Source of the DNA: Aerococcus urinae
GTDB lineage: Bacteria > Bacillota > Bacilli > Lactobacillales > Aerococcaceae
Direction of reading: 5' to 3'
DNA length: 64,000 bases
Assembly (NCBI RefSeq): GCF_001543175.1
Contig: NZ_CP014161.1
Span: 1,910,263 to 1,974,262 of the forward strand
The notes under the pieces were generated by a model, which was not told the DNA's origin, searched no databases, and was given only the letters and a program-made list of their open reading frames with translations. A program made the translations under genes and the position numbers. Shown one piece after another: positions 1 through 64,000 of the stretch (the stretch's first letter is position 1; each line of letters starts with the position of its first letter).

Positions 1-1
1 C

Positions 2-1090
2 ACTTTAGGGGCCATGATGGCCTATGTGGTCAATATTTTAATGTCGCTTTATGAGAAGTATTTATGGCCGCATACTGATAAGGACTGGCTGAGAAAAATC
101 CGCCGCCCCATCGCCATTGTCTTGGCGCTCTTAACGATTCTGGCCATTATCGCCCTCACCTTGGGCTTGATTATTCCCCAATTGGTGGCTGTAGTGACCA
201 ACTTCATGGAAATCCTCCCCCGCCTCTTCCAAAGTCTCGATCGACTCCTAGAGCGCTACGAGGACCTCTATCCGGAAATTGTCTCCTATATGGGGAACTT
301 GGACCTCAACTGGCAAAGCATGGTTCGGCGCACCGTTAGCTTTGCCCAAGGACTCACCTCGAGTTTAATTGGGTCAACTATTGGCGCTGTCACTTCAGTC
401 GCCAGCTGGATCGTCACCATCTTTATTGCCATCATTATTACTTTTTATATTTTGATGTCTAAGGAAACATTGGGCCACCAATTCCACCGGCTCACTAAGG
501 CATATTTAAAGGACAAGCGTTATAACCAAGTCCACTATGTCCTCGCCATGGTCAATGACGCCTTCTATAACTTTATCGCTGGCGAAGTGGTGGAGGCCGC
601 TATCCTGGGCTGTATGGTTGGCTTTGGCATGTGGATTTTTGGCTTTCCTTACGCCAGCATGATCGGGGTCCTCACTGGGGTCACGGCCATTATCCCGCTC
701 CTAGGGGCCTATATCTCTGGGGGATTAGGTTTTCTTTTGATCCTCATGCATTCACCGGTCCAAGCCCTGCTCTTTGTGGTCTTTATTGTGGTGGTCCAAC
801 AAATTGAGGGTAACTTGATCTATCCAAAAGTGGTGGGTAATTCCCTGGGACTTCCGGGCATGTGGGTCTTAATTGCAGTAACGGTTGGCGGTGGCTTAAT
901 GGGCGTTGCCGGTATGCTTATCGGCGTACCCATTGCTTCAGCCGGCTACCGCTTGCTTAAATTTGACGTCAACTACCGCGAGACCAAAGCCCAAGCTACT
1001 GACACTCAAGAGGTCAAAGCTCCTAGCCAACTGGCCCGCCAACACGACTTCAGTATCCAAGCCTTGGCTAGTGAAGAGGGCTTGAATTAA
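2..1090 (+). CDS. AI-2E family transporter (5' partial)
   Basis: Polytopic membrane protein of the AI-2E / PerM-like family. The frame is open through the first base of the window (TLGA precedes the first ATG at 14), so the true start lies upstream and only the C-terminal ~360 residues are seen. There are several hydrophobic segments. The glycine-rich late part (SMIGVLTGVTAIIPLLGAY, then GNLIYPKVVGNSLGLPG) is typical of the family, which is loosely linked to export of small signals or to Na+/H+ exchange. The substrate cannot be told from sequence. An intrinsic terminator follows 30 bp after the stop, so it ends its transcription unit. Confidence 0.85.
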   Translation, partial: TLGAMMAYVVNILMSLYEKYLWPHTDKDWLRKIRRPIAIVLALLTILAIIALTLGLIIPQLVAVVTNFMEILPRLFQSLDRLLERYEDLYPEIVSYMGNLDLNWQSMVRRTVSFAQGLTSSLIGSTIGAVTSVASWIVTIFIAIIITFYILMSKETLGHQFHRLTKAYLKDKRYNQVHYVLAMVNDAFYNFIAGEVVEAAILGCMVGFGMWIFGFPYASMIGVLTGVTAIIPLLGAYISGGLGFLLILMHSPVQALLFVVFIVVVQQIEGNLIYPKVVGNSLGLPGMWVLIAVTVGGGLMGVAGMLIGVPIASAGYRLLKFDVNYRETKAQATDTQEVKAPSQLARQHDFSIQALASEEGLN

Positions 1091-1119
1091 GCAAGGTCTG
1101 TGTCTTAATTTTTACCCAG

Positions 1120-1157
1120 AACCGTTCCCTCATCTTAAAAAAGGGGACGGTTTTTTT
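1120..1157 (+). terminator. Intrinsic terminator after the AI-2E transporter
   Basis: AACCGTTCCC pairs with GGGGACGGTT around a short A-rich loop and is followed by seven T. Confidence 0.85.
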
Positions 1158-1242
1158 AGGCTAGCCCTGTTAGCTAAGGAGGCTAAGTGGTAAAATAAAA
1201 GTAGAAATTAAGCGCTTTTATTTAAAGATAAGGAGGCTTATC

Positions 1243-1566
1243 ATGATTACTACAACTACCCCAAACATCCAAGGCAAGACCATTACCGCCTACCAAGGCA
1301 TTGTCTTTGGCGAAGTGGTGACAGGGGTCAACCTGCTCAAAGACATGGGAGCAGGTTTTCGGAATGTCTTTGGTGGTCGGTCCAAGGGTTACGAAGGTGA
1401 ACTGACCCAAGCCCGCGAAGAAGCCCTCCAAGAAATGGCTGACCGGGCCAAAGAACTGGGCGCCGATGCGGTGGTGGGCGTCAAGATGGACTATGAAACC
1501 CTAGGCGCTAACAACGGCATTCTCATGGTCACCTGCAGCGGTACCGCAGTCAGCTTAAGTGATTAA
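1243..1566 (+). CDS. YbjQ/UPF0145 family protein
   Basis: A 107-residue protein of the YbjQ (UPF0145, putative heavy-metal-binding) family. Family features visible: an N-terminal beta strand ending in a conserved [12 protein letters not shown] stretch, a [11 protein letters not shown] turn, and the helix-strand [14 protein letters not shown]. The proteins are thought to form pentameric rings; the biological role is unknown. Start chosen because AAGGAGG lies 7 bp upstream of the ATG. It stands alone between two terminators. An AAGCGCTTTT element around 1210 resembles half a cre site but is too poor to call. Confidence 0.85.
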
Positions 1567-1609
1567 GTCAGGTGCCTGTCCAGCAAATTATATAAACCAT
1601 TCCCTGCTA

Positions 1610-1645
1610 AACAGAGAGAAACTCTAAGTTTTTCTCTGTTTTTTA
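1610..1645 (+). terminator. Intrinsic terminator after ybjQ-like gene
   Basis: ACAGAGA pairs with TCTCTGT and is followed by a T run. Confidence 0.8.
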
Positions 1646-1760
1646 TTAAGGAGACGTTAAGAATCCTAAAAATAAAGCGTTTCCATTTATGGTTTTTCAG
1701 TATTTCTCCTAAGCTTAAAGTATGTCAATCATATAAAAGCATTTTGAGGAGGACGATTCG

Positions 1761-2423
1761 ATGAATAAGAAATTGAAAATCTCACTAGTCAGTCTAGCCA
1801 GCATCTTTACCCTAGCTGCCTGTGGCCAAGCGAATGATGGGGGAAATAGCTCCAAGACTGACCAAAATGAAAGCAGCCAGGAAGTTTCCAAAGAAACCAA
1901 GGGAGAAACGGCTTCCAAAGAGGAAAACCAAGACCAACAAGAATCTAAAGAGGGCAATAAGGACCAAGCGGAATCCAGCCAAGACCAAGACGGTATTGAA
2001 AATAAAGAATACGCCATTTCTATCGAGGATGCCGTTAATAAGTTTAACGAAGAAACCGGCGCTCAAGACGTTAAAATTGAAGAAATCGAATTTGACTATG
2101 AAGAAGAATTCAGCAAATATACCTATGAAATCCAAGGCTACAACGCTGAAAATGAATGGGACATGCACATTGATCCCGATAGTGGTGAAGTCTTGAAAGT
2201 AGAAGCTGAAAAAGAAGCCAATGATGAAAGCAAACAAATCGAAGTCACCAGCCTAATCACACCAAAAGAAGCTATGGAAAAAGCGCTTGCCGAACACCCA
2301 GGCGAAAAAGTCAAGAACTGGGAACTCTCTGTTGATGACAACGGCGTCATCCACTATGAAGTCGATCTCACCAACGTCGATGATGTGGATGTCAACGCAA
2401 GCAGCGGAGAAATTATTCCTTAG
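1761..2423 (+). CDS. PepSY-domain lipoprotein
   Basis: A 220-residue secreted lipoprotein. Residues 1-21 form a signal peptide ending in a lipobox (LAAC), so Cys21 is the predicted lipid anchor. Residues ~25-75 are a low-complexity Ser/Glu/Lys/Gln linker. Two PepSY-like repeats follow: ~85-150, beginning ISIEDAVNKF and ending in DPDSGEVL, and ~165-220, beginning ITPKEAMEKAL and ending in ASSGEIIP. PepSY domains are proposed to bind or inhibit peptidases at the cell surface. GAGGAGG lies just before the ATG. No operon partner. The function of this particular protein is not known. Confidence 0.85.
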   Translation: MNKKLKISLVSLASIFTLAACGQANDGGNSSKTDQNESSQEVSKETKGETASKEENQDQQESKEGNKDQAESSQDQDGIENKEYAISIEDAVNKFNEETGAQDVKIEEIEFDYEEEFSKYTYEIQGYNAENEWDMHIDPDSGEVLKVEAEKEANDESKQIEVTSLITPKEAMEKALAEHPGEKVKNWELSVDDNGVIHYEVDLTNVDDVDVNASSGEIIP

Positions 2424-2439
2424 AGGGAAAGAGTGTGAC

Positions 2440-2655
2440 GGATGCACCAAAGATCGATAGAGCTACGCATACTATATCTGTAACTCGCTGACGCTTCGAA
2501 CAGCTATAGCAACTGGAGCTAAAGAGCAAAAATTTTTGAAAAGACTTTCTTGCACTTTAGTGAAGTAGAAGTCGATCTGCAGCCGGAGCAGGTTTGAAAA
2601 GAGTATGATAGTCACGTCAGTGGACATTCGTCCTGTGACTGGAACACGCTTGACA
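2440..2655 (-). repeat. Palindromic repeat family, copy A (minus orientation) plus truncated neighbour
   Basis: Fills most of the gap between the lipoprotein and the activator gene. Positions 2462-2512 are the reverse complement of 21679-21729 with a single mismatch over 51 bp. The outer arms are GGATGCA / TGCAGCC and AGATCGA (2451-2457) / TCGATCT (2572-2578). On the minus strand the unit is preceded by the family's conserved TTTCAAACCTGCTCC block (about 2586-2600). A truncated second unit, carrying the AGTCACAGGACGAA block also found near 21490 and 36280, occupies about 2610-2642. See the origin-proximal copies for the full structure. Confidence 0.75.
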
Positions 2656-2664
2656 AATAATTAA

Positions 2665-2705
2665 AAAGGGATCTAGTAGAATGAAATCTGCTAGATCCTT
2701 TTTCT
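2665..2705. terminator. Bidirectional terminator
   Basis: GGATCTAGTAGA pairs with TCTGCTAGATCC, with A and T runs on both sides. It can end the leftward activator transcript and any rightward read-through. Confidence 0.8.
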
Positions 2706-2738
2706 TTGGCCTTTACTTTTAAATGCTGTTAACAATAG

Positions 2739-5306
2739 TTAACTAGAATAGTCTTTCTCTTTTTGACTTTCCTGGTAACTGGTTAACATGGCATAGATGC
2801 TATAAATTTCCCAATCATTGACCTCAATGCGATAGAACTGCTTCAAGGGGTAGAGAATGGTATTGAGATAGTTATAAAAAGGTTTATTATTTAGACGCAA
2901 TTGGTGAATATCAACCGCCAGCTCATAATCCACTGGGTCTAAAATAATCCGTTCAATCATCAAGGCCAAATGCATGGTTAAGGTAAAGTTAATCTTGGGT
3001 GGGAGCTCGATTTGAAAACGGTCCTCAAGCTTTTCAATCACGCCGGTTACTTGGGTAATAATAACTTCAGGATTTAAGAATTCCAAGCGCGAGGACAAGC
3101 CTTCTACGGAAAAGAACTTGAGAAAATCCTTAAATAAAACTTGGAGATCAGTTAAAGCCACAATATCTTTAAAATAAGTACTTAGATTGTCAGAATCATT
3201 TTCTAAGAGTTCTAGTAAATTAACATTTTTCACCCGGCCCTGGCAATCCAAGGGGGTGGTGGTGAGGACAAAATAAGTGGCATCAAAATAATTTTCATTG
3301 ATATCCTGCTGGTGAATTAAATGGAGGAGCTCATTATAATTCATTACAATAGTTTTAATATTAGGCTTCAGATATTTTTTCAGAATATCAGCCATGCCCT
3401 CAGCTAATTCTTCTCCAGAAATACTGGAAATAATAATATTTTTTTGAATATCAAAACCTTCAAAGAACTGAACCTTAGGTGAAAATTTTCCCTCGGTTTC
3501 TTCAATAAAATCGGTCATCGAGCGTTTTTGAATCAGATAATTACCAATTTCTAACGCCAGGGCAGTACTTAACTGGTTAATGACAAAGAGTTCCCCACGA
3601 ATTTCCGGTTTCAAGCCCTTATAAAGGGTTGTCAGGGACCCCATATCCACCAACATAATAATTCCCGACAAAGTTTGATGGTCATCCATCCACTCCTTGA
3701 CCCGGGCAATAACATCATGAACTGAAGCGGAAAAAGGCATATTAATGGCATCAAAGATATAATGATCATTTAATTGGTTGGCCACCTTTTGGATACTGGA
3801 AGCCGTCGAATCCCCGTGGGCCACCAGTAAAGCATGGTAGGTCAGGTTCTCATTGACGGCATCCAATAGCAAGAGACTTAAATACCAGACCAAGTTCTTA
3901 TAAGCCTTGGGATCAAGACCTTTACAAACTTCCCTAGCCAAGGAATAGGTCCTAGAATAATCAGCAAGAATTTTCTTTTTAAGATGGCTAGGAAAAGTAA
4001 TTTCTTGCAGGTAGGATTGGTAGGCACTATAAAAGCGGATAAAAGTTTGGACATGGTCATTAAAAATGTTTTTGCCTAGGATGGCCTGGCAGGACTTCAC
4101 TAAGCTTTGATAGAGAATGACTGGTTCCAAATTCGATTGTTCAATATTATTTAAATGATCTTGGGTAAAACCAATAAAATCTGAGCGGACGCTATAAATC
4201 GAGGCTTGGTCAAAGACCTTCTGTAGGGGTTTGATAATTAATTGCTCAATGTCTTCTTGACGCTTTGAAGGCCCTTCCTTAGCATCGATCGTCAGGGCCT
4301 GATCAATATGGTTCTGATTAGAAATCAAGAGAAAATCCGCGTTATCCTGGTATTCAAAGGCCTGGGCACATAATAATTGGATATTATTGTAGAGCGAACC
4401 AATATTGCCGGGATATTTTTGGTTAACGAGAAATTCAAAATCACCAATGTCAATTTTAATGGGTAATTCTAGACGCTTAGACTCCTTACGAAAGAGGGTT
4501 TCCACTAATTTAATCCGCTCATCATATGGCCTTTGATGGAAGTCCGGCAGCTTAATAGTTAAGGGAATCCGCCGGTAAAAGGTGGGCAAGAGGACTTTTT
4601 CGGGATCCTCAGAAGTCGCAAGGACCAAACGCACCTTAGAATAAACTTCCTCATTTTCTTCACCCAAGGGCCGGAAATAGCCCTTATCCAAGAATTGGAA
4701 GAGCTTCTCCTGGTTTTCATAAGAGAGCCGATGGACTTCGTCTAAAAATAGAAGACCCTGGTCAGCAGTTTTTAAGAGTCCATCACGTTTATTATCTGCC
4801 CCGGTAAAGGCCCCTTTGACATGACCAAAGAGAAGTGAGGACATTAATTCCGGGTTATTGGCATAGTCAGCACAGTTAAAGACGGTAAAACGCTCGGAGC
4901 AAGACTTATTCAAAGCATGGAGCTGCTTATAAATCAGTTGGGCCAAATAAGACTTGCCTACCCCAGAATTTCCATTTAATAAAATTGGCAAACCAATTGG
5001 TGGGTAATTGACAGCAGCCTTAATTTGTTTAATTTCTTCCTTAACCGACCCTTGACTACCAATAAATTGGGCAAAATAATCAATCGGATCTTCGCTTGTT
5101 TGCGACTGCTTAACTTGGCTAGCTAAAGACCAATAAACAGGGCGTGAATCGGACTTCTCTACCTTGCCGAGTTTGGCTAAATTATTGAGATAATTGCTGG
5201 TTAAGGATCGACTACGACCGATCGCCTCACTCAAATCTTTAGTACTTAGTGGCTGGGACTGCCGTAAAAGGATATTCATTAATTCTTTTTGGATGTCTTT
5301 CTTCAC
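2739..5306 (-). CDS. Sigma-54-dependent transcriptional activator, LevR type (AAA+ / PRD / EIIA)
   Basis: An 855-residue LevR/ManR-type activator of sigma-54 promoters. Order: N-terminal winged-helix DNA-binding region (~1-65), AAA+ domain (~80-330) with Walker A GNSGVGKS (112-119) and the sigma-54 contact loop GAFTGA (165-170), a first PTS regulation domain (~370-480), an EIIA-Man-like domain whose HALLVAHGDS segment holds the candidate phospho-His (about residue 500), an EIIB-like segment, and a C-terminal second PRD. GTG start with GGGGGAG ahead of it. It lies just downstream of the mannose-class PTS operon and near rpoN, so it most likely activates the -24/-12 promoter at 8061-8077, with activity set by PTS phosphorylation. 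The inducing sugar is not evident. Confidence 0.93.
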   Translation of the reverse strand: MKKDIQKELMNILLRQSQPLSTKDLSEAIGRSRSLTSNYLNNLAKLGKVEKSDSRPVYWSLASQVKQSQTSEDPIDYFAQFIGSQGSVKEEIKQIKAAVNYPPIGLPILLNGNSGVGKSYLAQLIYKQLHALNKSCSERFTVFNCADYANNPELMSSLLFGHVKGAFTGADNKRDGLLKTADQGLLFLDEVHRLSYENQEKLFQFLDKGYFRPLGEENEEVYSKVRLVLATSEDPEKVLLPTFYRRIPLTIKLPDFHQRPYDERIKLVETLFRKESKRLELPIKIDIGDFEFLVNQKYPGNIGSLYNNIQLLCAQAFEYQDNADFLLISNQNHIDQALTIDAKEGPSKRQEDIEQLIIKPLQKVFDQASIYSVRSDFIGFTQDHLNNIEQSNLEPVILYQSLVKSCQAILGKNIFNDHVQTFIRFYSAYQSYLQEITFPSHLKKKILADYSRTYSLAREVCKGLDPKAYKNLVWYLSLLLLDAVNENLTYHALLVAHGDSTASSIQKVANQLNDHYIFDAINMPFSASVHDVIARVKEWMDDHQTLSGIIMLVDMGSLTTLYKGLKPEIRGELFVINQLSTALALEIGNYLIQKRSMTDFIEETEGKFSPKVQFFEGFDIQKNIIISSISGEELAEGMADILKKYLKPNIKTIVMNYNELLHLIHQQDINENYFDATYFVLTTTPLDCQGRVKNVNLLELLENDSDNLSTYFKDIVALTDLQVLFKDFLKFFSVEGLSSRLEFLNPEVIITQVTGVIEKLEDRFQIELPPKINFTLTMHLALMIERIILDPVDYELAVDIHQLRLNNKPFYNYLNTILYPLKQFYRIEVNDWEIYSIYAMLTSYQESQKEKDYSS

Positions 5307-5323
5307 AATAACTCCCCCCGTTT

Positions 5324-5348
5324 AAAAAGGCTACGTTTAATCGCAGCC
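5324..5348 (-). terminator. Probable terminator between EIID and the activator gene
   Basis: On the minus strand GGCTGCG pairs with CGTAGCC and is followed by TTTTT. It would separate the PTS operon from the activator gene. Confidence 0.55.
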
Positions 5349-5356
5349 TCTTATCT

Positions 5357-5372
5357 TGTGATTTTTATCACA
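5357..5372. promoter_or_regulatory. CRP/FNR-like palindrome
   Basis: TGTGA-TTTTTA-TCACA is an exact match to the half-sites and 6-bp spacing used by Crp/Fnr-family regulators. It lies 51 bp upstream of the activator's GTG start. The family match is to a general consensus; no Crp/Fnr gene is in the window, so use is inferred. Confidence 0.4.
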
Positions 5373-5399
5373 CTATCTATTAAAGGATAAATTACAAGA

Positions 5400-6248
5400 T
5401 TATACAACCCCTAAAAGTCCCAGAACGACTGAAAGGAGGATAATTCCTAACATAATCCAGTTAACATTCACGCGTTTATTCCGGATTAAATAAAAAGCTA
5501 ACAAGGTCACGGCCATGGGCACTAAACCTTTAAAGAGTTGGTCTAAGTATTCTTGAATTAAAATCGGGTCGCCACCGCCGTTAACGGCAACTGACAAGGT
5601 AGTCTTAAATTTAACGTGGGAGGCTGTCATCGAGCCCACCATCATCAAACCAAGCATAGAGGAAGCCTTGGTAATGACTTTCATGGCTCCAGATTCATAG
5701 ACCTTGCGGATAAAGTTGGTCCCTAAGGAATAACCAATATCCAGCATATAGTAATGAATTAAGAAAGCTGGAATGTTATAGAGTAGCAGGAAAATGATAG
5801 CTCCTAAAGGTGACCCAGTCGACGCAATGGATATCCCAATTCCTGCGGCAATCACCCGTAAAATCCCCCAGAAGAAGGAATCCCCAATCCCTGAGATTGG
5901 TCCCATCAAGGAAGTTTTTACCGCTGTGATGGAGTTAGGGTCAAAGTCATCAGACTCGGCATTGGATCTTTCCATGGCCGCAACAATACCAGTAATCAGA
6001 TTATTCAAGTGCATGGTGGCATTGTACCACGTGGTATGACGCACCAAGGCATCGGCTTTTTCTTCATCAGTTTTATAGAAACGGTTAATGGCAGGCAAGA
6101 GGGTATACAGTAAACCAATGGCATGGTATTGGTAAGCCCCGGTCCGACTCATATTAATGGTCCAAGACCGCCAGAACATTGACCGCAACATCTTTTTATC
6201 TTCAATGGCTTCAGGACTTTGTGCCTTTTTTTGACTTAATAATTTCAT
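5400..6248 (-). CDS. PTS mannose/fructose/sorbose-class EIID
   Basis: A 282-residue membrane subunit of a mannose-class phosphotransferase permease. It carries the family-specific SWTINMSRTGAYQYHAIG region near the N-terminus, SLMGPISGIGDSFFWG in the middle and a C-terminal membrane anchor. It forms the membrane channel with EIIC. Its start overlaps the EIIC stop by 4 bp (ATGA), which implies translational coupling. Last gene of the operon EIIA-EIIB-EIIC-EIID. Sugar specificity cannot be assigned. Confidence 0.95.
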   Translation of the reverse strand: MKLLSQKKAQSPEAIEDKKMLRSMFWRSWTINMSRTGAYQYHAIGLLYTLLPAINRFYKTDEEKADALVRHTTWYNATMHLNNLITGIVAAMERSNAESDDFDPNSITAVKTSLMGPISGIGDSFFWGILRVIAAGIGISIASTGSPLGAIIFLLLYNIPAFLIHYYMLDIGYSLGTNFIRKVYESGAMKVITKASSMLGLMMVGSMTASHVKFKTTLSVAVNGGGDPILIQEYLDQLFKGLVPMAVTLLAFYLIRNKRVNVNWIMLGIILLSVVLGLLGVV

Positions 6249-7066
6249 GAGAAAAAGTCATCCTCCTCTGCTTGATCGGTGTTTGCAACATGATTGCTTG
6301 ATGCTGCCGCTTGTCTTAGGCTTCTTAATTCATTCAGCTCTAAGTCACGTTGAGCACTGACTAGACAGATCACAAAACCAAGAGCCGCAACGGCAACAGC
6401 GGGTAATTTCAAGTAGGCAGTTAGAATAAAACCCAATAGGTAGAAGACAGCTAATTTATTATTCCATAAGAGCTTCATCAAGAGGGCAAAACCAACAGCA
6501 GGTAAGAGCCCACCAGCAGCCTTCAAACCATTCATTAAGGCCTCAGGGATATTATTGACTAACTGTTCAATCGGACCACTTCCGGCGAGGACACCGATGA
6601 AGGTGATAGAAGCTAAGATGAAGAAGTAGACCAGGAAACTAAAGTAATGTAGGAAAACGATACCTTTTTGGTTATTTTCCCGTGCAAATTTATCAAGTGC
6701 TGGAGCAAAGATGTTCATAAAAACGTTCTTCAAAAACATCACCACGAAGGCGGCTAACATACCAATAGGGATCGCTAAGGTAATAGCGGCTTGTTGTTCA
6801 ACATTAGAAATAATAGCAAAGGTCACTGCCAGGGCAGTCGCGGTTACCGGTTCAGCGGAAATCACCCCACCGATATTCACATTACCCATAAAGACGGCCT
6901 CTAAGGCAGCTCCGATTAAGATACCTGTGGTCATGTCTCCCATACATAAACCTGTCACTAGTCCAACCACTAAGGGACGTTCGATCATGGATTGACCCGT
7001 CAAATAGGTGACTGAGGAACAGAAGAAGACAACGAAAAAGGCAATTATTGCATAAGTAAGCATCAT
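6245..7066 (-). CDS. PTS mannose/fructose/sorbose-class EIIC
   Basis: A 273-residue polytopic permease subunit. The N-terminal half has the family pattern RPLVVGLVTGLCMGDMTTG, then LEAVFMGNVNIGG, with hydrophobic helices throughout. It binds and translocates the sugar while EIIB phosphorylates it. The ORF opens with two Met codons (7066, 7063) behind AAAGGA; either is possible. The C-terminal ~25 residues are polar and acidic. It lies between EIIB and EIID in a tight operon. Confidence 0.95.
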   Translation of the reverse strand: MMLTYAIIAFFVVFFCSSVTYLTGQSMIERPLVVGLVTGLCMGDMTTGILIGAALEAVFMGNVNIGGVISAEPVTATALAVTFAIISNVEQQAAITLAIPIGMLAAFVVMFLKNVFMNIFAPALDKFARENNQKGIVFLHYFSFLVYFFILASITFIGVLAGSGPIEQLVNNIPEALMNGLKAAGGLLPAVGFALLMKLLWNNKLAVFYLLGFILTAYLKLPAVAVAALGFVICLVSAQRDLELNELRSLRQAAASSNHVANTDQAEEDDFFS

Positions 7067-7085
7067 TCAATTCCTTTCTAAATTT

Positions 7086-7580
7086 TTATAGACTCGCTAA
7101 GGATTCAGCAAGATCTTTCTTAGTATTACTTGGTAAAACTTGGTGGAAACTATCCACTGAAAGTTGAGAAAGCTCTTTAGCCGCTTGTAATTCGGTTGGA
7201 TTCAACTGCACACTAGAAAATGGCGCCACCTTTTCAGCGGGATCCGTTTGGTCAAAACGACCAACATTAGCCACGTTCACAGCTTCAGTATTCTCAACGG
7301 CCTTAGCAATTTGATAAGCATCGGAGACCTTATTGACAATCACGAATAATTTCCGATCAGCGGCTCTAGGGTCTTGGCAAACTTTAATGGCGTCAGCGAC
7401 TGAACGAATCAACAATTTAGACCCTTCTGGCACAGCCATTTTCAAGGTCATTTGGGTAATTTCATCACTAGCAGCAGCATCATTAGCCACGATAATTAAG
7501 GGGGTATTCAATTCCTTGGTCCACACTACAGCCACTTGGCCATGGATTAAGCGGTCATCGACACGAATTTGGGTAATCAT
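7086..7580 (-). CDS. PTS mannose/fructose/sorbose-class EIIB
   Basis: A 164-residue cytoplasmic EIIB. The phospho-accepting histidine is in the family motif RVDDRLIHGQV near the N-terminus. It receives phosphate from EIIA and passes it to the incoming sugar. The start is taken at MITQIRVDD, because GGAG lies about 11 bp upstream and family members begin close to this motif; an upstream in-frame Met would add five residues. 24 bp separate it from EIIA. Confidence 0.94.
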   Translation of the reverse strand: MITQIRVDDRLIHGQVAVVWTKELNTPLIIVANDAAASDEITQMTLKMAVPEGSKLLIRSVADAIKVCQDPRAADRKLFVIVNKVSDAYQIAKAVENTEAVNVANVGRFDQTDPAEKVAPFSSVQLNPTELQAAKELSQLSVDSFHQVLPSNTKKDLAESLASL

Positions 7581-7604
7581 TGTAAAAATCTCCATTCTAT
7601 TGAC

Positions 7605-8024
7605 TTAAGCAAAGAAGTCTTCATCGGACTCCTCAACCTCTAACTGAACTAATTTAACGGCACTTTCTTCGATCTCGGCTTGTAAGCTGGCTTCGCTCAG
7701 CTCATCAGGTGAGAGTAAGACACTCAGGATCACTCCCAGGTTAGCATTACTGATCACAAAAACTTGCTTAGCCTTATCACTGTGTAAACACCTGGAAACG
7801 ATCCGTTGGTTAACCGAACCGCCAAAGATATCGGTAAAGATAATGCCTTGGTCTTCAGCCTCAATATCGGCTAAGAATTGGTCAATTTGACTGGTATAAT
7901 CTTCATCCGTGACATAGGCATCAATCACTTGGACTTGGTCTTCTAGACCAGTAAGGATCTTGATTGACGATTTAAAGCCAGATGCCAAGTGTCCGTGAGA
8001 AGCAATTAATATTTTCTTAGTCAT
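7605..8024 (-). CDS. PTS mannose/fructose/sorbose-class EIIA
   Basis: A 139-residue EIIA domain protein and first gene of the operon. The phosphorylatable His is in ILIASHGHLASG near the N-terminus, and the family FTDIFGGSVNQR loop is also present. It takes phosphate from HPr and probably also signals to the EIIA/PRD-containing activator. ATG at 8024 with AAAGGAGG 7 bp upstream; a TTG one codon earlier is less likely. Confidence 0.93.
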   Translation of the reverse strand: MTKKILIASHGHLASGFKSSIKILTGLEDQVQVIDAYVTDEDYTSQIDQFLADIEAEDQGIIFTDIFGGSVNQRIVSRCLHSDKAKQVFVISNANLGVILSVLLSPDELSEASLQAEIEESAVKLVQLEVEESDEDFFA

Positions 8025-8060
8025 CAACTGACCTCCTTTCTCAATCTCTTACTCTATATA

Positions 8061-8077
8061 TAGCAATTTATATGCCA
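8061..8077 (-). promoter_or_regulatory. Sigma-54 (-24/-12) promoter of the PTS operon
   Basis: On the minus strand TGGCAT-ATAAA-TTGCTA matches TGGCAC-N5-TTGCW with one mismatch and exact GG-to-GC spacing. It sits 37 bp upstream of the EIIA start. rpoN is divergent next door and a sigma-54 activator lies beyond the operon, which makes the call strong. Confidence 0.85.
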
Positions 8078-8089
8078 AAACTTTCCTGA

Positions 8090-8095
8090 TATAAT
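8090..8095 (+). promoter_or_regulatory. Possible -10 box of the rpoN promoter
   Basis: TATAAT, 60 bp before the rpoN start. A poor -35 (TTTATA, 8067-8072) would fall inside the opposing sigma-54 promoter, so the two promoters may interfere. Confidence 0.4.
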
Positions 8096-8154
8096 AGTAA
8101 ACAAAGATTATTCTAGTGTTCATAATAACTTATTAGTGTTTAAGGAGTTCTTTT

Positions 8155-9486
8155 ATGGCTATCAATTACCGTACCCAGCAAAAGATTAAGGAAAAATTAT
8201 CCCCCTATGTCAAAACTCAATTGGTCCATGCCAGCCGACTCTTACAAAAGAACCAGGTCGACTTAGCCACTGAACTCAAGAACTACTATGAAAGCAATCC
8301 CTTTATCGAGATCAGTGAAAATCAACAAGTCCAAGCCTCCTTTACTCATGAGGCGAGTGACTATTCCTTAGCAGACACTTTGGCCGATCCCAATGCTTTA
8401 TCCTTGGATGAGTACCTGATTCAGCAAGTCAAAGAGAAGTCTTTATCTGCTTATGAAAAAAGACAAGTTGCTTATTTAATCGGTCAACTGGATCAAGACG
8501 GTTACTACCGTAAGGAGGACCAGGTCACCCGCCAACTCTTTGCTTGGCGTCAAGAAGAATTAGAGACTTATTTAAGTATTCTGCAAAGCCTGGACCCCAA
8601 AGGCATCGGCGCTCGTAATTTACAAGAGTGTCTAGCTTTACAGGCCAGAGCGCTTCCTGACGGGCAATTCGTGGAAGCCTTAATCTATGATCACTTAGAA
8701 GACCTGGCCCAGGGAAACTTTGACAAAATCGCTCAGCAAGAAAGCATCCCTTTAGACCGGGTAAAGTCGGGCTTTATCCAGATTCAAAGCCTGGAACCCC
8801 GGCCAGCTCGTAATTTTTCTCTTGAAATACCTGCCTACACCCTGCCCGATATTATTGTCAAAACAGAAAATGGAGACCTAAGCCTTCAAGTATCTAAAGA
8901 CTATCTCCCCAAAATAAGTTTTAATCAAAATTATTACCAAGCCCTGCAAAGTCAAAGCCCTGATGCAGAAACGCTTGCCTATCTCAAAGAGAAAAAACGA
9001 GAATTTGACTGGCTGGTCTTCTCCCTCAAGAAAAGAGACCAACTGCTCTTGAAAATTAGCCAATACCTGGTCCACTACCAAGCCGCCTATTTAAATCAAC
9101 AAGGAAACCAGCTCTGCCCCCTTTCCCAAAAAGACTTGGCCCAAGCCTTAGACTATGACGAGTCAACCATTTCCCGGGCTATCATGGACAAATACTTGCA
9201 ATATAATCAGCGAATTTTAAGTTTTCATGACCTCCTAGCTAAAAAAGTTTCCGCCAATGGCGAATCTCTGACTCGCAAGCAAGCAGAAACATTCATTCGC
9301 CAAATCATTGATCAGGAATACTCCCACCATCCCCTCAGTGACCAAGCCATCAGTGACCACTTAGCCCTCCATAACTACTACCTAGCCCGCCGGACTGTAG
9401 CCAAGTACCGCCAAGCCATGGGAATCCCTGGTGCCCGAAGCAGGAAGCGACAAAAACTTGCCCAAAAAAATAAAAAACGTGGTTAA
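8155..9486 (+). CDS. rpoN: RNA polymerase sigma-54 factor RpoN
   Basis: A 443-residue sigma-54. An N-terminal Gln/Leu-rich activator-interaction region (residues ~15-55, QLVHASRLLQKNQVDL) is followed by the core-binding region. A helix-turn-helix (SQKDLAQALDYDESTISRAI) comes next, then the C-terminal RpoN box ARRTVAKYR, which reads the -24 element. It directs transcription from -24/-12 promoters and needs an AAA+ activator. Start ATG with AAGGAG 9 bp upstream. It is divergent from the PTS operon it probably serves. In many Firmicutes of this order sigma-54 is dedicated to such PTS operons. Confidence 0.96.
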   Translation: MAINYRTQQKIKEKLSPYVKTQLVHASRLLQKNQVDLATELKNYYESNPFIEISENQQVQASFTHEASDYSLADTLADPNALSLDEYLIQQVKEKSLSAYEKRQVAYLIGQLDQDGYYRKEDQVTRQLFAWRQEELETYLSILQSLDPKGIGARNLQECLALQARALPDGQFVEALIYDHLEDLAQGNFDKIAQQESIPLDRVKSGFIQIQSLEPRPARNFSLEIPAYTLPDIIVKTENGDLSLQVSKDYLPKISFNQNYYQALQSQSPDAETLAYLKEKKREFDWLVFSLKKRDQLLLKISQYLVHYQAAYLNQQGNQLCPLSQKDLAQALDYDESTISRAIMDKYLQYNQRILSFHDLLAKKVSANGESLTRKQAETFIRQIIDQEYSHHPLSDQAISDHLALHNYYLARRTVAKYRQAMGIPGARSRKRQKLAQKNKKRG

Positions 9487-9519
9487 ATCAAGACAGTTAA
9501 GGTAATTTATAGCCAAAGA

Positions 9520-9562
9520 AAAAAGTGTCTCTCTCACTCATCAGTGAAAGAGACACTTTTTT
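9520..9562. terminator. Bidirectional terminator between rpoN and acyl-CoA dehydrogenase
   Basis: AAAAGTGTCTCT...TCACT pairs with AGTGA...AGAGACACTTTT, with A and T runs on either side. It serves two convergent genes. Confidence 0.9.
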
Positions 9563-9619
9563 CGTCTTGTTATATTATTCGGCTAAGTTTTAATCCAGCG
9601 CTTGATTATCGAAAACTTC

Positions 9620-10834
9620 TTAAATAAAGGCTTGTTGGCCAGTATAGTAACGACCAATAATGAGGGAGTTAACCTCGTGGGTCCCTTCATAGGTGTACAT
9701 CCCTTCAATATCCGCCATAAAGCGTGGCACGTCATATTCCAAGAGAATGCCGTTACCCCCACAGACTTCCCGAGCCAGAGCCGCATTTTCACGAGCCCGG
9801 TAACCGTTATGCATCTTAGCCATAGAAGAATTCTCTTCTTTGTAGATACCACGTTCTTGTTGTTGGGCTAATCTGACTGCGATAGCTAGGGTTGCTTGGG
9901 CGTTCATTGCCATGCGGGACAATTTTTCTTGGATCAATTGGAAGCTGGCCACAGTCTTACCGAAGGCTTCCCGTTCCCGGGTGTACTTCAAGGCTGCTTC
10001 AAAAGCCCCAGCTGTCGCACCTGCTAGTAACCAAGCCACGTCAGACCGGGTGTTACGGAGGATGTTCGCCGCGTCTTTCCAAGAGTTCACATTTTGCGCC
10101 CGTTGAGATTCAGGCACTTTAACATCGGTATAAATAATTTCTGCGTTAGGCATCATCCGGAAGAAGGCTTTTGGTTCGGTGTTGAAGGTTTCTACCCCTT
10201 CACTTTCCCGTTCCACAAAGAACATCTTCACTTGGCCATCATCCACATCACGGGCAAAGAAAGCGTGCCACTTAGCCAGAGTCCCGCCGCCGATCCATTT
10301 CTTATGACCATTCAAGATCCAGGTGTCGCCTTCCCGTTTAGCGGTCGCTGCCATCCCACCAGCAATATCAGAGCCGTGTTCAGGTTCGGTCATAGCGAGA
10401 ACACCCTTACCTTCCCAGCTTAAAACGCCAGGCATGAGTTTTTCTTGCTGTTCCTTGCTGCCCCCAATTTTGACACATTCGTGGAAGAGACCCCCATTAG
10501 AGGTATAGAAGGTCCCAATCACCGGGTCGGTTTTAGCTAGGGTATAGGCTCGGAAACCACGGAAGAGTTGACTAATAGTCCCATCTTCACGTCCTTCTAA
10601 TAATTTAGGGTTTTGAATCAGGTCAATATCAATAATTTTTTGCATTTCTTCTAAGGGGAAAGTTGCCTTGTCCCAGTGTTCATCTAAGACTGGGTAGATA
10701 TCCTCTTTCAGGACTTTTTCGACCTCTTGGAGGACTTCTTTTTCCCCATCGGTTAAGTCTTCGGCATAGTTATAAAGGTCGGAATAAAACATTTTTTCAA
10801 CTGCATCAATGTCTGCTCTAGATTCTTTAACCAT
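9620..10834 (-). CDS. Acyl-CoA dehydrogenase family protein
   Basis: A 404-residue FAD flavoprotein of the acyl-CoA dehydrogenase family, cytoplasmic. The N-terminal helical domain is followed by the beta-domain signature LAMTEPEHGSD (~150-160) and GHKKWIGGG. The C-terminal helical domain contains AREVCGGNGILLEY and the flavin/catalytic region YEGTHEVNSLIIGR, where the Glu of YEGT is the likely catalytic base. Members oxidise an acyl-CoA to the 2-enoyl-CoA, and this version resembles glutaryl-CoA or group-4 dehydrogenases. AAGGAGA precedes the ATG. It is followed upstream by a 3-hydroxyacyl-CoA dehydrogenase in the same direction. Beta-oxidation genes are uncommon in lactic-acid-type bacteria. 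Confidence 0.9.
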   Translation of the reverse strand: MVKESRADIDAVEKMFYSDLYNYAEDLTDGEKEVLQEVEKVLKEDIYPVLDEHWDKATFPLEEMQKIIDIDLIQNPKLLEGREDGTISQLFRGFRAYTLAKTDPVIGTFYTSNGGLFHECVKIGGSKEQQEKLMPGVLSWEGKGVLAMTEPEHGSDIAGGMAATAKREGDTWILNGHKKWIGGGTLAKWHAFFARDVDDGQVKMFFVERESEGVETFNTEPKAFFRMMPNAEIIYTDVKVPESQRAQNVNSWKDAANILRNTRSDVAWLLAGATAGAFEAALKYTREREAFGKTVASFQLIQEKLSRMAMNAQATLAIAVRLAQQQERGIYKEENSSMAKMHNGYRARENAALAREVCGGNGILLEYDVPRFMADIEGMYTYEGTHEVNSLIIGRYYTGQQAFI

Positions 10835-10936
10835 AATCGTTCTCCTTGTCCTTTAATTCGCTCATATTGACCCAAGCGACTGGGAAAGTTCATTTCTCCC
10901 CCAGACTAGCGTTGTTTAGGTCTTTTGCTTATCTAA

Positions 10937-11854
10937 CTATTTTCCCTGTAATTTTTCTTGGTTTTTGGCTTGTTCAGAAGGTAATTGATTCCCCTCTTCA
11001 TCGTAGTCATAGAAGCCCTTGCCTGCCTTCTTACCAAAGCGGCCAGCCCGCATCATATTCTTCATGGTGACTGGTGGAGTCCAGCGTGGGTCACCATACT
11101 CTTGTTCGAAGTATTCCATGACATAGTAACCAATATCGACACCGGCATAGTCTTGAAGTTCAAATGAGCCCATGGGGTGGTTCAAACCATAGCGCATGGC
11201 CTTGTCAATGTCTTCTGGGGTGGCAATACCTTCCTCGAGCACCTTAATGGCTTCGATCATTTGTGGAATCATGATCCGGTTAACGATGAAACCGGGGGAG
11301 TCTTTATGAACGGTCACGGTTTCTTTACCGATACTTTCAGCAACTTCTCTAACCACAGCCACTGTTTCATCACTGGTTTCATAGCCATAGATAATTTCTA
11401 CTAACTTCATCACTTGTGGTGGGTTGAAAAAGTGCATCCCCGCGAAACGACTAGGATCTTCTAAGGCACTAGCAATTTCGGTAATCGATAAAGAAGAGGT
11501 ATTGGTCGCCAGGACAATGTCATCACGGACAATGCCTTCCACTTCTTTAAAGACTTCTTGTTTTAAGTCCATCTTTTCTAAAACGGCTTCAACCACAAAG
11601 TCCACATCTTTGAAGTCCTTGAGGTCGGTGGTTCCGGTGATGCGGCCGAGCACTTCTTCCTTGCCGGCTTCATCTAATTTCCCCCGTTTCACACTGCCGT
11701 CGAGGAATTTACTAATCCGGTCTATCCCCCCTTGGACAAACTTGTCTTCAATATCTCTTAAGATCACCTGGTAACCGTTAGAGGCAAACACGTTAGCAAT
11801 CCCTGCCCCCATGGAGCCGGCTCCAATCACGCCAATTGTATTGATCTCTGACAT
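10937..11854 (-). CDS. 3-hydroxyacyl-CoA (3-hydroxybutyryl-CoA) dehydrogenase
   Basis: A ~305-residue NAD-dependent dehydrogenase. The Rossmann GIGAGSMGAG-type motif is at the N-terminus (GVIGAGSMGAGIANVFASNG). The catalytic HFFNPP motif is in the middle, and the C-terminal substrate-binding domain contains GFIVNRI and NHPMGSFEL. It interconverts 3-hydroxyacyl-CoA and 3-oxoacyl-CoA. The start is set at MSEINTIG (11854) because GGAAG lies upstream and the usual family N-terminus begins here. It is first in a two-gene operon with the acyl-CoA dehydrogenase, about 100 bp apart, with a cre-like site upstream. Confidence 0.92.
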   Translation of the reverse strand: MSEINTIGVIGAGSMGAGIANVFASNGYQVILRDIEDKFVQGGIDRISKFLDGSVKRGKLDEAGKEEVLGRITGTTDLKDFKDVDFVVEAVLEKMDLKQEVFKEVEGIVRDDIVLATNTSSLSITEIASALEDPSRFAGMHFFNPPQVMKLVEIIYGYETSDETVAVVREVAESIGKETVTVHKDSPGFIVNRIMIPQMIEAIKVLEEGIATPEDIDKAMRYGLNHPMGSFELQDYAGVDIGYYVMEYFEQEYGDPRWTPPVTMKNMMRAGRFGKKAGKGFYDYDEEGNQLPSEQAKNQEKLQGK

Positions 11855-11909
11855 AGAAACAACACTTCCTTTCTTTGGATTTATTATCTTCACAAGTATT
11901 GTAGCAAAA

Positions 11910-11926
11910 ATGTAAGCGCTTTATCA
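11910..11926. promoter_or_regulatory. cre-like (CcpA) site
   Basis: ATGTAAGCGCTTTATCA closely matches the CcpA operator consensus WTGNAARCGNWWWCA and holds a perfect AAGCGCTT core. It is 56 bp upstream of the hydroxyacyl-CoA dehydrogenase start, so carbon catabolite repression of the beta-oxidation pair is inferred. Confidence 0.65.
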
Positions 11927-12155
11927 TTTTTATGCTTGTGCACTTATTAGTTATCTAGTACTAAAATCACTAGCACTAAGCCAAGATAGCCTGAAAAATT
12001 CCTTTCACAAGCCCTCCCCTAGCCTTGATAAAATATAAACATAAAGAAAAAAGCCAAAAAATAAATGACTTATTTCTTGGCTAATCTCTCTCCTGAAAGG
12101 CTGATTTATGCAATTTTTGTACTAAAGGAATGCTCACTAAAATCATTTATTAAAT
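11927..12155. other. Intergenic region without a recognised gene
   Basis: A 229-bp AT-rich stretch between the divergent-side promoter of the beta-oxidation pair and the jag terminator. I see no coding signal or clear repeat in it. Confidence 0.5.
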
Positions 12156-12186
12156 AAAAAACCCCAGCGCCATCAGACACTGGAGT
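12156..12186 (-). terminator. Terminator after jag
   Basis: On the minus strand CTCCAGTG pairs with CGCTGGGG (one G-T pair) and is followed by a T run. It is 17 bp after the jag stop and ends the rpmH-rnpA-yidC-jag unit. Confidence 0.75.
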
Positions 12187-12202
12187 TCTTCTTACAACAT
12201 CA

Positions 12203-13195
12203 CTAGTCCTTATAGGACACGACCATATAACGGTGTGGGTCACGACCCTGAGACTGGGTTTTAATATGACTGTACTTGGATAGGCAGCGGTGGATAATCT
12301 TCCGTTCACGCGCTGGCAAGGGACTCAAGGTGACATCTTCACGTTCCACGGTCACTTGGTCAGCGGTTCTTTCCGCCAATTTTTCCAAGGTTTGCTCACG
12401 ACGTTCCCGGTAGTCACCCACATTGACTTCAACGGCTACCCGTTTGCGGACATGGGAATGGGTAAGAATCTGAGCCAGGGTTTCTAAGGAATTGATAATC
12501 TTACCATGCTTACCAATGACTAAGCCCGGTTTGTCGGTATTAATATGGAAGATAATTAAGTCATCCATATCTTCAACGTCAATAGTCACGTCCACCAGGT
12601 AGGCTTCCATGACATCGATGAGATAGTGGGCCACATCTTCAACGCCCCAGTCGAAAGGATAGGAAGCTTCTTCATCATCCTCTTCATCTGCGTCTTGAGA
12701 CTGGCTGGCACTCTCAGAGTAGTCAGCTGCTACTGATTGGCTGGCTGGCTCACTTTGACTTTCCACTGGCTCTAAGTCGGCGCTGGCGCTTTCATCAACT
12801 TGGCTAGTGCTTTGACTATCGAGTGTATCAGCGACTTGGCTGTCACTGCTTGATTCACTAGTCGCTTGGCTGGCAACACTTTGGCTATCATCAAGCGCTT
12901 CAACCACAGTCGCTTCTTCGACCACTTCAGTCGTGGCCGGCTCTGTATCAGCTGCTGGGTCAGTGACTGTTTCTGCTTCAACAGCTACTTCAGCCACAAT
13001 CTCATCAACACTGGGTTCATCATCCGCTAGGCTGACTTGAATAATGGCTGGTTGGCTACCAAAACCAAAGAAACCTTTTTTAGGCTCTTGGAGGACTTTG
13101 ACATCTTCCATCGGGATGTCACTGACTTGGAGCCCTTCTTTAGCTGCTGCAATCGCCTCTTCAACGCTGGCGCCTTGATAAGTTTCTAATTTCAT
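12203..13195 (-). CDS. jag: RNA-binding protein Jag/KhpB with long acidic linker
   Basis: A 330-residue Jag (SpoIIIJ-associated, KhpB) protein. Jag-N domain at residues ~1-55 (VEEAIAAAKEGL, KGFFGFGSQPA). A Ser/Gln/Glu/Asp-rich linker occupies ~60-180. The KH domain follows (~180-260, TDKPGLVIGKHGKIIN), then the R3H domain (~270-330, ERKIIHRCLSKY, GRDPHRYMVV). It binds RNA and works with KhpA in envelope growth and division in related cocci. AAGGAG precedes the ATG. Downstream of yidC with a 15-bp gap, the standard arrangement. The linker is unusually long and low in complexity. Confidence 0.95.
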   Translation of the reverse strand: MKLETYQGASVEEAIAAAKEGLQVSDIPMEDVKVLQEPKKGFFGFGSQPAIIQVSLADDEPSVDEIVAEVAVEAETVTDPAADTEPATTEVVEEATVVEALDDSQSVASQATSESSSDSQVADTLDSQSTSQVDESASADLEPVESQSEPASQSVAADYSESASQSQDADEEDDEEASYPFDWGVEDVAHYLIDVMEAYLVDVTIDVEDMDDLIIFHINTDKPGLVIGKHGKIINSLETLAQILTHSHVRKRVAVEVNVGDYRERREQTLEKLAERTADQVTVEREDVTLSPLPARERKIIHRCLSKYSHIKTQSQGRDPHRYMVVSYKD

Positions 13196-13210
13196 ATTTG
13201 ATGCTCCTTA

Positions 13211-14062
13211 TTACTTACGCTTTTTACCTCGTGGATTACGACGGGCTTTCTCTAAGCGCCGTTCCAAATCTCTTTCCTTGGCCTCTTCTTCATGGCGAAC
13301 CCTTTGTTTTTGATAAGGGTTGTTGATCAATAGGGTTTGGCCAATGGTAAAGACATTGGCTGTTGCCATGTATAAGGCCAAAGCACTTGGTAAGTTCATC
13401 ATAACAAAGAAAATAAAGACAGGCATAACGTATTGCATAGCTGTCATCGATCCCGACTTAATCCCTGAAGCGATCTGACTGAGGTGGGTCGAATACCAAA
13501 TCGATACCGCAGCAATAATCGGTAAAATAAAGTAAGGATCTGGCTTTCCTAATTCCATCCATAAGAAATGCCCATTAGTTAAGGCTTCTGTCCGACTGAT
13601 GGCTTGGTAAAGGGCCGTCAGAATCGGGAGTTGGATGAGTAAGGGGAGACAGCCAGCAAATTGGTTGGTATCATACTTCTCTTGCAGTTTGGCGGTCTCT
13701 TCTTGGAGTTTTTGTTGGGTTTCCGCATCACGGGAAGCATATTTTTCTTGCAGAGCCCGAAGTTCAGGCTGCATCTTTTGCATCTTCTCCGTGTTCTTCA
13801 TTTGTAAGTGATAGAGCGGGGTTAAAAGGAGGCGGGCCAAGATGGTGAAGACAATAATTCCCATCCCATAGCTGTTACCAAAGACCCCTGATAACCAAAT
13901 GATGATTTGCGATAGCATGTAGAGCAAACGGTCCCAAAAGCCCGTGGAATCGGCTGTAATCGGCTCCATACCGCCGGCTCTGGCACACCCGCTCAAGACA
14001 AGGACCCCAACTAAGAGCATCCCCAGAACTAGCAGGTGTTTTTTATTTTGTTTAATTTTCAC
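13211..14062 (-). CDS. yidC: Membrane protein insertase YidC
   Basis: A 283-residue YidC/OxaA insertase, which places proteins in the membrane alone or with SecYEG. It has an N-terminal lipoprotein signal (LSGCARA; Cys is the anchor). The insertase core begins at YGMGIIVFTILARLLLTPLY, whose Arg sits in the hydrophilic groove, followed by LQEKYDTNQFAGCLPLLIQLPILTALYQAI, further helices and a Lys/Arg-rich tail. The start is a GTG inside the last codons of rnpA (11-bp overlap) with GAGGG upstream, which suggests coupling. Confidence 0.94.
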   Translation of the reverse strand: MKIKQNKKHLLVLGMLLVGVLVLSGCARAGGMEPITADSTGFWDRLLYMLSQIIIWLSGVFGNSYGMGIIVFTILARLLLTPLYHLQMKNTEKMQKMQPELRALQEKYASRDAETQQKLQEETAKLQEKYDTNQFAGCLPLLIQLPILTALYQAISRTEALTNGHFLWMELGKPDPYFILPIIAAVSIWYSTHLSQIASGIKSGSMTAMQYVMPVFIFFVMMNLPSALALYMATANVFTIGQTLLINNPYQKQRVRHEEEAKERDLERRLEKARRNPRGKKRK

Positions 14063-14438
14063 TTTCTGCCCTCTCGTTTCTTTCTACTGGCCTAGACGGG
14101 TCAGTGTGGAAGAGGCCCTGTAAGCGCATGACGTGGATCAAACTGGACTTAACCTGGTCTTGGCTCATGTCCTTAGTTGGCTTACGGGCAATGATGATGA
14201 AGTCGACATTGCTTTTAATATAAGGTTTTAACTCGGTCAGCGCCTGGCGGATTAACCGTTTCACCCGGTTGCGGGTCACCGCATTGCCGATCTTTTTTCC
14301 CACAGAGAGTCCAACCCGAAAATGTTTTTGCTCTTTTTCGATGGAGTAGACTACAAATTGCCGGTTCGCCTTGCTGTCTCCTTGGTGGAAAACCAAGCTA
14401 AAATCTTTTTCTGACTTGACTCGGTAGCTCTTGCGCAT
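14052..14438 (-). CDS. rnpA: Ribonuclease P protein component
   Basis: A 128-residue RNase P protein; with RnpB RNA it removes 5' leaders from pre-tRNA. The family starts with YRVKSEKDFSLVFHQG and has the conserved RNR box GNAVTRNRVKRLIRQAL at residues ~50-66. It is in the usual order rpmH-rnpA-yidC-jag. The C-terminal extension (~115-128, Arg/Glu-rich) is overlapped by the yidC start. Confidence 0.96.
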   Translation of the reverse strand: MRKSYRVKSEKDFSLVFHQGDSKANRQFVVYSIEKEQKHFRVGLSVGKKIGNAVTRNRVKRLIRQALTELKPYIKSNVDFIIIARKPTKDMSQDQVKSSLIHVMRLQGLFHTDPSRPVERNERAESEN

Positions 14439-14462
14439 TGTATTCCCTCCTCGACACTAAAT

Positions 14463-14490
14463 AAAAAAAGACCACAGCGCTTTGTGGTCT
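14463..14490 (-). terminator. Terminator-like hairpin between rpmH and rnpA
   Basis: On the minus strand AGACCACA pairs with TGTGGTCT and is followed by seven T. It begins at the rpmH stop codon. Partial termination would give more L34 mRNA than rnpA mRNA. Confidence 0.8.
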
Positions 14491-14624
14491 TATGCTGAAA
14501 GTCGTTTTCTGCCTTTTTGACGACGACGCGCTAAAACGTGACGACCATTTTTTGTACTCATACGGTTGCGGAAGCCATGTTTCTTTTGACGACGACGTTT
14601 ATTTGGTTGATAAGTTCTCTTCAT
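14490..14624 (-). CDS. rpmH: 50S ribosomal protein L34
   Basis: A 44-residue protein, [18 protein letters not shown]..., ending in GRKRLSA. It has the invariant Arg/Lys-rich composition and the RMSTKNGR motif of L34. Gene start has AGGAGG 8 bp upstream. It is too short for a normal ORF cut-off but unmistakable, and its position before rnpA is the universal bacterial arrangement. Confidence 0.98.
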
Positions 14625-14838
14625 GAATGACACCTCCTATGATTTGGGAATGGTTATATCTAATAACAATCTTTCACATTATACCGAACAACTAAAATAA
14701 GATCAATAGAAATCTAAAAAAAAATTCACCAACTGACTAATCTTTTTCTAAAAAACACATCTTCTCCAGCAGTCTTATAAACATGGTTTCTAGTCGGCAA
14801 ATAATTAATAGTTTCTTCTTATAAATTAAGTCCAACCT
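14625..14838. other. Divergent promoter region of rpmH and the dehydrogenase operon
   Basis: AT-rich gap with the rpmH promoter presumably on the minus strand. I see no gene and no DnaA box here, although many relatives carry oriC between rpmH and dnaA. Confidence 0.5.
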
Positions 14839-14867
14839 TTGCGAAATGGCCTAAGGATGAGTATAAT
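14839..14867 (+). promoter_or_regulatory. Sigma-A promoter of the 2-oxo-acid dehydrogenase operon
   Basis: TTGCGA and TATAAT separated by 17 bp, about 130 bp upstream of the E3 gene. Confidence 0.7.
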
Positions 14868-14877
14868 AAAAGTGAAA

Positions 14878-14892
14878 AAGAAAGCGCTTACT
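14878..14892. promoter_or_regulatory. cre-like site downstream of the dehydrogenase promoter
   Basis: AAGAAAGCGCTTACT, with a perfect AAGCGCTT core and two mismatches to the CcpA consensus. It lies around the expected transcription start, where bound CcpA would block the promoter. Confidence 0.55.
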
Positions 14893-14996
14893 TACTATAA
14901 ATCCATATCTTTTCGCCTCTTTTTATTTTCAAGTGAATAAACCGTAAACAAAGCTAATTATTCAAGCAAGATTTATAGAAAGAAAGGTGACGGTTG

Positions 14997-16409
14997 ATGA
15001 TCAATACAGATTTAGTCGTACTCGGTGGCGGACCCGCCGGCTATGTGGCCGCTATCCAGGCAGCCAAACTCGGCTTAGAGGTTTATTTAATCGAAGAAGA
15101 CAAAGTCGGGGGAACCTGTTTAAACCGGGGCTGTATCCCTACCAAGGCCCTCTTACAAGCCGCCCATGTTAAAGACACGGTCGACCAGGCCCAGGACTTT
15201 GGGATTGAAAGTAGCGGCCAATCCCAGGTCAAGATGGAAAAAGTCCAGTCCTATAAAAATGCCGTAGTCAAACAATTAGTAACTGGGGTGGAAGGCTTAG
15301 TCAAGAAAAACAAGGTCCACCTCCTAAAGGGGCACGGGGCAGTTTTAGGGCCTTCTATCTTCTCTCCCAATTCGGGCGCCATTGCAGTAAGTCCAAATGA
15401 TCCCAAGGAAGAAGAAAGTATTATCGTTCCCAAAAACGTCATTATTGCTAGCGGCTCGCGGAACAAAAACCTGCCCAATATTACTATTGATGAGGAATAC
15501 ATTCTCTCCTCCACCGGCCTCTTAGAAATAGAAAAAATTCCTGAATCCATCGCCATTATTGGTGGCGGGGTCATTGGGGTAGAATTTGCCTCCTTCCTCG
15601 CTCGGATGGGAAGCCAGGTCACCATTATCGAATACCTGGACCGGCTCTTAGCCAACGAAGGTAAGAATATTTCCCAAGCCCTGGCCAAAAGCTTTAAAAA
15701 ACAAGGCATCTCCCTCAAACTCGGCTGCCAAGTCGACCAAGCCCAGGTCAAGGATGGCCAGGTCCTGGTCTCCATGAACCAAGGTCAGGACCAGGAAGTT
15801 TTTGACAAGGTCCTAGTGGCTGTTGGTCGTGAACCCAACATTGATAATATTGGCCTTCATAATACTTCGATTAAATATGGTAAGAAAGGGATTGAGGTCA
15901 ACCAGCACTTCCAAACCAAGGAAGGCCATATCTATGCCATTGGGGACGCCATTAATACCCTCCAACTGGCCCATGTAGCTATGGCGGAAGCCAAGTGTGC
16001 CGTTGACCATATCGTTAACAAGACCAGTGACCCGCTCAACTACACCATGTTACCACGTTGTGTCTATAGCTCTCCGGAAATTGCCAGCGTGGGTTATAAC
16101 CAAGATAACCTTCCCGAGGGCGTTGAAGCCAAGGTGGGCCACTTCCCCCTAGCAGGCAACGGCAAAGCCCTGATCGAGCAGGCCAGTGACGGATTTATTG
16201 AAGTCATCCGCGACCAAGCCACGGACGACCTACTAGGCATTACGATTTTTGGCCCCCATGCCTCCGAGTTGATCAGTGAAGGCAGCCTGGGACTTTACCT
16301 CAATGCCGCTAATGAAGAAATCGCTACCACCGTCCACCCTCACCCTAGCCTGTCCGAAGCCCTCCAAGAGGCCGCTTTAGATGCCATGGATATAGCCATT
16401 CATAAATAA
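14997..16409 (+). CDS. Dihydrolipoyl dehydrogenase (E3)
   Basis: A ~470-residue FAD/NAD disulfide reductase that reoxidises the lipoyl arm of E2. An N-terminal FAD-binding GGGPAGYVAA is followed by the redox disulfide GGTCLNRGCIPTK, the NAD-binding GGGVIGVEFASF, a second FAD motif YAIGDA, and the C-terminal catalytic VHPHPSLSEAL with the His-Glu pair. First gene of E3-E1alpha-E1beta-E2, the order of branched-chain 2-oxo-acid dehydrogenase (bkd) clusters in Enterococcus. The start could be the TTG at 14994 or the ATG at 14997; AAAGGTGA is upstream. Confidence 0.95.
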   Translation: MINTDLVVLGGGPAGYVAAIQAAKLGLEVYLIEEDKVGGTCLNRGCIPTKALLQAAHVKDTVDQAQDFGIESSGQSQVKMEKVQSYKNAVVKQLVTGVEGLVKKNKVHLLKGHGAVLGPSIFSPNSGAIAVSPNDPKEEESIIVPKNVIIASGSRNKNLPNITIDEEYILSSTGLLEIEKIPESIAIIGGGVIGVEFASFLARMGSQVTIIEYLDRLLANEGKNISQALAKSFKKQGISLKLGCQVDQAQVKDGQVLVSMNQGQDQEVFDKVLVAVGREPNIDNIGLHNTSIKYGKKGIEVNQHFQTKEGHIYAIGDAINTLQLAHVAMAEAKCAVDHIVNKTSDPLNYTMLPRCVYSSPEIASVGYNQDNLPEGVEAKVGHFPLAGNGKALIEQASDGFIEVIRDQATDDLLGITIFGPHASELISEGSLGLYLNAANEEIATTVHPHPSLSEALQEAALDAMDIAIHK

Positions 16410-16507
16410 TACCCTGTCACAAAATATATAGTAGCTAATAAAAATAATGTGGTAATCGGATGCTCTTTTCAGCTCATCCATCGAATAAAGAAAGTGAGTT
16501 GACTATC

Positions 16508-17494
16508 ATGGAAAAATTAGCAAGTACTGGTCTAAGTAAAGAAGCCATTATCGAGGCTTATAAGCATGTAGTCCGGAGCCGTTTACTCGATGAACGGATT
16601 TGGCAATTAACCCGGATCGGTAAGACCTCCTTTAATATTTCTGGTCAAGGACATGAAGTCGGTCTAGTAGCCATGGCTTTAGCCTTTGACCATGACAAGG
16701 ACTTCTTCCTTCCTTATTACCGGGACATGACCGCCTGCATGGTGTGGGGCATGTCCTGTACCGATGTTCTCCTGGCCACCTTTGGTAAGGATGCTGACCC
16801 CAACTCTCACGGCCGGCAGATGCCTAACCACTTTGGCTCCAAAGAACACAATATCGTCAGCCATTCCTCCCCGGTGTCGACCCAATACCCCGTGGCTGCG
16901 GGAGTCGCCCTAGCTAACAAACTGGATGGTTCGGACAGCATCGCCCTCACGACCACAGGTGAAGGCTCCTTTAACCAAGGGGAATGTGCTGAAGCTATGA
17001 ATATTAGCGGGGTTATGCAACTTCCAGTCATCTTCGTGGTGGAAAATAACGGTTATGCCATCTCCGTTCCTGCCAAACACCAATACCATGCCGAATCCCT
17101 GGCCCTCAGAGGTCCTGGCTATGGTTTTGAAGGCGAACGGGTAGACGGCTTTGACTTTGCCCAAAGCTACAAGGCTTTCAAAAAAGCCGTGGAAAAGGTC
17201 CGCCAAGGCGGTGGCCCTCACCTGATTGAACTCATGGTCACCCGCTTAACCAGCCACTCCTCCGATGACGACCAAACCGTTTACCGGTCCAAAGAAGAAT
17301 TAGAGGAAGTCAAGGCCAATGACCCCATTAAGAAATTCAAAGCACAACTCATCGAAGAAGGCTATCTGACTGAAGCGGAAGACGAAAAAATCTACCAAGA
17401 ACTCCAAGCTGAAGTCGACCAAGCTACTGATGAAGCCGAAGCCAGCCCTGACCCTACACCAGAATCACTCTATGAACAAGTCTATGCCGACTAA
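16508..17494 (+). CDS. 2-oxo-acid dehydrogenase E1 component, alpha subunit
   Basis: A 328-residue thiamine-diphosphate-dependent decarboxylase subunit. The TPP-binding region is GEGSFNQGECAEAMN...VENNGYAIS. The phosphorylation-loop equivalent SHSSDDDQTVYRS is near residue 245. It decarboxylates the 2-oxo acid together with E1 beta and loads the acyl group on E2. Sequence and operon order resemble branched-chain 2-oxoisovalerate dehydrogenase more than pyruvate dehydrogenase, but the substrate is inferred. The start is set at MEKLASTG (16508); an upstream Met would add 16 atypical residues. Confidence 0.92.
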   Translation: MEKLASTGLSKEAIIEAYKHVVRSRLLDERIWQLTRIGKTSFNISGQGHEVGLVAMALAFDHDKDFFLPYYRDMTACMVWGMSCTDVLLATFGKDADPNSHGRQMPNHFGSKEHNIVSHSSPVSTQYPVAAGVALANKLDGSDSIALTTTGEGSFNQGECAEAMNISGVMQLPVIFVVENNGYAISVPAKHQYHAESLALRGPGYGFEGERVDGFDFAQSYKAFKKAVEKVRQGGGPHLIELMVTRLTSHSSDDDQTVYRSKEELEEVKANDPIKKFKAQLIEEGYLTEAEDEKIYQELQAEVDQATDEAEASPDPTPESLYEQVYAD

Positions 17495-17527
17495 TTTCTC
17501 CATATAATAGGAAAGGAATGACTCAAG

Positions 17528-18517
17528 ATGACAGAAATAACATACTTAGAGGCCTTAAACCAAGGTATTGATGAAGAAATGGCCCGCGACGATAAGGTCC
17601 TCATCTTTGGTGAAGACGTCGGCGGGGAAAAAGGTGGGGTTTTTGGTGTCTCCAAAGGCCTAGCCGCTAAATACGGGGATGACCGGGTCTTCTCCAGTCC
17701 CCTAACCGAAATTGCTATTGCTGGTTTAACCGTGGGCTTAGGCGTTAAAGGCTACCGGGCTATTGGTGAATTCCAATTTGCCGACTATATCCTCCCTGCT
17801 GTTAACCAAATTAACTCCGAAGCCGCTAGAATGCGTTACCGGACCAAGGGCGACTGGACCGCTCCTATCGTCTTTAGAGCACCTTATGGAGCTGGGGTTC
17901 GCGGTGGTTTCTACCATTCTCAAACCACGGACAAGGTCTTTGCTGGCCAACCAGGCCTTCGCATTGTAACGCCATCCACTGTCTATGATGCTAAGGGGAT
18001 GATCAAGGCCGCCATCCGTTCCGATGACCCCGTCCTCTTCTATGAACACAAACGTCTCTACCGGCTCTTAAAAGATGAAATTCCTAGCGAAGACTATACT
18101 GTTCCTTTAGACAAGGCCAATGTCCTCCGTCAAGGCGACGATATTACCGTGATTGCCTATGGGATTGTCCTCCAATACGCTCTTAAAGCCGCTGAACGCT
18201 TAAGTGAAGAAGAAGGCATTGAGACTGAAGTTGTTGACGTCAGAAGCCTCTATCCACTAGACAAAGAAACCCTGGTGGAAGCGGCTAAGAAAACCGGTAA
18301 GGTCCTTCTGGTCACTGAAGACAACAAGGAAGGCGCCATTATGAGTGAAATCGCCGCCATTATCGCTGAAGAGGCCCTCTTCGACTTGGATGCGCCCATC
18401 CGCCGTCTAGCTGGTCCGGATGTGCCTACTGTGGGCTATGCTCTCAACTTAGAACGTGAATTCTTAGTGGATGAGGACAAGGTCTACCAAGCCATGAAAG
18501 AGCTCGCTGAATTCTAA
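17528..18517 (+). CDS. 2-oxo-acid dehydrogenase E1 component, beta subunit
   Basis: A 329-residue transketolase-like beta subunit that completes the E1 alpha2-beta2 tetramer. It starts with the family TYLEALNQGIDEEM, has the GEDVGGEKGGVFGVSKGL loop, EFQFADYILPAVNQI, and the C-terminal transketolase fold with RRLAGPDVPTVGYA. AGGAAAGGA is upstream. 33 bp follow the E1 alpha stop. Confidence 0.95.
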   Translation: MTEITYLEALNQGIDEEMARDDKVLIFGEDVGGEKGGVFGVSKGLAAKYGDDRVFSSPLTEIAIAGLTVGLGVKGYRAIGEFQFADYILPAVNQINSEAARMRYRTKGDWTAPIVFRAPYGAGVRGGFYHSQTTDKVFAGQPGLRIVTPSTVYDAKGMIKAAIRSDDPVLFYEHKRLYRLLKDEIPSEDYTVPLDKANVLRQGDDITVIAYGIVLQYALKAAERLSEEEGIETEVVDVRSLYPLDKETLVEAAKKTGKVLLVTEDNKEGAIMSEIAAIIAEEALFDLDAPIRRLAGPDVPTVGYALNLEREFLVDEDKVYQAMKELAEF

Positions 18518-18560
18518 TCATGAATAGGACTTGTCATTAAGCAGAAGGGAGCTTAAACTA

Positions 18561-20012
18561 ATGACTAAAAAAATCATCAAGATGCCGGCCCTAGGCGAAA
18601 GTGTTCACGAAGCGACCATTAACGCTTGGCTAGTCAAAGCCGGCGATACCGTCAAAAAATACGACCCGCTTGCAGAAGTGATCTCTGACAAGGTCACCAC
18701 CGAGGTCCCCTCCGAATATAGTGGGGTGATCGATGAATTGTTGGTTGATGAAGATGAAGAAATACCTATTGGCCAAGCTATCCTTTCCATTATAGTCGAA
18801 GGGGATGGCCCAGACGACCAGGCTGAAGCCAGTCCAACAGCAGCGAATGACCAAGAGCCGGCCGCTGAAACAAAGGAAGCCAGCCAGCCAGCTCAAAATC
18901 TTAACTATTCCCCGGCTGTGGTCCGCTTGGCCCAGGAAAAAGGCATCGACCTCAAGCAAGTCACCGGTTCTGGTAAAAATGGCCGCATTACCCGAAAAGA
19001 CGTCCTCAAAGCCGCTGATCAAATCAAAAACAGCAGTCAAAGCACAAAAACTAGTGAAGCAAAATTGTCAAATGATTCAGAAAAATCGAAATCTTCTAGC
19101 CGATACTCACCAGCTGTGCTAAAATTAGCTCAGACGCATAATATTGATTTGTCTCAGTTGGTGGGAACTGGTGCTAAAGGGCGTATCACACGAAAAGATG
19201 TTCTAGCGGCACTTGAATCGGGCCCAAGCCCAGACCAAACTGCCAACCAGTCTGAAAATAGCAGCCCAGCTGGTCAGTCAGCCAAGGCTCAAGTGAGTCA
19301 ACCAAGTCAATCTCAAGACCAAGTCACACAAGCCGATGGTATCCGTAAGGCCATTGCTAAACAAATGACTAAGTCCTATCAAGAGATTCCCCATGCTTGG
19401 ATGATGGTAGAAGCTGACGTGACCAATATTGTTAATTTACGCAATCATTTAAAAGAATCTTACCAGGATAATGAAGGGATCCACCTCTCTTACTTCCCAT
19501 TCTTTGTTAAAGCAGTGACCCAAGCTTTAAAACAACACCCACTGCTTAACGCCAGTTGGCAGGAAGATGGGATTCACTACCATAAAGACATTAACTTATC
19601 GATAGCAGTAGCTACCGAAGACCATCTTTATGTGCCAGTGATCAAACAGGCGGACCGTTTATCCATCAATGGGATTGCCCATGAAATTGACCGCTTAGCC
19701 CAGGCCGTTAAAAACGGTAAGGCGACCAGCCAAGACATGCAAGGCGGGACCTTTACCGTAAATAATACGGGGGTCTTCGGTTCGGTCCAATCCATGGGGA
19801 TCATTAATCCACCACAAGCTGCGATTCTTCAAGTCGAATCGATTAAGAAGCGCCTTCTTGTCAGTGATGACGGTAATTTCAAAATGGCCGACATGGTTAA
19901 CCTCTGTCTCTCCATTGACCATCGTCTCCTCGACGGTTTAGAAGCCGGTCGCTTCTTACAAGATGTGGTCCACAATTTAGCTCAATTCAGCCAAGAAACA
20001 GAGATATATTAA
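18561..20012 (+). CDS. 2-oxo-acid dehydrogenase E2 (lipoyl acyltransferase) with two subunit-binding domains
   Basis: A 483-residue E2 core enzyme. One lipoyl domain (~1-78) carries the lipoylated Lys in ISDKVTTEV. The first peripheral subunit-binding domain lies at ~115-150 (NYSPAVVRLAQEKGIDL... ITRKDVL). After a Ser/Lys linker comes a second at ~182-217 (RYSPAVLKLAQTHNIDL... ITRKDVL). An Ala/Ser/Gln linker leads to the catalytic domain (~255-483) ending in the active-site SIDHRLLDG. Typical bacterial E2 has one such binding domain. The start is at MTKKIIKMPAL with AGAAGGGA upstream. Confidence 0.94.
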   Translation: MTKKIIKMPALGESVHEATINAWLVKAGDTVKKYDPLAEVISDKVTTEVPSEYSGVIDELLVDEDEEIPIGQAILSIIVEGDGPDDQAEASPTAANDQEPAAETKEASQPAQNLNYSPAVVRLAQEKGIDLKQVTGSGKNGRITRKDVLKAADQIKNSSQSTKTSEAKLSNDSEKSKSSSRYSPAVLKLAQTHNIDLSQLVGTGAKGRITRKDVLAALESGPSPDQTANQSENSSPAGQSAKAQVSQPSQSQDQVTQADGIRKAIAKQMTKSYQEIPHAWMMVEADVTNIVNLRNHLKESYQDNEGIHLSYFPFFVKAVTQALKQHPLLNASWQEDGIHYHKDINLSIAVATEDHLYVPVIKQADRLSINGIAHEIDRLAQAVKNGKATSQDMQGGTFTVNNTGVFGSVQSMGIINPPQAAILQVESIKKRLLVSDDGNFKMADMVNLCLSIDHRLLDGLEAGRFLQDVVHNLAQFSQETEIY

Positions 20013-20087
20013 TGCGCTTCTTAGACTCTAGCGACAGTCTTTAACTGAGAGTCAACCAATTATTTCTAGAGAAGAAGGAGTGACAAT

Positions 20088-21137
20088 ATGAGTGAAGAAA
20101 CACAAATGACCCCTAAGGTCTTTCTTAATAAAGTATTGAATGGGACAGCGACAGGAGTGGTTATTGGTTTAATTCCTAATGCCGTTCTATCCGGGATTTT
20201 AAAATATTTTACCCACATTCCCCTAGCCGTTACCATTTCTCAAATTGCCGTTATTTTCCAATTAGCGACCCCGCTTCTGATCGGGGCCTTAATCGCCATG
20301 CAATTTGGCTTCAAGCCCATGCAAGTCATGGTGACCGCCGGAGCCAGTTTCGTGGGCTCGGGAGTTGTCCAATATAATCCTGAAGCCAAGGCCTATATCG
20401 GTGCGGGAACCGGGGACTTGATCAATACCATGATCACTGCCGCCATAGCGGTTCTGGTCTTACTCTGGGTCAAAGATAAATTTGGCTCCACCGCTGTGAT
20501 CGCCATGCCGATCTTAGTAGGTTGTGGGGTGGCCCTGATCGGGGTCCTCTTACTCCCTATTATCGCTAAGTTCACTGGCGCCATCGGTAGTGTCATTAAC
20601 AGCTTTACCAACCTACAACCGATCCTAATGACCATCTTGATCTCCTGTTCATTCGCGATGTTGATTATCTCACCCATTTCAACCGTGGCGATCGGTCTAG
20701 CCATCCAACTCGATGGGATTGCTGCTGGGGCAGCTTCCATGGGGGTTGCGGCAACAACAGTCGTTTTAGTGGTTCATTCTTGGAAAGTTAATGAATCCGG
20801 GGTTACCCTAGCCATTGCCTTAGGGGCTATGAAGATGATGATGGCCAACTTATTCAAGTATCCAATCATCTTAGTACCTACCCTATTTACTGCAGTGATT
20901 ACTGCTATTCCAGTAGCCCTCTTCAATATTTCCGGTACCCCACAATCCGCTGGTTTCGGTTTAGTAGGTATTGTCGGACCGCTAGCATCCTTCGATGCCG
21001 GCCTAAGCATTCCATTAGTCGTTCTTTCTTGGTTGATCATTCCCGTAGCCGTTGCCTTACTCAGCAAAGTTCTCTTTGAAAAAGTATTGAAATTATATGA
21101 CGGTAACGTGGTCTTTGCTTACCAAGGTCAAGAGTAA
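20088..21137 (+). CDS. PTS_EIIC_2-family membrane protein
   Basis: A 349-residue protein with about nine hydrophobic segments, resembling the EIIC-like (PTS_EIIC_2 / PfoR-type) membrane family. Visible signatures are GVVIGLIPNAVLSG near the N-terminus, GASFVGSGVVQYN, the central GTGDLINTMI and the C-terminal GLVGIVGPLASFDAG. These proteins lack EIIA and EIIB domains, and the substrate is unknown. It is 75 bp after E2 with its own GAAGGAG and may be transcribed with the dehydrogenase operon, suggesting uptake or export of an organic acid or related compound (inference). Confidence 0.75.
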   Translation: MSEETQMTPKVFLNKVLNGTATGVVIGLIPNAVLSGILKYFTHIPLAVTISQIAVIFQLATPLLIGALIAMQFGFKPMQVMVTAGASFVGSGVVQYNPEAKAYIGAGTGDLINTMITAAIAVLVLLWVKDKFGSTAVIAMPILVGCGVALIGVLLLPIIAKFTGAIGSVINSFTNLQPILMTILISCSFAMLIISPISTVAIGLAIQLDGIAAGAASMGVAATTVVLVVHSWKVNESGVTLAIALGAMKMMMANLFKYPIILVPTLFTAVITAIPVALFNISGTPQSAGFGLVGIVGPLASFDAGLSIPLVVLSWLIIPVAVALLSKVLFEKVLKLYDGNVVFAYQGQE

Positions 21138-21150
21138 AATTGCTAACAAA

Positions 21151-21176
21151 GTCGAGCGCAAGCTCGGCTTTTTTTA
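21151..21176 (+). terminator. Terminator of the dehydrogenase/EIIC-like operon
   Basis: GTCGAGC-GCAA-GCTCGGC with a following run of seven T. Confidence 0.85.
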
Positions 21177-21203
21177 TGCTTATTTTTAAATACTAACCCT
21201 CCG

Positions 21204-21344
21204 ATTTTGTCCTTTTGTGTGACTGTCACACTCTCTCCAAACCTGTTCCAAGCGCGAGGTGAGCTCCATTTCAGAAGTCCTTGCAAATCCTCTTTGAGGA
21301 TTTTCGGCGCACTTCTTCCAATGGTCTCCCCTCTTATTGCGCTT
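21204..21344 (+). repeat. Covarying palindromic repeat, unit 1
   Basis: After a remnant tail (21204-21231, containing GTGTGAC-T-GTCACAC) and the conserved block CTCTCTCCAAACCTGTTCC come nested arms. They are AAGCGC/GCGCTT (21250, 21339), GAGGTGAG/CTCCCCTC (one mismatch), CCATT/AATGG, AGAAGT/ACTTCT and AAATCCTC/GAGGATTT, closing on loop TTT. Unpaired TC, CCTTGC and TTCGGC-type segments separate the helices. Confidence 0.8.
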
Positions 21345-21464
21345 GTCACACTCTCTCCAAACCTGTTCCAAGTGCAGAGCAAGCGTCCGCTTCAGAAATA
21401 TTTGTCAATCCTTTTCAAGGATTTCCGCATATTTCTTCCAGCGGTCTTGCTCTTTTACGCACTT
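21345..21464 (+). repeat. Covarying palindromic repeat, unit 2
   Basis: Same leading block (GTCACACTCTCTCCAAACCTG). Arms, all perfect: AAGTGC/GCACTT (21370, 21459), AGAGCAAG/CTTGCTCT (21376, 21446), CCGCT/AGCGG (21387, 21440), AGAAATAT/ATATTTCT (21394, 21429), AATCCTT/AAGGATT (21407, 21417), loop TTC. Each helix differs in sequence from unit 1 yet stays paired. Confidence 0.85.
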
Positions 21465-21752
21465 GTCACACTCTCTAAACCTGCTCCAGTCACAGGACGA
21501 ACGTCCATTTCAAAAACTGTCAACACTCAGTCAAGCTGAGTTCGTACGCTAGCCTTGAAGTTGCTTCAGAAAATTCCAACGCACAGATTCCTGTGCTTTT
21601 GGTATTTTCCTCCAGCAATTCAAGCCTTTGACGGCGTACTCACATCCTAATAGCTGAGTTTATGACAGTTTTCTCCAATTGCTATAGCTGTTCGAAGCGT
21701 TAGCGAGTTACAGATATAGTATGCGTAGCGTTTTCGTCCTTTATCGTGACTG
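21465..21752 (+). repeat. Covarying palindromic repeat, unit 3, interrupted
   Basis: Arms AGTCAC/GTGACT (21488, 21746), AGGACGAA/TTCGTCCT (21494, 21733), AAAACTGTC/GACAGTTTT (21513, 21664) and CTCAG/CTGAG. The apex is split by the 21543-21651 element. An accessory hairpin (21679-21729; CTATAGCTGT pairs with ACAGATATAG, one mismatch) replaces the CCNNT/ANNGG helix on the 3' side. The same 51 bp occurs inverted at 2462-2512. Confidence 0.8.
21543..21651 (+). repeat. Palindromic unit 4 nested inside unit 3
   Basis: Arms GTACGC/GCGTAC (21544, 21634), CTTGAA/TTCAAG (21554, 21619), TTGCT/AGCAA (21561, 21614), AGAAAAT/ATTTTCCT (one bulge), CCAA/TTGG and GCACAG/CTGTGC (21581, 21591) with loop ATTC. 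It is bracketed by direct repeats AGCTGAGTT at 21534-21542 and 21652-21660. It looks like an inserted element with a 9-bp duplication; a branched helix of one larger structure is the alternative. Confidence 0.7.
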
Positions 21753-21776
21753 TCGCACTCTTTTAAATCCCCAAAA

Positions 21777-22053
21777 GTGGATAAGTTTTCCCAGGGGGAG
21801 TGGACAGAGCTTACTGCCAAGAACTTATCCCAAGGGCTTTTAACAGACTTCTGCACAATCCACAACAAGGGGAGAAGTTATCCACAACTGTGGATTCCTT
21901 TTTGAAATCTGTGTGTAGTTAGGCTTTTATCCCTGTGTATTATCCACAATCGAACAAGTTTTCCCCTGTAAACTCCTAGCTATGCACAGATTGTGGATAA
22001 GTCTATGAACAACTTGGGAAAACTTTTATCCCCAAGTGAATAAATGTGGATAA
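21777..22053 (+). other. oriC, left DnaA-box cluster
   Basis: Perfect DnaA boxes (TTATCCACA or its complement) at 21878-21886, 21940-21948, 21992-22000 and 22045-22053, plus near matches at 21777 (AGTGGATAA), 21889 and several TTATCCC. It sits immediately upstream of dnaA, as the incA/incB part of bipartite Bacillus-type origins. It also likely lets DnaA repress its own gene. Confidence 0.9.
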
Positions 22054-22110
22054 CTTTCCTGCTTCATGGTAAACTAAAAGAGACTATTTCTATAGAAAGG
22101 AGTCGTTTCG

Positions 22111-23463
22111 ATGGATCCTTTACAGGAACTTTGGCAAGTGGTCACCGAGTATTTTCGTGCGCACTTGACCAAGGGAAGTTTCGATACCTGGATTTTGGGC
22201 CTCAAACCCCTCCGGATGGATCATGATGTCTTATACATCGAAGCTGTTTCCCAACTGCACAAAAAACACATTGAATCCAATTATATGATGCAGCTGCAAC
22301 AGGTGATTTATGACTACCTCGGCCGAGAAATTCGGATCGAAATTACACTCGACAACCAACAAGCGGGGAGCAATCATTTAGACTTCGGACCAGCAGCTAA
22401 TCCTGGCCAAGCCCCAGCTGACAATCGCACCGCTAACCGACATAGCGACTTAAACCCTAAGTATACCTTCGAAAACTTTGTGGTAGGTGAAGGAAATAAA
22501 ATGGCCCATGCCGCTGCCTTAGCCGTGGCTGAAGGTCCAGGACGGGACTATAACCCCCTCTTCTTCTATGGGGGCGTAGGACTGGGAAAAACCCATCTCA
22601 TGCAAGCGATTGGCCACGAAGTCTTACGGACTCATCCTGATGCTATTGTCAAATATGTCACCAGTGAGACTTTTACCAATGACTTTATTGAAGCGATTCG
22701 GACCAATACCATGCCGGACTTCCATCAAGCCTACCGTCATGTGGACATGCTCTTGGTCGATGATATTCAATTTATCGGTAACAAGCAGTCGACCCAAGAA
22801 GAGTTCTTCCATACCTTTAACGCCCTCTACAATAATAATAAGCATATCGTCTTAACCAGTGACCGCGATGCCAGTCAAATTCCTGAGTTAGAGGACCGGC
22901 TGGTTTCCCGCTTTAAGCAAGGCTTATCAACGGATATCACCCCACCAGATTTAGAAACCCGGATTGCCATTTTGCGCAACAAAGCCAAGGTCAACGGCAT
23001 TGATATTCCAGACGAGACCCTTTCCTATATCGCTGGTCAAATTGATACTAATATTCGCGAGCTAGAAGGAGCCCTCACCAGTGTTCAAGCCTATGCGGTC
23101 ATGAACCAAGAAGAGCTCAGTCCTGATGTCGCCGCCAGGGCCTTATCCAATTATCGCGACGCCAATACCAAAAAGGTACCAAGTATTGCTGAAATTCAAG
23201 AAACCGTAGCCGATTACTTTGACCTGACTGTTGCCGATTTAAAAGGGAAGAAACGGAAACGGGACATTGTCGTTCCCCGGCAAATTGCCATGTTCCTCTC
23301 TCGGGAAATTACGGATGCCTCCCTACCTAAGATTGGCCAAGAATTCGGCGGCAAAGACCACACCACGGTCCTCCATGCCCATGAAAAAATCTCAGAAGCC
23401 ATGAAATCAGCCACTGAGATTAAAGAAAATGTCGAAAGTATTCAAAATTTACTCAAACGTTAG
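22111..23463 (+). CDS. dnaA: Chromosomal replication initiator DnaA
   Basis: A 450-residue AAA+ initiator. Domain I (~1-85) contains WILGLKPL. A short variable linker leads to the AAA+ domain (~115-330), with Walker A GGVGLGKTH, Walker B LLVDDIQFI and sensor/arginine-finger region LEDRLVSRF. The C-terminal DNA-binding domain carries the signature GGKDHTTVLHAHEKI. It binds the 9-bp boxes on both sides of its gene and melts the adjacent AT-rich element. GAAAGGAG is 7 bp upstream of the ATG. dnaN follows. Confidence 0.98.
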   Translation: MDPLQELWQVVTEYFRAHLTKGSFDTWILGLKPLRMDHDVLYIEAVSQLHKKHIESNYMMQLQQVIYDYLGREIRIEITLDNQQAGSNHLDFGPAANPGQAPADNRTANRHSDLNPKYTFENFVVGEGNKMAHAAALAVAEGPGRDYNPLFFYGGVGLGKTHLMQAIGHEVLRTHPDAIVKYVTSETFTNDFIEAIRTNTMPDFHQAYRHVDMLLVDDIQFIGNKQSTQEEFFHTFNALYNNNKHIVLTSDRDASQIPELEDRLVSRFKQGLSTDITPPDLETRIAILRNKAKVNGIDIPDETLSYIAGQIDTNIRELEGALTSVQAYAVMNQEELSPDVAARALSNYRDANTKKVPSIAEIQETVADYFDLTVADLKGKKRKRDIVVPRQIAMFLSREITDASLPKIGQEFGGKDHTTVLHAHEKISEAMKSATEIKENVESIQNLLKR

Positions 23464-23538
23464 GGTTTTAGCCGACTCTCCTGTCTTCAAGGCAGGCAAA
23501 GTGAGCTTTTTATGCTAAACTAATAAAAGAAAAGGGCC

Positions 23539-23588
23539 TGTGGATAAATAGCTAAGTTAGGCACAAGCCTTCCCACAACTTATCCACA
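23539..23588 (+). other. oriC, right DnaA boxes
   Basis: Two perfect boxes in opposite orientation, TGTGGATAA at 23539-23547 and TTATCCACA at 23580-23588, in the dnaA-dnaN gap. A weaker TTCCACA follows at 23635. Confidence 0.9.
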
Positions 23589-23645
23589 AGTGGAAAAGTC
23601 TTAAGGTCACTTCTTTGAGGAAGTTTTCAACAGCTTCCACATGAC

Positions 23646-23690
23646 CTACTACTATTACTATACTATTAATATATATATAAATAAGCACGC
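23646..23690 (+). other. DnaA-trio repeats and AT-rich unwinding element
   Basis: Five consecutive trinucleotides CTA-CTA-CTA-TTA-CTA at 23646-23660 match the DnaA-trio pattern described in Bacillus subtilis. An A/T-dominated tract (23661-23690) follows directly. The order box, trios, AT tract is as expected for the site where DnaA opens the duplex. Confidence 0.8.
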
Positions 23691-23710
23691 ATCCAGCAAA
23701 GGAGCTTTTT

Positions 23711-24862
23711 ATGAAATTTACAATTAAACGTTCCATTTTTGTTGATCATTTAAACAATGTCCAACGAGCGATTTCCTCACGGACAACTATTCCTATACTC
23801 ACTGGAATTAAAATCGCTGTTCTGGATTCAGGAATCATCCTTACTGGTAGTGATTCAACCATTTCGATTGAAATTTATATTTCTAAAGAAGATGAAAGTA
23901 ACCAGTTATCGATTGCTGAGACAGGGTCTATTGTTCTCCCTTCCCGTTTCCTCGGTGACATTGTCAAAAAACTCCCTGAAGACCAACTGACCTTGGAAGT
24001 CCAAGATAACTTACAAACTGTTATCCGCTCAGGAGAATCCGTCTTTAACCTCAATGGGACTGCCGGCAGCGAATACCCCACTCTCCCTGAAATTGATGCT
24101 GATTCGACCTATGTCTTACCGGGTCATCTCTTTAAACGGGTGGTTAACCACACCATTATTTCGGTATCTAACCAACAAATCCGCCCACTCTTTACCGGGG
24201 TTCACTTTATCCTGGCCGATGAGCAACTGAAAGCGGTATCAACCGACTCCCACCGGCTCAGTCAACGGATTGTGCCTTTGACCATGCCAGAAGAAAGCCA
24301 AGGTAAGCCTTTAGAAATCAATATTCCAGGGCAAACTCTGACCGAGCTTACCCGTTTAGTGGATGATAATGAAGATATTGAGATGATGGTCACCGATAAC
24401 CAAGTCCTCTTTAAGATTGATAATGTCTACCTTTATTCCAGACTCTTGGAAGGGAATTACCCCGATACCGACCGCTTGTTGAGCTTGGACTACAACACGA
24501 AAATTAAAGTCGATGCCCAAGAACTGGTTCACGCAGTAGAACGGGCCTTAATCTTAAGCCACCAAGGCAAGAACAATGTGGTTAAGCTTTCCCTTTCCCA
24601 AGAAGAAGCCATTCTTTCCGGTCACTCTTCTGAGATTGGTTATGTTAAGGAAAAACTCAGCCTCCTAAGCTTTGAAGGCGATGACTTGGAAATTTCCTTT
24701 AACCCCGACTACTTACGGGAAGCTCTAAGGAGTTTTGGCGGCCAAGATGTGGTCATTCGTTTCGTTAACCCAACCCACTCCTTTATCTTGACCCCAAGTG
24801 AAGATGAAGATGAATTTAACATGGTTCAACTCATCACCCCTATCCGGACACCTGGTAATTAA
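23711..24862 (+). CDS. dnaN: DNA polymerase III beta subunit (sliding clamp)
   Basis: A 383-residue clamp protein with three repeated clamp folds. It begins MKFTIKRSIFVDHLNNVQRAI and ends with the family-typical QLITPIRTP. It encircles DNA and tethers polymerase III and other enzymes through their clamp-binding peptides. AAAGGAG is upstream of the ATG. The following terminator shows that, unlike some relatives, it is not transcribed on into yaaA-recF; a flavoprotein gene lies between them. Confidence 0.98.
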   Translation: MKFTIKRSIFVDHLNNVQRAISSRTTIPILTGIKIAVLDSGIILTGSDSTISIEIYISKEDESNQLSIAETGSIVLPSRFLGDIVKKLPEDQLTLEVQDNLQTVIRSGESVFNLNGTAGSEYPTLPEIDADSTYVLPGHLFKRVVNHTIISVSNQQIRPLFTGVHFILADEQLKAVSTDSHRLSQRIVPLTMPEESQGKPLEINIPGQTLTELTRLVDDNEDIEMMVTDNQVLFKIDNVYLYSRLLEGNYPDTDRLLSLDYNTKIKVDAQELVHAVERALILSHQGKNNVVKLSLSQEEAILSGHSSEIGYVKEKLSLLSFEGDDLEISFNPDYLREALRSFGGQDVVIRFVNPTHSFILTPSEDEDEFNMVQLITPIRTPGN

Positions 24863-24877
24863 GCTAATACTTAGACC

Positions 24878-24917
24878 AAACGCTTTAATTCTTCACTTAG
24901 AATTAGGGCGTTTTTTT
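24878..24917 (+). terminator. Terminator after dnaN
   Basis: AAACGC and TTAATTC pair with GAATTA and GCGTTT, and a T run follows. Confidence 0.85.
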
Positions 24918-25047
24918 ATTGGAATTTTGAAGGAATATAACTATCAACTGTTCATAGCTATCTATTAAAACAAGTTAAATAATCAGTCATCAACTGTATA
25001 AAATAGAGAAATTTTTTTACTTTCAAAGGCCAATCTTGCTCACTTTT

Positions 25048-25064
25048 AAACAAGCGTTTTCATT
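25048..25064. promoter_or_regulatory. cre-like site upstream of the FAD-linked oxidase
   Basis: AAACAAGCGTTTTCATT resembles a CcpA site (AAGCG core and TTTTCA), 53 bp upstream of the start. The 5' half is weak. Confidence 0.4.
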
Positions 25065-25116
25065 GCACAGTGAAATCGATTACTTTACTATAAAGTTAAC
25101 AAAAGGAGGCATTATA

Positions 25117-26451
25117 ATGACAATTGAAAGACAAGTTGACGACAAATATCTCACTACCTTTATCCATGAATCAGAAGCCGGCCATGCGGAAGGGATTATC
25201 TATCCTGAAAATGAAGAACAAATCGTTGCAGCCGTCAAGAAGGCTCAAGCTGAAGGGAAAAAACTCGTGACCATTGGTGGGCATACGGCTCTGGCTGGTG
25301 GCACCTATCCTCAAGGTGAAATCCTCTTAAATCTGGAAAAAATGAATCAAATCCTCGACCTCGATAAGGAAACCTTGACCTTGACCGTGGAAGCGGGCGT
25401 GACCCTCAACCAAGTCCGTGATTATTTAGCGGGTAGTGGCTACTTCTATGCCCCTGACCCTGGCGAAAAACGGGCCACCGTAGCGGGAAATGCGGCCACT
25501 AATGCTGGTGGGATGCGGGCCATTAAATATGGGGTGACCCGGGATAATATCCGTTCCATGCGGGTGGTTCTGGCTAATGGTGAAGTGATTAATGCCGGTA
25601 GCTTGAATAATAAGGATTCTTCTGGCTATGACTTGAAGGACCTCTTCATCGGTTCAGAAGGGACCTTGGGCATTATTAGTCAATTACAATTGAAATTGCG
25701 GGTGGAACCCCAATATGAGAACTCCCTCTTAATCGGTTTCGAACACTTAGAAGAACTAGGACCGGTCATTTATGAAATCTTGCATTCCTCTGTGGCACCA
25801 ACCGCCCTGGAAATGTTTGAACACGATGCTATCACCTACGCTGAAGAATTGCTCGGTAATGAAATGCCAAGTAAAACTGGCCAAGCCTTCCTCTTAGTCA
25901 CCCTCAGTGGTAATCAAGAAGCGGCCATCCAAAAAGATCTGGAAAACTTGGAAGAAATCGCTCAAAATGCTGGGGCTTTAGCGACTGAGCTCTTAAGTGG
26001 TGAAGTGGAAAAAGGCGTCTGGGACATCCGTGACCATATCCTCTCAGGAATTTATAAGGCAGGTCCCATGCGCTTAGATGATCCTGTCGTTCCGGTCAAT
26101 AAGATCACCCAAGCCATCAATAAATCCAAAGAGATTGCCGATGACTTAGGGATTGCCTCGACTTTCTTTGGTCATGCCGGGGATGGTAATATCCATATCT
26201 GCCTCATGAAGAAAGCACTCAGTGACCAAGAATGGGAAGACCGTCTCCACCAATATGACCTCCGTCTCTATGACTTCTTAGCTGAAAATGGTGGCCTCCC
26301 TTCTGGAGAACATGGGATTGGTCTCGAACGGGTGAAATTCATGCCTATCTTCTTCTCTGAAACGGAATTAAATACCATGAAAGTCATTAAAAAAGCCCTT
26401 GACCCTAACAACCTCCTCAACCCAGGCCGGGTCATTGAAATTGAAGAGTAA
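25117..26451 (+). CDS. FAD-linked oxidase, GlcD-like (2-hydroxy-acid dehydrogenase)
   Basis: A 444-residue cytoplasmic flavoprotein of the vanillyl-alcohol-oxidase-type family, close to glycolate oxidase subunit GlcD and D-lactate dehydrogenases. The N-terminal FAD-binding domain has VTIGGHTALAGG, ATVAGNAATNAGGMRAIKYG and the LFIGSEGTLGIIS motif. The C-terminal domain has FGHAGDGNIH and the terminal SGEHGIGLERV...LDPNNLLNPGRV. It probably oxidises glycolate or D-lactate; the substrate is uncertain and no GlcE/GlcF partner is nearby. The start is fixed by AAAGGAGG 9 bp ahead of ATG 25117. Confidence 0.92.
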   Translation: MTIERQVDDKYLTTFIHESEAGHAEGIIYPENEEQIVAAVKKAQAEGKKLVTIGGHTALAGGTYPQGEILLNLEKMNQILDLDKETLTLTVEAGVTLNQVRDYLAGSGYFYAPDPGEKRATVAGNAATNAGGMRAIKYGVTRDNIRSMRVVLANGEVINAGSLNNKDSSGYDLKDLFIGSEGTLGIISQLQLKLRVEPQYENSLLIGFEHLEELGPVIYEILHSSVAPTALEMFEHDAITYAEELLGNEMPSKTGQAFLLVTLSGNQEAAIQKDLENLEEIAQNAGALATELLSGEVEKGVWDIRDHILSGIYKAGPMRLDDPVVPVNKITQAINKSKEIADDLGIASTFFGHAGDGNIHICLMKKALSDQEWEDRLHQYDLRLYDFLAENGGLPSGEHGIGLERVKFMPIFFSETELNTMKVIKKALDPNNLLNPGRVIEIEE

Positions 26452-26472
26452 AATAATCATTAATAGAAAACC

Positions 26473-26500
26473 AAGCTGGGACCCTCTCCCAGCTTTTTTA
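26473..26500 (+). terminator. Terminator after the GlcD-like gene
   Basis: AAGCTGGGA pairs with TCCCAGCTT, with T6 after it. Confidence 0.9.
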
Positions 26501-26676
26501 CGATCAAGATTAAAAGCAGAGAGACTGCTCGCCTTAGGATCGACTAAATTTTTTACCTATCCAAACTCAAAGTCCCTTTCATATGCCAAACTTTCATTTT
26601 TAGGCTTTAATGGTCTTCTAAAAAGCATTAGTAGGAAGTGGCTAAAAGAGGCTCTAGTGGAAAATAGGGCCTTTTT

Positions 26677-26705
26677 TTGCTTATATAGAGGATTTGGGGT
26701 ATAAT
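26677..26705 (+). promoter_or_regulatory. Sigma-A promoter of yaaA-recF-gyrB-gyrA
   Basis: TTGCTT and TATAAT with 17-bp spacing, 89 bp upstream of yaaA. The rest of the 26501-26676 gap shows no gene. Confidence 0.65.
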
Positions 26706-26729
26706 ATTACTTGAATAAGGGAGACAAAT

Positions 26730-26765
26730 CGTACTCTAAGAGACCGAATTGGAGTACGCTTTTTT
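26730..26765 (+). terminator. Terminator-like hairpin in the yaaA leader
   Basis: CGTACTC (26730) pairs with GAGTACG (26752) and a T6 run follows. It lies between the promoter and yaaA, so it would act as an attenuator for the recF-gyrase operon. Confidence 0.6.
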
Positions 26766-26793
26766 AGTTTAAAGTAAAGGGAGGCGGTGTGTG

Positions 26794-27057
26794 ATGTCAG
26801 ACGTAAATATTGTCGCCATCGATACCGAGTATATTACGCTCGGGCAGTTATTGAAGGCACTGGGTTATATCCAAACTGGAGGCCAGGCGAAAATTTACCT
26901 GGCCAATTACCCAGTGTTCTTAGACGGTCAGGAGGAACAAAGACGGGGCAAGAAACTTTATCCCGGCTCTGTGGTTGAATTTCCGCATGAAGGAGCCATT
27001 TACGCCATTCGAGGGGCTAGCGAAAGCGATCCACTAGCAGATCACCATGCACCTTAA
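26794..27057 (+). CDS. yaaA: S4-domain RNA-binding protein YaaA
   Basis: An 87-residue protein with an S4-like RNA-binding fold: YITLGQLLKALGYIQTGGQAKIYL, then VFLDGQEEQRRGKKLYPGSVV. This YaaA/YlmH-type S4 protein almost always precedes recF in Bacilli; its role in ribosome or replication control is unclear. AGGGAGG lies 9 bp before this ATG; a GTG one codon upstream is also possible. It overlaps recF by 11 bp. Confidence 0.9.
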   Translation: MSDVNIVAIDTEYITLGQLLKALGYIQTGGQAKIYLANYPVFLDGQEEQRRGKKLYPGSVVEFPHEGAIYAIRGASESDPLADHHAP

Positions 27058-28165
27058 GTCACTTTACTTAAAGGACTTCCGTAATTACGACCAGGTCACC
27101 ATGGATTTTGATCCGGGAATCAATGTCTTTATCGGCGACAATGCCCAAGGCAAGACCAACTTGATCGAGGCTATTTATATGCTGTCCTTGGCCCGCAGCC
27201 ACCGGACCGCTAAGGAGCGAGAAGTGATCCGGTTTGGGGCTGACTTTGCCCGGATTGAAGGCCGGGTTGCCAAGAAGAATGGGGAGATTCCTTTATCCCT
27301 GACCATGACCAAAAAAGGCAAAATTGCCAAGCTCAACCGCCTCCAACAAGAGCGGCTGAGTGACTATATTGGAGCCTTCAACGTGGTGCTCTTTGCCCCG
27401 GAAGATTTGGAATTGGTCAAGGGTGCTCCCCAATTGCGTCGGACATTTATTGATCGGGAACTCAGTCAAATGAACCCGACTTACCTCTATGACTCCAGTA
27501 ATTACCAGCACCTGCTCAAGCAGCGCAATACCTATTTGAAGCAGCTCCAGCGGCGGGAAGCCCACGATAAGTTATATTTGAATGTCTTAACCGAACAATT
27601 GGTGGACTTCGCCAGTCGGATGATGGTCCAACGCTTTCAATTCATTCAGAAGTTGGAAGCCTATGCCCAGCCTATCCATGCCCAATTATCCATGGATAAG
27701 GAGACTCTGAGGCTGGCCTACCAAGCCAGCCTCAGAGTCGATGAGACGTCCACGGTGGACCAATTAAAAGGCGAGCTCATGGACAAATTTCAGTCCATCC
27801 AAGAGCGCGAAATTGAAGTGGGTTCCACCCAAATCGGTCCCCAACGTGATGATTTAAAGTTAATGATTAATGATAAAGTCGTTCAACAATACGGGTCCCA
27901 AGGCCAACAGCGGACCACGGTTTTGAGTTTGAAGTTGGCAGAAATTGAATGCATGCACGAAACCCTGGGGGAATACCCCATATTACTATTAGATGATGTC
28001 TTAAGCGAATTGGACGACCAGCGTCAAACCCATCTGCTAAAAACCATTGAGAAAAAAGTCCAAACCTTCCTGACTACAACTAGCATGGAAGGCATCCAGG
28101 CAGATAAGATTGATGATCCTGATCTCTTTACTATTAAGGCAGGTCAGGTGGAATTGAAGGAGTGA
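27047..28165 (+). CDS. recF: DNA replication and repair protein RecF
   Basis: A 372-residue SMC-like ATPase that helps load RecA at gaps and stalled forks. Walker [18 protein letters not shown] is near residue 35, the ABC signature region is [18 protein letters not shown], and Walker B is [12 protein letters not shown]. The start overlaps the yaaA end, so translation is probably coupled. gyrB follows 10 bp downstream. Confidence 0.97.
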
Positions 28166-28175
28166 ATCAAGCAAG

Positions 28176-30158
28176 ATGGCAGAAAATCAAGCAAATAATT
28201 CCGAACACGAACAACCTCAAAACCATAATCCCAAAGATACTAAGCAGCCCAAGCAGGCCAGTGAATATAATGCCAGTCAGATCCAAGTCCTAGAAGGCTT
28301 AGAAGCGGTGCGCAAGCGGCCCGGGATGTATATCGGTTCGACCGGTGCCCCTGGTCTCCACCACCTAGTTTGGGAAATCGTTGATAATTCCATTGACGAA
28401 GCCCTAGCTGGTTATGCGGATAAGATTGATATTAAGATCGAAAGTGATGGCTCCATTACCGTCATCGATAACGGCCGGGGCATCCCTGTCGATATCCAGG
28501 AAAAAACCGGCCGCCCCGCGGTGGAAACCGTCTTTACCGTCCTTCATGCCGGGGGTAAATTCGGCGGTGGCGGTTATAAGGTCTCTGGGGGCTTGCACGG
28601 TGTGGGAGCTTCCGTCGTTAACGCGCTCTCAACCAAGCTCCGTGTCGAAGTCTACCGCGATGGCAAGATTTACCAGCAAGAGTATAGCCGCGGTCATATC
28701 GTTTCCGACTTGAAAGTCGTCGGTGAGAGCGATAAAACCGGTACCGTGGTTAATTTTGTGGCCGATCCTGAGATCTTTACCGATACTACTGACTATGACT
28801 TCCAAACCCTCAACAAACGGGTTCGGGAGCTGGCCTTCTTGAACAAGGGCTTGCATATTACCCTGGAAGACCGCCGTGAGGAAGATTCCCAGGAAGTTGC
28901 CTACCAATATGAAGGTGGGATTAAAGAATACGTCCAATACCTGAATGAAAATAAGGAAATCCTCTTTGAAGAACCGGTTTACTTGGAAGGGCAAATGGAT
29001 GATATTGAAGTGGAAGTCGCCTTCCAATATACGGCTGGCTACCATAGCAATTTCATGTCCTTTGCCAACAATATCCATACCTTTGAAGGCGGGACCCATG
29101 AGTCGGGGATTAAGACGGCCCTCACCCGGACTATCAATGACTATGCCCGCAGCCAAAACCTGCTCAAGGAAAAAGACGATAACTTATCCGGGGAAGACGT
29201 CCGTGAAGGGCTAACTCTGATTGTTTCGATCCGCCACCCCAACCCCCAATTTGAAGGGCAAACCAAGATGAAACTGGGGAACTCGGAAGTACGGACCATT
29301 ACTGACCGTCTCTTTGGTCAGCATTTGGAACAATTCTTATATGAGACCCCAAACATTGCCCGGCAAATTGTCGATAAGGGAATTCTGGCTTCCAAAGCCC
29401 GCCAAGCCGCCAAACGGGCTCGGGAAATGACCCGGAAGAAGTCGGGCTTAGAGATCTCTAACCTGCCCGGTAAACTGGCTGACTGTTCCAGCCGGGTACC
29501 GGAAGAATGCGAACTCTTCATCGTCGAAGGGAATTCTGCGGGCGGCTCAGCCAAATTAGGCCGGGACCGCCACTTCCAGGCCATCCTCCCGATTCGTGGG
29601 AAGATCTTGAACGTGGAGAAGGCCTCTATGGACCGGATTTTAGCCAATGAGGAGATCCGTTCCCTCTTTACCGCCATGGGGACCGGTTGGGGCAATGATT
29701 TTGATGTGACCAAGGCCCGCTACCATAAGCTAGTGATCATGACCGATGCCGACGTTGATGGGGCCCATATTAGAACCTTGCTTTTAACCTTGATCTATCG
29801 CTACATGCGCCCCCTACTCGATGCGGGCTATATCTATATTGCGGTGCCACCGCTTTACCAAGTCCGTCAAGGCAAGAACATCCACTATGTCAATAGTGAC
29901 CAAGAACTCAATGATTACATGGAGACTCTAGCAGAACGTCCTCGCCCTAGTGTTCAACGCTACAAGGGGCTGGGGGAAATGGACGCTGAACAATTATGGG
30001 AAACCACCATGGACCCCACCCAACGGCAAATGCTGCAAGTCACCGTGGATGACGCCCAGGAAGCCGACCGCAATATCTCCATGCTGATGGGGGACTTAGT
30101 CGCCCCACGGCGTGATTTTATCGAGAATAATGCGACCTATGCCACCATCGACTTATAG
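28176..30158 (+). CDS. gyrB: DNA gyrase subunit B
   Basis: A 660-residue type II topoisomerase ATPase subunit. A ~30-residue polar N-terminal extension rich in Asn/Gln/Lys precedes the GHKL ATPase domain ([46 protein letters not shown]). The TOPRIM domain has the signature [16 protein letters not shown] and the metal-binding DADVDGAH. The GyrA-binding tail ends in DFIENNA. With GyrA it introduces negative supercoils. Strong gene order recF-gyrB-gyrA. Confidence 0.98.
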
Positions 30159-30177
30159 AAAGGAAGGTTGATAATCA

Positions 30178-32826
30178 ATGGTTGAAGAACATAAACAACC
30201 CGCGCCACGTGAAATATCACATGAAATGCGTAACTCCTTCCTGGATTATGCCATGTCTGTTATCGTCGCCCGTGCCCTCCCCGATGTGCGTGACGGGCTC
30301 AAACCCGTCCACCGCCGGATTCTCTATGGGATGAATGAGCTCGGGGTTACCCCGGACAAACCCTACAAGAAGTCAGCCCGGATTGTCGGGGATGTTATGG
30401 GTAAATACCACCCCCATGGGGACTCTGCAATCTATGAATCCATGGTACGGATGGCCCAAGACTTCTCCTACCGCTATATGTTAGTGGATGGGCACGGGAA
30501 CTTTGGTTCGGTGGACGGTGACCAAGCCGCTGCCATGCGTTATACCGAGGCCCGGCTCAGTAAGATTGCCTTGGAAATGGTCCGCGATATTAATAAGAAA
30601 ACCGTGGACTTTATTCCTAACTATGACGGGGAAGAACGAGAACCGGAAGTCCTCCCCTCCCGCTTCCCTAACCTCTTAGTTAACGGAGCCACTGGGATTG
30701 CGGTAGGGATGACTACTAATATCCCGCCCCATAACTTGAGTGAAGTGATCCAGGCCCTCCATATCCTGATGAAAAACCCTCAGGCTACTACCCAAGACCT
30801 GATGGAAGCCATTCCTGGTCCTGATTTTCCCACTGCGGGGATCGTGATTGGTAAGGCTGGGATTAAGAAGGCCTATGAAACTGGGAAAGGCCGGATCATC
30901 GTCCGTGCCCGGGCCGAAATTGATACCATGGCCAGTGGCAAAGAACGTATTATCGTCAGCGAAATTCCTTACATGGTCAACAAGGCCAAGTTAGTGGAAC
31001 GAATTGCCGACTTGGCCCGCGATAAACGGATTGACGGGATTACCGCGGTCCGCGATGAAACCGGCCGCCAAGGCATGCGGATTGTGATTGAATGCCGCAA
31101 AGATGCCAGTGCTAGCGTGATCTTGAACAACCTCTTCAAGCAAACGCAAATGCAAACCAACTTTAACTTCAATATGGTGGCCATTGACCAAGGCGTGCCT
31201 AGGACCCTAAGTCTCAAGCAAATTCTCAATCGTTACGTGGACCACCAAGAAGAAATTATCCGCCGCCGGTCCATCTTTGAAAAGGAAAAGGCTGAAGCTA
31301 GAGCCCATATCCTAGAAGGCTTACAGATCGCTTTAGACCATATCGATGAGATCGTCAATATTTTACGGTCATCTAAGACCGGTGACCAGGCCAAAACTAT
31401 CTTTATGGACCAATATGGTCTCTCCGATAAGCAAGCCCAAGCCATCCTAGACATGCGCTTAGTTCGCTTGACTGGTTTGGAACGGGAAAAGATTGATAAT
31501 GAACATAAAGACTTGATGGAAGAAATTGCCTACTTGAATGAAGTCTTAGCCAGCGAAGAAAAACGTTATGAAATTATCTACCAAGAACTCTTAGAAATTG
31601 AAAAACGTTTCGGTGACCAACGTCGGACCGAAATTCGCGTGGGTGAAATTACCAATTTAGAAGATGAAGACTTAATTGAAGAAAGCAATGTCCTCATCAC
31701 CCTCTCACGTAAGGGCTATATCAAGCGGGTAGAAGACTCTGAATACCGGACCCAAAACCGGGGCGGACGGGGCGTTAAGGGCATGGCCCTACAGGATGGC
31801 GACTATATTGATGCCATGCTGTCGACCTCAACCCACGATGTCATCCTCTGCTTTACTGACCGCGGCCGGGTCTTTCAAATTAAGGGCTATGAAATCCCTG
31901 AATACGGCCGGGCAGCCAAGGGTCTCCCCATTGTCAACTTGCTCAATCTCCAAGAAGATGAACAAGTCCGCGGGGTAATTAATGTGAACCCAAGTGACAA
32001 GGCCGCTAATACGGAAGACTACTTCTTCTTTGTTACCAAGCAAGGACGGGTCAAACGGACGCCGATAGAGGAATACTTCAATATTCGAAACAACGGTCTG
32101 ATTGCCATTAACCTCCGTGATGACGATGAATTAGTGGCTGTCTTACAAACCAGTGGAAAGGATAATATTATTCTCGGCTCCCGCCAAGGTTATGCGGTAT
32201 CTTTTGCTGAAGACGATGTCCGGTCCATGGGTCGGACGGCAACTGGTGTTCGCGGCATCCGTCTCGATAAGGACGACTATGTGGTTGGGGCCTCGATTTT
32301 AGGGCCTGACCAAGATGTCTTGATCGTCACAGAAAAGGGTTATGGTAAACGGACCCCGGCTGATGAGTACAGTATCAAACACCGGGGTGGTAAGGGCGTG
32401 AAGACGGTTAACATTACTGAAAAGAACGGTCCCCTGGTGGGCTTAGCCACCGTTGATTTGGATGAAGATGTTATGCTGATGACCGATGAAGGCGTAGTTA
32501 TCCGCTTCCATTCTGTTGACATCTCCCAAACCGGTCGAGCAACCCAAGGTGTCCGCCTCATGCGCCTAGATGAAGCCGCTCACGTGTCCACCATGGCTGT
32601 TGTCGATCCGGAAGAGGATGAGGAAGAAAGTCCAGAGACCGTGGCGGTTGATCCGGAACAAAAAGGTCAATATGCCACCGAAACTGGCCTCAGTGACCCT
32701 GATATTGATTCTAGTGATGACAATGTCCCCGCTCGACTCAACCAAGAGCAAATACGCGATAACATGCAAGATTTCTCCAGCCAACTCTTGGAAGAAGACG
32801 ATGGCCAAAGCTTTGATGAAGACTAA
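30178..32826 (+). CDS. gyrA: DNA gyrase subunit A
   Basis: An 882-residue breakage-reunion subunit. The winged-helix region carries the active-site Tyr in [10 protein letters not shown]. The quinolone-resistance region reads [19 protein letters not shown], with Ser and Glu at the two positions usually changed in resistant strains, hence wild type there. The C-terminal beta-pinwheel domain has a GyrA box ([10 protein letters not shown]). The last ~80 residues are acidic. AAAGGAAGG is upstream of the ATG; 19 bp separate it from gyrB. Confidence 0.98.
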
Positions 32827-32866
32827 TTGAATAAAAAATCACTTGACTGAGTGATGATAAGCTTTA

Positions 32867-32919
32867 GGGTGCTTTCAAAAGTTGTATTTTTTAACAACTT
32901 TAGGAGCACTCTTTTTTTG
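32867..32919 (+). terminator. Terminator of the recF-gyrB-gyrA operon
   Basis: A long hairpin: GTGCT and AAAGTTGT pair with ACAACTTT and AGCAC, then a run of T. Confidence 0.85.
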
Positions 32920-33206
32920 TCGTCACTTGCTTGGCTGATAAAGGCTCAATTATAATGGATTGAAAAGGGATTGTGGCTTTTAACAAATAATAACCGATTA
33001 CTGGTTGACTTTGTTTCTTAAGTCCTTTACACTGAACTTAGTCAGATATATATGACAAAAATTAACTAATAAAGTATATTTATTGGATAATTCTGATTAT
33101 TTATCCAGTGCTAGGCTAAGAATAGTATTTTCTTTTCTGTCGTCATACAATAGTGATGGATATGTAAGCGGTATTATTGAATGATTATTAAGGAGGGAAC
33201 CAGCCC
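32920..33206. other. Intergenic region, promoter of the ABC-2 transporter
   Basis: A 287-bp AT-rich gap. I see no gene, repeat or RNA; GGAGGGA at its end is the ribosome binding site of the next gene. Confidence 0.5.
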
Positions 33207-34112
33207 ATGTTAAAAGCACGCCATTTACGCAAGACTTTTGGTGATGTCGTAGCGGTTGACGACGTTTCTTTCGATCTGGAACAAGGTAAAATCCTAGGCA
33301 TGATCGGCCGGAACGGGTCAGGAAAAACCACTATTTTTCGCTTGATCTTGAATTTTTTAACCCCAGAGAATGAGGGGGAAGTGCTATGGAATGACAAGCC
33401 CATGAGTGACCAGGTCTACGACACCATTGGCTACCTCCCCGAAGAACGGGGACTCTATGAGAAGATGACCATTGAGCAACAAATCCTTTACTTTGCCCAA
33501 TTACGGGGCATGGAGAAGCAGGAGGTCCTTAACCGCATTGATGAGTGGATGGACCGTTTCGAGGTCAAGGGGAAACGGACCGATAAGATCAACAGCCTGT
33601 CAAAGGGGAACCAACAAAAGGTCCAACTGATTGCGACTTTGATCCATGAACCGGCCTTTATTATCCTGGACGAACCCTTTTCTGGTTTGGACCCAGTCAA
33701 CGCTGATCTCTTGAAACAAGGGATTCTATACCTACGTGATAAGGGGTCCTCGATTATCTTCTCCAGTCACAATATGAATAATGTTGAAGCGATTTGCGAC
33801 GATATGCTGATGATCCATGACGGCGAACAGGTCCTCTATGGCAAGATCCGGGAGATCCGGGAAAGCTTCGGTCGCACCCGCATTGAAGTGGAAGCGCCGG
33901 ATTGGACCAAGGAACAGTTACAATCCTTGGAAGGGGTCGACCATGTGGGGGTTAAGGAAGATAACTACTACCGCCTCTACCTGACCGATGAGTCTTACGG
34001 ACCAGCTATTTTCCAAACGCTGACCCATGGCAATTACATCCGCCACTTCAGCCAACAACCACCAACACTAGAAGAAATTTTCAAAATGAAAGCAGGTGGA
34101 CACAATGAGTAA
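33207..34112 (+). CDS. ABC-2 type transporter ATP-binding protein (NatA-like)
   Basis: A 301-residue ATPase. Walker A GRNGSGKTTIFRL (~residue 35), signature LSKGNQQKVQ, Walker B IILDEPFSGLDPVN, switch His in IIFSSHNMN. The ~75-residue C-terminal extension is typical of NatA/EcsA/BcrA-like exporters. It powers the permease encoded by the next gene, whose start overlaps its stop by 8 bp. The transported substrate (Na+, drug, peptide) cannot be inferred. Confidence 0.92.
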   Translation: MLKARHLRKTFGDVVAVDDVSFDLEQGKILGMIGRNGSGKTTIFRLILNFLTPENEGEVLWNDKPMSDQVYDTIGYLPEERGLYEKMTIEQQILYFAQLRGMEKQEVLNRIDEWMDRFEVKGKRTDKINSLSKGNQQKVQLIATLIHEPAFIILDEPFSGLDPVNADLLKQGILYLRDKGSSIIFSSHNMNNVEAICDDMLMIHDGEQVLYGKIREIRESFGRTRIEVEAPDWTKEQLQSLEGVDHVGVKEDNYYRLYLTDESYGPAIFQTLTHGNYIRHFSQQPPTLEEIFKMKAGGHNE

Positions 34113-35409
34113 ATTATGGGTCGTTATTCGCCAAGTTTATCGAAAGAATGTCAAATCAGGATCCTTTATCTTTATGGTCCTCTCCCCCCTTATCTTTATC
34201 GGGATTATCGCTGCAGTAGCCTACTTTGTTTCCCAGAGTGAGACGAGTTCACCGGACCAAATTGCGGTTGTTGATGCCGACCCTGGGATGGTCGAAGTCC
34301 TTAAGACCATGGATAATCATAACGTAGACTTCAACTTTGACCAAAATCAAGACCAAGCCCGTCAAGCCCTGGCTGATGGCGAAGTCGATGGTATGCTGAA
34401 GTTGAACCAGGAAGATGGCCAGCTCAAAGCAATTTATTACGGGAAGAGCAATCTAAGGCAAAATGCCAAGGTTAACCTGCAACAGACTTTGAGCCAGTAC
34501 CAAATGATGGTCAATGCCCAGGCTGCTGGGATTAGTCCTGACCAAGTCCAAAGCCTGATGACAGCTCAAGTGCCGATTGAAGAAGTCTCAATTGATGTCA
34601 AAGAGGACGGCAGCGTTGCTGAAGAAAACAAGGATGCTATGAATGAGATGGGGCGAAATGGAGTCGCTTCTATTGCTGCCTTTATCATCTTCTACTTCCT
34701 GATGTTCTTTATTAATATCATCATCCAAGAAGTGGCAGCGGAAAAAGGCTCACGGATTATGGAAATCATCCTCTCTAGTATTCCTGCTAAAACCCATTTC
34801 TATGGCAAACTCTTGGGAGTGGTTCTAATGATCTTGACCCAAGTGGGGATCTATGTCCTCCTCTTTATCCTGTGGCGGATCCTATCCACTCAATTCGGCA
34901 TTCTCAGCCTACCAGAGGAAATTACCCAAGCCTTTGATCTCAAGGCCTTCCTCTCCAATAACTTGACTATGTTACTGATCAGCGGGCTCTTCGCTTTGAT
35001 GGGGATTGTGACTTATATCGCCTTGGCTGCTTTCCTAGGCTCCTTGGTGACCAAGACCGAAGATGCTCAAAATGTGTCTCAACCTGTGATCTGGTTAGGT
35101 TTGATCGGCTTCTATATTGGTATCTTTGGACAACAGGCTGGAACTGATACCGCCTTCTATCGGATCTCCTCACAGATTCCATTCTTTACGCCTTTCGTGA
35201 TGCCTTTCCGCTTAGCGGATCATTCAGTGGAATGGCCTGGAGTGATTGTGGCTATGGTTGTTTCTCTGGTGACCATGATATTGATCTTTATCTTTGCTAC
35301 CAGCCTCTACAAGAGCAATGTCTTGGCCTACAGTGATAAGGGACCTTGGGATACCTTTAAGCAATCCATTTCGCTCTGGAGAAGCGAACGCCAAGTTAAT
35401 ACTAAATAA
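34105..35409 (+). CDS. ABC-2 type transporter permease (NatB-like)
   Basis: A 434-residue ABC-2 permease. One N-terminal membrane helix (~20-42) is followed by a large extracytoplasmic domain (~45-185), then a block of five or six helices (~190-410) including the family motif EKGSRIMEIILSSIPAKTHFYGKLLG. Forms an exporter with the upstream ATPase. ATG 34105 overlaps the ATPase stop (ATGAGTAA). Resembles NatB of Bacillus. Confidence 0.9.
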   Translation: MSKLWVVIRQVYRKNVKSGSFIFMVLSPLIFIGIIAAVAYFVSQSETSSPDQIAVVDADPGMVEVLKTMDNHNVDFNFDQNQDQARQALADGEVDGMLKLNQEDGQLKAIYYGKSNLRQNAKVNLQQTLSQYQMMVNAQAAGISPDQVQSLMTAQVPIEEVSIDVKEDGSVAEENKDAMNEMGRNGVASIAAFIIFYFLMFFINIIIQEVAAEKGSRIMEIILSSIPAKTHFYGKLLGVVLMILTQVGIYVLLFILWRILSTQFGILSLPEEITQAFDLKAFLSNNLTMLLISGLFALMGIVTYIALAAFLGSLVTKTEDAQNVSQPVIWLGLIGFYIGIFGQQAGTDTAFYRISSQIPFFTPFVMPFRLADHSVEWPGVIVAMVVSLVTMILIFIFATSLYKSNVLAYSDKGPWDTFKQSISLWRSERQVNTK

Positions 35410-35430
35410 TTAAGCGCTTAAAGCTTAAAC

Positions 35431-35468
35431 AAAAAACCATGTAGGTAAAAAACTTACATGGTTTTTAC
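35431..35468 (+). terminator. Terminator of the ABC-2 operon
   Basis: AAACCATGTA pairs with TACATGGTTT and a T run follows. Confidence 0.9.
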
Positions 35469-35539
35469 TATTTTAGGGGGTATTTTCATTGATTAAGGGT
35501 TACACTATAAGAGATTAAAAACGATGAGGGAGGATTATG

Positions 35540-36028
35540 ATGGAAATTAGACCGGTTAAGATTGAGGATAGTCAGGCTCTGGCGGCTATCTACCGCTATT
35601 ATGTGGAAAATACCAGCTTTACCTTTGAAGAAGTGGCGCCCACGAGTGAAGAAATGGCTGAACGGATTCATTCCATCGCAAAAGCTTTTCCCTACTATGT
35701 GGCTTGTAATGACCAAGGCCAAGTGCTAGCCTACGCTTATGCTCATCCCTTTCATGAGCGGTCTGCCTACCGTTATAGCGCTGAGATTTCTATTTACAGC
35801 CAAGTCAATAAGAGCGAGAAAGGACTGGGCACGGCCCTCTATCAGACGGTAGAGCGGGATTTAAAGGCCCAAGGCATTAAAACCATCCTGGCCCTGGTGA
35901 CTGCCGATAACCAGGTCAGCATCAACTTCCACCAAAAAAATGGTTACCAATTAGTCGGTCACTTGCACCAGGTGGGGTATAAATTTGACCAATGGTTAGA
36001 TACGGTTTACTTAGAAAAACATATTTAA
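35540..36028 (+). CDS. GNAT family N-acetyltransferase (phosphinothricin acetyltransferase-like)
   Basis: A 162-residue acetyltransferase with the layout of the phosphinothricin/methionine-sulfone acetyltransferase group. It begins MEIRPVKIEDSQALAAIYRYYVENTSFTFEE, has the acetyl-CoA loop region KSEKGLGTALY and the late FHQKNGYQLVGHLHQVGYKF. It uses acetyl-CoA to acetylate a small amine; the natural substrate is unknown. GAGGGAGG lies 6 bp upstream of the second of two adjacent ATGs. A monocistronic unit. Confidence 0.9.
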   Translation: MEIRPVKIEDSQALAAIYRYYVENTSFTFEEVAPTSEEMAERIHSIAKAFPYYVACNDQGQVLAYAYAHPFHERSAYRYSAEISIYSQVNKSEKGLGTALYQTVERDLKAQGIKTILALVTADNQVSINFHQKNGYQLVGHLHQVGYKFDQWLDTVYLEKHI

Positions 36029-36033
36029 GGTAC

Positions 36034-36067
36034 AAAAAAGGAGAGACTTTGAAGACTCTCCTTTTAA
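36034..36067. terminator. Terminator after the acetyltransferase gene
   Basis: AAAAGGAGAG pairs with CTCTCCTTTT; A and T runs on both sides allow use in both directions. Confidence 0.85.
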
Positions 36068-36120
36068 AGTCTATTATGAATTAATCCTTAGATAATTTTT
36101 AAAAGATATAAAGAGCAAAT

Positions 36121-36148
36121 AAAAAGCACCTAGTAACTAAGGTGCTTA
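36121..36148 (-). terminator. Probable leftward terminator of the tRNA-Leu unit
   Basis: On the minus strand AAGCACC pairs with GGTGCTT and TTTTTA follows. Confidence 0.65.
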
Positions 36149-36189
36149 TTTCTTTCATAAAGCTTGAGAGCATATAGATGTATTTTTTA

Positions 36190-36223
36190 ATTTACGTGAA
36201 ATTTACGTGAAATTTGCGTGATT
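36190..36223 (-). repeat. Triplicated 11-bp motif downstream of tRNA-Leu
   Basis: On the minus strand three tandem copies of TCACGYAAATT occur with 11-bp period. The same motif in the same orientation follows tRNA-Lys at 52231-52262. It resembles integrase arm-binding repeats next to an attachment site. Confidence 0.65.
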
Positions 36224-36257
36224 TCTTAGAAATAACTAAAAGACCCTACTTTTTTAT

Positions 36258-36380
36258 ACTCTATTCAAACGTGCTCCAGTCACAGGACGAACGTCCACTT
36301 CAAAAACTGCCAACACTCAGCTCTGCTGAGCTTATGACAGTTTTCTCCAGTGGTTTCGTCCTCTAATGTGACTGTCGCAC
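36258..36380 (+). repeat. Covarying palindromic repeat, intact copy next to tRNA-Leu
   Basis: Conserved block TTCAAACGTGCTCC. Perfect arms: AGTCACA/TGTGACT (36278, 36367), AGGACGAA/TTCGTCCT (36284, 36355), CCACT/AGTGG (36295, 36349), AAAACTG/CAGTTTT (36303, 36338), CTCAGC/GCTGAG (36316, 36325), loop TCT. It ends with the family tail GTGACTGTCGCACT. This is the uninterrupted counterpart of unit 3 and abuts the 3' end of the tRNA gene. Confidence 0.85.
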
Positions 36381-36387
36381 TTTATTA

Positions 36388-36467
36388 TGCAGGCGATGGG
36401 ATTTGAACCCACACTTCAAAGAAACTGCCGCCTGAAGACAGCGCGTCTGCCGTTCCGCCACGCCTGC
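36388..36467 (-). tRNA. tRNA-Leu (anticodon CAG)
   Basis: An 80-nt class II tRNA. Acceptor GCAGGCG pairs with CGCCTGC, discriminator A. The D-arm contains TGGCGGAACGGCAGACGC. Anticodon stem CTGTC/GGCAG encloses loop TTCAGGC, giving anticodon CAG. A short variable arm TTC-TTT-GAA follows. T-arm GTGGG-TTCAAAT-CCCAT. CCA is not encoded. Choosing a six-base loop would misread the anticodon as TCA; the fully paired stem supports CAG. Confidence 0.95.
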
Positions 36468-36562
36468 GCGATGTTACTATTGTATGCCTAAACTTGGGTA
36501 AATGTAAAGGAAAAAATCAAGTGTTATTACAAAAGCTAAACTTTAACGCTAAATTTCCTATC

Positions 36563-36605
36563 AAAAACCGCTTGAGAAGCTTTTTAAGGGCCTTCTCAAG
36601 CGGTT
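36563..36605 (-). terminator. Terminator of the asparaginase operon
   Basis: A 14-bp stem, AACCGCTTGAGAAG with CTTCTCAAGCGGTT, and a T run on the minus strand, 10 bp after the asparaginase stop. Confidence 0.9.
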
Positions 36606-36615
36606 GAAGTTAATA

Positions 36616-37605
36616 TTAGTACTTGTTCCAATTGCCAGCGATATTGTCCTTTAGAGGGCTGTTGAGCATGGCAATGAGTTTTAAGCGGGCGTGTTGGCCG
36701 TTGAGATAGCCTTGGTCTAAGATAACTCCAACTTTTTCTAACTGGATAGCGGCGCCCTTGCTGGCATAGACCTTATGGACCCCGCCGCGGTTGGCCTTAG
36801 CCACTAAAACCACCGGAATTCCTGCTTGGATGACTTGGGCGAGGATATCTTGGAGGACCGGAGGTAAGGATCCTACCCCAAAACCTTCTAAAACAAAGCC
36901 CTCAGCCCCTGCCTCAACCAAGGCGGTAATCATCTTGGGATTGAAGTCTAAGCTGGCCTTGACCAAGTAAACGTTGGGACTGAAACTTTGCTCTAAATGA
37001 ACCGGGAATTTAGCGACTGGGTGATAGTCACGGAAATAGTGGGCTCGCCCTCCGTAAGTGACACCTAAAGGCCCCGCATTGACTGATTCAAAGGCATGAA
37101 GGCCGATACTGTTGTTTTTGACCACATCATTCACGGTAAAGATACACTGGTTAAAAACCAGGAGCGTCCCCTTACCGCAACTATCGTCACTAGCAGCGGT
37201 CAAGATGGCATCGCGGATATTGGAAAAGCCGTCATAACCCAAGTCCTGACTGGATAATTGGCTACCGGTAAAGACGACGGGAACGGGGGTATCTAGGAGC
37301 AGGTCGACAAAATAAGAGGTCTCTTCCATGGTATCCGTTCCGTGGGTAAGCACAATACCCTGAGCACCTTGGTCGATTTCGGCTTCAATGGCTTGGGCAA
37401 TATCAGCCATATCCGCTAGGCTCATTTCATTAGAAGGGATACTCTTGACCTCTTTAATTTTTAGGTCAACGGCCAAACTGGTCAAGTCCATATCTTTTAG
37501 GAGTTCGGCCCCGGTTAAGGACCCTGACTGTAAGCCTCCCGCTTGGGTATGGACACTAGTAATAGTCCCCCCTAAATTAATTAATACAATACGTTTTTTT
37601 GTCAT
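36616..37605 (-). CDS. Asparaginase
   Basis: A 329-residue type I/II asparaginase that hydrolyses L-asparagine to aspartate and ammonia. The nucleophile Thr is in the N-terminal NLGGTITSVHT motif; the second catalytic motif is VLTHGTDTMEETS, with the Thr-Asp pair. A later GFGVGSLPP segment is also characteristic. No signal peptide, so cytoplasmic. It is the last gene of an operon after an M20 amidohydrolase and a YfcC transporter, which suggests use of imported peptides or amino-acid conjugates (inference). AAAGGAGG is upstream. Confidence 0.93.
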   Translation of the reverse strand: MTKKRIVLINLGGTITSVHTQAGGLQSGSLTGAELLKDMDLTSLAVDLKIKEVKSIPSNEMSLADMADIAQAIEAEIDQGAQGIVLTHGTDTMEETSYFVDLLLDTPVPVVFTGSQLSSQDLGYDGFSNIRDAILTAASDDSCGKGTLLVFNQCIFTVNDVVKNNSIGLHAFESVNAGPLGVTYGGRAHYFRDYHPVAKFPVHLEQSFSPNVYLVKASLDFNPKMITALVEAGAEGFVLEGFGVGSLPPVLQDILAQVIQAGIPVVLVAKANRGGVHKVYASKGAAIQLEKVGVILDQGYLNGQHARLKLIAMLNSPLKDNIAGNWNKY

Positions 37606-37636
37606 CTTTTACCTCCTTTTTATGATTTATGATGAT

Positions 37637-39055
37637 CTAGAAAGGCCCGTAGCCAATCATTTGGGCAATAATTATTAAGGCCATGCTGGCAAGATAAAGA
37701 ATTCCTAAGAGAGGAAGGAAGAACTTAGCCCAGTCGCCCCATTCAATCTTGGCATTAGCTATGGTGGCCATAAAGTAACCCGAAGTCGGATAGAAAACAT
37801 TGGTTAAGCCATCCCCTAGGGTATAGGCTAAGACCGCCACTTGTTGGTTGAGTCCTACCATCCGTGCTAGCGGTGAGATGATGGGCATCGCCACAATGGC
37901 CTTACCTGATCCAGAGGTGACAAAGAAGTTAAAGATAGTAATAAAGAGAAAGATGGCCAAGGCGGAGAGATAGACTGGAAGTCCTTGGAGAAGATTACCA
38001 AATTGGTGGACCACCGTGTCTAAGATTTTCGCCTCATTCATCAAGACTGAAACCCCATTGGCTACCGCAATCAAGATGGCGCCGGATAGGACACTGGAAC
38101 AACCGTCCATAAAGGCTTGGATCAAGTCATTGGTGGGCATGCGGTCAATCAAAGCGGTAACCACAGCAATCATGACAAAGAGTCCAGCCATTTCAATCAT
38201 GCCCCAGCCGTTAACCAGGACATTGTAAATCATATAGGCAAAGAGCAGGATCAAAACGATACCGATCACTTTTTGCCGGCCAGTCAGACGCACAGCTTCT
38301 TGGCCTTGTCCCAGACCTTGCTCTTCAGACTCGATTAGGCCCTCTTGGTAGGCTTCTTTAAGAACGATTTCAGGATGGCGTTGGATTTTCTTAGCATATT
38401 TCATGAGATAGAGACTACAAATCATATAGAAAACAATAAAGACCACCACTCGGTAGCCCATCCCGGAAAACATGGGGAGACCAGCAATTTGGTGGGAAAT
38501 TCCCACGGTAAAGGGATTGGTAAAGCCGGCGGAGAACCCCACACAGGTAGTAGAAATGAGGACCACACCTGCCGCGGTCAATTTATCAAAGCCTAGACTT
38601 AAAATTAAGGGCATGATAATAGGTAAGTAAACCAAACTCAGCTCTGCTGTTCCGATAAAAGCCGCAATTAAGGCAAAGAAAAACATTAAAATTGGAATGA
38701 CGAGAACCCCATTATGGGAAAAACGGGCCGAGAGATTGGTGACAATGCCATCAATGAGACCTGTCTTCTTTAAGACTTCCACGGTTCCAGCAATAATTAA
38801 GGTAAAGGCAATGACGCTAGCACTCTTGGCAAAGCCCTTAGGAATAGCATTCCAAAAGTCCGTAAAACTGGTGGGGTTACTGGGGACATAGTTAAATTGT
38901 TCAGGATTAGCCACCTCTTGCCCCGATGGTAAGGTCATGGTGGCAAATTCTCCAGCCGGGATAATATAGGTTAAGCCGGCAATAACAATTAATAGGATAA
39001 ATAGGACCACTAGGGAATTGGGCATTTTAAAGCGGCGTAGCTTTGGTTTAGTCAT
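37637..39055 (-). CDS. YfcC family transporter
   Basis: A 472-residue membrane protein with about 12 hydrophobic segments, of the YfcC/ArcD/DcuC-related family. It has LTYIIPAGEF near the N-terminus, FIGTAELSLVYLPI, GFSAGFTNPFTVGISHQIAGLP and the C-terminal TSGSGKAIVAMPIISPLA...LGDGLTNVFYPTSGYFMA. Family members are annotated as amino-acid, peptide or C4-dicarboxylate carriers; the substrate is unknown. Its start overlaps the M20 gene by 8 bp, so import and hydrolysis of the same compound is likely. Confidence 0.9.
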   Translation of the reverse strand: MTKPKLRRFKMPNSLVVLFILLIVIAGLTYIIPAGEFATMTLPSGQEVANPEQFNYVPSNPTSFTDFWNAIPKGFAKSASVIAFTLIIAGTVEVLKKTGLIDGIVTNLSARFSHNGVLVIPILMFFFALIAAFIGTAELSLVYLPIIMPLILSLGFDKLTAAGVVLISTTCVGFSAGFTNPFTVGISHQIAGLPMFSGMGYRVVVFIVFYMICSLYLMKYAKKIQRHPEIVLKEAYQEGLIESEEQGLGQGQEAVRLTGRQKVIGIVLILLFAYMIYNVLVNGWGMIEMAGLFVMIAVVTALIDRMPTNDLIQAFMDGCSSVLSGAILIAVANGVSVLMNEAKILDTVVHQFGNLLQGLPVYLSALAIFLFITIFNFFVTSGSGKAIVAMPIISPLARMVGLNQQVAVLAYTLGDGLTNVFYPTSGYFMATIANAKIEWGDWAKFFLPLLGILYLASMALIIIAQMIGYGPF

Positions 39056-40349
39056 AGGATTCCTCCTTTTTCTTCTGTCCGTAATGCATCAATAAGTGAG
39101 TAAAGGTCTCCACCATAGTGACCAGAACCGATTCCTCAAAGTCGAATTGAGAATTGTGGTGGCCATTTGCCTTGGCCAGTTCGCTGCCAAAGAGAAAGAA
39201 GCAGGCCTTGCCTCCCAGTTCAGCCACCCGGTTCATAAAGAAGACTACATCTTCTGAGGCGCCAAAATGAAAGCCAATGGAATTAGGAATGTCTGCCTGG
39301 TCCAGGAGCTCATGGAGTTCTTGGTAGAAGGCTTGGTCTTTTTGATTTAAGGCAGGAGCCTCACCAACTTGTTGGAGTTGGTACTTGCATTGGTACTGCA
39401 TGGCAGATCCGGCAACCACTTCCTTTACCCGCTGGTTTAAATGGTCATTGATGGCCGACGATGAGCCCCGGGTTTCCATTTCTAAGCGGCAGGAATTGGC
39501 AATGATATTCCGCCCTGACCCACCCTGGATCTTACCCACATTGACTCTAGCGGCCCCAGTGGAGTATTGAGGGAGAGTTTGTAGGTTTAATAAGGCGGAA
39601 GCGGCAGCCAGGATGGCGTTATGGCCCTTCTCTGGACTAGCACCGGCATGGGCAGATAAACCTGAAAACTGGATATCTGTCTTCGTGGTCGCTAGAAAAC
39701 CATCGGTACCGATGGTGACGCTATCGGCTGGTGCCCCCATTCCGATATGACCAGATAGAAAGTAATCATAGCCATCAACTAGGCCGGTATTAACCATGGA
39801 CTTGCCACCCTTGACCCCTTCTTCAGCGGGTTGAAAGATGAGTAAATACTTACCCGTCAACTGGTCTTGGTGGTCGTTTAGCCATTGGGCCAGGTAAAGC
39901 CCGACCGTAATATGACCGTCATGGCCGCAAGCATGCATGTAACCCTTGTGCTTAGAGGCAAAGCCTTGGAGATTAGGGAGATGTTTCTTACTCTTACTCT
40001 CCTTAATGGCTAAACCGTCAATATCAAAACGCATGGCAATACTTGGTCCGGGCCGTCCCGTATCTAATTCGCACACCGCTCCGGTATAACCCGCTAGGAT
40101 TTCAGTAATATCAAAATCAAGCTCTCGATTAATTGTTGCGGCATAGGCCTGGGCCAGGTCTTTTTTGGGTTGGCCCATCATACAATCCGGATTGTGGATG
40201 ACCTTGCCGTACTTCACTTCATAGCCCAGCGCTTTCAAGCGACTGATGATAGAGATGGTGGTGCGGTATTCCATCCAAGCTGGCTCCGGGAAACGGTGAT
40301 AATACCGGCGCATGGCAGATAGCTCTTGGGCCAATGTCAAGTCTGACAT
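39048..40349 (-). CDS. M20 family amidohydrolase (AbgA/IAA-conjugate hydrolase type)
   Basis: A 433-residue M20D metallopeptidase. The N-terminal MRRYYHRFPEPAWMEYRT resembles the HxxPE opening of the family. Metal-site motifs are YMHACGHDGHITVGLYLA, FQPAEEGVKGG and the C-terminal HFGASEDVVFFM. A dimerisation domain sits at ~220-330. It probably cleaves an N-acyl or aminobenzoyl-glutamate-like amide. First gene of the operon; GAGGGAGG is upstream of the ATG. Confidence 0.9.
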   Translation of the reverse strand: MSDLTLAQELSAMRRYYHRFPEPAWMEYRTTISIISRLKALGYEVKYGKVIHNPDCMMGQPKKDLAQAYAATINRELDFDITEILAGYTGAVCELDTGRPGPSIAMRFDIDGLAIKESKSKKHLPNLQGFASKHKGYMHACGHDGHITVGLYLAQWLNDHQDQLTGKYLLIFQPAEEGVKGGKSMVNTGLVDGYDYFLSGHIGMGAPADSVTIGTDGFLATTKTDIQFSGLSAHAGASPEKGHNAILAAASALLNLQTLPQYSTGAARVNVGKIQGGSGRNIIANSCRLEMETRGSSSAINDHLNQRVKEVVAGSAMQYQCKYQLQQVGEAPALNQKDQAFYQELHELLDQADIPNSIGFHFGASEDVVFFMNRVAELGGKACFFLFGSELAKANGHHNSQFDFEESVLVTMVETFTHLLMHYGQKKKEESYD

Positions 40350-40672
40350 AATGATTCCTCCCTCGTCTTTCTTTTTTTATCTATTTATTATAGCATAGCG
40401 CATTTACTAATTCCCTCTAATAGCAGGGATGTTTTGACTAGTCCGATCATTTTGAGTCGTGAGATTTTTGATCGGCATTTTTTGGAAATAACTGTTAGAA
40501 TAGACTTAGGCAGCGACATTCAGCAGCCTCGACAAAAAATCACCGAATTCCAGATTTTATCCTTGTTATTCCTAGTGGTTTTTGCTATGATTAAAAACTG
40601 TGAGTATGAAAATTACTCTCCTTGTTCTTAATTGAATTAAGAACCTTATAGACCAAAAGGAGGTGCGAACTG
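40350..40672. other. Divergent intergenic region upstream of rpsF
   Basis: No convincing gene. A perfect hairpin (GTTCTTAAT-TGA-ATTAAGAAC, 40624-40644) lies just ahead of the rpsF ribosome binding site and could be part of an autoregulatory ribosomal-protein leader. I do not see the CCG bulge of the known S6:S18 leader motif. Confidence 0.45.
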
Positions 40673-40975
40673 ATGAGTGAAAATGTAACAAAATATGAAG
40701 TGTTATACATTATCCGTCCAAACATTGACAGTGAAGCTAAAGAGGCTTTAGTGAAACGTTTTGACGATATCCTAACTTCAAACGGCACAACAATCACTAA
40801 ATCAGAAGATTGGCAAAAATTGCGTTTCGCATACGAAATCAATGATTTCCGTGAAGGTGTTTACCACTTGATCGAATGCGAAGCTGAAGACGCAGCCGGA
40901 ATTGATGAATTCAACCGTCTTGCCAAGATTAATGACGACATTTTACGTCATATGATTACAAAAGTTGAAGCTTAG
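40673..40975 (+). CDS. rpsF: 30S ribosomal protein S6
   Basis: A 100-residue S6, starting [21 protein letters not shown], with [23 protein letters not shown] in the middle. It binds 16S rRNA together with S18. Standard operon rpsF-ssb-rpsR. AAGGAGG is upstream. Lies some 8 kb beyond gyrA; related genomes usually have it closer. Confidence 0.97.
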
Positions 40976-41010
40976 TGATAAGAAGTAATTCTTAAGAGAG
41001 GGGTCATTGT

Positions 41011-41583
41011 ATGATTAATAATGTCGTCTTAGTCGGCCGATTAACTCGGGAAGTTGATCTACGTTATACCCAAAGTGGAACTGCAGTAGCCAACTTTACT
41101 GTAGCTTGTGACCGTAACTACCGCAATGCCCAAGGTGAAACCCAAACCGATTTCATCAATTGTGTGATGTGGCGTAAGGCTGCTGAAAACTTTGCTAAAT
41201 TCACACGGAAAGGTTCTTTGGTAGGGATTGAAGGGAATATTCAAACCCGTAATTACGAAAACCAACAAGGCCAACGTGTCTATGTGACTGAAGTTTTAGC
41301 CAATAACTTTAGCCTACTGGAACCTAAGAGTGTCACTGAACAACGCCCACAAGCCAGTGACAATGGCAATAACTTTGCCAACCCAGGCAATAATTTTGCT
41401 AATGACTCTTTTGGCTCCAATCAAAGCTTTGGCGGCTATAATAATCAACAAGATTCCCCTTCAATGAATGATAACAGCTTTGGTGGATCCAACGACCCAT
41501 TTGCTGGTGGAAATAATAATCCTTTCCCATCAAATGATAATGACGGATCGATCAATATCGCTGATGATGATCTTCCATTCTAG
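41011..41583 (+). CDS. ssb: Single-stranded DNA-binding protein
   Basis: A 190-residue SSB. The OB-fold occupies ~1-108 ([52 protein letters not shown]). A Gly/Asn/Ser/Phe-rich flexible linker follows, and the acidic tip DDDLPF recruits partner proteins. It protects single-stranded DNA during replication and repair. GAGAGG precedes the ATG. Middle gene of the S6-S18 operon. Confidence 0.97.
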
Positions 41584-41610
41584 TGGAATGGATAAAGGAG
41601 GATAATGAAC

Positions 41611-41850
41611 ATGGCACAAAATCGTCGCCGTGGTGGACGCAGACGTAGAAAAGTATGTTTCTTCTGCGCTAACCATATGGACTTTATTGATTATAAAGAT
41701 ACCGATTTGCTAAGTCGTTACGTTTCTGACAAGGGTAAGATTTTACCACGTCGCGTAACTGGTACTTGTGCTAAACACCAACGTACCTTAACTTCAGCAA
41801 TCAAACGCGCACGGATTATGGCCCTCTTGCCATTTACCGTTGCTGAATAA
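41611..41850 (+). CDS. rpsR: 30S ribosomal protein S18
   Basis: A 79-residue S18 with a basic N-terminus ([14 protein letters not shown]) and the core [26 protein letters not shown]. The cysteines CFFCANH and GTCAKH could form a zinc site, i.e. the zinc-binding form of S18. AAAGGAGG lies 9 bp before ATG 41611; the ATG at 41605 would be too close to it. Confidence 0.96.
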
Positions 41851-41865
41851 TAAAATGTTAAAGGA

Positions 41866-41897
41866 GGCTGTGATAATTACTATCGCAGTCTTTTTTT
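41866..41897 (+). terminator. Terminator of the rpsF-ssb-rpsR operon
   Basis: GGCTGTGATA pairs with TATCGCAGTC and T7 follows. Confidence 0.9.
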
Positions 41898-42095
41898 ATT
41901 TGGCCCTTTTCTGCTGAGCGCACGAAACTTGCCTAGGCAAAAACTTTGATTCTAATAAAGGCTGTAGGAAAACTTATCAACATGTGGACAAATAAAAATC
42001 TAAAGATAATTTGTCTATTATAATTGACAAAATAAAAAAATTCGATTATACTGTCGTATATTACTGACATCGCTGTGAAATGGGTGAGGTGAACA

Positions 42096-42305
42096 ATGAA
42101 CCGCTTAAAATATTACCGCACACGGTCGGGATTATCGCAAAAAGCTCTAGCTGAAGAAATCGGCGTTGCTCGTCAAACCGTGAATATGATTGAAAATGAC
42201 CGTTATAACCCGAGTCTAGAGCTTTGCATTGCCTTAGCCAAAGCCTTAGATACTGATTTAAATGCTTTATTTTGGGAGGAAGATGATGATGAGAAAGAAA
42301 AATAG
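42096..42305 (+). CDS. XRE-family (Cro/CI-like) transcriptional regulator
   Basis: A 69-residue helix-turn-helix protein of the YozG/small-Xre type: RLKYYRTRSGLSQKALAEEIGVARQTVNMIEN, then NPSLELCIALAKAL, ending in an acidic tail (WEEDDDEKEK). Such regulators are commonly paired with a small membrane protein, as here, where the next gene overlaps. GGGTGAGGTG is upstream. It probably represses its own operon; the signal is not known. Confidence 0.9.
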   Translation: MNRLKYYRTRSGLSQKALAEEIGVARQTVNMIENDRYNPSLELCIALAKALDTDLNALFWEEDDDEKEK

Positions 42306-42807
42306 TCTCTATATTCGTTTCTTGAAATTCTTTTACGGAGTCGAAGAAATGGATGAATATCGGCTTATTCAATGTGAGCGCATGGGGAACAAGTGTTTTA
42401 TTTTTCTCTGGTTCTGGGAAGCCATTCTATTCTTAATTGCTCTCTTCTTCCCAGTTGACCAGTCATTGATGGCTTTTAATTTCATTTTATGGGGATCCTT
42501 ATTGGGCATTGTCCTGACTATGGTCTATATTCTGATCTTTTCGATGAAATTAGGTATTATGGTAAAGGAAATTGATGCCTCTGACTACGCTGCCAATAAA
42601 AAGCGGATACGAAAGAAAAGTGCCAAAAGTTCGCTAATCTATGGGATTATCCTTTTTCTATTTCAGAGCTTAGGCCAAAAGGTTAGGGAAGGTGCTGTAC
42701 AATTTGGCCTGAGAGAAGTTGTTTTTCTCTTGGTAGCGACAGTTACTTTTTATCTCTTCATGTATTATATGAATATGCATTTATTAAAGAAATATGAGGA
42801 TTCTTAA
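42286..42807 (+). CDS. Small four-helix membrane protein paired with the XRE regulator
   Basis: About 173 residues. A Lys-rich N-terminus (MMRKKNSLYIRFLKFFYG) is followed by hydrophobic pairs at ~42-60, ~66-90, ~120-135 and ~140-160, with a basic loop (KKRIRKKSAKS) between the pairs. It resembles uncharacterised DUF3278/DUF3796-like proteins encoded next to Xre regulators. Function unknown. The ATG at 42286 has GGGAGG 6 bp upstream; neighbouring ATGs at 42283 and 42289 are possible. Overlaps the regulator gene by 20 bp. Confidence 0.75.
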   Translation: MMRKKNSLYIRFLKFFYGVEEMDEYRLIQCERMGNKCFIFLWFWEAILFLIALFFPVDQSLMAFNFILWGSLLGIVLTMVYILIFSMKLGIMVKEIDASDYAANKKRIRKKSAKSSLIYGIILFLFQSLGQKVREGAVQFGLREVVFLLVATVTFYLFMYYMNMHLLKKYEDS

Positions 42808-42853
42808 TTTGAAAAGGACCTGTGGATAAGTAATTATTGAATAAAAGTAGTAG

Positions 42854-42882
42854 AAGCCTAGCCTGATTGCTAGGCTTTTTTT
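42854..42882 (+). terminator. Terminator of the XRE/membrane-protein operon
   Basis: AAGCCTAGC pairs with GCTAGGCTT and a T run follows; it overlaps a DnaA box. Confidence 0.85.
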
Positions 42883-42891
42883 GTGGATAAG

Positions 42892-42907
42892 TGTTTCACG
42901 TGAAACA
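42892..42907. promoter_or_regulatory. parS site 1 (perfect)
   Basis: TGTTTCACGTGAAACA, exact match to the ParB-binding consensus. Confidence 0.95.
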
Positions 42908-43608
42908 AAAGAACACAGTAGATTTGCACTTGTGGATAAAGTTGTTAATAAAACTAATGTTCTATCTTAAAACCTTGCTACTAAGCCTTTTGTTGTTGTG
43001 GATAAGTGTTCGGATTATGAGTGTTCTGGTAGGAAAAATTCCATGCAGCTGACCTTATCCACAAGTGGATATCACTTACTCATAGTGGATAAAGTGAAGT
43101 GAACTTTTTCGTCTTCTTTAAGCTAAATTTGTGGATAAGCTATAAAGTTATTGTCTCTTCTCTTTTTTGAGCTGGAATCTATTTATAGTTTCCCTTGATG
43201 CTAGGGAAATATAAAATTCATTACTGTACTGTTTACTGTACTGGTATCCTCTGTTACTTGTCATTATTCTTTCCTAGCTGTTATTTGTTGCTTTGCTTCT
43301 TTATTTAGTAAATAAGCGGTGATTGATTGATGAGTCTTTTATAAATAATATGCTGCTGGTGATGGTTATTGAGTCTATATACTCTCTTGCCATATTTTTT
43401 TATTTGAACCTGTAATGTAAATAAATCACTAAATCACTTATTACGTTAGATATCAAATAGCTTATTTTCTTACCTAAAAATGATGTTCTCCGCGCTGTTT
43501 ATTCATAAATTAGCTAAGTAAGTATTAGAAAAGAACTTAACACTAGCACTTTTTGAGAATAAGCTAGAGTTCGGGCTTATAGTCTAGTTTTAGCTATGAG
43601 AAATTCGA

Positions 43609-43624
43609 TGTTTCACGTGGAACA
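43609..43624. promoter_or_regulatory. parS site 2
   Basis: TGTTTCACGTGGAACA, one mismatch. Confidence 0.85.
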
Positions 43625-43983
43625 GCGTTACTTTGAGTTTTCATCCTAGCTTTTAGTCTTTTCTTATGCTTTATGCAGCCCAAGTCACTTTTTGAGCATA
43701 AAGTTATTATAATTTCACTATTATCTATCCTCTTTTTAACTCATAAACTCCCTAACTGACAAATTATTTCCTTTATGGGCTTAATTTAACTTTGCTAGTC
43801 TGTACTGTACTAGGCAAAGACTTTTTAAAAGATTTGCTTCTTTTAGTATTAGAGCTTGTACAACTACTAGTTACTCGTTTTTCCAGAAAAAAGGTAATCC
43901 TATCCAGTCAGTTCGTGTGATTTGGATATTCCTTCTTCTTATATAGGAGTTATAGAGTTCAATATTTATTTGTTTTACAGTAT

Positions 43984-43999
43984 TGTCCCACGTGAAACA
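43984..43999. promoter_or_regulatory. parS-like site 3
   Basis: TGTCCCACGTGAAACA, two mismatches. Confidence 0.7.
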
Positions 44000-44043
44000 T
44001 GTAAACAGCTTTGTTTAACTTGTTAATAGGTTTCATTTCCAAA

Positions 44044-44059
44044 TGTTCCACGTGGAACA
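44044..44059. promoter_or_regulatory. parS-like site 4
   Basis: TGTTCCACGTGGAACA, two symmetrical changes that keep a perfect palindrome. Confidence 0.75.
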
Positions 44060-44291
44060 TTTACCCTTATAAGTCTATTTAATTAGATTTGCTTGAAATT
44101 GAAATAAGTTATAATCATAGATAGGCTTTATAATGATAGTGAACTTAGCATAAGTAAGCTTTAAGCTTTATCCATCGTTTATTAAGTTATATAGTCCGTA
44201 ATGGGTAAAATAGGCAATAAAAAAAGCTATTAATAAAATAAAGGAAAGGTAAATCAGTTTAAAATCAAAGAAAAAACGTATTTATTACTAT

Positions 44292-44307
44292 TGTTTCACG
44301 TGAAACA
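44292..44307. promoter_or_regulatory. parS site 5 (perfect)
   Basis: TGTTTCACGTGAAACA. Confidence 0.95.
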
Positions 44308-44531
44308 ATGAGTATATCTTATATAAATTATGTTTTCGCATAAAGAAGGTATTGCAAAATGGCAGCACGGGTTCCAAATTCGCAGCTAGCAAAAATATAT
44401 AATGATTTTGTGAGGTATTCTTAGCCATAGCTCATATATCTGATGGACTGTGCTGTTTGTTTATTGCTATCTAGATCATACTCATTCAATTTATTCTATT
44501 AATATTAGTAATGCTGTAGCCTATTTACACA

Positions 44532-44547
44532 TGTTTCACGTGAAACA
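44532..44547. promoter_or_regulatory. parS site 6 (perfect)
   Basis: TGTTTCACGTGAAACA. Confidence 0.95.
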
Positions 44548-45060
44548 TTCTCTGTTACTTTGCAATCTTACTGATTCCTTATAATCTATAAGGGGTTATA
44601 CAGTAAAAAGATATAGAAATTGAAGAATTGCTAAATCTAAATTTATCAAGCTTCAATAAATTTGAAAAGGAAAACTGTTACTCATGCTTTTCTTACCATT
44701 TTGCTCTGATCTGCGATATATAATATATATATGTATAAGGTATTTAATTATATGTGTATTTCTCTCCGTTAAATCGTTTTACTCATGTGTCTTACTTATC
44801 TTTGCCTAGTTGCTTGATCAAGGAAAATAACAACAATGGGCTATAATTATCTGAAAATTCGCTTATAAATAATTTTCTATGCAAGTAGATGATTAATAGT
44901 TCTTTTTTATCAAATCAAGGCGACGGGACACGGCTTTTAAGCTTTAAGTATCTTACTAATGAAAAGTAGTGCTTCAAGCTAGTAAGATATAATAATTTAG
45001 TCCTTTACACACTAGAAATATATATTCTTTAAAGCTTGGCATTTAAGAAATAAGAAAGTA

Positions 45061-45076
45061 TGTTTCACGTGAAACA
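45061..45076. promoter_or_regulatory. parS site 7 (perfect)
   Basis: TGTTTCACGTGAAACA, 304 bp before gdpP. Confidence 0.95.
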
Positions 45077-45379
45077 TTCCTGAGGGATCTTCAAGTTGCC
45101 CCTTCTCCTTTATTTGACTTCTTTTTTCACCCACCTAAAAAAGCCTGCTTTTTCCTTTTTAAGTCAATACTTGTATTATTTAGGCAAATCAAGTCACTGC
45201 AATCTCATAAAAGTAGCTTTACTTTGGTAAGCCGCTTTAATAGAAAGCAATTGTTTCACAGTTTAGATTTCTTGTAGACTTACATCGCTCAGGAATAGGA
45301 AATCTTTAGAATTTATTAAAAATATGGTAAAATAGAGGATGTATGTATACCTTTATCGTTAACTACAAAGGAGAAAAAT

Positions 45380-47410
45380 ATGAAAGATAGTAAACATAGT
45401 GGACGGCTGTCCAATATTTTAAATCAATCCAATATTTTTGTGCCTTTGGTTATTGCTGCCATCTTAGTTTTCCTAGCGGTAGGGATGTTGATGCATAACA
45501 ATCCCTTAATTGCCATGATTTCATTTCTTTTGGTTATTTTTGCTATTATTCTGGTTTATGTAGCTTTCAGGTTGATTGAACAGGAACTGAATAAGCAGGT
45601 CTATGACCTCACTGATGATATTCAAACCATTGAAAATGAAATTCTTTTACAGATCCCCCTAGGAATTATTTTGTTTGAAGAGGATGACACCATACGTTGG
45701 ATGAATCCCTATATGCAAAATTACTTTAATAGTAGTGATACTTTAGGCAATAAGATTGATGACGTGGATAGCGTTTTATCCGATATCTACCACCAATTAA
45801 AAGAAAGGGATGAAGATGACGTCACTGGCCACCCGATTTCCTGGGATGACCACTATCTCTCGGTGGGACTTTTGGAAGACCAAAATGCTATGTATATGCT
45901 AGATATCACTGAATATGGTCGTATAGCCGATGTGGCTGACAAGAACCGTCTAGTCATTGCTAACATCTTAATTGATAACTATGACGAAACCATCGCTTCC
46001 TATTCCGACCGGCGGAAATCCACAGTGGATAACTTTATGACTAAGCAATTATTCGCTTGGGCTAAGAAGTTTGGTTCTTTTATCAAGCGTTTGGATGACG
46101 ACCGTTTCCTTTTAGTCACTACGTATGGGGAATTGATGGAAATGGAAGAAGACCGCTTTTCAGTCATCGATACCATTCGCGAGACGACCTCTAAGGGCAA
46201 CTTCCCCTTGACGATTTCCATGGGGATTTCTTACCAAGAAGAGGATGATGAAGCGCCAGATATTGGGAAAATTAACGAAATTGCCCAATCTAACTTGGAT
46301 TTAGCCCTTAGTCGTGGGGGAGATCAGGTGGTTATTAAGATTGAAAGCGAAAAAGCGCGTTACTATGGTGGAAAAACCAACCCCATGGTAAAGAGAACGC
46401 ATGTTCGTTCCCGCCAAATTGCAACCACCATTGCCCAAATGATGCAACAAAACGAATCTATCTTTGTAATGGGTCACGATTATCCGGATATGGATGCCAT
46501 CGGGGCCTGCATTGGGATTCGAAGCATTGCCGAGATGAATGATCGCAAGTGTCATATTATTATTGACGAATCACGGATTAATTCTGACATCGAGAAGTTA
46601 CTAGTGGAATTGCGTAAGGATGAGGTCATTAGTGAATCCATCATCAGCCCGCAAGAAGCTGAAGAGCTGATTGAACACAATTCCTTACTCTTTATCGTCG
46701 ATGTTCACCGGCCTTCGATTACTACCGCACCGAAATTGATTGATATGGTGAATGGGGTAGTGGTGATCGACCACCACCGTAAAGGGGAAGAATATCCTGA
46801 GAATGTCCTCCTAGAGTATATTGAACCTTATGCCTCATCAACCTGTGAGCTGATCACCGAGTTTTTTGAATATCAGAACGCTTCCTCTAAATCCATTAAC
46901 CGGATTGAAGCAACGACCATGTTAGCTGGGATCATTATTGACTCCAGGAACTTTACCTTAAGAACGGGATCACGGACTTTTGACGCCGCTTCTTACTTAA
47001 AATCCTGTGGGGCCGATTCAATCCTGATTCAAGAGTTCCTCAAGGAGGACTTGTCCGAATACATTAAACGGAATGAATTGATTGAAAGTGTCGACATCAT
47101 GCCACCTTACTATGGGATCGCTGCGGGGGATGATGACACGGTCTATTCCACAGTGACTGCAGCTCAGGCGGCTGACTCCTTACTATCTATGAACGGGATT
47201 GTCGCTTCCTTTGTGGTCTTCTTAAGAGAAGACAAGCGGGTAGGGATCTCTGCTCGTAGTATGGGGAATGTTAATGTACAAACCGTTATGGAAGAACTTG
47301 GCGGCGGCGGCCACTTGTCGAATGCCGCTACCCAAATTTCTGATGTTAGTGTCAGTCAAGCCCGTGAGCTTTTAGTTGATGTGATTAAGAAACAAAGTGA
47401 GGAAGACTAG
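45380..47410 (+). CDS. gdpP: Cyclic-di-AMP phosphodiesterase GdpP
   Basis: A 676-residue membrane enzyme that hydrolyses c-di-AMP to pApA. Two N-terminal helices (~18-65) are followed by a PAS-like sensor (~75-175), then a degenerate GGDEF domain (~180-315) lacking the intact GGDEF motif. DHH domain: VMGHDYPDMDAIGA, FIVDVHRPS and VVIDHHRKGEEYP carry the metal ligands. DHHA1 domain ends in GGGGHLSNAATQI. Usual neighbour of rplI and dnaB, here separated from them by an ABC transporter. AAAGGAG is upstream. Confidence 0.96.
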   Translation: MKDSKHSGRLSNILNQSNIFVPLVIAAILVFLAVGMLMHNNPLIAMISFLLVIFAIILVYVAFRLIEQELNKQVYDLTDDIQTIENEILLQIPLGIILFEEDDTIRWMNPYMQNYFNSSDTLGNKIDDVDSVLSDIYHQLKERDEDDVTGHPISWDDHYLSVGLLEDQNAMYMLDITEYGRIADVADKNRLVIANILIDNYDETIASYSDRRKSTVDNFMTKQLFAWAKKFGSFIKRLDDDRFLLVTTYGELMEMEEDRFSVIDTIRETTSKGNFPLTISMGISYQEEDDEAPDIGKINEIAQSNLDLALSRGGDQVVIKIESEKARYYGGKTNPMVKRTHVRSRQIATTIAQMMQQNESIFVMGHDYPDMDAIGACIGIRSIAEMNDRKCHIIIDESRINSDIEKLLVELRKDEVISESIISPQEAEELIEHNSLLFIVDVHRPSITTAPKLIDMVNGVVVIDHHRKGEEYPENVLLEYIEPYASSTCELITEFFEYQNASSKSINRIEATTMLAGIIIDSRNFTLRTGSRTFDAASYLKSCGADSILIQEFLKEDLSEYIKRNELIESVDIMPPYYGIAAGDDDTVYSTVTAAQAADSLLSMNGIVASFVVFLREDKRVGISARSMGNVNVQTVMEELGGGGHLSNAATQISDVSVSQARELLVDVIKKQSEED

Positions 47411-47464
47411 GCAGGGAGACTGTCAAAAAAGCAGAGTTTTAACTTTTATTATATAGGAAGGAAG

Positions 47465-47507
47465 ATAATCAACATGAGACAGTCTGGCTCTTGTTGATTA
47501 TTTTCTT
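47465..47507 (+). terminator. Terminator after gdpP
   Basis: ATAATCAAC pairs with GTTGATTAT over a 19-nt loop, then TTTCTTT. It is just ahead of the ABC ATPase gene. Confidence 0.65.
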
Positions 47508-47527
47508 TATCAGGAAAGTAGGTAATT

Positions 47528-48238
47528 ATGAAAGAGAATATTATCCAAGTCGACCATTTAAATATTGCCAGTGACCAAGGGGCTATTATTAAGGACTTGT
47601 CTTTTACCATTGCAGCGGGGGAGTTTGTTGGCATTAAGGGACCTTCCGGTTCAGGAAAGAGTACCTTATTGAAATACTTGGCCCAATTGTATGATCCAGC
47701 TTTACAGGTTTCCGGGACTTACCAATTAAATGGCCAAAGGATTGAGGATTACCCGCCAACCACTATCCGTAAGCAAGTGTCTTATTGTTTCCAATCCCCG
47801 CAATTATTTGGCCACACGGTGAGAGAAAACCTGGCCTTTCCTTTTGAAATTCGTGGGGAAGATTTCGATGAGTCCTTAGCCAAGCGAGGCTTAGAAGCCA
47901 TGGCCTTGGATACCCGTTTTATCGATAAGGCGATTGATACCTTATCTGGCGGGGAGAAGCAGCGGGTGGCTTTAATTCGGAACCTCTTTTTTGAACCCAA
48001 GGTGCTCTTATTAGATGAAATTACCAGTGCCCTGGATGCTAAGTCCCGTGACCTGGTTTGGTCCTGGCTAAAAGATTATCGCGCTAAACACCAGGTGACT
48101 TACTTGATGGTTTCCCACATTGATTCGGAACATGAGATGACTGACCGAACGCTGACCTTATCAGCTACGGAAAAAGCGCCATCTGATGAAGATGAATCAT
48201 CTAGCCAAGAAAAGGCAGGGGGTGAAGTGGGTGAATAG
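47528..48238 (+). CDS. ABC transporter ATP-binding protein (FetA/YbbL-like)
   Basis: A 236-residue ATPase. Walker A GPSGSGKSTLLKYL, Q-loop YCFQSPQLFG, signature LSGGEKQRVALIRNL, Walker B VLLLDEITSALD, H-loop VSHIDSEHE. A Ser/Glu-rich tail extends past the domain. It is paired with UPF0014/FetB-type permeases, which in E. coli FetAB are linked to iron export and oxidative-stress resistance. The role here is inferred from that pairing. Confidence 0.9.
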   Translation: MKENIIQVDHLNIASDQGAIIKDLSFTIAAGEFVGIKGPSGSGKSTLLKYLAQLYDPALQVSGTYQLNGQRIEDYPPTTIRKQVSYCFQSPQLFGHTVRENLAFPFEIRGEDFDESLAKRGLEAMALDTRFIDKAIDTLSGGEKQRVALIRNLFFEPKVLLLDEITSALDAKSRDLVWSWLKDYRAKHQVTYLMVSHIDSEHEMTDRTLTLSATEKAPSDEDESSSQEKAGGEVGE

Positions 48239-49013
48239 TATGCTCCAAGCCAACCCCCTTTCTCTGATTTTCAGTGCGGGCCTGGTGGTGATTAGTCTCT
48301 ACATTTCCTACCGCCAACGCTTAGGCTTAGAGGGCGAATTAATCACTTCCGCTTTTCGAGTGGTCCTGCAACTTTATCTCGTGGGATTGGTTCTTTCCTT
48401 TATTTTTGATATCAACCACCCACTCTTGACTGCTACGCTGATCGGTCTGATTATTATTAATGCGGCCTTTCACGCAGCGAAACGGGGCCAGGGGGTTGAC
48501 CACGTTTTTTGGATCTCGCTCTTAGCCATTAGCTTTACGGTGGTCGGGACGCTTTCCTTACTGGTTCTAGGTGGGGCCCTGGCTTTTACCCCTTCACAGG
48601 TAATTGCCTTAGGTGGAACCATCGCCGGAAATTCCATGACCGCTCTGGGCCTAGCTTATGGGCATTTACTAACTACTTTCGACCAAGATAGCCAAAAGAT
48701 CCAAGAACGCTTAGCCTTAGGAGCCAATCCCAAGCAGGCTTCCATGGCAATTATCCGCCAAGCCATGCAAAAAGGGATGCGTCCAACCTTGGACAAGGCC
48801 TATGCGGTGGGGATTGTAACCTTTCCGGGGACCATGAATGGTTTGCTCTTTGCTGGGGTAGAGCCTAAGACCGCTATTATGTACCAGATGATGATTATGT
48901 TCACCCATATCTCAACGGCAACCATCGCTTCTTACGTGGCCACCCATTTTGCCTATCAGAGTTTCTTTGATGACCGGCAACGCTTAAAATTAAGCGCCCA
49001 TAGTCGCGATTAG
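48231..49013 (+). CDS. FetB/YbbM-family ABC permease, copy 1
   Basis: A ~260-residue UPF0014 membrane protein with seven or so helices. Family motifs: GGTIAGNSMTALGLAYGHL, ERLALGANPKQAS, and KAYAVGIVTFPGTMNGLLFAGVEP. The start is placed at GTG 48231 (AGGGGGTGA upstream), overlapping the ATPase stop; ATG 48240 is the alternative. Followed immediately by a paralogue. Confidence 0.88.
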   Translation: MNSMLQANPLSLIFSAGLVVISLYISYRQRLGLEGELITSAFRVVLQLYLVGLVLSFIFDINHPLLTATLIGLIIINAAFHAAKRGQGVDHVFWISLLAISFTVVGTLSLLVLGGALAFTPSQVIALGGTIAGNSMTALGLAYGHLLTTFDQDSQKIQERLALGANPKQASMAIIRQAMQKGMRPTLDKAYAVGIVTFPGTMNGLLFAGVEPKTAIMYQMMIMFTHISTATIASYVATHFAYQSFFDDRQRLKLSAHSRD

Positions 49014-49026
49014 GAGGAGGAATAGC

Positions 49027-49806
49027 ATGGAAAATGTAAGCATGACCCCAATAGCCCTAGCCTTTTCTTTTTCTTTAGTCTTGATTAGTTTAGCGATTTC
49101 CTATTTTAACCAATTGAAGTTAGAGAAGGCGATCTTGACAGCAGGGATCAGAATTGTTATCCAATTGTCGATTGCAGCATTGATTTTTCAATTTATTTTT
49201 ACTAAGGATAATTTTTATTTATCGGCCCTCTTACTCTTGATGATGTTAGTGATTGCGGCTTGGAACGCCTCTAAGCGCGGTGGGCAGATTAAGGGACGCT
49301 TTTGGATTGCCCTTGTGACTCTAATGGTGACAGAAGGAGTGACTCTCTTTGTCTTTGTGGGCTCAGGAGCGGTGCAATGGACCCCGTCTCAGGTGATTCC
49401 CATTTCGGGGATGATTATCGGTAATGCCATGAATGCGGTAGGTTTGGTCTATTCGGACTTACTGACCTACTTTAGTGACCAGTCGCAGGCCATCTTGGAA
49501 CGTTTGGCATTGGGCGCAAGTCCTCGGCAAGCGTCACAGGGATTGATCCGGCAAACTATTGCTGATGGAATGATTCCAACCATTGATGGCGCTAAGACCA
49601 CGGGAATCGTCACCCTGCCCGGAATGATGATGGGCTTACTCTTTGCAGGTGTTGACCCCATGACTGCCGTCCTCTATCAAAGTATTGTCATGTTTATGAC
49701 CCTATCGACTGCGGCAATTACTACTTTTGTGTCTTCATTATTAACTTATCGGAAGTTCTTTACCGACCGCGAGCTCTTGATTCGCCGTCATTCCTCAGAT
49801 AAGTAA
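49027..49806 (+). CDS. FetB/YbbM-family ABC permease, copy 2
   Basis: A 259-residue paralogue of the preceding permease with matching motifs at matching places: GMIIGNAMNAVGLVYSDL, ERLALGASPRQAS, GAKTTGIVTLPGMMMGLLFAGVDP. Spacing of 13 bp and AGGAGGAGG upstream. FetAB systems usually have one permease gene, so this pair may form a heteromeric channel with the single ATPase (inference). Confidence 0.88.
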   Translation: MENVSMTPIALAFSFSLVLISLAISYFNQLKLEKAILTAGIRIVIQLSIAALIFQFIFTKDNFYLSALLLLMMLVIAAWNASKRGGQIKGRFWIALVTLMVTEGVTLFVFVGSGAVQWTPSQVIPISGMIIGNAMNAVGLVYSDLLTYFSDQSQAILERLALGASPRQASQGLIRQTIADGMIPTIDGAKTTGIVTLPGMMMGLLFAGVDPMTAVLYQSIVMFMTLSTAAITTFVSSLLTYRKFFTDRELLIRRHSSDK

Positions 49807-49939
49807 GTGAAGCAGAAGGGCAAAGCTTGAGCTCTGGGCAATTCTTTATTAGAATAAGATTATGTTTATTCGTGGACAGGTCCAATACACAAAGCCTGTT
49901 AGCTATGAGACAAAGACAATTACACAAGGAGGCTTAACA

Positions 49940-50392
49940 ATGAAAGTCATTTTTCTACAAGATGTGAAAGGCCAAGGTAAAAAAGGTGAAATCAAAGAGG
50001 TGAATACCGGCTATGCGCAAAACTTCCTCTTCAAAAAAGGGTTAGCCAAGGAAGCCACCAAGTCAGCCGTTTCGGCCTTAGAAGGGAAGAAGAAAGCCCA
50101 AGCCAAGGAAGCTGCTGAAGAATTAGCCGAAGCTAAGGAACTGAAGAAAAAATTAGAAGATGAAGAAACCGTCGTGGAAGTCAAAGCCAAGGGTGGCGAA
50201 GATGGCCGTCTCTTCGGTTCGGTGACTTCTAAGCAAATCGCCCAGGCCTTGAAGAAACAATATGACATCAAGGTCGACAAGCGTAAAATTGACCTGCCTG
50301 AACCGATCCGGGCTTTTGGGTACCGAAATGTGCCAGTCAAATTGCATACTGATGTGGAAGCGACTATCCGCGTCCACATTGTTGAAGAATAA
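49940..50392 (+). CDS. rplI: 50S ribosomal protein L9
   Basis: A 150-residue L9. N-terminal domain [30 protein letters not shown], a long charged central helix (~40-80), and the C-terminal domain ending [20 protein letters not shown]. The start is fixed by ACAAGGAGG 7 bp before ATG 49940; the 26-residue upstream extension lacks homology. In the usual gdpP-rplI-dnaB neighbourhood. Confidence 0.97.
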
Positions 50393-50408
50393 TTAGCCGC
50401 AAGCTTTG

Positions 50409-50448
50409 AGAGCCAGGACTGGGGGATTTCACCCACTGGCTCTTTTTC
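50409..50448 (+). terminator. Terminator after rplI
   Basis: AGAGCCAG and TGGGGGA pair with CACCCA and CTGGCTCT; T run follows. Confidence 0.85.
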
Positions 50449-50540
50449 TTGTCTTTTTAACAGAGAAGGATTAGTATATGGTATTTGGAAAAGTTCATGT
50501 ATAATAGTAGGGATCGGATGAGAAAGGATGGTCTGAAGCG

Positions 50541-51914
50541 ATGGCAGATGAACAGTTAATCGAGCGCATTCCGCCTCAAAGTATTGAAGCGGAACAGGCA
50601 GTCTTAGGGTCGGTGTTCTTGGATCCTGAGGTTTTTCCTGCTGTCAATGAATATATCGAACCCCAAGACTTCTATAAACGGGCCCACCAACTCATCTTTG
50701 AAAGCATGCGGCAGCTGAACGAAGACCAAGAGGGGATTGACGTGATTACGGTTCAGGATAGCCTCTTAAGTCAAGGCATGCTGGATAATATCGGTGGGGC
50801 AGACTACCTCTTCGAACTAGCGACCAATACCCCAACCGCTGCCCATGCGGAATACTATGCCCAAATCGTGGAACAAAAATCGATCTTACGGAAATTAATT
50901 CATGCTTCCAATGAGATCTCAAGGGAGAGTTACGAGGAACAATCGGATGTCATGGACATCTTGGACCATGCCGAACGGTCGATTTTAGATGTTTCTCAAA
51001 GCCGTAACCGCAGTGGTTTTGTCCATATTGGCAAGGTCTTGAACCAGTCCTTGGATACTATTGAAGAATTATCCAAGAATAAGAAGTCAATTACGGGCCT
51101 AGCTACCGGTTATCCCGATTTAGACCGCATGACGGCAGGTTTACATGAAGACGAGTTGATTATTATCGCCGCCCGTCCTGGGGTCGGAAAGACGGCTTTC
51201 GCCTTAAATATCGCTCAAAATGTTGCCACTAAACAAGGCGCAGTGGTAGCCCTTTTTTCCCTGGAAATGGGAGCTGAATCCTTGGTTAACCGGATGTTAT
51301 GTGCTGAGGGCAGTATTGATGCGGGCCGCTTGCGGACGGGGCAATTGCTGGAACAAGAGTGGTCTGATTTAATTGTGGCCATGGGGGCCTTGGGGTCTTC
51401 TGAGATTTATATCGATGACACTCCCGGAAACCGGATGGCAGAAATTCGGGCCAAGTCCCGTCGTCTCTACCAAGATAAGGGGAAATTGGATTTAATTGTG
51501 ATTGACTACTTGCAGTTGATTGAAGGGAGCCGGCGGAGCGAAAACCGCCAACAAGAGGTTTCGGAAATTTCCCGGCAGCTAAAGAAATTAGCCAAAGAAC
51601 TGTCTTGTCCCGTGGTCGCTTTGTCCCAATTATCGCGGTCCGTGGAACAAAGACAGGATAAACGCCCGGTCCTCAGTGATATCCGGGAATCGGGATCCAT
51701 TGAACAAGATGCCGATATCGTGGCCTTCCTCTACCGTGAAGACTATTATGAGCGCGAAGATGGGGAAGAGGGCGAAGACCAGGATGAGAATAATATTATC
51801 GAAGTTATCATCGAGAAGAACCGGGCCGGGGCTCGGGGAACCGTCAAGTTGATCTTTACCAAAGAGTTCAATAAATTCTCTTCCGTCAGCTTTAGGGATG
51901 AGGAAATAATGTAA
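50541..51914 (+). CDS. dnaB: Replicative DNA helicase DnaB
   Basis: A 457-residue hexameric helicase (DnaC in Bacillus naming). N-terminal primase-interacting domain: PPQSIEAEQAVLGSVFLDPE. C-terminal RecA-like domain with Walker A ARPGVGKTAFALN, FSLEMGAESLVNRML and Walker B DLIVIDYLQLIEG, then LSQLSRSVEQRQDKRP and IRESGSIEQDADIV. It unwinds DNA ahead of the fork. Transcribed from its own promoter region (TATAAT around 50501). Confidence 0.98.
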   Translation: MADEQLIERIPPQSIEAEQAVLGSVFLDPEVFPAVNEYIEPQDFYKRAHQLIFESMRQLNEDQEGIDVITVQDSLLSQGMLDNIGGADYLFELATNTPTAAHAEYYAQIVEQKSILRKLIHASNEISRESYEEQSDVMDILDHAERSILDVSQSRNRSGFVHIGKVLNQSLDTIEELSKNKKSITGLATGYPDLDRMTAGLHEDELIIIAARPGVGKTAFALNIAQNVATKQGAVVALFSLEMGAESLVNRMLCAEGSIDAGRLRTGQLLEQEWSDLIVAMGALGSSEIYIDDTPGNRMAEIRAKSRRLYQDKGKLDLIVIDYLQLIEGSRRSENRQQEVSEISRQLKKLAKELSCPVVALSQLSRSVEQRQDKRPVLSDIRESGSIEQDADIVAFLYREDYYEREDGEEGEDQDENNIIEVIIEKNRAGARGTVKLIFTKEFNKFSSVSFRDEEIM

Positions 51915-52060
51915 TGACTTAGCTTTGTATAGCTACAATTTTTATTGTAATTGCGCCATCCTATAAGGAAATTGCAATTTTTGACTACTTTTTCCTCCTA
52001 AAATGAAAAAAAGCCTTGCATTTTAGGTCAAACAGGAGTAACATTATAAAGGTAGTCAAC

Positions 52061-52133
52061 GGATCCTTAGCTCAGTTGGTAGAGCAACGGACTCTTAATC
52101 CGTGGGTCGAGGGTTCGAGCCCCTCAGGATCCA
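52061..52133 (+). tRNA. tRNA-Lys (anticodon CTT)
   Basis: 73 nt. Acceptor GGATCCT pairs with AGGATCC, discriminator A. D-arm TAGCTCAGTTGGTAGAGCA. Anticodon stem ACGGA/TCCGT with loop CTCTTAA, anticodon CTT. T-arm GAGGG-TTCGAGC-CCCTC. CCA not encoded. A -35/-10-like pair (TTGCAT, TAACAT/TATAAA) lies upstream at about 52016-52050. Confidence 0.97.
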
Positions 52134-52160
52134 TTTGTGAATTTCACGAGATTTGAAAAG

Positions 52161-52202
52161 TGCTCAAAACCTTGGTAAATAAGCGTTTTGGGCATTTTTT
52201 TT
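52161..52202 (+). terminator. Terminator after tRNA-Lys
   Basis: TGCTCAAAAC pairs with GTTTTGGGCA; T8 follows. Confidence 0.85.
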
Positions 52203-52230
52203 GCAATGGTTTTTGACCGTTTTCAGCGGT

Positions 52231-52262
52231 TTCACGCAAATATCACGCAAATATCACGTAAA
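52231..52262 (+). repeat. Triplicated 11-bp motif downstream of tRNA-Lys
   Basis: Three tandem copies of TCACGYAAATA with 11-bp period, same orientation relative to the tRNA as the motif after tRNA-Leu. Candidate integrase arm sites. The flanking 52263-52445 stretch shows no gene. Confidence 0.7.
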
Positions 52263-52445
52263 AATAGAGGGTTTAAAGCCTACAACCCCAAGGGTTTTAT
52301 AGGAAAGAATAAATGAGTGGTCATAAGAACCGCTTTTTTTATTGCGTTTATACCCAATTTTGGGCATAAGAAGAAGCCTATCGAAGGGAATGACTTTATC
52401 AATTTAATAATGGCAATTATTAAGTTATTCTTTACACTGACAGAC

Positions 52446-52595
52446 TTAATCAAAAACCTTTAGTGCCTTCAGTAAATCGTCAACGTTATCATAAGTTTTA
52501 AGTTGGTCACTTTCCGCTTCTGCTCTTACTTGAATATTCGACCCAACTTCTTCATCTTTAAGTTTATTAACGTCTTCCGTAATTTTACTCCTCAT
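52446..52595 (-). CDS. Small hypothetical protein, 49 aa
   Basis: MRSKITEDVNKLKDEEVG..., ending DDLLKALKVFD; charged, probably helical at both ends. It begins 12 bp after the stop of the next gene on the same strand, consistent with an operon. The ribosome binding site is poor, so the start and even expression are uncertain. No family recognised. It lies in the segment that appears to be an element remnant next to tRNA-Lys. Confidence 0.45.
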   Translation of the reverse strand: MRSKITEDVNKLKDEEVGSNIQVRAEAESDQLKTYDNVDDLLKALKVFD

Positions 52596-52607
52596 TCTAA
52601 CAGTAAC

Positions 52608-52868
52608 TTATTTCAATTCGGCCATTTCCGGAAACTCTTTATCAAATAATTCTTTTTCTTTTGCTGTTAATTTATCGGGATAGTCTGACCAAAAATTATA
52701 GATTTTCTTCCTGTCAAAGCTGAAAAGAAAGGGGCCGAATCTTCCCTCTATATAGTCAATCTGCCATATTTTAGAATCTGGGTTGTCCTTGTACCAGTCA
52801 GTGAATCCCACCAAATGGCTTTCAACAAAAACAGAGTGATCATCTTCATAATATTCATCATCTAGCAT
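52608..52868 (-). CDS. Small hypothetical protein, 86 aa (DUF7675-like)
   Basis: An acidic, aromatic-rich soluble protein (WYKDNPDSKIWQIDYIEG, FLFSFDRKKIYNFWSDYPDKLTAKEKELFDKEFP). The FSFD-KKIYN-W-DYP-LT--EKE-FD pattern recalls small uncharacterised DUF7675-type proteins found in accessory regions. No predicted signal peptide or membrane helix, and no function assigned. Start as given (GTCATGCT region); no strong Shine-Dalgarno. Confidence 0.6.
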   Translation of the reverse strand: MLDDEYYEDDHSVFVESHLVGFTDWYKDNPDSKIWQIDYIEGRFGPFLFSFDRKKIYNFWSDYPDKLTAKEKELFDKEFPEMAELK

Positions 52869-53199
52869 GACTTTTCCTCTTTAACTCGTCATCAATTCTT
52901 ATGTTAATTCTAGCCATATAAAAACCTCCTCTGCGATGATTAGATACCGATATTTTTCCATCATTAACAAGTCTAATACATAAAAAGGTGTCTATATTAT
53001 ATCACCGCATTGACATAGAAAAAAAGCGGTCTAAAGACCGCTCAAACATTGAATTATCAACTGCATACATTGGGCTAATAACGGCAATTATTAGCATGAT
53101 GATTGCCTTGATTCAACTTGTAACAATACTATAATAGCTCCACAAATCGGGTACTCAGTGTAGCCAAACTCTATTTTATGACATTTACTAAAATTTTTC
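52869..53199. other. Intergenic remnant region
   Basis: No intact gene. It includes a hairpin AGCGGTCT/AGACCGCT (53025-53042) with a leftward T run, and a short hydrophobic reading frame (about 53070-53130) lacking a start codon. Confidence 0.4.
53018..53042 (-). terminator. Orphan leftward terminator
   Basis: On the minus strand AGCGGTCT pairs with AGACCGCT and T7 follows, yet no leftward gene is seen to its right. Confidence 0.6.
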
Positions 53200-53230
53200 T
53201 TTACTTTTATATGTGAAAGTTGTAACATAT
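53200..53230 (+). repeat. 31-bp direct repeat, copy 1 (upstream of alcohol dehydrogenase)
   Basis: CTTTACTTTTATATGTGAAA then GTTGTAACATA; matches 53434-53464 except for two bases in the central palindrome. Confidence 0.8.
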
Positions 53231-53234
53231 AAAG

Positions 53235-53252
53235 GTGACAGTTCGCTGTCAC
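53235..53252. other. Perfect TTCG-loop hairpin
   Basis: GTGACAG-TTCG-CTGTCAC directly follows direct-repeat copy 1, without a T run. Confidence 0.6.
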
Positions 53253-53268
53253 ATACCATATTCATTGT

Positions 53269-53346
53269 GGTCATTCGAATAAGGGTAGCTCCTTGATAGT
53301 ACTGTTGAAAAAATTCTCAGCGATCTCAATGGGCTACCTCTTTTCG
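53269..53346 (+). repeat. Flanking hairpin repeat, left copy
   Basis: Begins GGTCATTCGAATA and encloses GGTAGC...GCTACC followed by TCTTTTCG. A second copy follows the alcohol dehydrogenase gene at 54693-54761. Confidence 0.65.
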
Positions 53347-53433
53347 TATTTATAGGTCTTGACCGTTCCATTTAGGGTGAATCAAAGGGCCTTAGTGCGC
53401 ATGATTTGGCTTTTTAAATTTTTTGAAAGATTG

Positions 53434-53464
53434 CTTTACTTTCACATGTGAAAGTTGTAACATA
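53434..53464 (+). promoter_or_regulatory. 31-bp direct repeat, copy 2, with candidate operator
   Basis: Contains the perfect palindrome TTTCACATGTGAAA, then GTTGTAACATA, 49 bp before the alcohol dehydrogenase start. Its repetition 234 bp upstream suggests a regulator-binding site or a duplicated promoter. Confidence 0.5.
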
Positions 53465-53512
53465 ATAAATGAAAACGGATACAAAAAGGAAGATTTGAAA
53501 GGAAGCTGTATC

Positions 53513-54664
53513 ATGACTTATCGTATGATTCTTAATGAGCGTTCTTATTTTGGGCCCGGAGCCATCCAACATATTCCAGAAGAGTTTCGCGGCAAAGGTT
53601 TGACCAAAGCAGCTGTTATTACGGACCGCGGTCTGGTTGATGCGGGTGTGGTAAGAAAAGTAACTGATCTACTAGATGAAAATGACATTCCTTATGATGT
53701 TTTTGACCAAGTTGAAGCCAACCCTAGTGTCAACACAGTAAAGGCTGGGGTAGACTTTGTGAAGGAAAGCGGGGCGGATTGTATTATTGCCATTGGTGGG
53801 GGATCCTCAATGGATACTTCTAAGGCAGTGGGAATCATTATTGAAAACCCAGAATTTGCCGATGTGGTTTCACTGGAAGGCACTGCACCGACTAAAAACA
53901 AGGCCATGATGACCTTTGCAGTACCAACAACAGCAGGAACTGGGGCTGAAGTCACTATCAACTACGTGATTACTGATACCGATAATAAACGGAAATTCGT
54001 CTGCGTTGACCCTAATGATATTCCTGATGTGGCCTTTGTAGATAGTGAAATGATGATGTCCATGCCTGCCAAATTGACGGCGGCGACCGGGATGGATGCC
54101 TTGACCCATGCTATTGAAGGCTATATTACCCCCGGTGCCTGGGAAATGAGCGACATGGTTCATATCAAGGCTATTGAAATGATCGGCCGGTCGATCCGTA
54201 AGGCGGTTGAAGGCGATCCAAAAGCTAAAGAAGACATGGCAACGGCCCAATATATTGCTGCCATGGGTTATTCTAATGTTGGCTTGGGGCTCGTTCATGG
54301 CATGTCCCACCCACTAAGTGCTTGGTACGGTATTCCTCATGGTCAAGCCAATGCGATTCTTCTGCCAGTTGTGATGCGCTATAACAAAGACTATACGGGC
54401 GAAAAATTCCGTGACATTGCTAAGGCGCTAGGTGTAGAGGGAACAGATGCCATGTCTATTGAAGAAGCCCGTGATGTGGCTTGTCAAGCCACCTTATCCA
54501 TTGCTCGAGATATTGGCATGATTGCTAAGTTAAGTGACTTGGGAATGAAAGAAGAAGATATTCCATCGGTCGCTAAGGATGCGATGGCGGATGTCTGCAC
54601 CCCAGGTAACCCACGCCCAGCCCAATTAGATGAAGTCATTGCACTCTATGAAAGTCTGATGTAA
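53513..54664 (+). CDS. Iron-containing alcohol dehydrogenase
   Basis: A 383-residue group III dehydrogenase. NAD-binding IAIGGGSSMDTSKAVG (~95-110) is followed by VPTTAGTGAEVT and metal-ligand segment ATGMDALTHAIEGY. The further signature GLVHGMSHPLSAWYGIPHGQANAILLP supplies the remaining His ligands. Closest in pattern to lactaldehyde reductase / 1,3-propanediol dehydrogenase. It interconverts a short alcohol and its aldehyde; substrate not determined. The start is at MTYRMILNE with AAAGGA upstream; the longer upstream frame is rejected. Confidence 0.93.
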   Translation: MTYRMILNERSYFGPGAIQHIPEEFRGKGLTKAAVITDRGLVDAGVVRKVTDLLDENDIPYDVFDQVEANPSVNTVKAGVDFVKESGADCIIAIGGGSSMDTSKAVGIIIENPEFADVVSLEGTAPTKNKAMMTFAVPTTAGTGAEVTINYVITDTDNKRKFVCVDPNDIPDVAFVDSEMMMSMPAKLTAATGMDALTHAIEGYITPGAWEMSDMVHIKAIEMIGRSIRKAVEGDPKAKEDMATAQYIAAMGYSNVGLGLVHGMSHPLSAWYGIPHGQANAILLPVVMRYNKDYTGEKFRDIAKALGVEGTDAMSIEEARDVACQATLSIARDIGMIAKLSDLGMKEEDIPSVAKDAMADVCTPGNPRPAQLDEVIALYESLM

Positions 54665-54692
54665 GGGTTGTCTTAAAAGTTTATATTATCGA

Positions 54693-54761
54693 GGTCATTC
54701 GAATACAGGTAGCTGAGAAGAGTACTATTTCACTGTTTCGCTTACTCAGCTACCTCTTTCT
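54693..54761 (+). terminator. Terminator after the alcohol dehydrogenase, right copy of the flanking repeat
   Basis: Shares GGTCATTCGAATA with the left copy. An 11-bp perfect stem AGGTAGCTGAG/CTCAGCTACCT precedes TCTTTCT. The next ~280 bp to 55041 show no gene. Confidence 0.75.
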
Positions 54762-55041
54762 AACTAAAAAGCCCCCACGTTGAGCAGGGTCTAGAAAGAA
54801 GTTTGCTTCACTAATGAACTTTTTCTAATTAAAAATGTCCTTTTGTTTATTTATTTACATAAACAAAACCTAATATTTACTAGAAATTTACAATCGAATG
54901 CTAAAGTAAGAGTGTAAGATTATTCGACCTCTATTTTCTCAAGTGTCCTTCTTTAAATGATTGGCAAATTATTTAATGTTTGAGAAAAGGTTATCTTATA
55001 CCGCTTCTGTTGCAACCCTCCCCATGCGACAGGGGCTTTTT

Positions 55042-55473
55042 TTAATGGGATTGATAATCATCGTCTTCATAGTATTCATGGTTGTAAGCATCACCCAAGT
55101 AGTCACCTGCTTGGTCAGGACTGGCTTGGCTGTGGTGGATTTGGAAGACTTTTTCGGGGTTCATTCGCGCTTCATCACGTTGGCGTTTGACCTTATCTTG
55201 ATTATAAATATGAATATTATGAATGAGTTTGATAATTGGCCGCATGACAAAAGAGAAACCTCCAATTAAAAAGAGGGTATTGCCATAAATAGCGGGCGCG
55301 CCAAAGAAGTTACAAATCGAGCCGATAAAATAAAGACTCCCGGTAAAAATATCATTAATTAATGAAATAATGGTATAGATGTTCTGAAAATATAAACGCA
55401 GGGGACCGATCTTGACCACGATGTCTTCTGCTTCTGAATTTTCTTCATAGGTTTTTCTTTTTAATTTTGCCAT
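55042..55473 (-). CDS. YrhK-like domain protein
   Basis: A 143-residue protein with a YrhK-type region: PLRLYFQNIYTIISLINDIFTGSLYFIGSICNFFGAP, then NTLFLIGGFSFVMRPIIKLIHNI, i.e. two membrane hairpins. A hydrophilic tail rich in His, Asp and Tyr (HHSQ...YEDDDYQSH) could bind metal. The role of the family is unknown. AAGGAGG is upstream. It lies downstream of the lactate permease gene but beyond a terminator. Confidence 0.8.
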   Translation of the reverse strand: MAKLKRKTYEENSEAEDIVVKIGPLRLYFQNIYTIISLINDIFTGSLYFIGSICNFFGAPAIYGNTLFLIGGFSFVMRPIIKLIHNIHIYNQDKVKRQRDEARMNPEKVFQIHHSQASPDQAGDYLGDAYNHEYYEDDDYQSH

Positions 55474-55497
55474 TGAAATCCTCCTTATATCAAAGAT

Positions 55498-55531
55498 AGA
55501 GCAGGAGCCTTTAAAAACTCCTGCTCTTTAA
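55498..55531. terminator. Terminator after the lactate permease
   Basis: AGAGCAGGAG pairs with CTCCTGCTCT, 29 bp past the permease stop on the minus strand. Confidence 0.75.
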
Positions 55532-55559
55532 GTATACAACATTAAATTTTTTCATTTTT

Positions 55560-57200
55560 CTAGTGGGGGAAGAATAGATGCATGATGATAGCGATCACGG
55601 TAAAGGCAATGTTAACTAGGACAGTGTAGATAATTCCCCACTTATAAATAACACCAGTCTGATCTTCTGCCTTAGCTGTTGATGCTCCTAAGACCACGTT
55701 AGAAGGACCAATACAGTTCCCTACTGATGAAGCTGCTGATTGGTTAGCTATCATCTGGTTGAGACTAAGTTGTGGCATCGATTGTACGACGCTATTGTGG
55801 ATAGGGACAAATAAAATATTTCCGGAAGTTGTTGACGAGGTCATAAAGGATGAAAAGGTCCCGATCCAAGGAGATAGTCCAGCATACACAATTGGTGAAG
55901 AGACGCTGGCGATCCCCATAGCAATCACGGCATTTTGACCAGAATTCACTAATAATTGACTTAACATCAGGAAAAGTAAGGTAGTTAGTGTCGGGGTAAT
56001 GGCATCATCAACGACTCCCTGAGTAACTTGTTTGCCTAAGTTCTCCTTGTCCTGGTAACTGCCATGGTGACGGTACCAGAGCCAGGCAGCAATGGAGCTG
56101 ATTAATAAGTAGAAGCCAGGACTAGTTAAGGGAGCAATTGGTGAATAGGCTTGACTGCCCTCGGTCACAAAATTATAACCCGTAGAAAAATTATCATAGG
56201 ATAGTAGGGAGATTTGAAACTGCTCAATATAATTGGCAATGCTTGGTATTCCCAACATGATTAAAGAAATTGCAATCAATAAATAAAAGGGGACAAAGGC
56301 TTGGTTGATGGTCAGTTTCCCAGTGTTTTCTTCCCCTCCATCATCATTGTCAAAGTCGTCCTGCATGATTGGCGAATTGGTAACAGTGATTTCCTCGGAA
56401 GGTTCTTGATAAAAATCAATTCGTGCGAAGAGAATCATCGCTCCCATGGCCAGGATAGCTGGTAGGACGGCAGCCATTTCGGTATTAAATTGGGCGACAA
56501 GGATCTGACCTAGGCCATGGATAACTGAGATCGTTAAAATAATAGGCAGACCTTCTTTAATGGCTTGCCAGCGTCCGTAAATCCAAGCAACAAAGAAACC
56601 GCCGATAATATCTGAAACAAATAATAAAATCGTCGTATAGAGCAAGGTTAAGGCTTCATTCTCAATATTGACTAGCCCCAGAGTCGTGGACCAGGCGATC
56701 CCTAAGGAACCAAAGAGATTGGACCAGGCCGTTGAAGTCAGGGCAATAATGACCGCAAAAGCGGGCTTGACTCCAATTCCGACTAATAAGGGAGCCACTA
56801 TGGCGATGGGCGCTCCAAAACCAGAAACGCCTTGTAATAATGAAGCAAAGACCCAACCAAACATTAATATCAGGTAAAGATGATTGGTCGATTTATTAGT
56901 GATGCCTTCTTTAATGGCTTCAAAAGCGCCTGCGTGTTTACAGACCTGGTAAAATAATAAGGCGGTCCAAATGACCATAATGATCTCAATAGTATCCCAG
57001 GCCCCTTGACCGAGGGAGACGAATAAACCATATAAGGGCAACTTAAAGTAAAAAATGCCGGTAATTAAACCGATAATTAGAGAGATTAATGCTGCTTTGA
57101 CAGCTGACCACTGCAGAACGACCAGCATTAACATCATGAGTAACATGGGAAGAATGGCAATTAACCAGGCCCCTATAGAGAGGGGTAGATCTGTTCCCAT
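55560..57200 (-). CDS. L-lactate permease family transporter
   Basis: A ~546-residue LctP-family carrier with about 13 membrane segments. Family motifs: WTALLFYQVCKHAGAFEAIK, LLQGVSGFGAPIAIVAPLLVGIG, STAWSNLFGSLGIAW and the C-terminal IGTFSSFMTSSTTSGNILF...NCIGPSNVVLGAS. Predicted to take up lactate or glycolate with protons. The start is at MGTDLPLSI because AAGGAAG is 7 bp upstream; the longer frame adds eight residues. It is divergent from the M20 deacylase. Confidence 0.92.
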   Translation of the reverse strand: MGTDLPLSIGAWLIAILPMLLMMLMLVVLQWSAVKAALISLIIGLITGIFYFKLPLYGLFVSLGQGAWDTIEIIMVIWTALLFYQVCKHAGAFEAIKEGITNKSTNHLYLILMFGWVFASLLQGVSGFGAPIAIVAPLLVGIGVKPAFAVIIALTSTAWSNLFGSLGIAWSTTLGLVNIENEALTLLYTTILLFVSDIIGGFFVAWIYGRWQAIKEGLPIILTISVIHGLGQILVAQFNTEMAAVLPAILAMGAMILFARIDFYQEPSEEITVTNSPIMQDDFDNDDGGEENTGKLTINQAFVPFYLLIAISLIMLGIPSIANYIEQFQISLLSYDNFSTGYNFVTEGSQAYSPIAPLTSPGFYLLISSIAAWLWYRHHGSYQDKENLGKQVTQGVVDDAITPTLTTLLFLMLSQLLVNSGQNAVIAMGIASVSSPIVYAGLSPWIGTFSSFMTSSTTSGNILFVPIHNSVVQSMPQLSLNQMIANQSAASSVGNCIGPSNVVLGASTAKAEDQTGVIYKWGIIYTVLVNIAFTVIAIIMHLFFPH

Positions 57201-57381
57201 TCCATCACTTCCTTTCTTGATCAAAAATTGCGACTATTCAGAATTCAACTTAACATAGAAATGATCAGATAAAAAACAAAACGGGCTGATTGGATTTTTC
57301 AATGGCAATTGTTTTATCTTTGAAAAGCTTTATGATAGATTGAATTTATCGTTGGTAAAAAGATTGAATAGGAGGAATTGA

Positions 57382-58527
57382 ATGTCAATTGATAAGAAAG
57401 TGGAATTACTACAGGAAATTATCCAAGCAGATACAGTTAATGGCAAAGAAAAACCTTCAGCAGAATCCTTTGCTGAGCTTTTTGACCAAGCTGGTATTGA
57501 AACCAAGCTAGTTGACCATGACGATGAACGGGCGAGTTTAGTGGCAGAGTGGGAAGGTAATAAAGAAGGAAAAATACTTGCCCTAACCGGACACTTTGAT
57601 GTGGTTGCTGCTGACGATGTTGATGAATGGAGCTATGAACCTTTTAGTGCTGAAATTGTTGATGGTTACATGTATGGCCGAGGGACTTCTGATATGAAAG
57701 CTGGTCTTTTGGGACTAGCTTTGGCGCTAGTTGAGCTGAAGGAAGAAGATTTTGAGCTCCCAGGTAGTATTCGCTTCTTAGGGACAGCTGGTGAAGAAAT
57801 TGGGATGTTAGGTTCTAAGAGCCTGACCGAAGCAGGTTATACTGAAGATATCGATGCTATCTTAATCGCTGAACCGGTAAATCCAGGAGAAATCAATACC
57901 TCCCATAAAGGATCCTTGAATTACCAATTGACTGCTAGTGGTCAAGCTGCTCACTCTTCCACCCCACAAGAAGGGATCAACGCCATTGATTTACTTCGTC
58001 AAGCTATGGATCATATCCAAGAAAAAATGGATCAAGTGACCGAGGATTATGAAAGTGATGTCCTTGGTCGCACTCTTCATTCCTTTACCGTGATTGAGGG
58101 TGGGAGTCAAGAGAACTCTATTCCTGAAACAGCTATCGTTAAGGCCAATGCCCGGACGATTCCTGAATTTTCTAATGAAAAGATAATTGACTTATTAGAG
58201 AAAATAGTTGAAGAAATCAATTCTAAAGTTGATGGAGAGCTGAGTCTGGAAGTTACCCAAAATAGTTCTCCAGTCAACACACCAGATGATAGTCAATTAG
58301 TCCAAGCTTGCTTGAAGGAATTAGGCGAAGAGACTGAAGTGACTAGCTTCAACGCCGTGACTGATGCCTCTAACTTTACTCAAGTAGAGAAGGACTTTGA
58401 TATGGTGATTTATGGACCAGGTGACTTAGCCTTAGCCCATAGTCAAGATGAACACATTCTTGTCGAAGACTATGTCGAATTTATTGACCATGTCAAAGCT
58501 ATAATCAAAAACTACTTTGATAATTAA
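57382..58527 (+). CDS. ArgE/DapE family M20 deacylase
   Basis: A 381-residue M20 metallopeptidase. Metal-ligand motifs LALTGHFDVVAADD, YGRGTSDMKAGLLGLALAL and GTAGEEIGMLGS, and a dimerisation domain with AAHSSTPQEGINAI. It cleaves an N-acyl amino acid such as N-acetylornithine or succinyl-diaminopimelate; the exact substrate is not fixed, although argG a few kb away makes an arginine-related role possible. AGGAGG is upstream. Confidence 0.9.
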   Translation: MSIDKKVELLQEIIQADTVNGKEKPSAESFAELFDQAGIETKLVDHDDERASLVAEWEGNKEGKILALTGHFDVVAADDVDEWSYEPFSAEIVDGYMYGRGTSDMKAGLLGLALALVELKEEDFELPGSIRFLGTAGEEIGMLGSKSLTEAGYTEDIDAILIAEPVNPGEINTSHKGSLNYQLTASGQAAHSSTPQEGINAIDLLRQAMDHIQEKMDQVTEDYESDVLGRTLHSFTVIEGGSQENSIPETAIVKANARTIPEFSNEKIIDLLEKIVEEINSKVDGELSLEVTQNSSPVNTPDDSQLVQACLKELGEETEVTSFNAVTDASNFTQVEKDFDMVIYGPGDLALAHSQDEHILVEDYVEFIDHVKAIIKNYFDN

Positions 58528-58532
58528 AACTA

Positions 58533-58604
58533 AAAAACGAAGCCTTACTTGCCTGGCTCCCACTCTCCTATGGGGCCAGGCATTTTTCTTGGCTTCGTTT
58601 TTTA
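58533..58604 (+). terminator. Nested double-hairpin terminator after the M20 deacylase
   Basis: An outer stem AAAACGAAGCC/GGCTTCGTTTT encloses an inner stem TGCCTGGC/GCCAGGCA; A and T runs on both sides suit both the deacylase and trpB. Confidence 0.8.
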
Positions 58605-58651
58605 TGAGGAAGAAAATGTCTGATTTATTTAGGGAAAATTAGTTAAAACCT

Positions 58652-58682
58652 GTTTCGTCCTTTGTTGTGCCTGTCGCACTCT
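58652..58682 (+). repeat. Fragment of the covarying palindromic repeat family
   Basis: The 3' tail only: TTTCGTCCTTTGTTGTGCC then TGTCGCACTCT, equivalent to 21732-21760 and 36354-36381. It lies between the terminator and the trpB stop codon. Confidence 0.65.
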
Positions 58683-58687
58683 GTTCT

Positions 58688-59869
58688 TTAGCTTTCGAGT
58701 ATGCGGAGCACTTGGTCGACGTCCTTATCACCACGTCCAGATAGGGTAACGAGGAGGATTTGATCGGCTGTGTACTGAGGAGCGAGTTTTGCGGCTAGGG
58801 CGAGAGCGTGGGAAGATTCCAAGGCCGGAATGATGCCTTCTGTGCGTGAAAGCAGCTGGAAGGCGGCTAGGGCTTCGTCATCAGTGATGGCAATATACTC
58901 AGCCCGGTGAGTGTCCTTGAGGTAAGCGTGTTCTGGTCCTATGGCTACATAGTCCAGCCCGGCCGAGATGGAATAACTTGGCTTGGTGTTGCCTTCCTCA
59001 TCGACCAGACAGTAGGTATTCATGCCGTGCTCGATCTTGATGGATCCCAGGTTCAAGGTAGCTGCTGTTTGATCGCTGTCCAGGCCTTTGCCCCCTCCTT
59101 CAGCCCCGTAGAGTTTGACGGTGGGTTCGTCTAAGTAATGGGCAAAGGAACCAATGGCGTTTGACCCACCCCCGATGCAGGCAACCACCGCGTCAGGTAA
59201 GCGTCCTTCGCGTTCCAGGATTTGTTGCTTACTTTCCTGGCTAATAACACTTTGGAAGTGTTTGACCATGCTGGGGTAAGGGTGGGGACCAACCGCTGAT
59301 CCCACTAAGTAATAGGTATCTTGGTAATTTTCGATCAGGTCTTCAAAGGCAGCATCCACAGCTTCTTTAAGGGATTGGGCGCCCCGTTTGACACCAACCA
59401 CCTTGGTTCCCATCAGTTCCATGCGGAAAACGTTCAATTTCTGCCGTTCGACGTCCTTTTGGCCCATATAAACTGTACATTCCATACCAAACTTAGCGGC
59501 TACTGCTGCAGTAGCGACCCCGTGTTGTCCGGCTCCAGTTTCAGCAATGAGCCGTTTCTTGCCCATGCGTTTGGCGATGAGGACTTGACCAATGGTATTA
59601 TTAACCTTGTGGGCGCCGAGGTGGTTGAGGTCTTCGCGTTTGAGGTAAATTTTAGGCCCACCCAAATGTTTAGTGAAGTTTTCAGCATAGTAGAGGGGGT
59701 TTTCCCGTCCGACATAGTCGCGCAGGTAGAGGGCGAGTTCTTGCTTGAAGTCGGGATCGTCTTTGATCTCTTCATAGAAGTCAGCGATCCGGTCCAATTC
59801 TTCCTTAATAATTTCTGGGACATAGCAGCCACCAAATTCACCAAAAAATCCATTATTAATTTCTGTCAT
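58688..59869 (-). CDS. trpB: Tryptophan synthase beta subunit
   Basis: A 393-residue PLP enzyme that joins indole and serine to make tryptophan. Features of standard TrpB: GEFGGCYVPEII at the N-terminus, LKREDLNHLGAHKVNN with the PLP lysine, ETGAGQHGVATA, ACIGGGSNAIGSF for the phosphate, and LSGRGDKD at the end. No trpA or other trp gene is beside it, so indole salvage is possible. The start at MTEINNG follows GGAGG. Expression is predicted to be set by the leader peptide and attenuator upstream. Confidence 0.96.
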   Translation of the reverse strand: MTEINNGFFGEFGGCYVPEIIKEELDRIADFYEEIKDDPDFKQELALYLRDYVGRENPLYYAENFTKHLGGPKIYLKREDLNHLGAHKVNNTIGQVLIAKRMGKKRLIAETGAGQHGVATAAVAAKFGMECTVYMGQKDVERQKLNVFRMELMGTKVVGVKRGAQSLKEAVDAAFEDLIENYQDTYYLVGSAVGPHPYPSMVKHFQSVISQESKQQILEREGRLPDAVVACIGGGSNAIGSFAHYLDEPTVKLYGAEGGGKGLDSDQTAATLNLGSIKIEHGMNTYCLVDEEGNTKPSYSISAGLDYVAIGPEHAYLKDTHRAEYIAITDDEALAAFQLLSRTEGIIPALESSHALALAAKLAPQYTADQILLVTLSGRGDKDVDQVLRILES

Positions 59870-59910
59870 CCTTATTTCCTCCAAATCTTATTTTTGTAAA
59901 TACTTTTGCT

Positions 59911-60046
59911 TGGAGTCTACGGCGTACTGAGACGACAAAAAAACCGCATAGATTTTCTATGCGGTCGTGTTTGATTGGGTCACACTCGGCATAGACTCCT
60001 TTAACTTCAAGGGTAATAAAGTGAGTCTAAACCGATAAAAGTTCGC
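59911..60046 (-). promoter_or_regulatory. trp leader: mutually exclusive RNA pairings
   Basis: Minus-strand segments: A AAGTGAG (60052-60046), B TAGACTCACTT (60029-60019), C GAGTCTATGC (59998-59989), D CCGCATAGA (59964-59956), E TCTATGCGG (59952-59944), F TAGACTCC (59919-59912). A pairs with B, B with C, C with D, D with E (terminator), and C with F. A ribosome stalled at the first Trp codon would leave A free, so A:B and C:D form and the terminator does not. A ribosome reaching the stop codon would cover A and favour B:C and D:E. The pairings are seen; the switching order is inferred. Confidence 0.7.
59937..59965 (-). terminator. trp attenuator terminator
   Basis: ACCGCATAGA pairs with TCTATGCGGT around loop AAA, followed by a T run, between the leader peptide and trpB. 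Confidence 0.9.
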
Positions 60047-60091
60047 TCACTTCCTATGCCATTTTTGCCAGCTTTGGAATGCGTTGTTCAT
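60047..60091 (-). CDS. trpL: trp operon leader peptide
   Basis: A 14-codon ORF, MNNAFQSWQKWHRK, with Trp at positions 8 and 11 (codons at 60070-60068 and 60061-60059). AAGGAGG is 7 bp before the ATG, and a strong promoter lies about 30 bp further upstream. The stop codon falls inside segment A of the attenuator. Two tryptophans in 14 residues, placed directly ahead of a terminator and trpB, is the classic layout of ribosome-controlled attenuation. Confidence 0.85.
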   Translation of the reverse strand: MNNAFQSWQKWHRK

Positions 60092-60121
60092 GATGTGACC
60101 TCCTTGTTAAATCTTGCTAAT

Positions 60122-60150
60122 ATCATAGCCAGTTTCAGTTAAGGAGTCAA
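60122..60150 (-). promoter_or_regulatory. Sigma-A promoter of trpL-trpB
   Basis: On the minus strand TTGACT and TATGAT with 17-bp spacing; transcription would start about 25 bp before the leader ATG. Confidence 0.85.
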
Positions 60151-60214
60151 GCTCAAATTTAAAATTTATGAATTATATTTTTGCTTTATTAAAGTGACTT
60201 CCCTAGAATTCAGT

Positions 60215-61417
60215 TTACTTCTTCACCCGGGCGCTTTGAGGCAGACCGAAGAGCTTGATAAAGCCTTCTGCATCATTTTGGTTATAGATGGAGTCTTCAT
60301 TGAAGGTGGCCAGTTCTTCCCGGTAGAGACTATCTGGGCTTGTCACTCCAGCGTCAATGATGTTGCCCTTATAGAGTTCTAATTTGACTTGGCCGTTGAC
60401 TTGACTTTGGGTGTGGTCAACAAAGGCTTGCATGGCTTGACGGAGCGGGGAGAACCAGAGCCCATTATAGATGAGTTCACTGTATTTCAAGGCCAAGACT
60501 TGTTTAAAGTGTAGGGTATCCCGGTCCAGGGTGAGTTCTTCGAGCTTCTCATGGGCATGGAAGAGAATGGCTCCCCCTGGGGTTTCATAGACCCCTCTGG
60601 ATTTCATACCCACCAAACGGTTTTCCACCAGGTCCAGGATCCCAATCCCGTTAGCCCCACCTAATTGGTTGAGGGTTTGGATTAGGGTAATTGGGTCTAA
60701 TTTCTTCCCATTAACGGCCACAGGATTCCCACCTTCAAAATCGATAGTGATCGGAGTGGCTTTATCAGGGGCTTGTTTAGGACTGACACCTAACTCTAAG
60801 ATGGCTTCATAGTCAGGTTTTTGGCTAGGATCTTCTAAGTCCAAGCCTTCATGGGAGAGGTGCCAAAGGTTTTCATCTTTGGAATAGTTGGTTTCCCGGG
60901 TAATGGGGAGGGGAATATTGTGGGCTTCCGCATAGTCAAAGGCTTCTTCCCGAGAAGAGATTTCCCATTCCCGCCAAGGCGCGATGATGGTCATATCAGG
61001 GTCAAATTCCCGGATCCCTAATTCAAAACGAACCTGGTCATTGCCCTTACCGGTACAACCGTGAGCAATAGCATCGCAACCCTCTTGGTGGGCGATTTCC
61101 ACCATTCGTTTAGCGATCAAGGGACGGGCTAGGGCGGTGCCTAAGAGATATTTGTTTTCGTACTTGCCCCCAGCGCGGACGGCAGGGTAGATGTAATCGG
61201 TAATGAGTTCTTGGCGGAGGTCCTCAATATAAATCTTAGAAGCCCCACATTGGAGGGCCTTGTCATGGATGAAATCAAAGTCATCTTCCTGGCCAACATT
61301 GGCGGTCATGGCAATGACTTCACAGTTATCATAATTTTCTTTTAACCAAGTGATGGTGACTGAGGTGTCTAACCCCCCAGAATAGGCGAGTAATACTTTT
61401 TTTACCTTTGCTTTCAT
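60215..61417 (-). CDS. argG: Argininosuccinate synthase
   Basis: A 400-residue enzyme that joins citrulline and aspartate using ATP. The ATP-pyrophosphatase P-loop [18 protein letters not shown] is at the N-terminus. Further conserved segments are [33 protein letters not shown] and [31 protein letters not shown] is upstream. argH is not adjacent in this window. Controlled by the arginine T-box upstream. Confidence 0.97.
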
Positions 61418-61516
61418 GGAAAATCCTCCTTAAATTTCTAAAATTTCTCTTGTTATGGTGCCCTTTAGCCGGCTAAGACCAAAACTCTCATCGAATCTTT
61501 ATTGAGGGATAAAATG

Positions 61517-61548
61517 AAAAAAGTCCGCCTCTAATAAGAGGCGGACTT
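61517..61548 (-). terminator. Terminator of the argG T-box
   Basis: AAGTCCGCCTC pairs with GAGGCGGACTT, then TTTT. The 5' arm sequence AAGTCCGCC also occurs upstream at 61619-61611. Confidence 0.9.
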
Positions 61549-61740
61549 ATCCACGGTACCACTCTAATATCGCAAAATGCTTGCAATGCTTGACATGGTA
61601 ACGCCTGGGTGGCGGACTTAGCTAAGGATTCACTAAGTCATCTCAGCAATGCGCTTCCCACTAGGTCTTTGGAAACTTTCCACTAACGTTCCTCACTGCA
61701 CAAATCCCCTAGCGGTACTCTTTGCTTCATCGATTCTATG
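61517..61740 (-). promoter_or_regulatory. T-box leader of argG, predicted arginine-specific
   Basis: The T-box sequence AGAGTGGTACCGTGG (61565-61551) matches AGGGTGGNACCGCG. Its TGGT would pair with an ACCA tRNA end. Stem I has GAAGCAAAGAGTACC on the 5' side and GGGAAG-CGC-ATTGC on the 3' side. Aligned by eye with the Bacillus glyQS leader (GAAA-GGC-ATTC), this puts the specifier at CGC (61653-61651), an arginine codon. GCAA/TTGC closes the specifier loop. Terminator follows at 61548-61517. Confidence 0.85.
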
Positions 61741-61754
61741 ATTAATTTGAGATT

Positions 61755-61783
61755 ATTATAGGAACAATTAAAATAATTGTCAA
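61755..61783 (-). promoter_or_regulatory. Consensus sigma-A promoter of the argG leader
   Basis: TTGACA and TATAAT with 17-bp spacing on the minus strand: a perfect consensus. The remaining gap to 61943 is AT-rich with no gene. Confidence 0.9.
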
Positions 61784-61943
61784 ATATATTTATAAATAAT
61801 TTTGTTTTCTTAATTTATATATTAATTTGTCAGACTATTTAAAATAATCCACTCAATTAACTTGATTTATGATAGAATAGCAATTATCATTTGCTATTTT
61901 TTATATTTATTAAAATCCAAAGAGAAGTAAAGGAGAGATAAAA

Positions 61944-63131
61944 ATGACACAAACAGTCTATCAACATGCCAATGTCTTTAACGGAAAAGATGAAAACTTA
62001 TTAGAAGATGTTTGGTTTGTCGTGGATGAAGAGAGTGGTCGAATTACCGAGATGGGGAGCGGCCAAGCCCCAGATGCCGACCGAAATGTTGATCTCAAAG
62101 GGGCTTATGTCATGCCTGGTTTGATCAATGCCCATACCCACATGACCATGGACGCCCATGCCTTGGATTCCGGTTTAGGGGCTAATATTATTCAAACCAC
62201 TGTTTTAGCCTTGGATAATCTTCAAACCTGTTTGAAATCCGGGGTGACTTATATTCGTGAATGTGGAGCCGCTTATGATATTGACATCACTATGGCTCGC
62301 TTAGAGCGCCAAGGGAAAATTAAGCAAGTCCCGGAAATTATGCCCTCGGGCCGGGCTTATTCTATGACAGGTGGTCACGGAGATATGCCTAACTTCTCCT
62401 GGTTAGTCGATGACCCCCATGCTATGCGTCATGCCATTCGCCAAGGGATGAAAAATGGGGCCGAAACCATCAAGTTAATGGCAACTGGTGGGGTGATGAC
62501 CGAAGACGACCACATGTTCCAGCCCCAACTGTCTGTGGAAGAAATGCAGGTAGCCGTTGAAGAAGCCCACCACAAAGGCCGGACCGTTTCTGCCCACGCA
62601 GAAGGCCCGCAAGGAATTAAGAATGCTATTGCGGCGGGAGTAGACGGGATTGAACACTGCTTCTATTGTGATGATGAAGACATTGAGAAAATGGTTGACC
62701 AAGGCATTCATATTAACCCCACTATTGTGGCTGACTGGATCATCGCTACCAAGGGCGGCGAAGTTCTCCCAGACTTCCAAGTGGTTAAGGCCGCTGATGC
62801 CTTAGATGACTTATTAGCTAACCTGAAGAAGGCCTGGGATGCTGGCGTGAAGATGGGACTTGGTACTGATGCCGGGACACCTTTCAATGGCTTTGATATG
62901 GCGCCTAAGGAATTGGAATTAATGGTTGAATTACTTGACCGGACGCCTTATCAAGCCTTGATGACCTCCTATCAATCCGCTGAATTTATGCAGATTGACC
63001 AAGACTATGGCTCACTAGAAGCTGGGAAGTTTGCTGACTTCTTAGTCCTTAAGAATAATCCTCTAACGGATATTAGCGCGGTTCAAGAGGTAGATAAGGC
63101 TGTCTATAAGAAAGGCCAACGTCAATTTTAA
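61944..63131 (+). CDS. Metal-dependent amidohydrolase family protein
   Basis: A 395-residue amidohydrolase of the imidazolonepropionase/Xaa-Pro (Sgx9260-like) group. N-terminal metal motif PGLINAHTHMTMD, carboxylated-lysine region ETIKLMATGGVMT, then VSAHAEGPQGI, IEHCFYCDDEDI and the final metal Asp in GTDAGTPFNGF. Such enzymes often hydrolyse C-terminal prolyl or arginyl/lysyl dipeptides. AAAGGAG is upstream. Followed after 34 bp by a membrane protein that may import its substrate. Confidence 0.9.
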   Translation: MTQTVYQHANVFNGKDENLLEDVWFVVDEESGRITEMGSGQAPDADRNVDLKGAYVMPGLINAHTHMTMDAHALDSGLGANIIQTTVLALDNLQTCLKSGVTYIRECGAAYDIDITMARLERQGKIKQVPEIMPSGRAYSMTGGHGDMPNFSWLVDDPHAMRHAIRQGMKNGAETIKLMATGGVMTEDDHMFQPQLSVEEMQVAVEEAHHKGRTVSAHAEGPQGIKNAIAAGVDGIEHCFYCDDEDIEKMVDQGIHINPTIVADWIIATKGGEVLPDFQVVKAADALDDLLANLKKAWDAGVKMGLGTDAGTPFNGFDMAPKELELMVELLDRTPYQALMTSYQSAEFMQIDQDYGSLEAGKFADFLVLKNNPLTDISAVQEVDKAVYKKGQRQF

Positions 63132-63165
63132 ATAAATCACTAGATTGATTTAGAGGAGTGATATG

Positions 63166-64000
63166 ATGAATGCTATCTATGCCTTTACTATGATTATGAT
63201 TGCCATCGCTGTCGGTAATATTATTGCAGTAAAAACCAAGAGTATCGTTTCCATGCTGTTTTCCGTTTCAGTCATCTTCGTGGTGGCCTTTGCTTTAGGG
63301 CTGCCACGGACGATTTTTGCGGATTCTAGCTTATTAGCCTTAGGAACGATGCTAATTCCACCGATTCTAGTCCATTTAGGAACGTCGATGAATGTTCGCC
63401 AATTGTTGGAACAGTGGCGGGTGGTGATTGTCGCTGTGGCAGCCATTTTAGGCATTGTTACCTTTGTGGTCGGCCTAGGCCAATTGCTTGTTGGTCGACC
63501 GGCAGCTTTTACTGCAGCCCCACCAATTGCGGGTGGTATTATTGCAGGGATTCAAATGGGACAAACCGCTGCCGATATTGGTATGCCTGAATTGCAAGTT
63601 CTCGCTTCACTCTTAGTGGTGGTCCAAGGCTTTGTCGGCTATCCGATTGCTTCTTTTGTTTTAAAACGCGAAGGGCAAAAGGTTTTATCCGACTACCGAC
63701 AAGGAAAAATTCATTCCTTGCAGGGTCAAGGAGACCAGGAAGCAAGCGAGCGTATTATTGGTGACATTCATGAGGATTTGAAGTCGGATGAATGGTATCT
63801 GGCTAAGTTGGCCTTAGTGGCTTCCCTAGCTGTTTTTATTTCTCAAATGGTGAAAGCCTGGCTAGGTTATAATCTACTCGACCAAAATATCTTGGCCCTG
63901 GTTTTTGGGGTTCTGGCTCATCAGGTCGGTTTCTTAGAAAGTAACCCCTTAAACAAGGCTAACTCCTATGGTTTAGCCATGGCCTCACTGACGGTGGTGG
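63166..64000 (+). CDS. Membrane transporter, GltS-like (3' truncated by window end)
   Basis: The frame is open from ATG 63166 (GAGGAG 7 bp upstream; ATG 63163 also in frame) to the end of the window. At least 278 residues, with hydrophobic segments at ~1-20, 26-45, 50-70, 80-105 and beyond, and a polar loop at ~170-205. The pattern GGIIAGIQMGQTAADIGMPELQVLASLLVVVQGFVGYPIASF loosely resembles sodium/glutamate symporters. It probably forms an operon with the amidohydrolase. Assignment tentative. Confidence 0.65.
   Translation, partial: MNAIYAFTMIMIAIAVGNIIAVKTKSIVSMLFSVSVIFVVAFALGLPRTIFADSSLLALGTMLIPPILVHLGTSMNVRQLLEQWRVVIVAVAAILGIVTFVVGLGQLLVGRPAAFTAAPPIAGGIIAGIQMGQTAADIGMPELQVLASLLVVVQGFVGYPIASFVLKREGQKVLSDYRQGKIHSLQGQGDQEASERIIGDIHEDLKSDEWYLAKLALVASLAVFISQMVKAWLGYNLLDQNILALVFGVLAHQVGFLESNPLNKANSYGLAMASLTVV

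Follow-up and report, generated by a model that had tools for sequence, protein, structure and literature searches.

RUP-type bacterial MITEs are short intergenic elements with many copies and IS-like ends, and the BOX elements of Streptococcus pneumoniae are modular intergenic repeats with hairpin potential. In REP/REPIN sequences with RAYT and in integron attC sites, the recognised unit is hairpin DNA, as it would be in the units described below. According to two reports, IS1272, which belongs to the IS1182 family, transposes into stem-loops or inverted repeats and takes their place without target duplication; its targets are hairpins and terminators, and the target stem-loop is lost partly or completely (PMC4923244; PMC5678879). 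Some IS1272 copies are assigned to "non-IR" targets (PMC5678879), and recognition of structure by IS1272 is proposed from genome comparisons (PMC4923244; PMC5678879).

Here we describe a family of hairpin units found beside oriC, and at many other places, in an Aerococcus-like chromosome. Their proposed likeness to IS1272 and TnSha1 would lie in the known traits of the latter, namely hairpin targets including terminators, loss of part or all of the stem-loop, absence of target duplication and 16-bp terminal repeats (PMC4923244; PMC5678879). IS1272-like behaviour is seen in the present material, in an IS1182-family IS of A. tenax that sits in one of the hairpins. Both IS1272 and TnSha1 carry a transposase in those accounts (PMC4923244; PMC5678879), whereas the present units are about 115-175 nt long, non-coding and folded over their full length with covarying arms. 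The units are short, intergenic in many copies, devoid of coding capacity and bounded by IS1182-like terminal repeats, of which the left one is missing in arrays. Judging from sequence comparison, they are probably small non-autonomous MITE-like elements with IS1182-type ends that move by stem-loop replacement, and they are set apart within this known kind by a whole body that is a conserved DNA fold. With RUP-type MITEs as described, they have in common the short length, the intergenic location, the many copies and the IS-like ends; they differ in a shared fold with unrelated arms, nesting in loops, exchange of modules and the lack of a clear target duplication. With BOX elements as described, they have in common the modular, intergenic make-up and the hairpin potential; IS1182-like ends and a common scaffold across genera mark the present family. 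No earlier description of such a hairpin family was found in the open-licence literature, which was covered in part.

The window, i.e., the whole 64-kb stretch of DNA analysed, corresponds to positions 1910263-1974262 of the Aerococcus-like chromosome G000, a single contig of 1,974,262 bases. Upstream of dnaA, an array at window 21205-21761 is composed of an orphan right arm, two complete units of ~116 nt and a split third unit. The features of the window are as follows.

near 2430..2660, minus strand: degraded array of one unit with a D module and one centre-deleted unit; limits set by eye, weak R2 match at 2475-2595
21205..21234, plus strand: orphan right arm with R-box (TTTTGTCC..GTCACACTCT)
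21239..21354, plus strand: unit 1, A subtype, with L-box, imperfect hairpin and R-box (cmsearch R2, 94.3 bits; fold)
21359..21474, plus strand: unit 2, A subtype (cmsearch R2, 106.3 bits; fold)
21477-21761, plus strand: unit 3 as a whole, interrupted by a nested unit and a mini-palindrome of ~50 nt
21477..21533, plus strand: left half of unit 3, A subtype, with AGTCACA/GGACGAA arms
21534..21648, plus strand: nested unit, B subtype, in the apex of unit 3 (cmsearch R2, 82.4 bits)
21649..21761, plus strand: right half of unit 3, with the R-box GTCGCACTCT at its end
about 21679..21730, plus strand: mini-palindrome D (TTGCTATAGCTG...GTATGCGTAGCG), ~50 nt, inside the right half of unit 3
36267..36383, plus strand: solitary A-subtype unit, the 36.3-kb copy (cmsearch R2)

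These repeats had been pointed out in an earlier note on the sequence, and they are real and far from chance. The leading block that the note described as common to the units, CACTCTCTCCAAACCTGTTCC, is indeed shared; it spans, however, two elements of the plan, namely the R-box at the end of one unit and the L-box at the start of the next. The D motif is also found in G003 and G004 by blastn. ORFs overlapping the units are short, and most were judged spurious. A PurR-box-like spacer was noticed and then set aside. The 36.3-kb unit has its R-box end four bases from the 3′ end of a tRNA-Leu gene (36388-36467, minus strand).

A unit is about 112-121 nt long, or about 170 (up to ~175) nt with the left end. 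The L-box comes first and is followed by the outer helix, which bears a bulge of 4-5 nt on the 3′ side, by the second and the short helix (the latter CCACT/AGTGG, with variants), by an asymmetric internal loop that is conserved (TTC / YTCC), and then by the inner helix, the apical helix with its loop, and the R-box. The earlier note was right about the nested helices and about the conservation of the unpaired TTC / YTCC bases. The L-box takes the form AAACSTGYTCC, AGTTGAGYTCG or AGTCGGGTTCG, and the R-box GTCRCACTCT, CTCACATCCT or TCRCACCCT. In other genera, the same hairpin plan is built from unrelated arm sequences. The modules are combined variously: the inner arm AGAAATATTTG, for example, is found within at least three different outer arms. 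The copy at 1722963, whose left outer arm is of one type and right arm of another, folds badly. Pairing between L-box and R-box (P0) was not relied on, because it is inconsistent between subtypes and one of its pairs is unpaired in 57 of 123 cells.

An optional module, D, is located in Aerococcus in the right internal loop at CCAGT^G (window 21679-21730; L313-L316 and L318), and G201 has at this position a module of different sequence with GTATG in common; the D module would make the hairpin a three-way junction. The first piece of arrays in G000 is often an orphan right half whose length varies (e.g., at 440249, 1593441 and 1722950); in such orphans, the R-box end is constant and the left end variable. 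Full-length solitary units, found in G003, G004, G201, G051 and others, consist of a terminator-like hairpin, about 20 nt and then the L-box hairpin, and near-identical copies have different flanks at both sides. The terminator-like hairpin is GAGGCTGGGACAAAAGTTCCGGCCTC in G003 and GAGGTTGGGACAAAAGTCCCAACCTC in G201. A pattern search for its core found 15 copies in G201, 11 in G003, nine in G004 and two in G000, and none in the element-free G001, G008 and G015 or in the element-bearing G140. Of the 15 cores in G201, 11 stand before a model-found unit and the other four before a unit with an extra module. Six of the 11 G003 cores precede a model match; two further ones that were read correspond to a unit with a D module (L318) and to a locus without an intact unit (L317), and each of the last three is closely followed by a blastn match to the D module.

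A whole-genome blastn of G000 gave 110 matching pieces. The search that the earlier note had proposed, with a covariance model over the genome and its relatives, yielded a dispersed family. A model from 19 copies has, at E ≤ 0.01 (the E-values are rough) and with the best 150 candidates per genome scored, at least 91 matches in G000 and at least 115 in G003. Covariance model R2 matches 11 of the 15 genomes of the genus and 40 of the 76 of the family, with one to at least 48 matches per genome and many zeros among congeners; across the order, 58 of 295 genomes have matches, and 33 of these genomes lie outside the family. No DNA match to the repeat was obtained in phages, and CP127381 of A. tenax (591,691 bases) was the only plasmid record that contained it. 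This record, though labelled as a plasmid, is apparently a mislabelled piece of chromosome, since it starts with dnaA and carries ribosomal operons, ribosomal-protein genes and rpoBC (L134-L140).

Sister-species comparison revealed turnover of the units. Aligned flanks of the window and A. tenax are about 84-98% identical; at the oriC locus, A. tenax has the orphan arm only, and the window about 525 bases more. Between rpoB and rpoC, both the window's genome and A. tenax have an orphan and one unit, but the units are different. Among 15 Aerococcus genomes, this spacer contains units in G000, G003 and G004, and none was seen by eye in the other 12. In G201, near-identical copies are present at ten loci with different flanks.

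The compensatory change of the arms claimed in the earlier note was upheld in alignments of 19, 53 and 137 copies. For the 19 copies of G000, 90.5% of cells are paired against 69.5% after shuffling. The corresponding values are 87.6% and 56.4% for 53 copies (49 distinct, from 10 genomes), with two-sided change in 41 of 42 pairs, and 88.5% and 56.2% for 137 copies (123 distinct), with a covariation score of 0.803 against 0.205. Neither the percentage paired nor the covariation score was reached by any of 500 shuffles in any of the three alignments; the count of pairs with two-sided change among the 137 copies, 40 of 42, was also attained in 26 of 500 shuffles. The signal collapses in all three when the partner is slid by 1-3 columns. 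The 53- and 137-copy alignments are model-fitted and lean to the structure of the model, while the 19-copy alignment and a MAFFT alignment (A1) are not model-fitted; in the latter, 18 of 20 predicted pairs show two-sided change.

The two-sided share of pair changes rises with divergence between copies, from 0.06 at ≤3% (a small bin, with one of 17 changes two-sided in 19 sequence pairs) through 0.20, 0.36 and 0.69 to 0.85 at >30%, and is 0.44 with the arms shuffled. That closely related copies differ in one arm and distant copies in both is as expected if pairing is needed to move; resident copies seem to decay arm by arm, with compensation appearing between lineages that continued to spread. 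Arm-to-arm copying by quasipalindrome correction would also keep arms complementary, with no selection on structure, and it would agree with the overwhelmingly two-sided changes of distant copies. Such copying should, however, erase the conserved internal loops, yet these persist across genera, and near-identical copies change mostly on one side; we regard this explanation as very improbable.

Covariation usually counts as proof that an RNA is functional, and the earlier note left the choice between a structured RNA and a folded DNA substrate. The units could be imagined as a 3′-UTR or small RNA that is expressed from the bottom strand, has a function for the host and was spread in some unrelated way. 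In agreement with this, the internal loops are conserved, and mismatches in the core helices are skewed on the top strand, 154 A.C against 42 G.T, which would be G.U on the bottom strand; an early impression that G.T and A.C were balanced (23 against 37) failed on more copies. Furthermore, the stop codon of an opposite-strand ORF of at least 50 codons lies within -9 to +12 nt of the R-box in 29 of 72 units located at array right ends or solitary, against 3 of 52 on the L side, in a count where some loci are orthologous or flank-sharing and some ORFs may be spurious. The A.C excess fits either tolerance of bottom-strand wobble or strand-biased deamination. Bottom-strand wobble amounts to only about 4% of paired core cells, and a C-to-T bias of the coding strand could yield the same skew. 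Rfam contains no family that matches the units at gathering scores, as a check suggested in the earlier note asked, and only weak matches below these scores were obtained over the units. Copy number is patchy within genera, from zero to at least 48. Nesting of units in units, this patchy distribution, the turnover between sister species and the IS1182-like ends argue for a mobile DNA element over a structured RNA: of the two alternatives in the earlier note, the folded DNA or repeat element fits best, and the RNA is an improbable one. Most likely, the covariation marks the folded DNA substrate of a mobile element.

The link to the IS1182 family comes from A. tenax, which has an IS of this family alongside units and composite units. 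Its transposase belongs to the family by NCBIfam NF033551 (358.5 bits against a cut-off of 270), and its ends are GAGTCTGGGACAAAAG and GAGGCTGGGACAAAAG; another copy, on plasmid NZ_CP127383, confirms these limits. The IS sits in the apex of an A-type unit, and the orthologous unit in G000 is uninterrupted. The empty site in G000 reads GGGCGAC-AGATTCTCTATGAGAATCT-TTACTCCC and the filled site in A. tenax GGGCGAC-(GAGTCTGGG..IS..CCAGCCTC)-TTACGCCC; with G000 as the intact reference, the IS exactly replaces the 19-nt apical stem-loop of the unit. Among the unit-host loci examined, an IS1182 transposase was found at the A. tenax locus only, and there is none in the 64-kb window. Of five other IS1182 copies on plasmids, those of Ligilactobacillus salivarius and Limosilactobacillus reuteri have terminal repeats of the same kind; the other three gave no clear terminal repeat by a simple search.

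The ends of the small units are similar to those of this IS. In 46 units picked as solitary, many of which are near-identical (G201, G051, G003) and hence non-independent, the left end agrees with an end of the A. tenax IS at 13 or more of 16 positions in 34 units, where controls average 8.4 and do not exceed 12. The right end does so at 11 or more of 16 in 45 units (control mean 7.1), with the best of 40 control stretches reaching 11 or 12 at four of the 46 loci on the right side. Units within Aerococcus arrays are without the GAGGCTGGG left end, which is a point against the proposed movement.

MITEs commonly have hairpin potential. The units might therefore be ordinary IS1182-type MITEs, in which the terminal repeats alone matter, the long hairpin is carried along or arises as a by-product, and the covariation comes from another cause. 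It is the ends alone that match the IS, as this account would have it; covariation, however, reaches up to the apex around fixed internal loops, and recognition of ends needs none of this. We consider the ordinary-MITE explanation unlikely, but less so than the RNA.

In the favoured reading, that of MITE-like elements moving by stem-loop replacement, a full unit begins with a left IS-like end in the form of the terminator-like hairpin (GAGGCTGGGACAAAAGT...), continues through a spacer of ~20 nt to the L-box and the long hairpin, and closes with the R-box; read on its bottom strand, the R-box (GAGAGTGTGACAAAAGT) is the right IS-like end. An IS1182-type transposase would move such units by removing a target stem-loop, for example a terminator or the apex of another unit, and the element would be put in its place; a unit landing in a terminator may thus bring its own replacement terminator. 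Pairing of the hairpin is presumed to be required for the unit to move, and this would explain the joint change of arms around fixed internal loops. A further possibility, to which we give somewhat less than an even chance, is that DNA shape is what is recognised in the elements, at the two ends of the reaction alike: a hairpin whose scaffold of helices, bulge and internal loop is fixed would be cut out and swapped for a target hairpin, arms would drift freely as long as they pair, whole hairpin modules would recombine and elements would nest. If true, this would be structure-guided transposition, visible as covariation in non-coding DNA.

Tandem folded hairpins with orphan arms recall cassette arrays, and a constant R end with a variable L end recalls 5′ truncation. 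These features would suit sites at which one of three enzymes acts, namely an integron integrase (as at attC), an HUH/Y1 transposase (as at REP) or a reverse transcriptase, and likeness to attC and REP had been raised in the earlier note. Gene presence speaks against each: the integron integrase (TIGR02249) is above cut-off in 0 of 76 family genomes, no Y1 match was obtained in the element-rich G000, G002, G003, G004, G011, G012 and G040, and no RVT_1 match in the element-rich G002, G010-G014, G040, G046 and G064. All three routes were rejected on this ground, the attC and REP comparisons of the earlier note were not supported, and this group of explanations is the least probable of those considered here.

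If covariation reflects a folded DNA substrate here, screens for covariation in intergenic regions could mislead. The family also offers many natural variants for probing how IS1182-type transposases recognise structure instead of sequence. In many Lactobacillales, terminators may have given way to the units and the ends of genes may have been reshaped by them, including at the rpoB-rpoC spacer and in the oriC-side region.

Indirect support for terminators as targets of the small units comes from one convergent intergenic site in genus g30, where inspection by eye found an element in G201 and G098, the latter with its right side cut off, and a plain terminator hairpin in G084, G119 and G147. 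A search for inverted complementarity in the flanks of fresh copies by unanchored local alignment at 32 loci was negative (p 0.49). A junction-anchored test on 23 of these loci was positive, with p 0.00045 when consecutive matches were scored and p 0.0099 when matches in ten were; this test was chosen after seeing the data and after nine loci (L261, L271, L146, L053, L073, L088, L097, L112 and L090) were dropped by eye, some for a wrong or lost left edge and others by no firm rule. It found nothing in the nine G003/G004 loci among the 23. At nested junctions, AG flanks the inserted unit on both sides as read by eye, and this AG might represent a target duplication of 2 bp. The stem-loop-replacement model does not directly account for the orphan right arms at the left edges of arrays or for R-boxes at stop codons. 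At the G000 rpoB-rpoC locus, the stop codon TAG runs into the R-box.

There are further observations at single loci. L106 in G034 and L098 in G057, which belong to two genera, have an identical left flank of 60 nt and units that are nearly the same, which points to a recent transfer of this region. L274 in G122, from another family of the order, contains five model matches within about 6.0 kb. In the window itself, a T-box leader (RF00230, 97.6 bits) is located at 61534-61739 on the minus strand.
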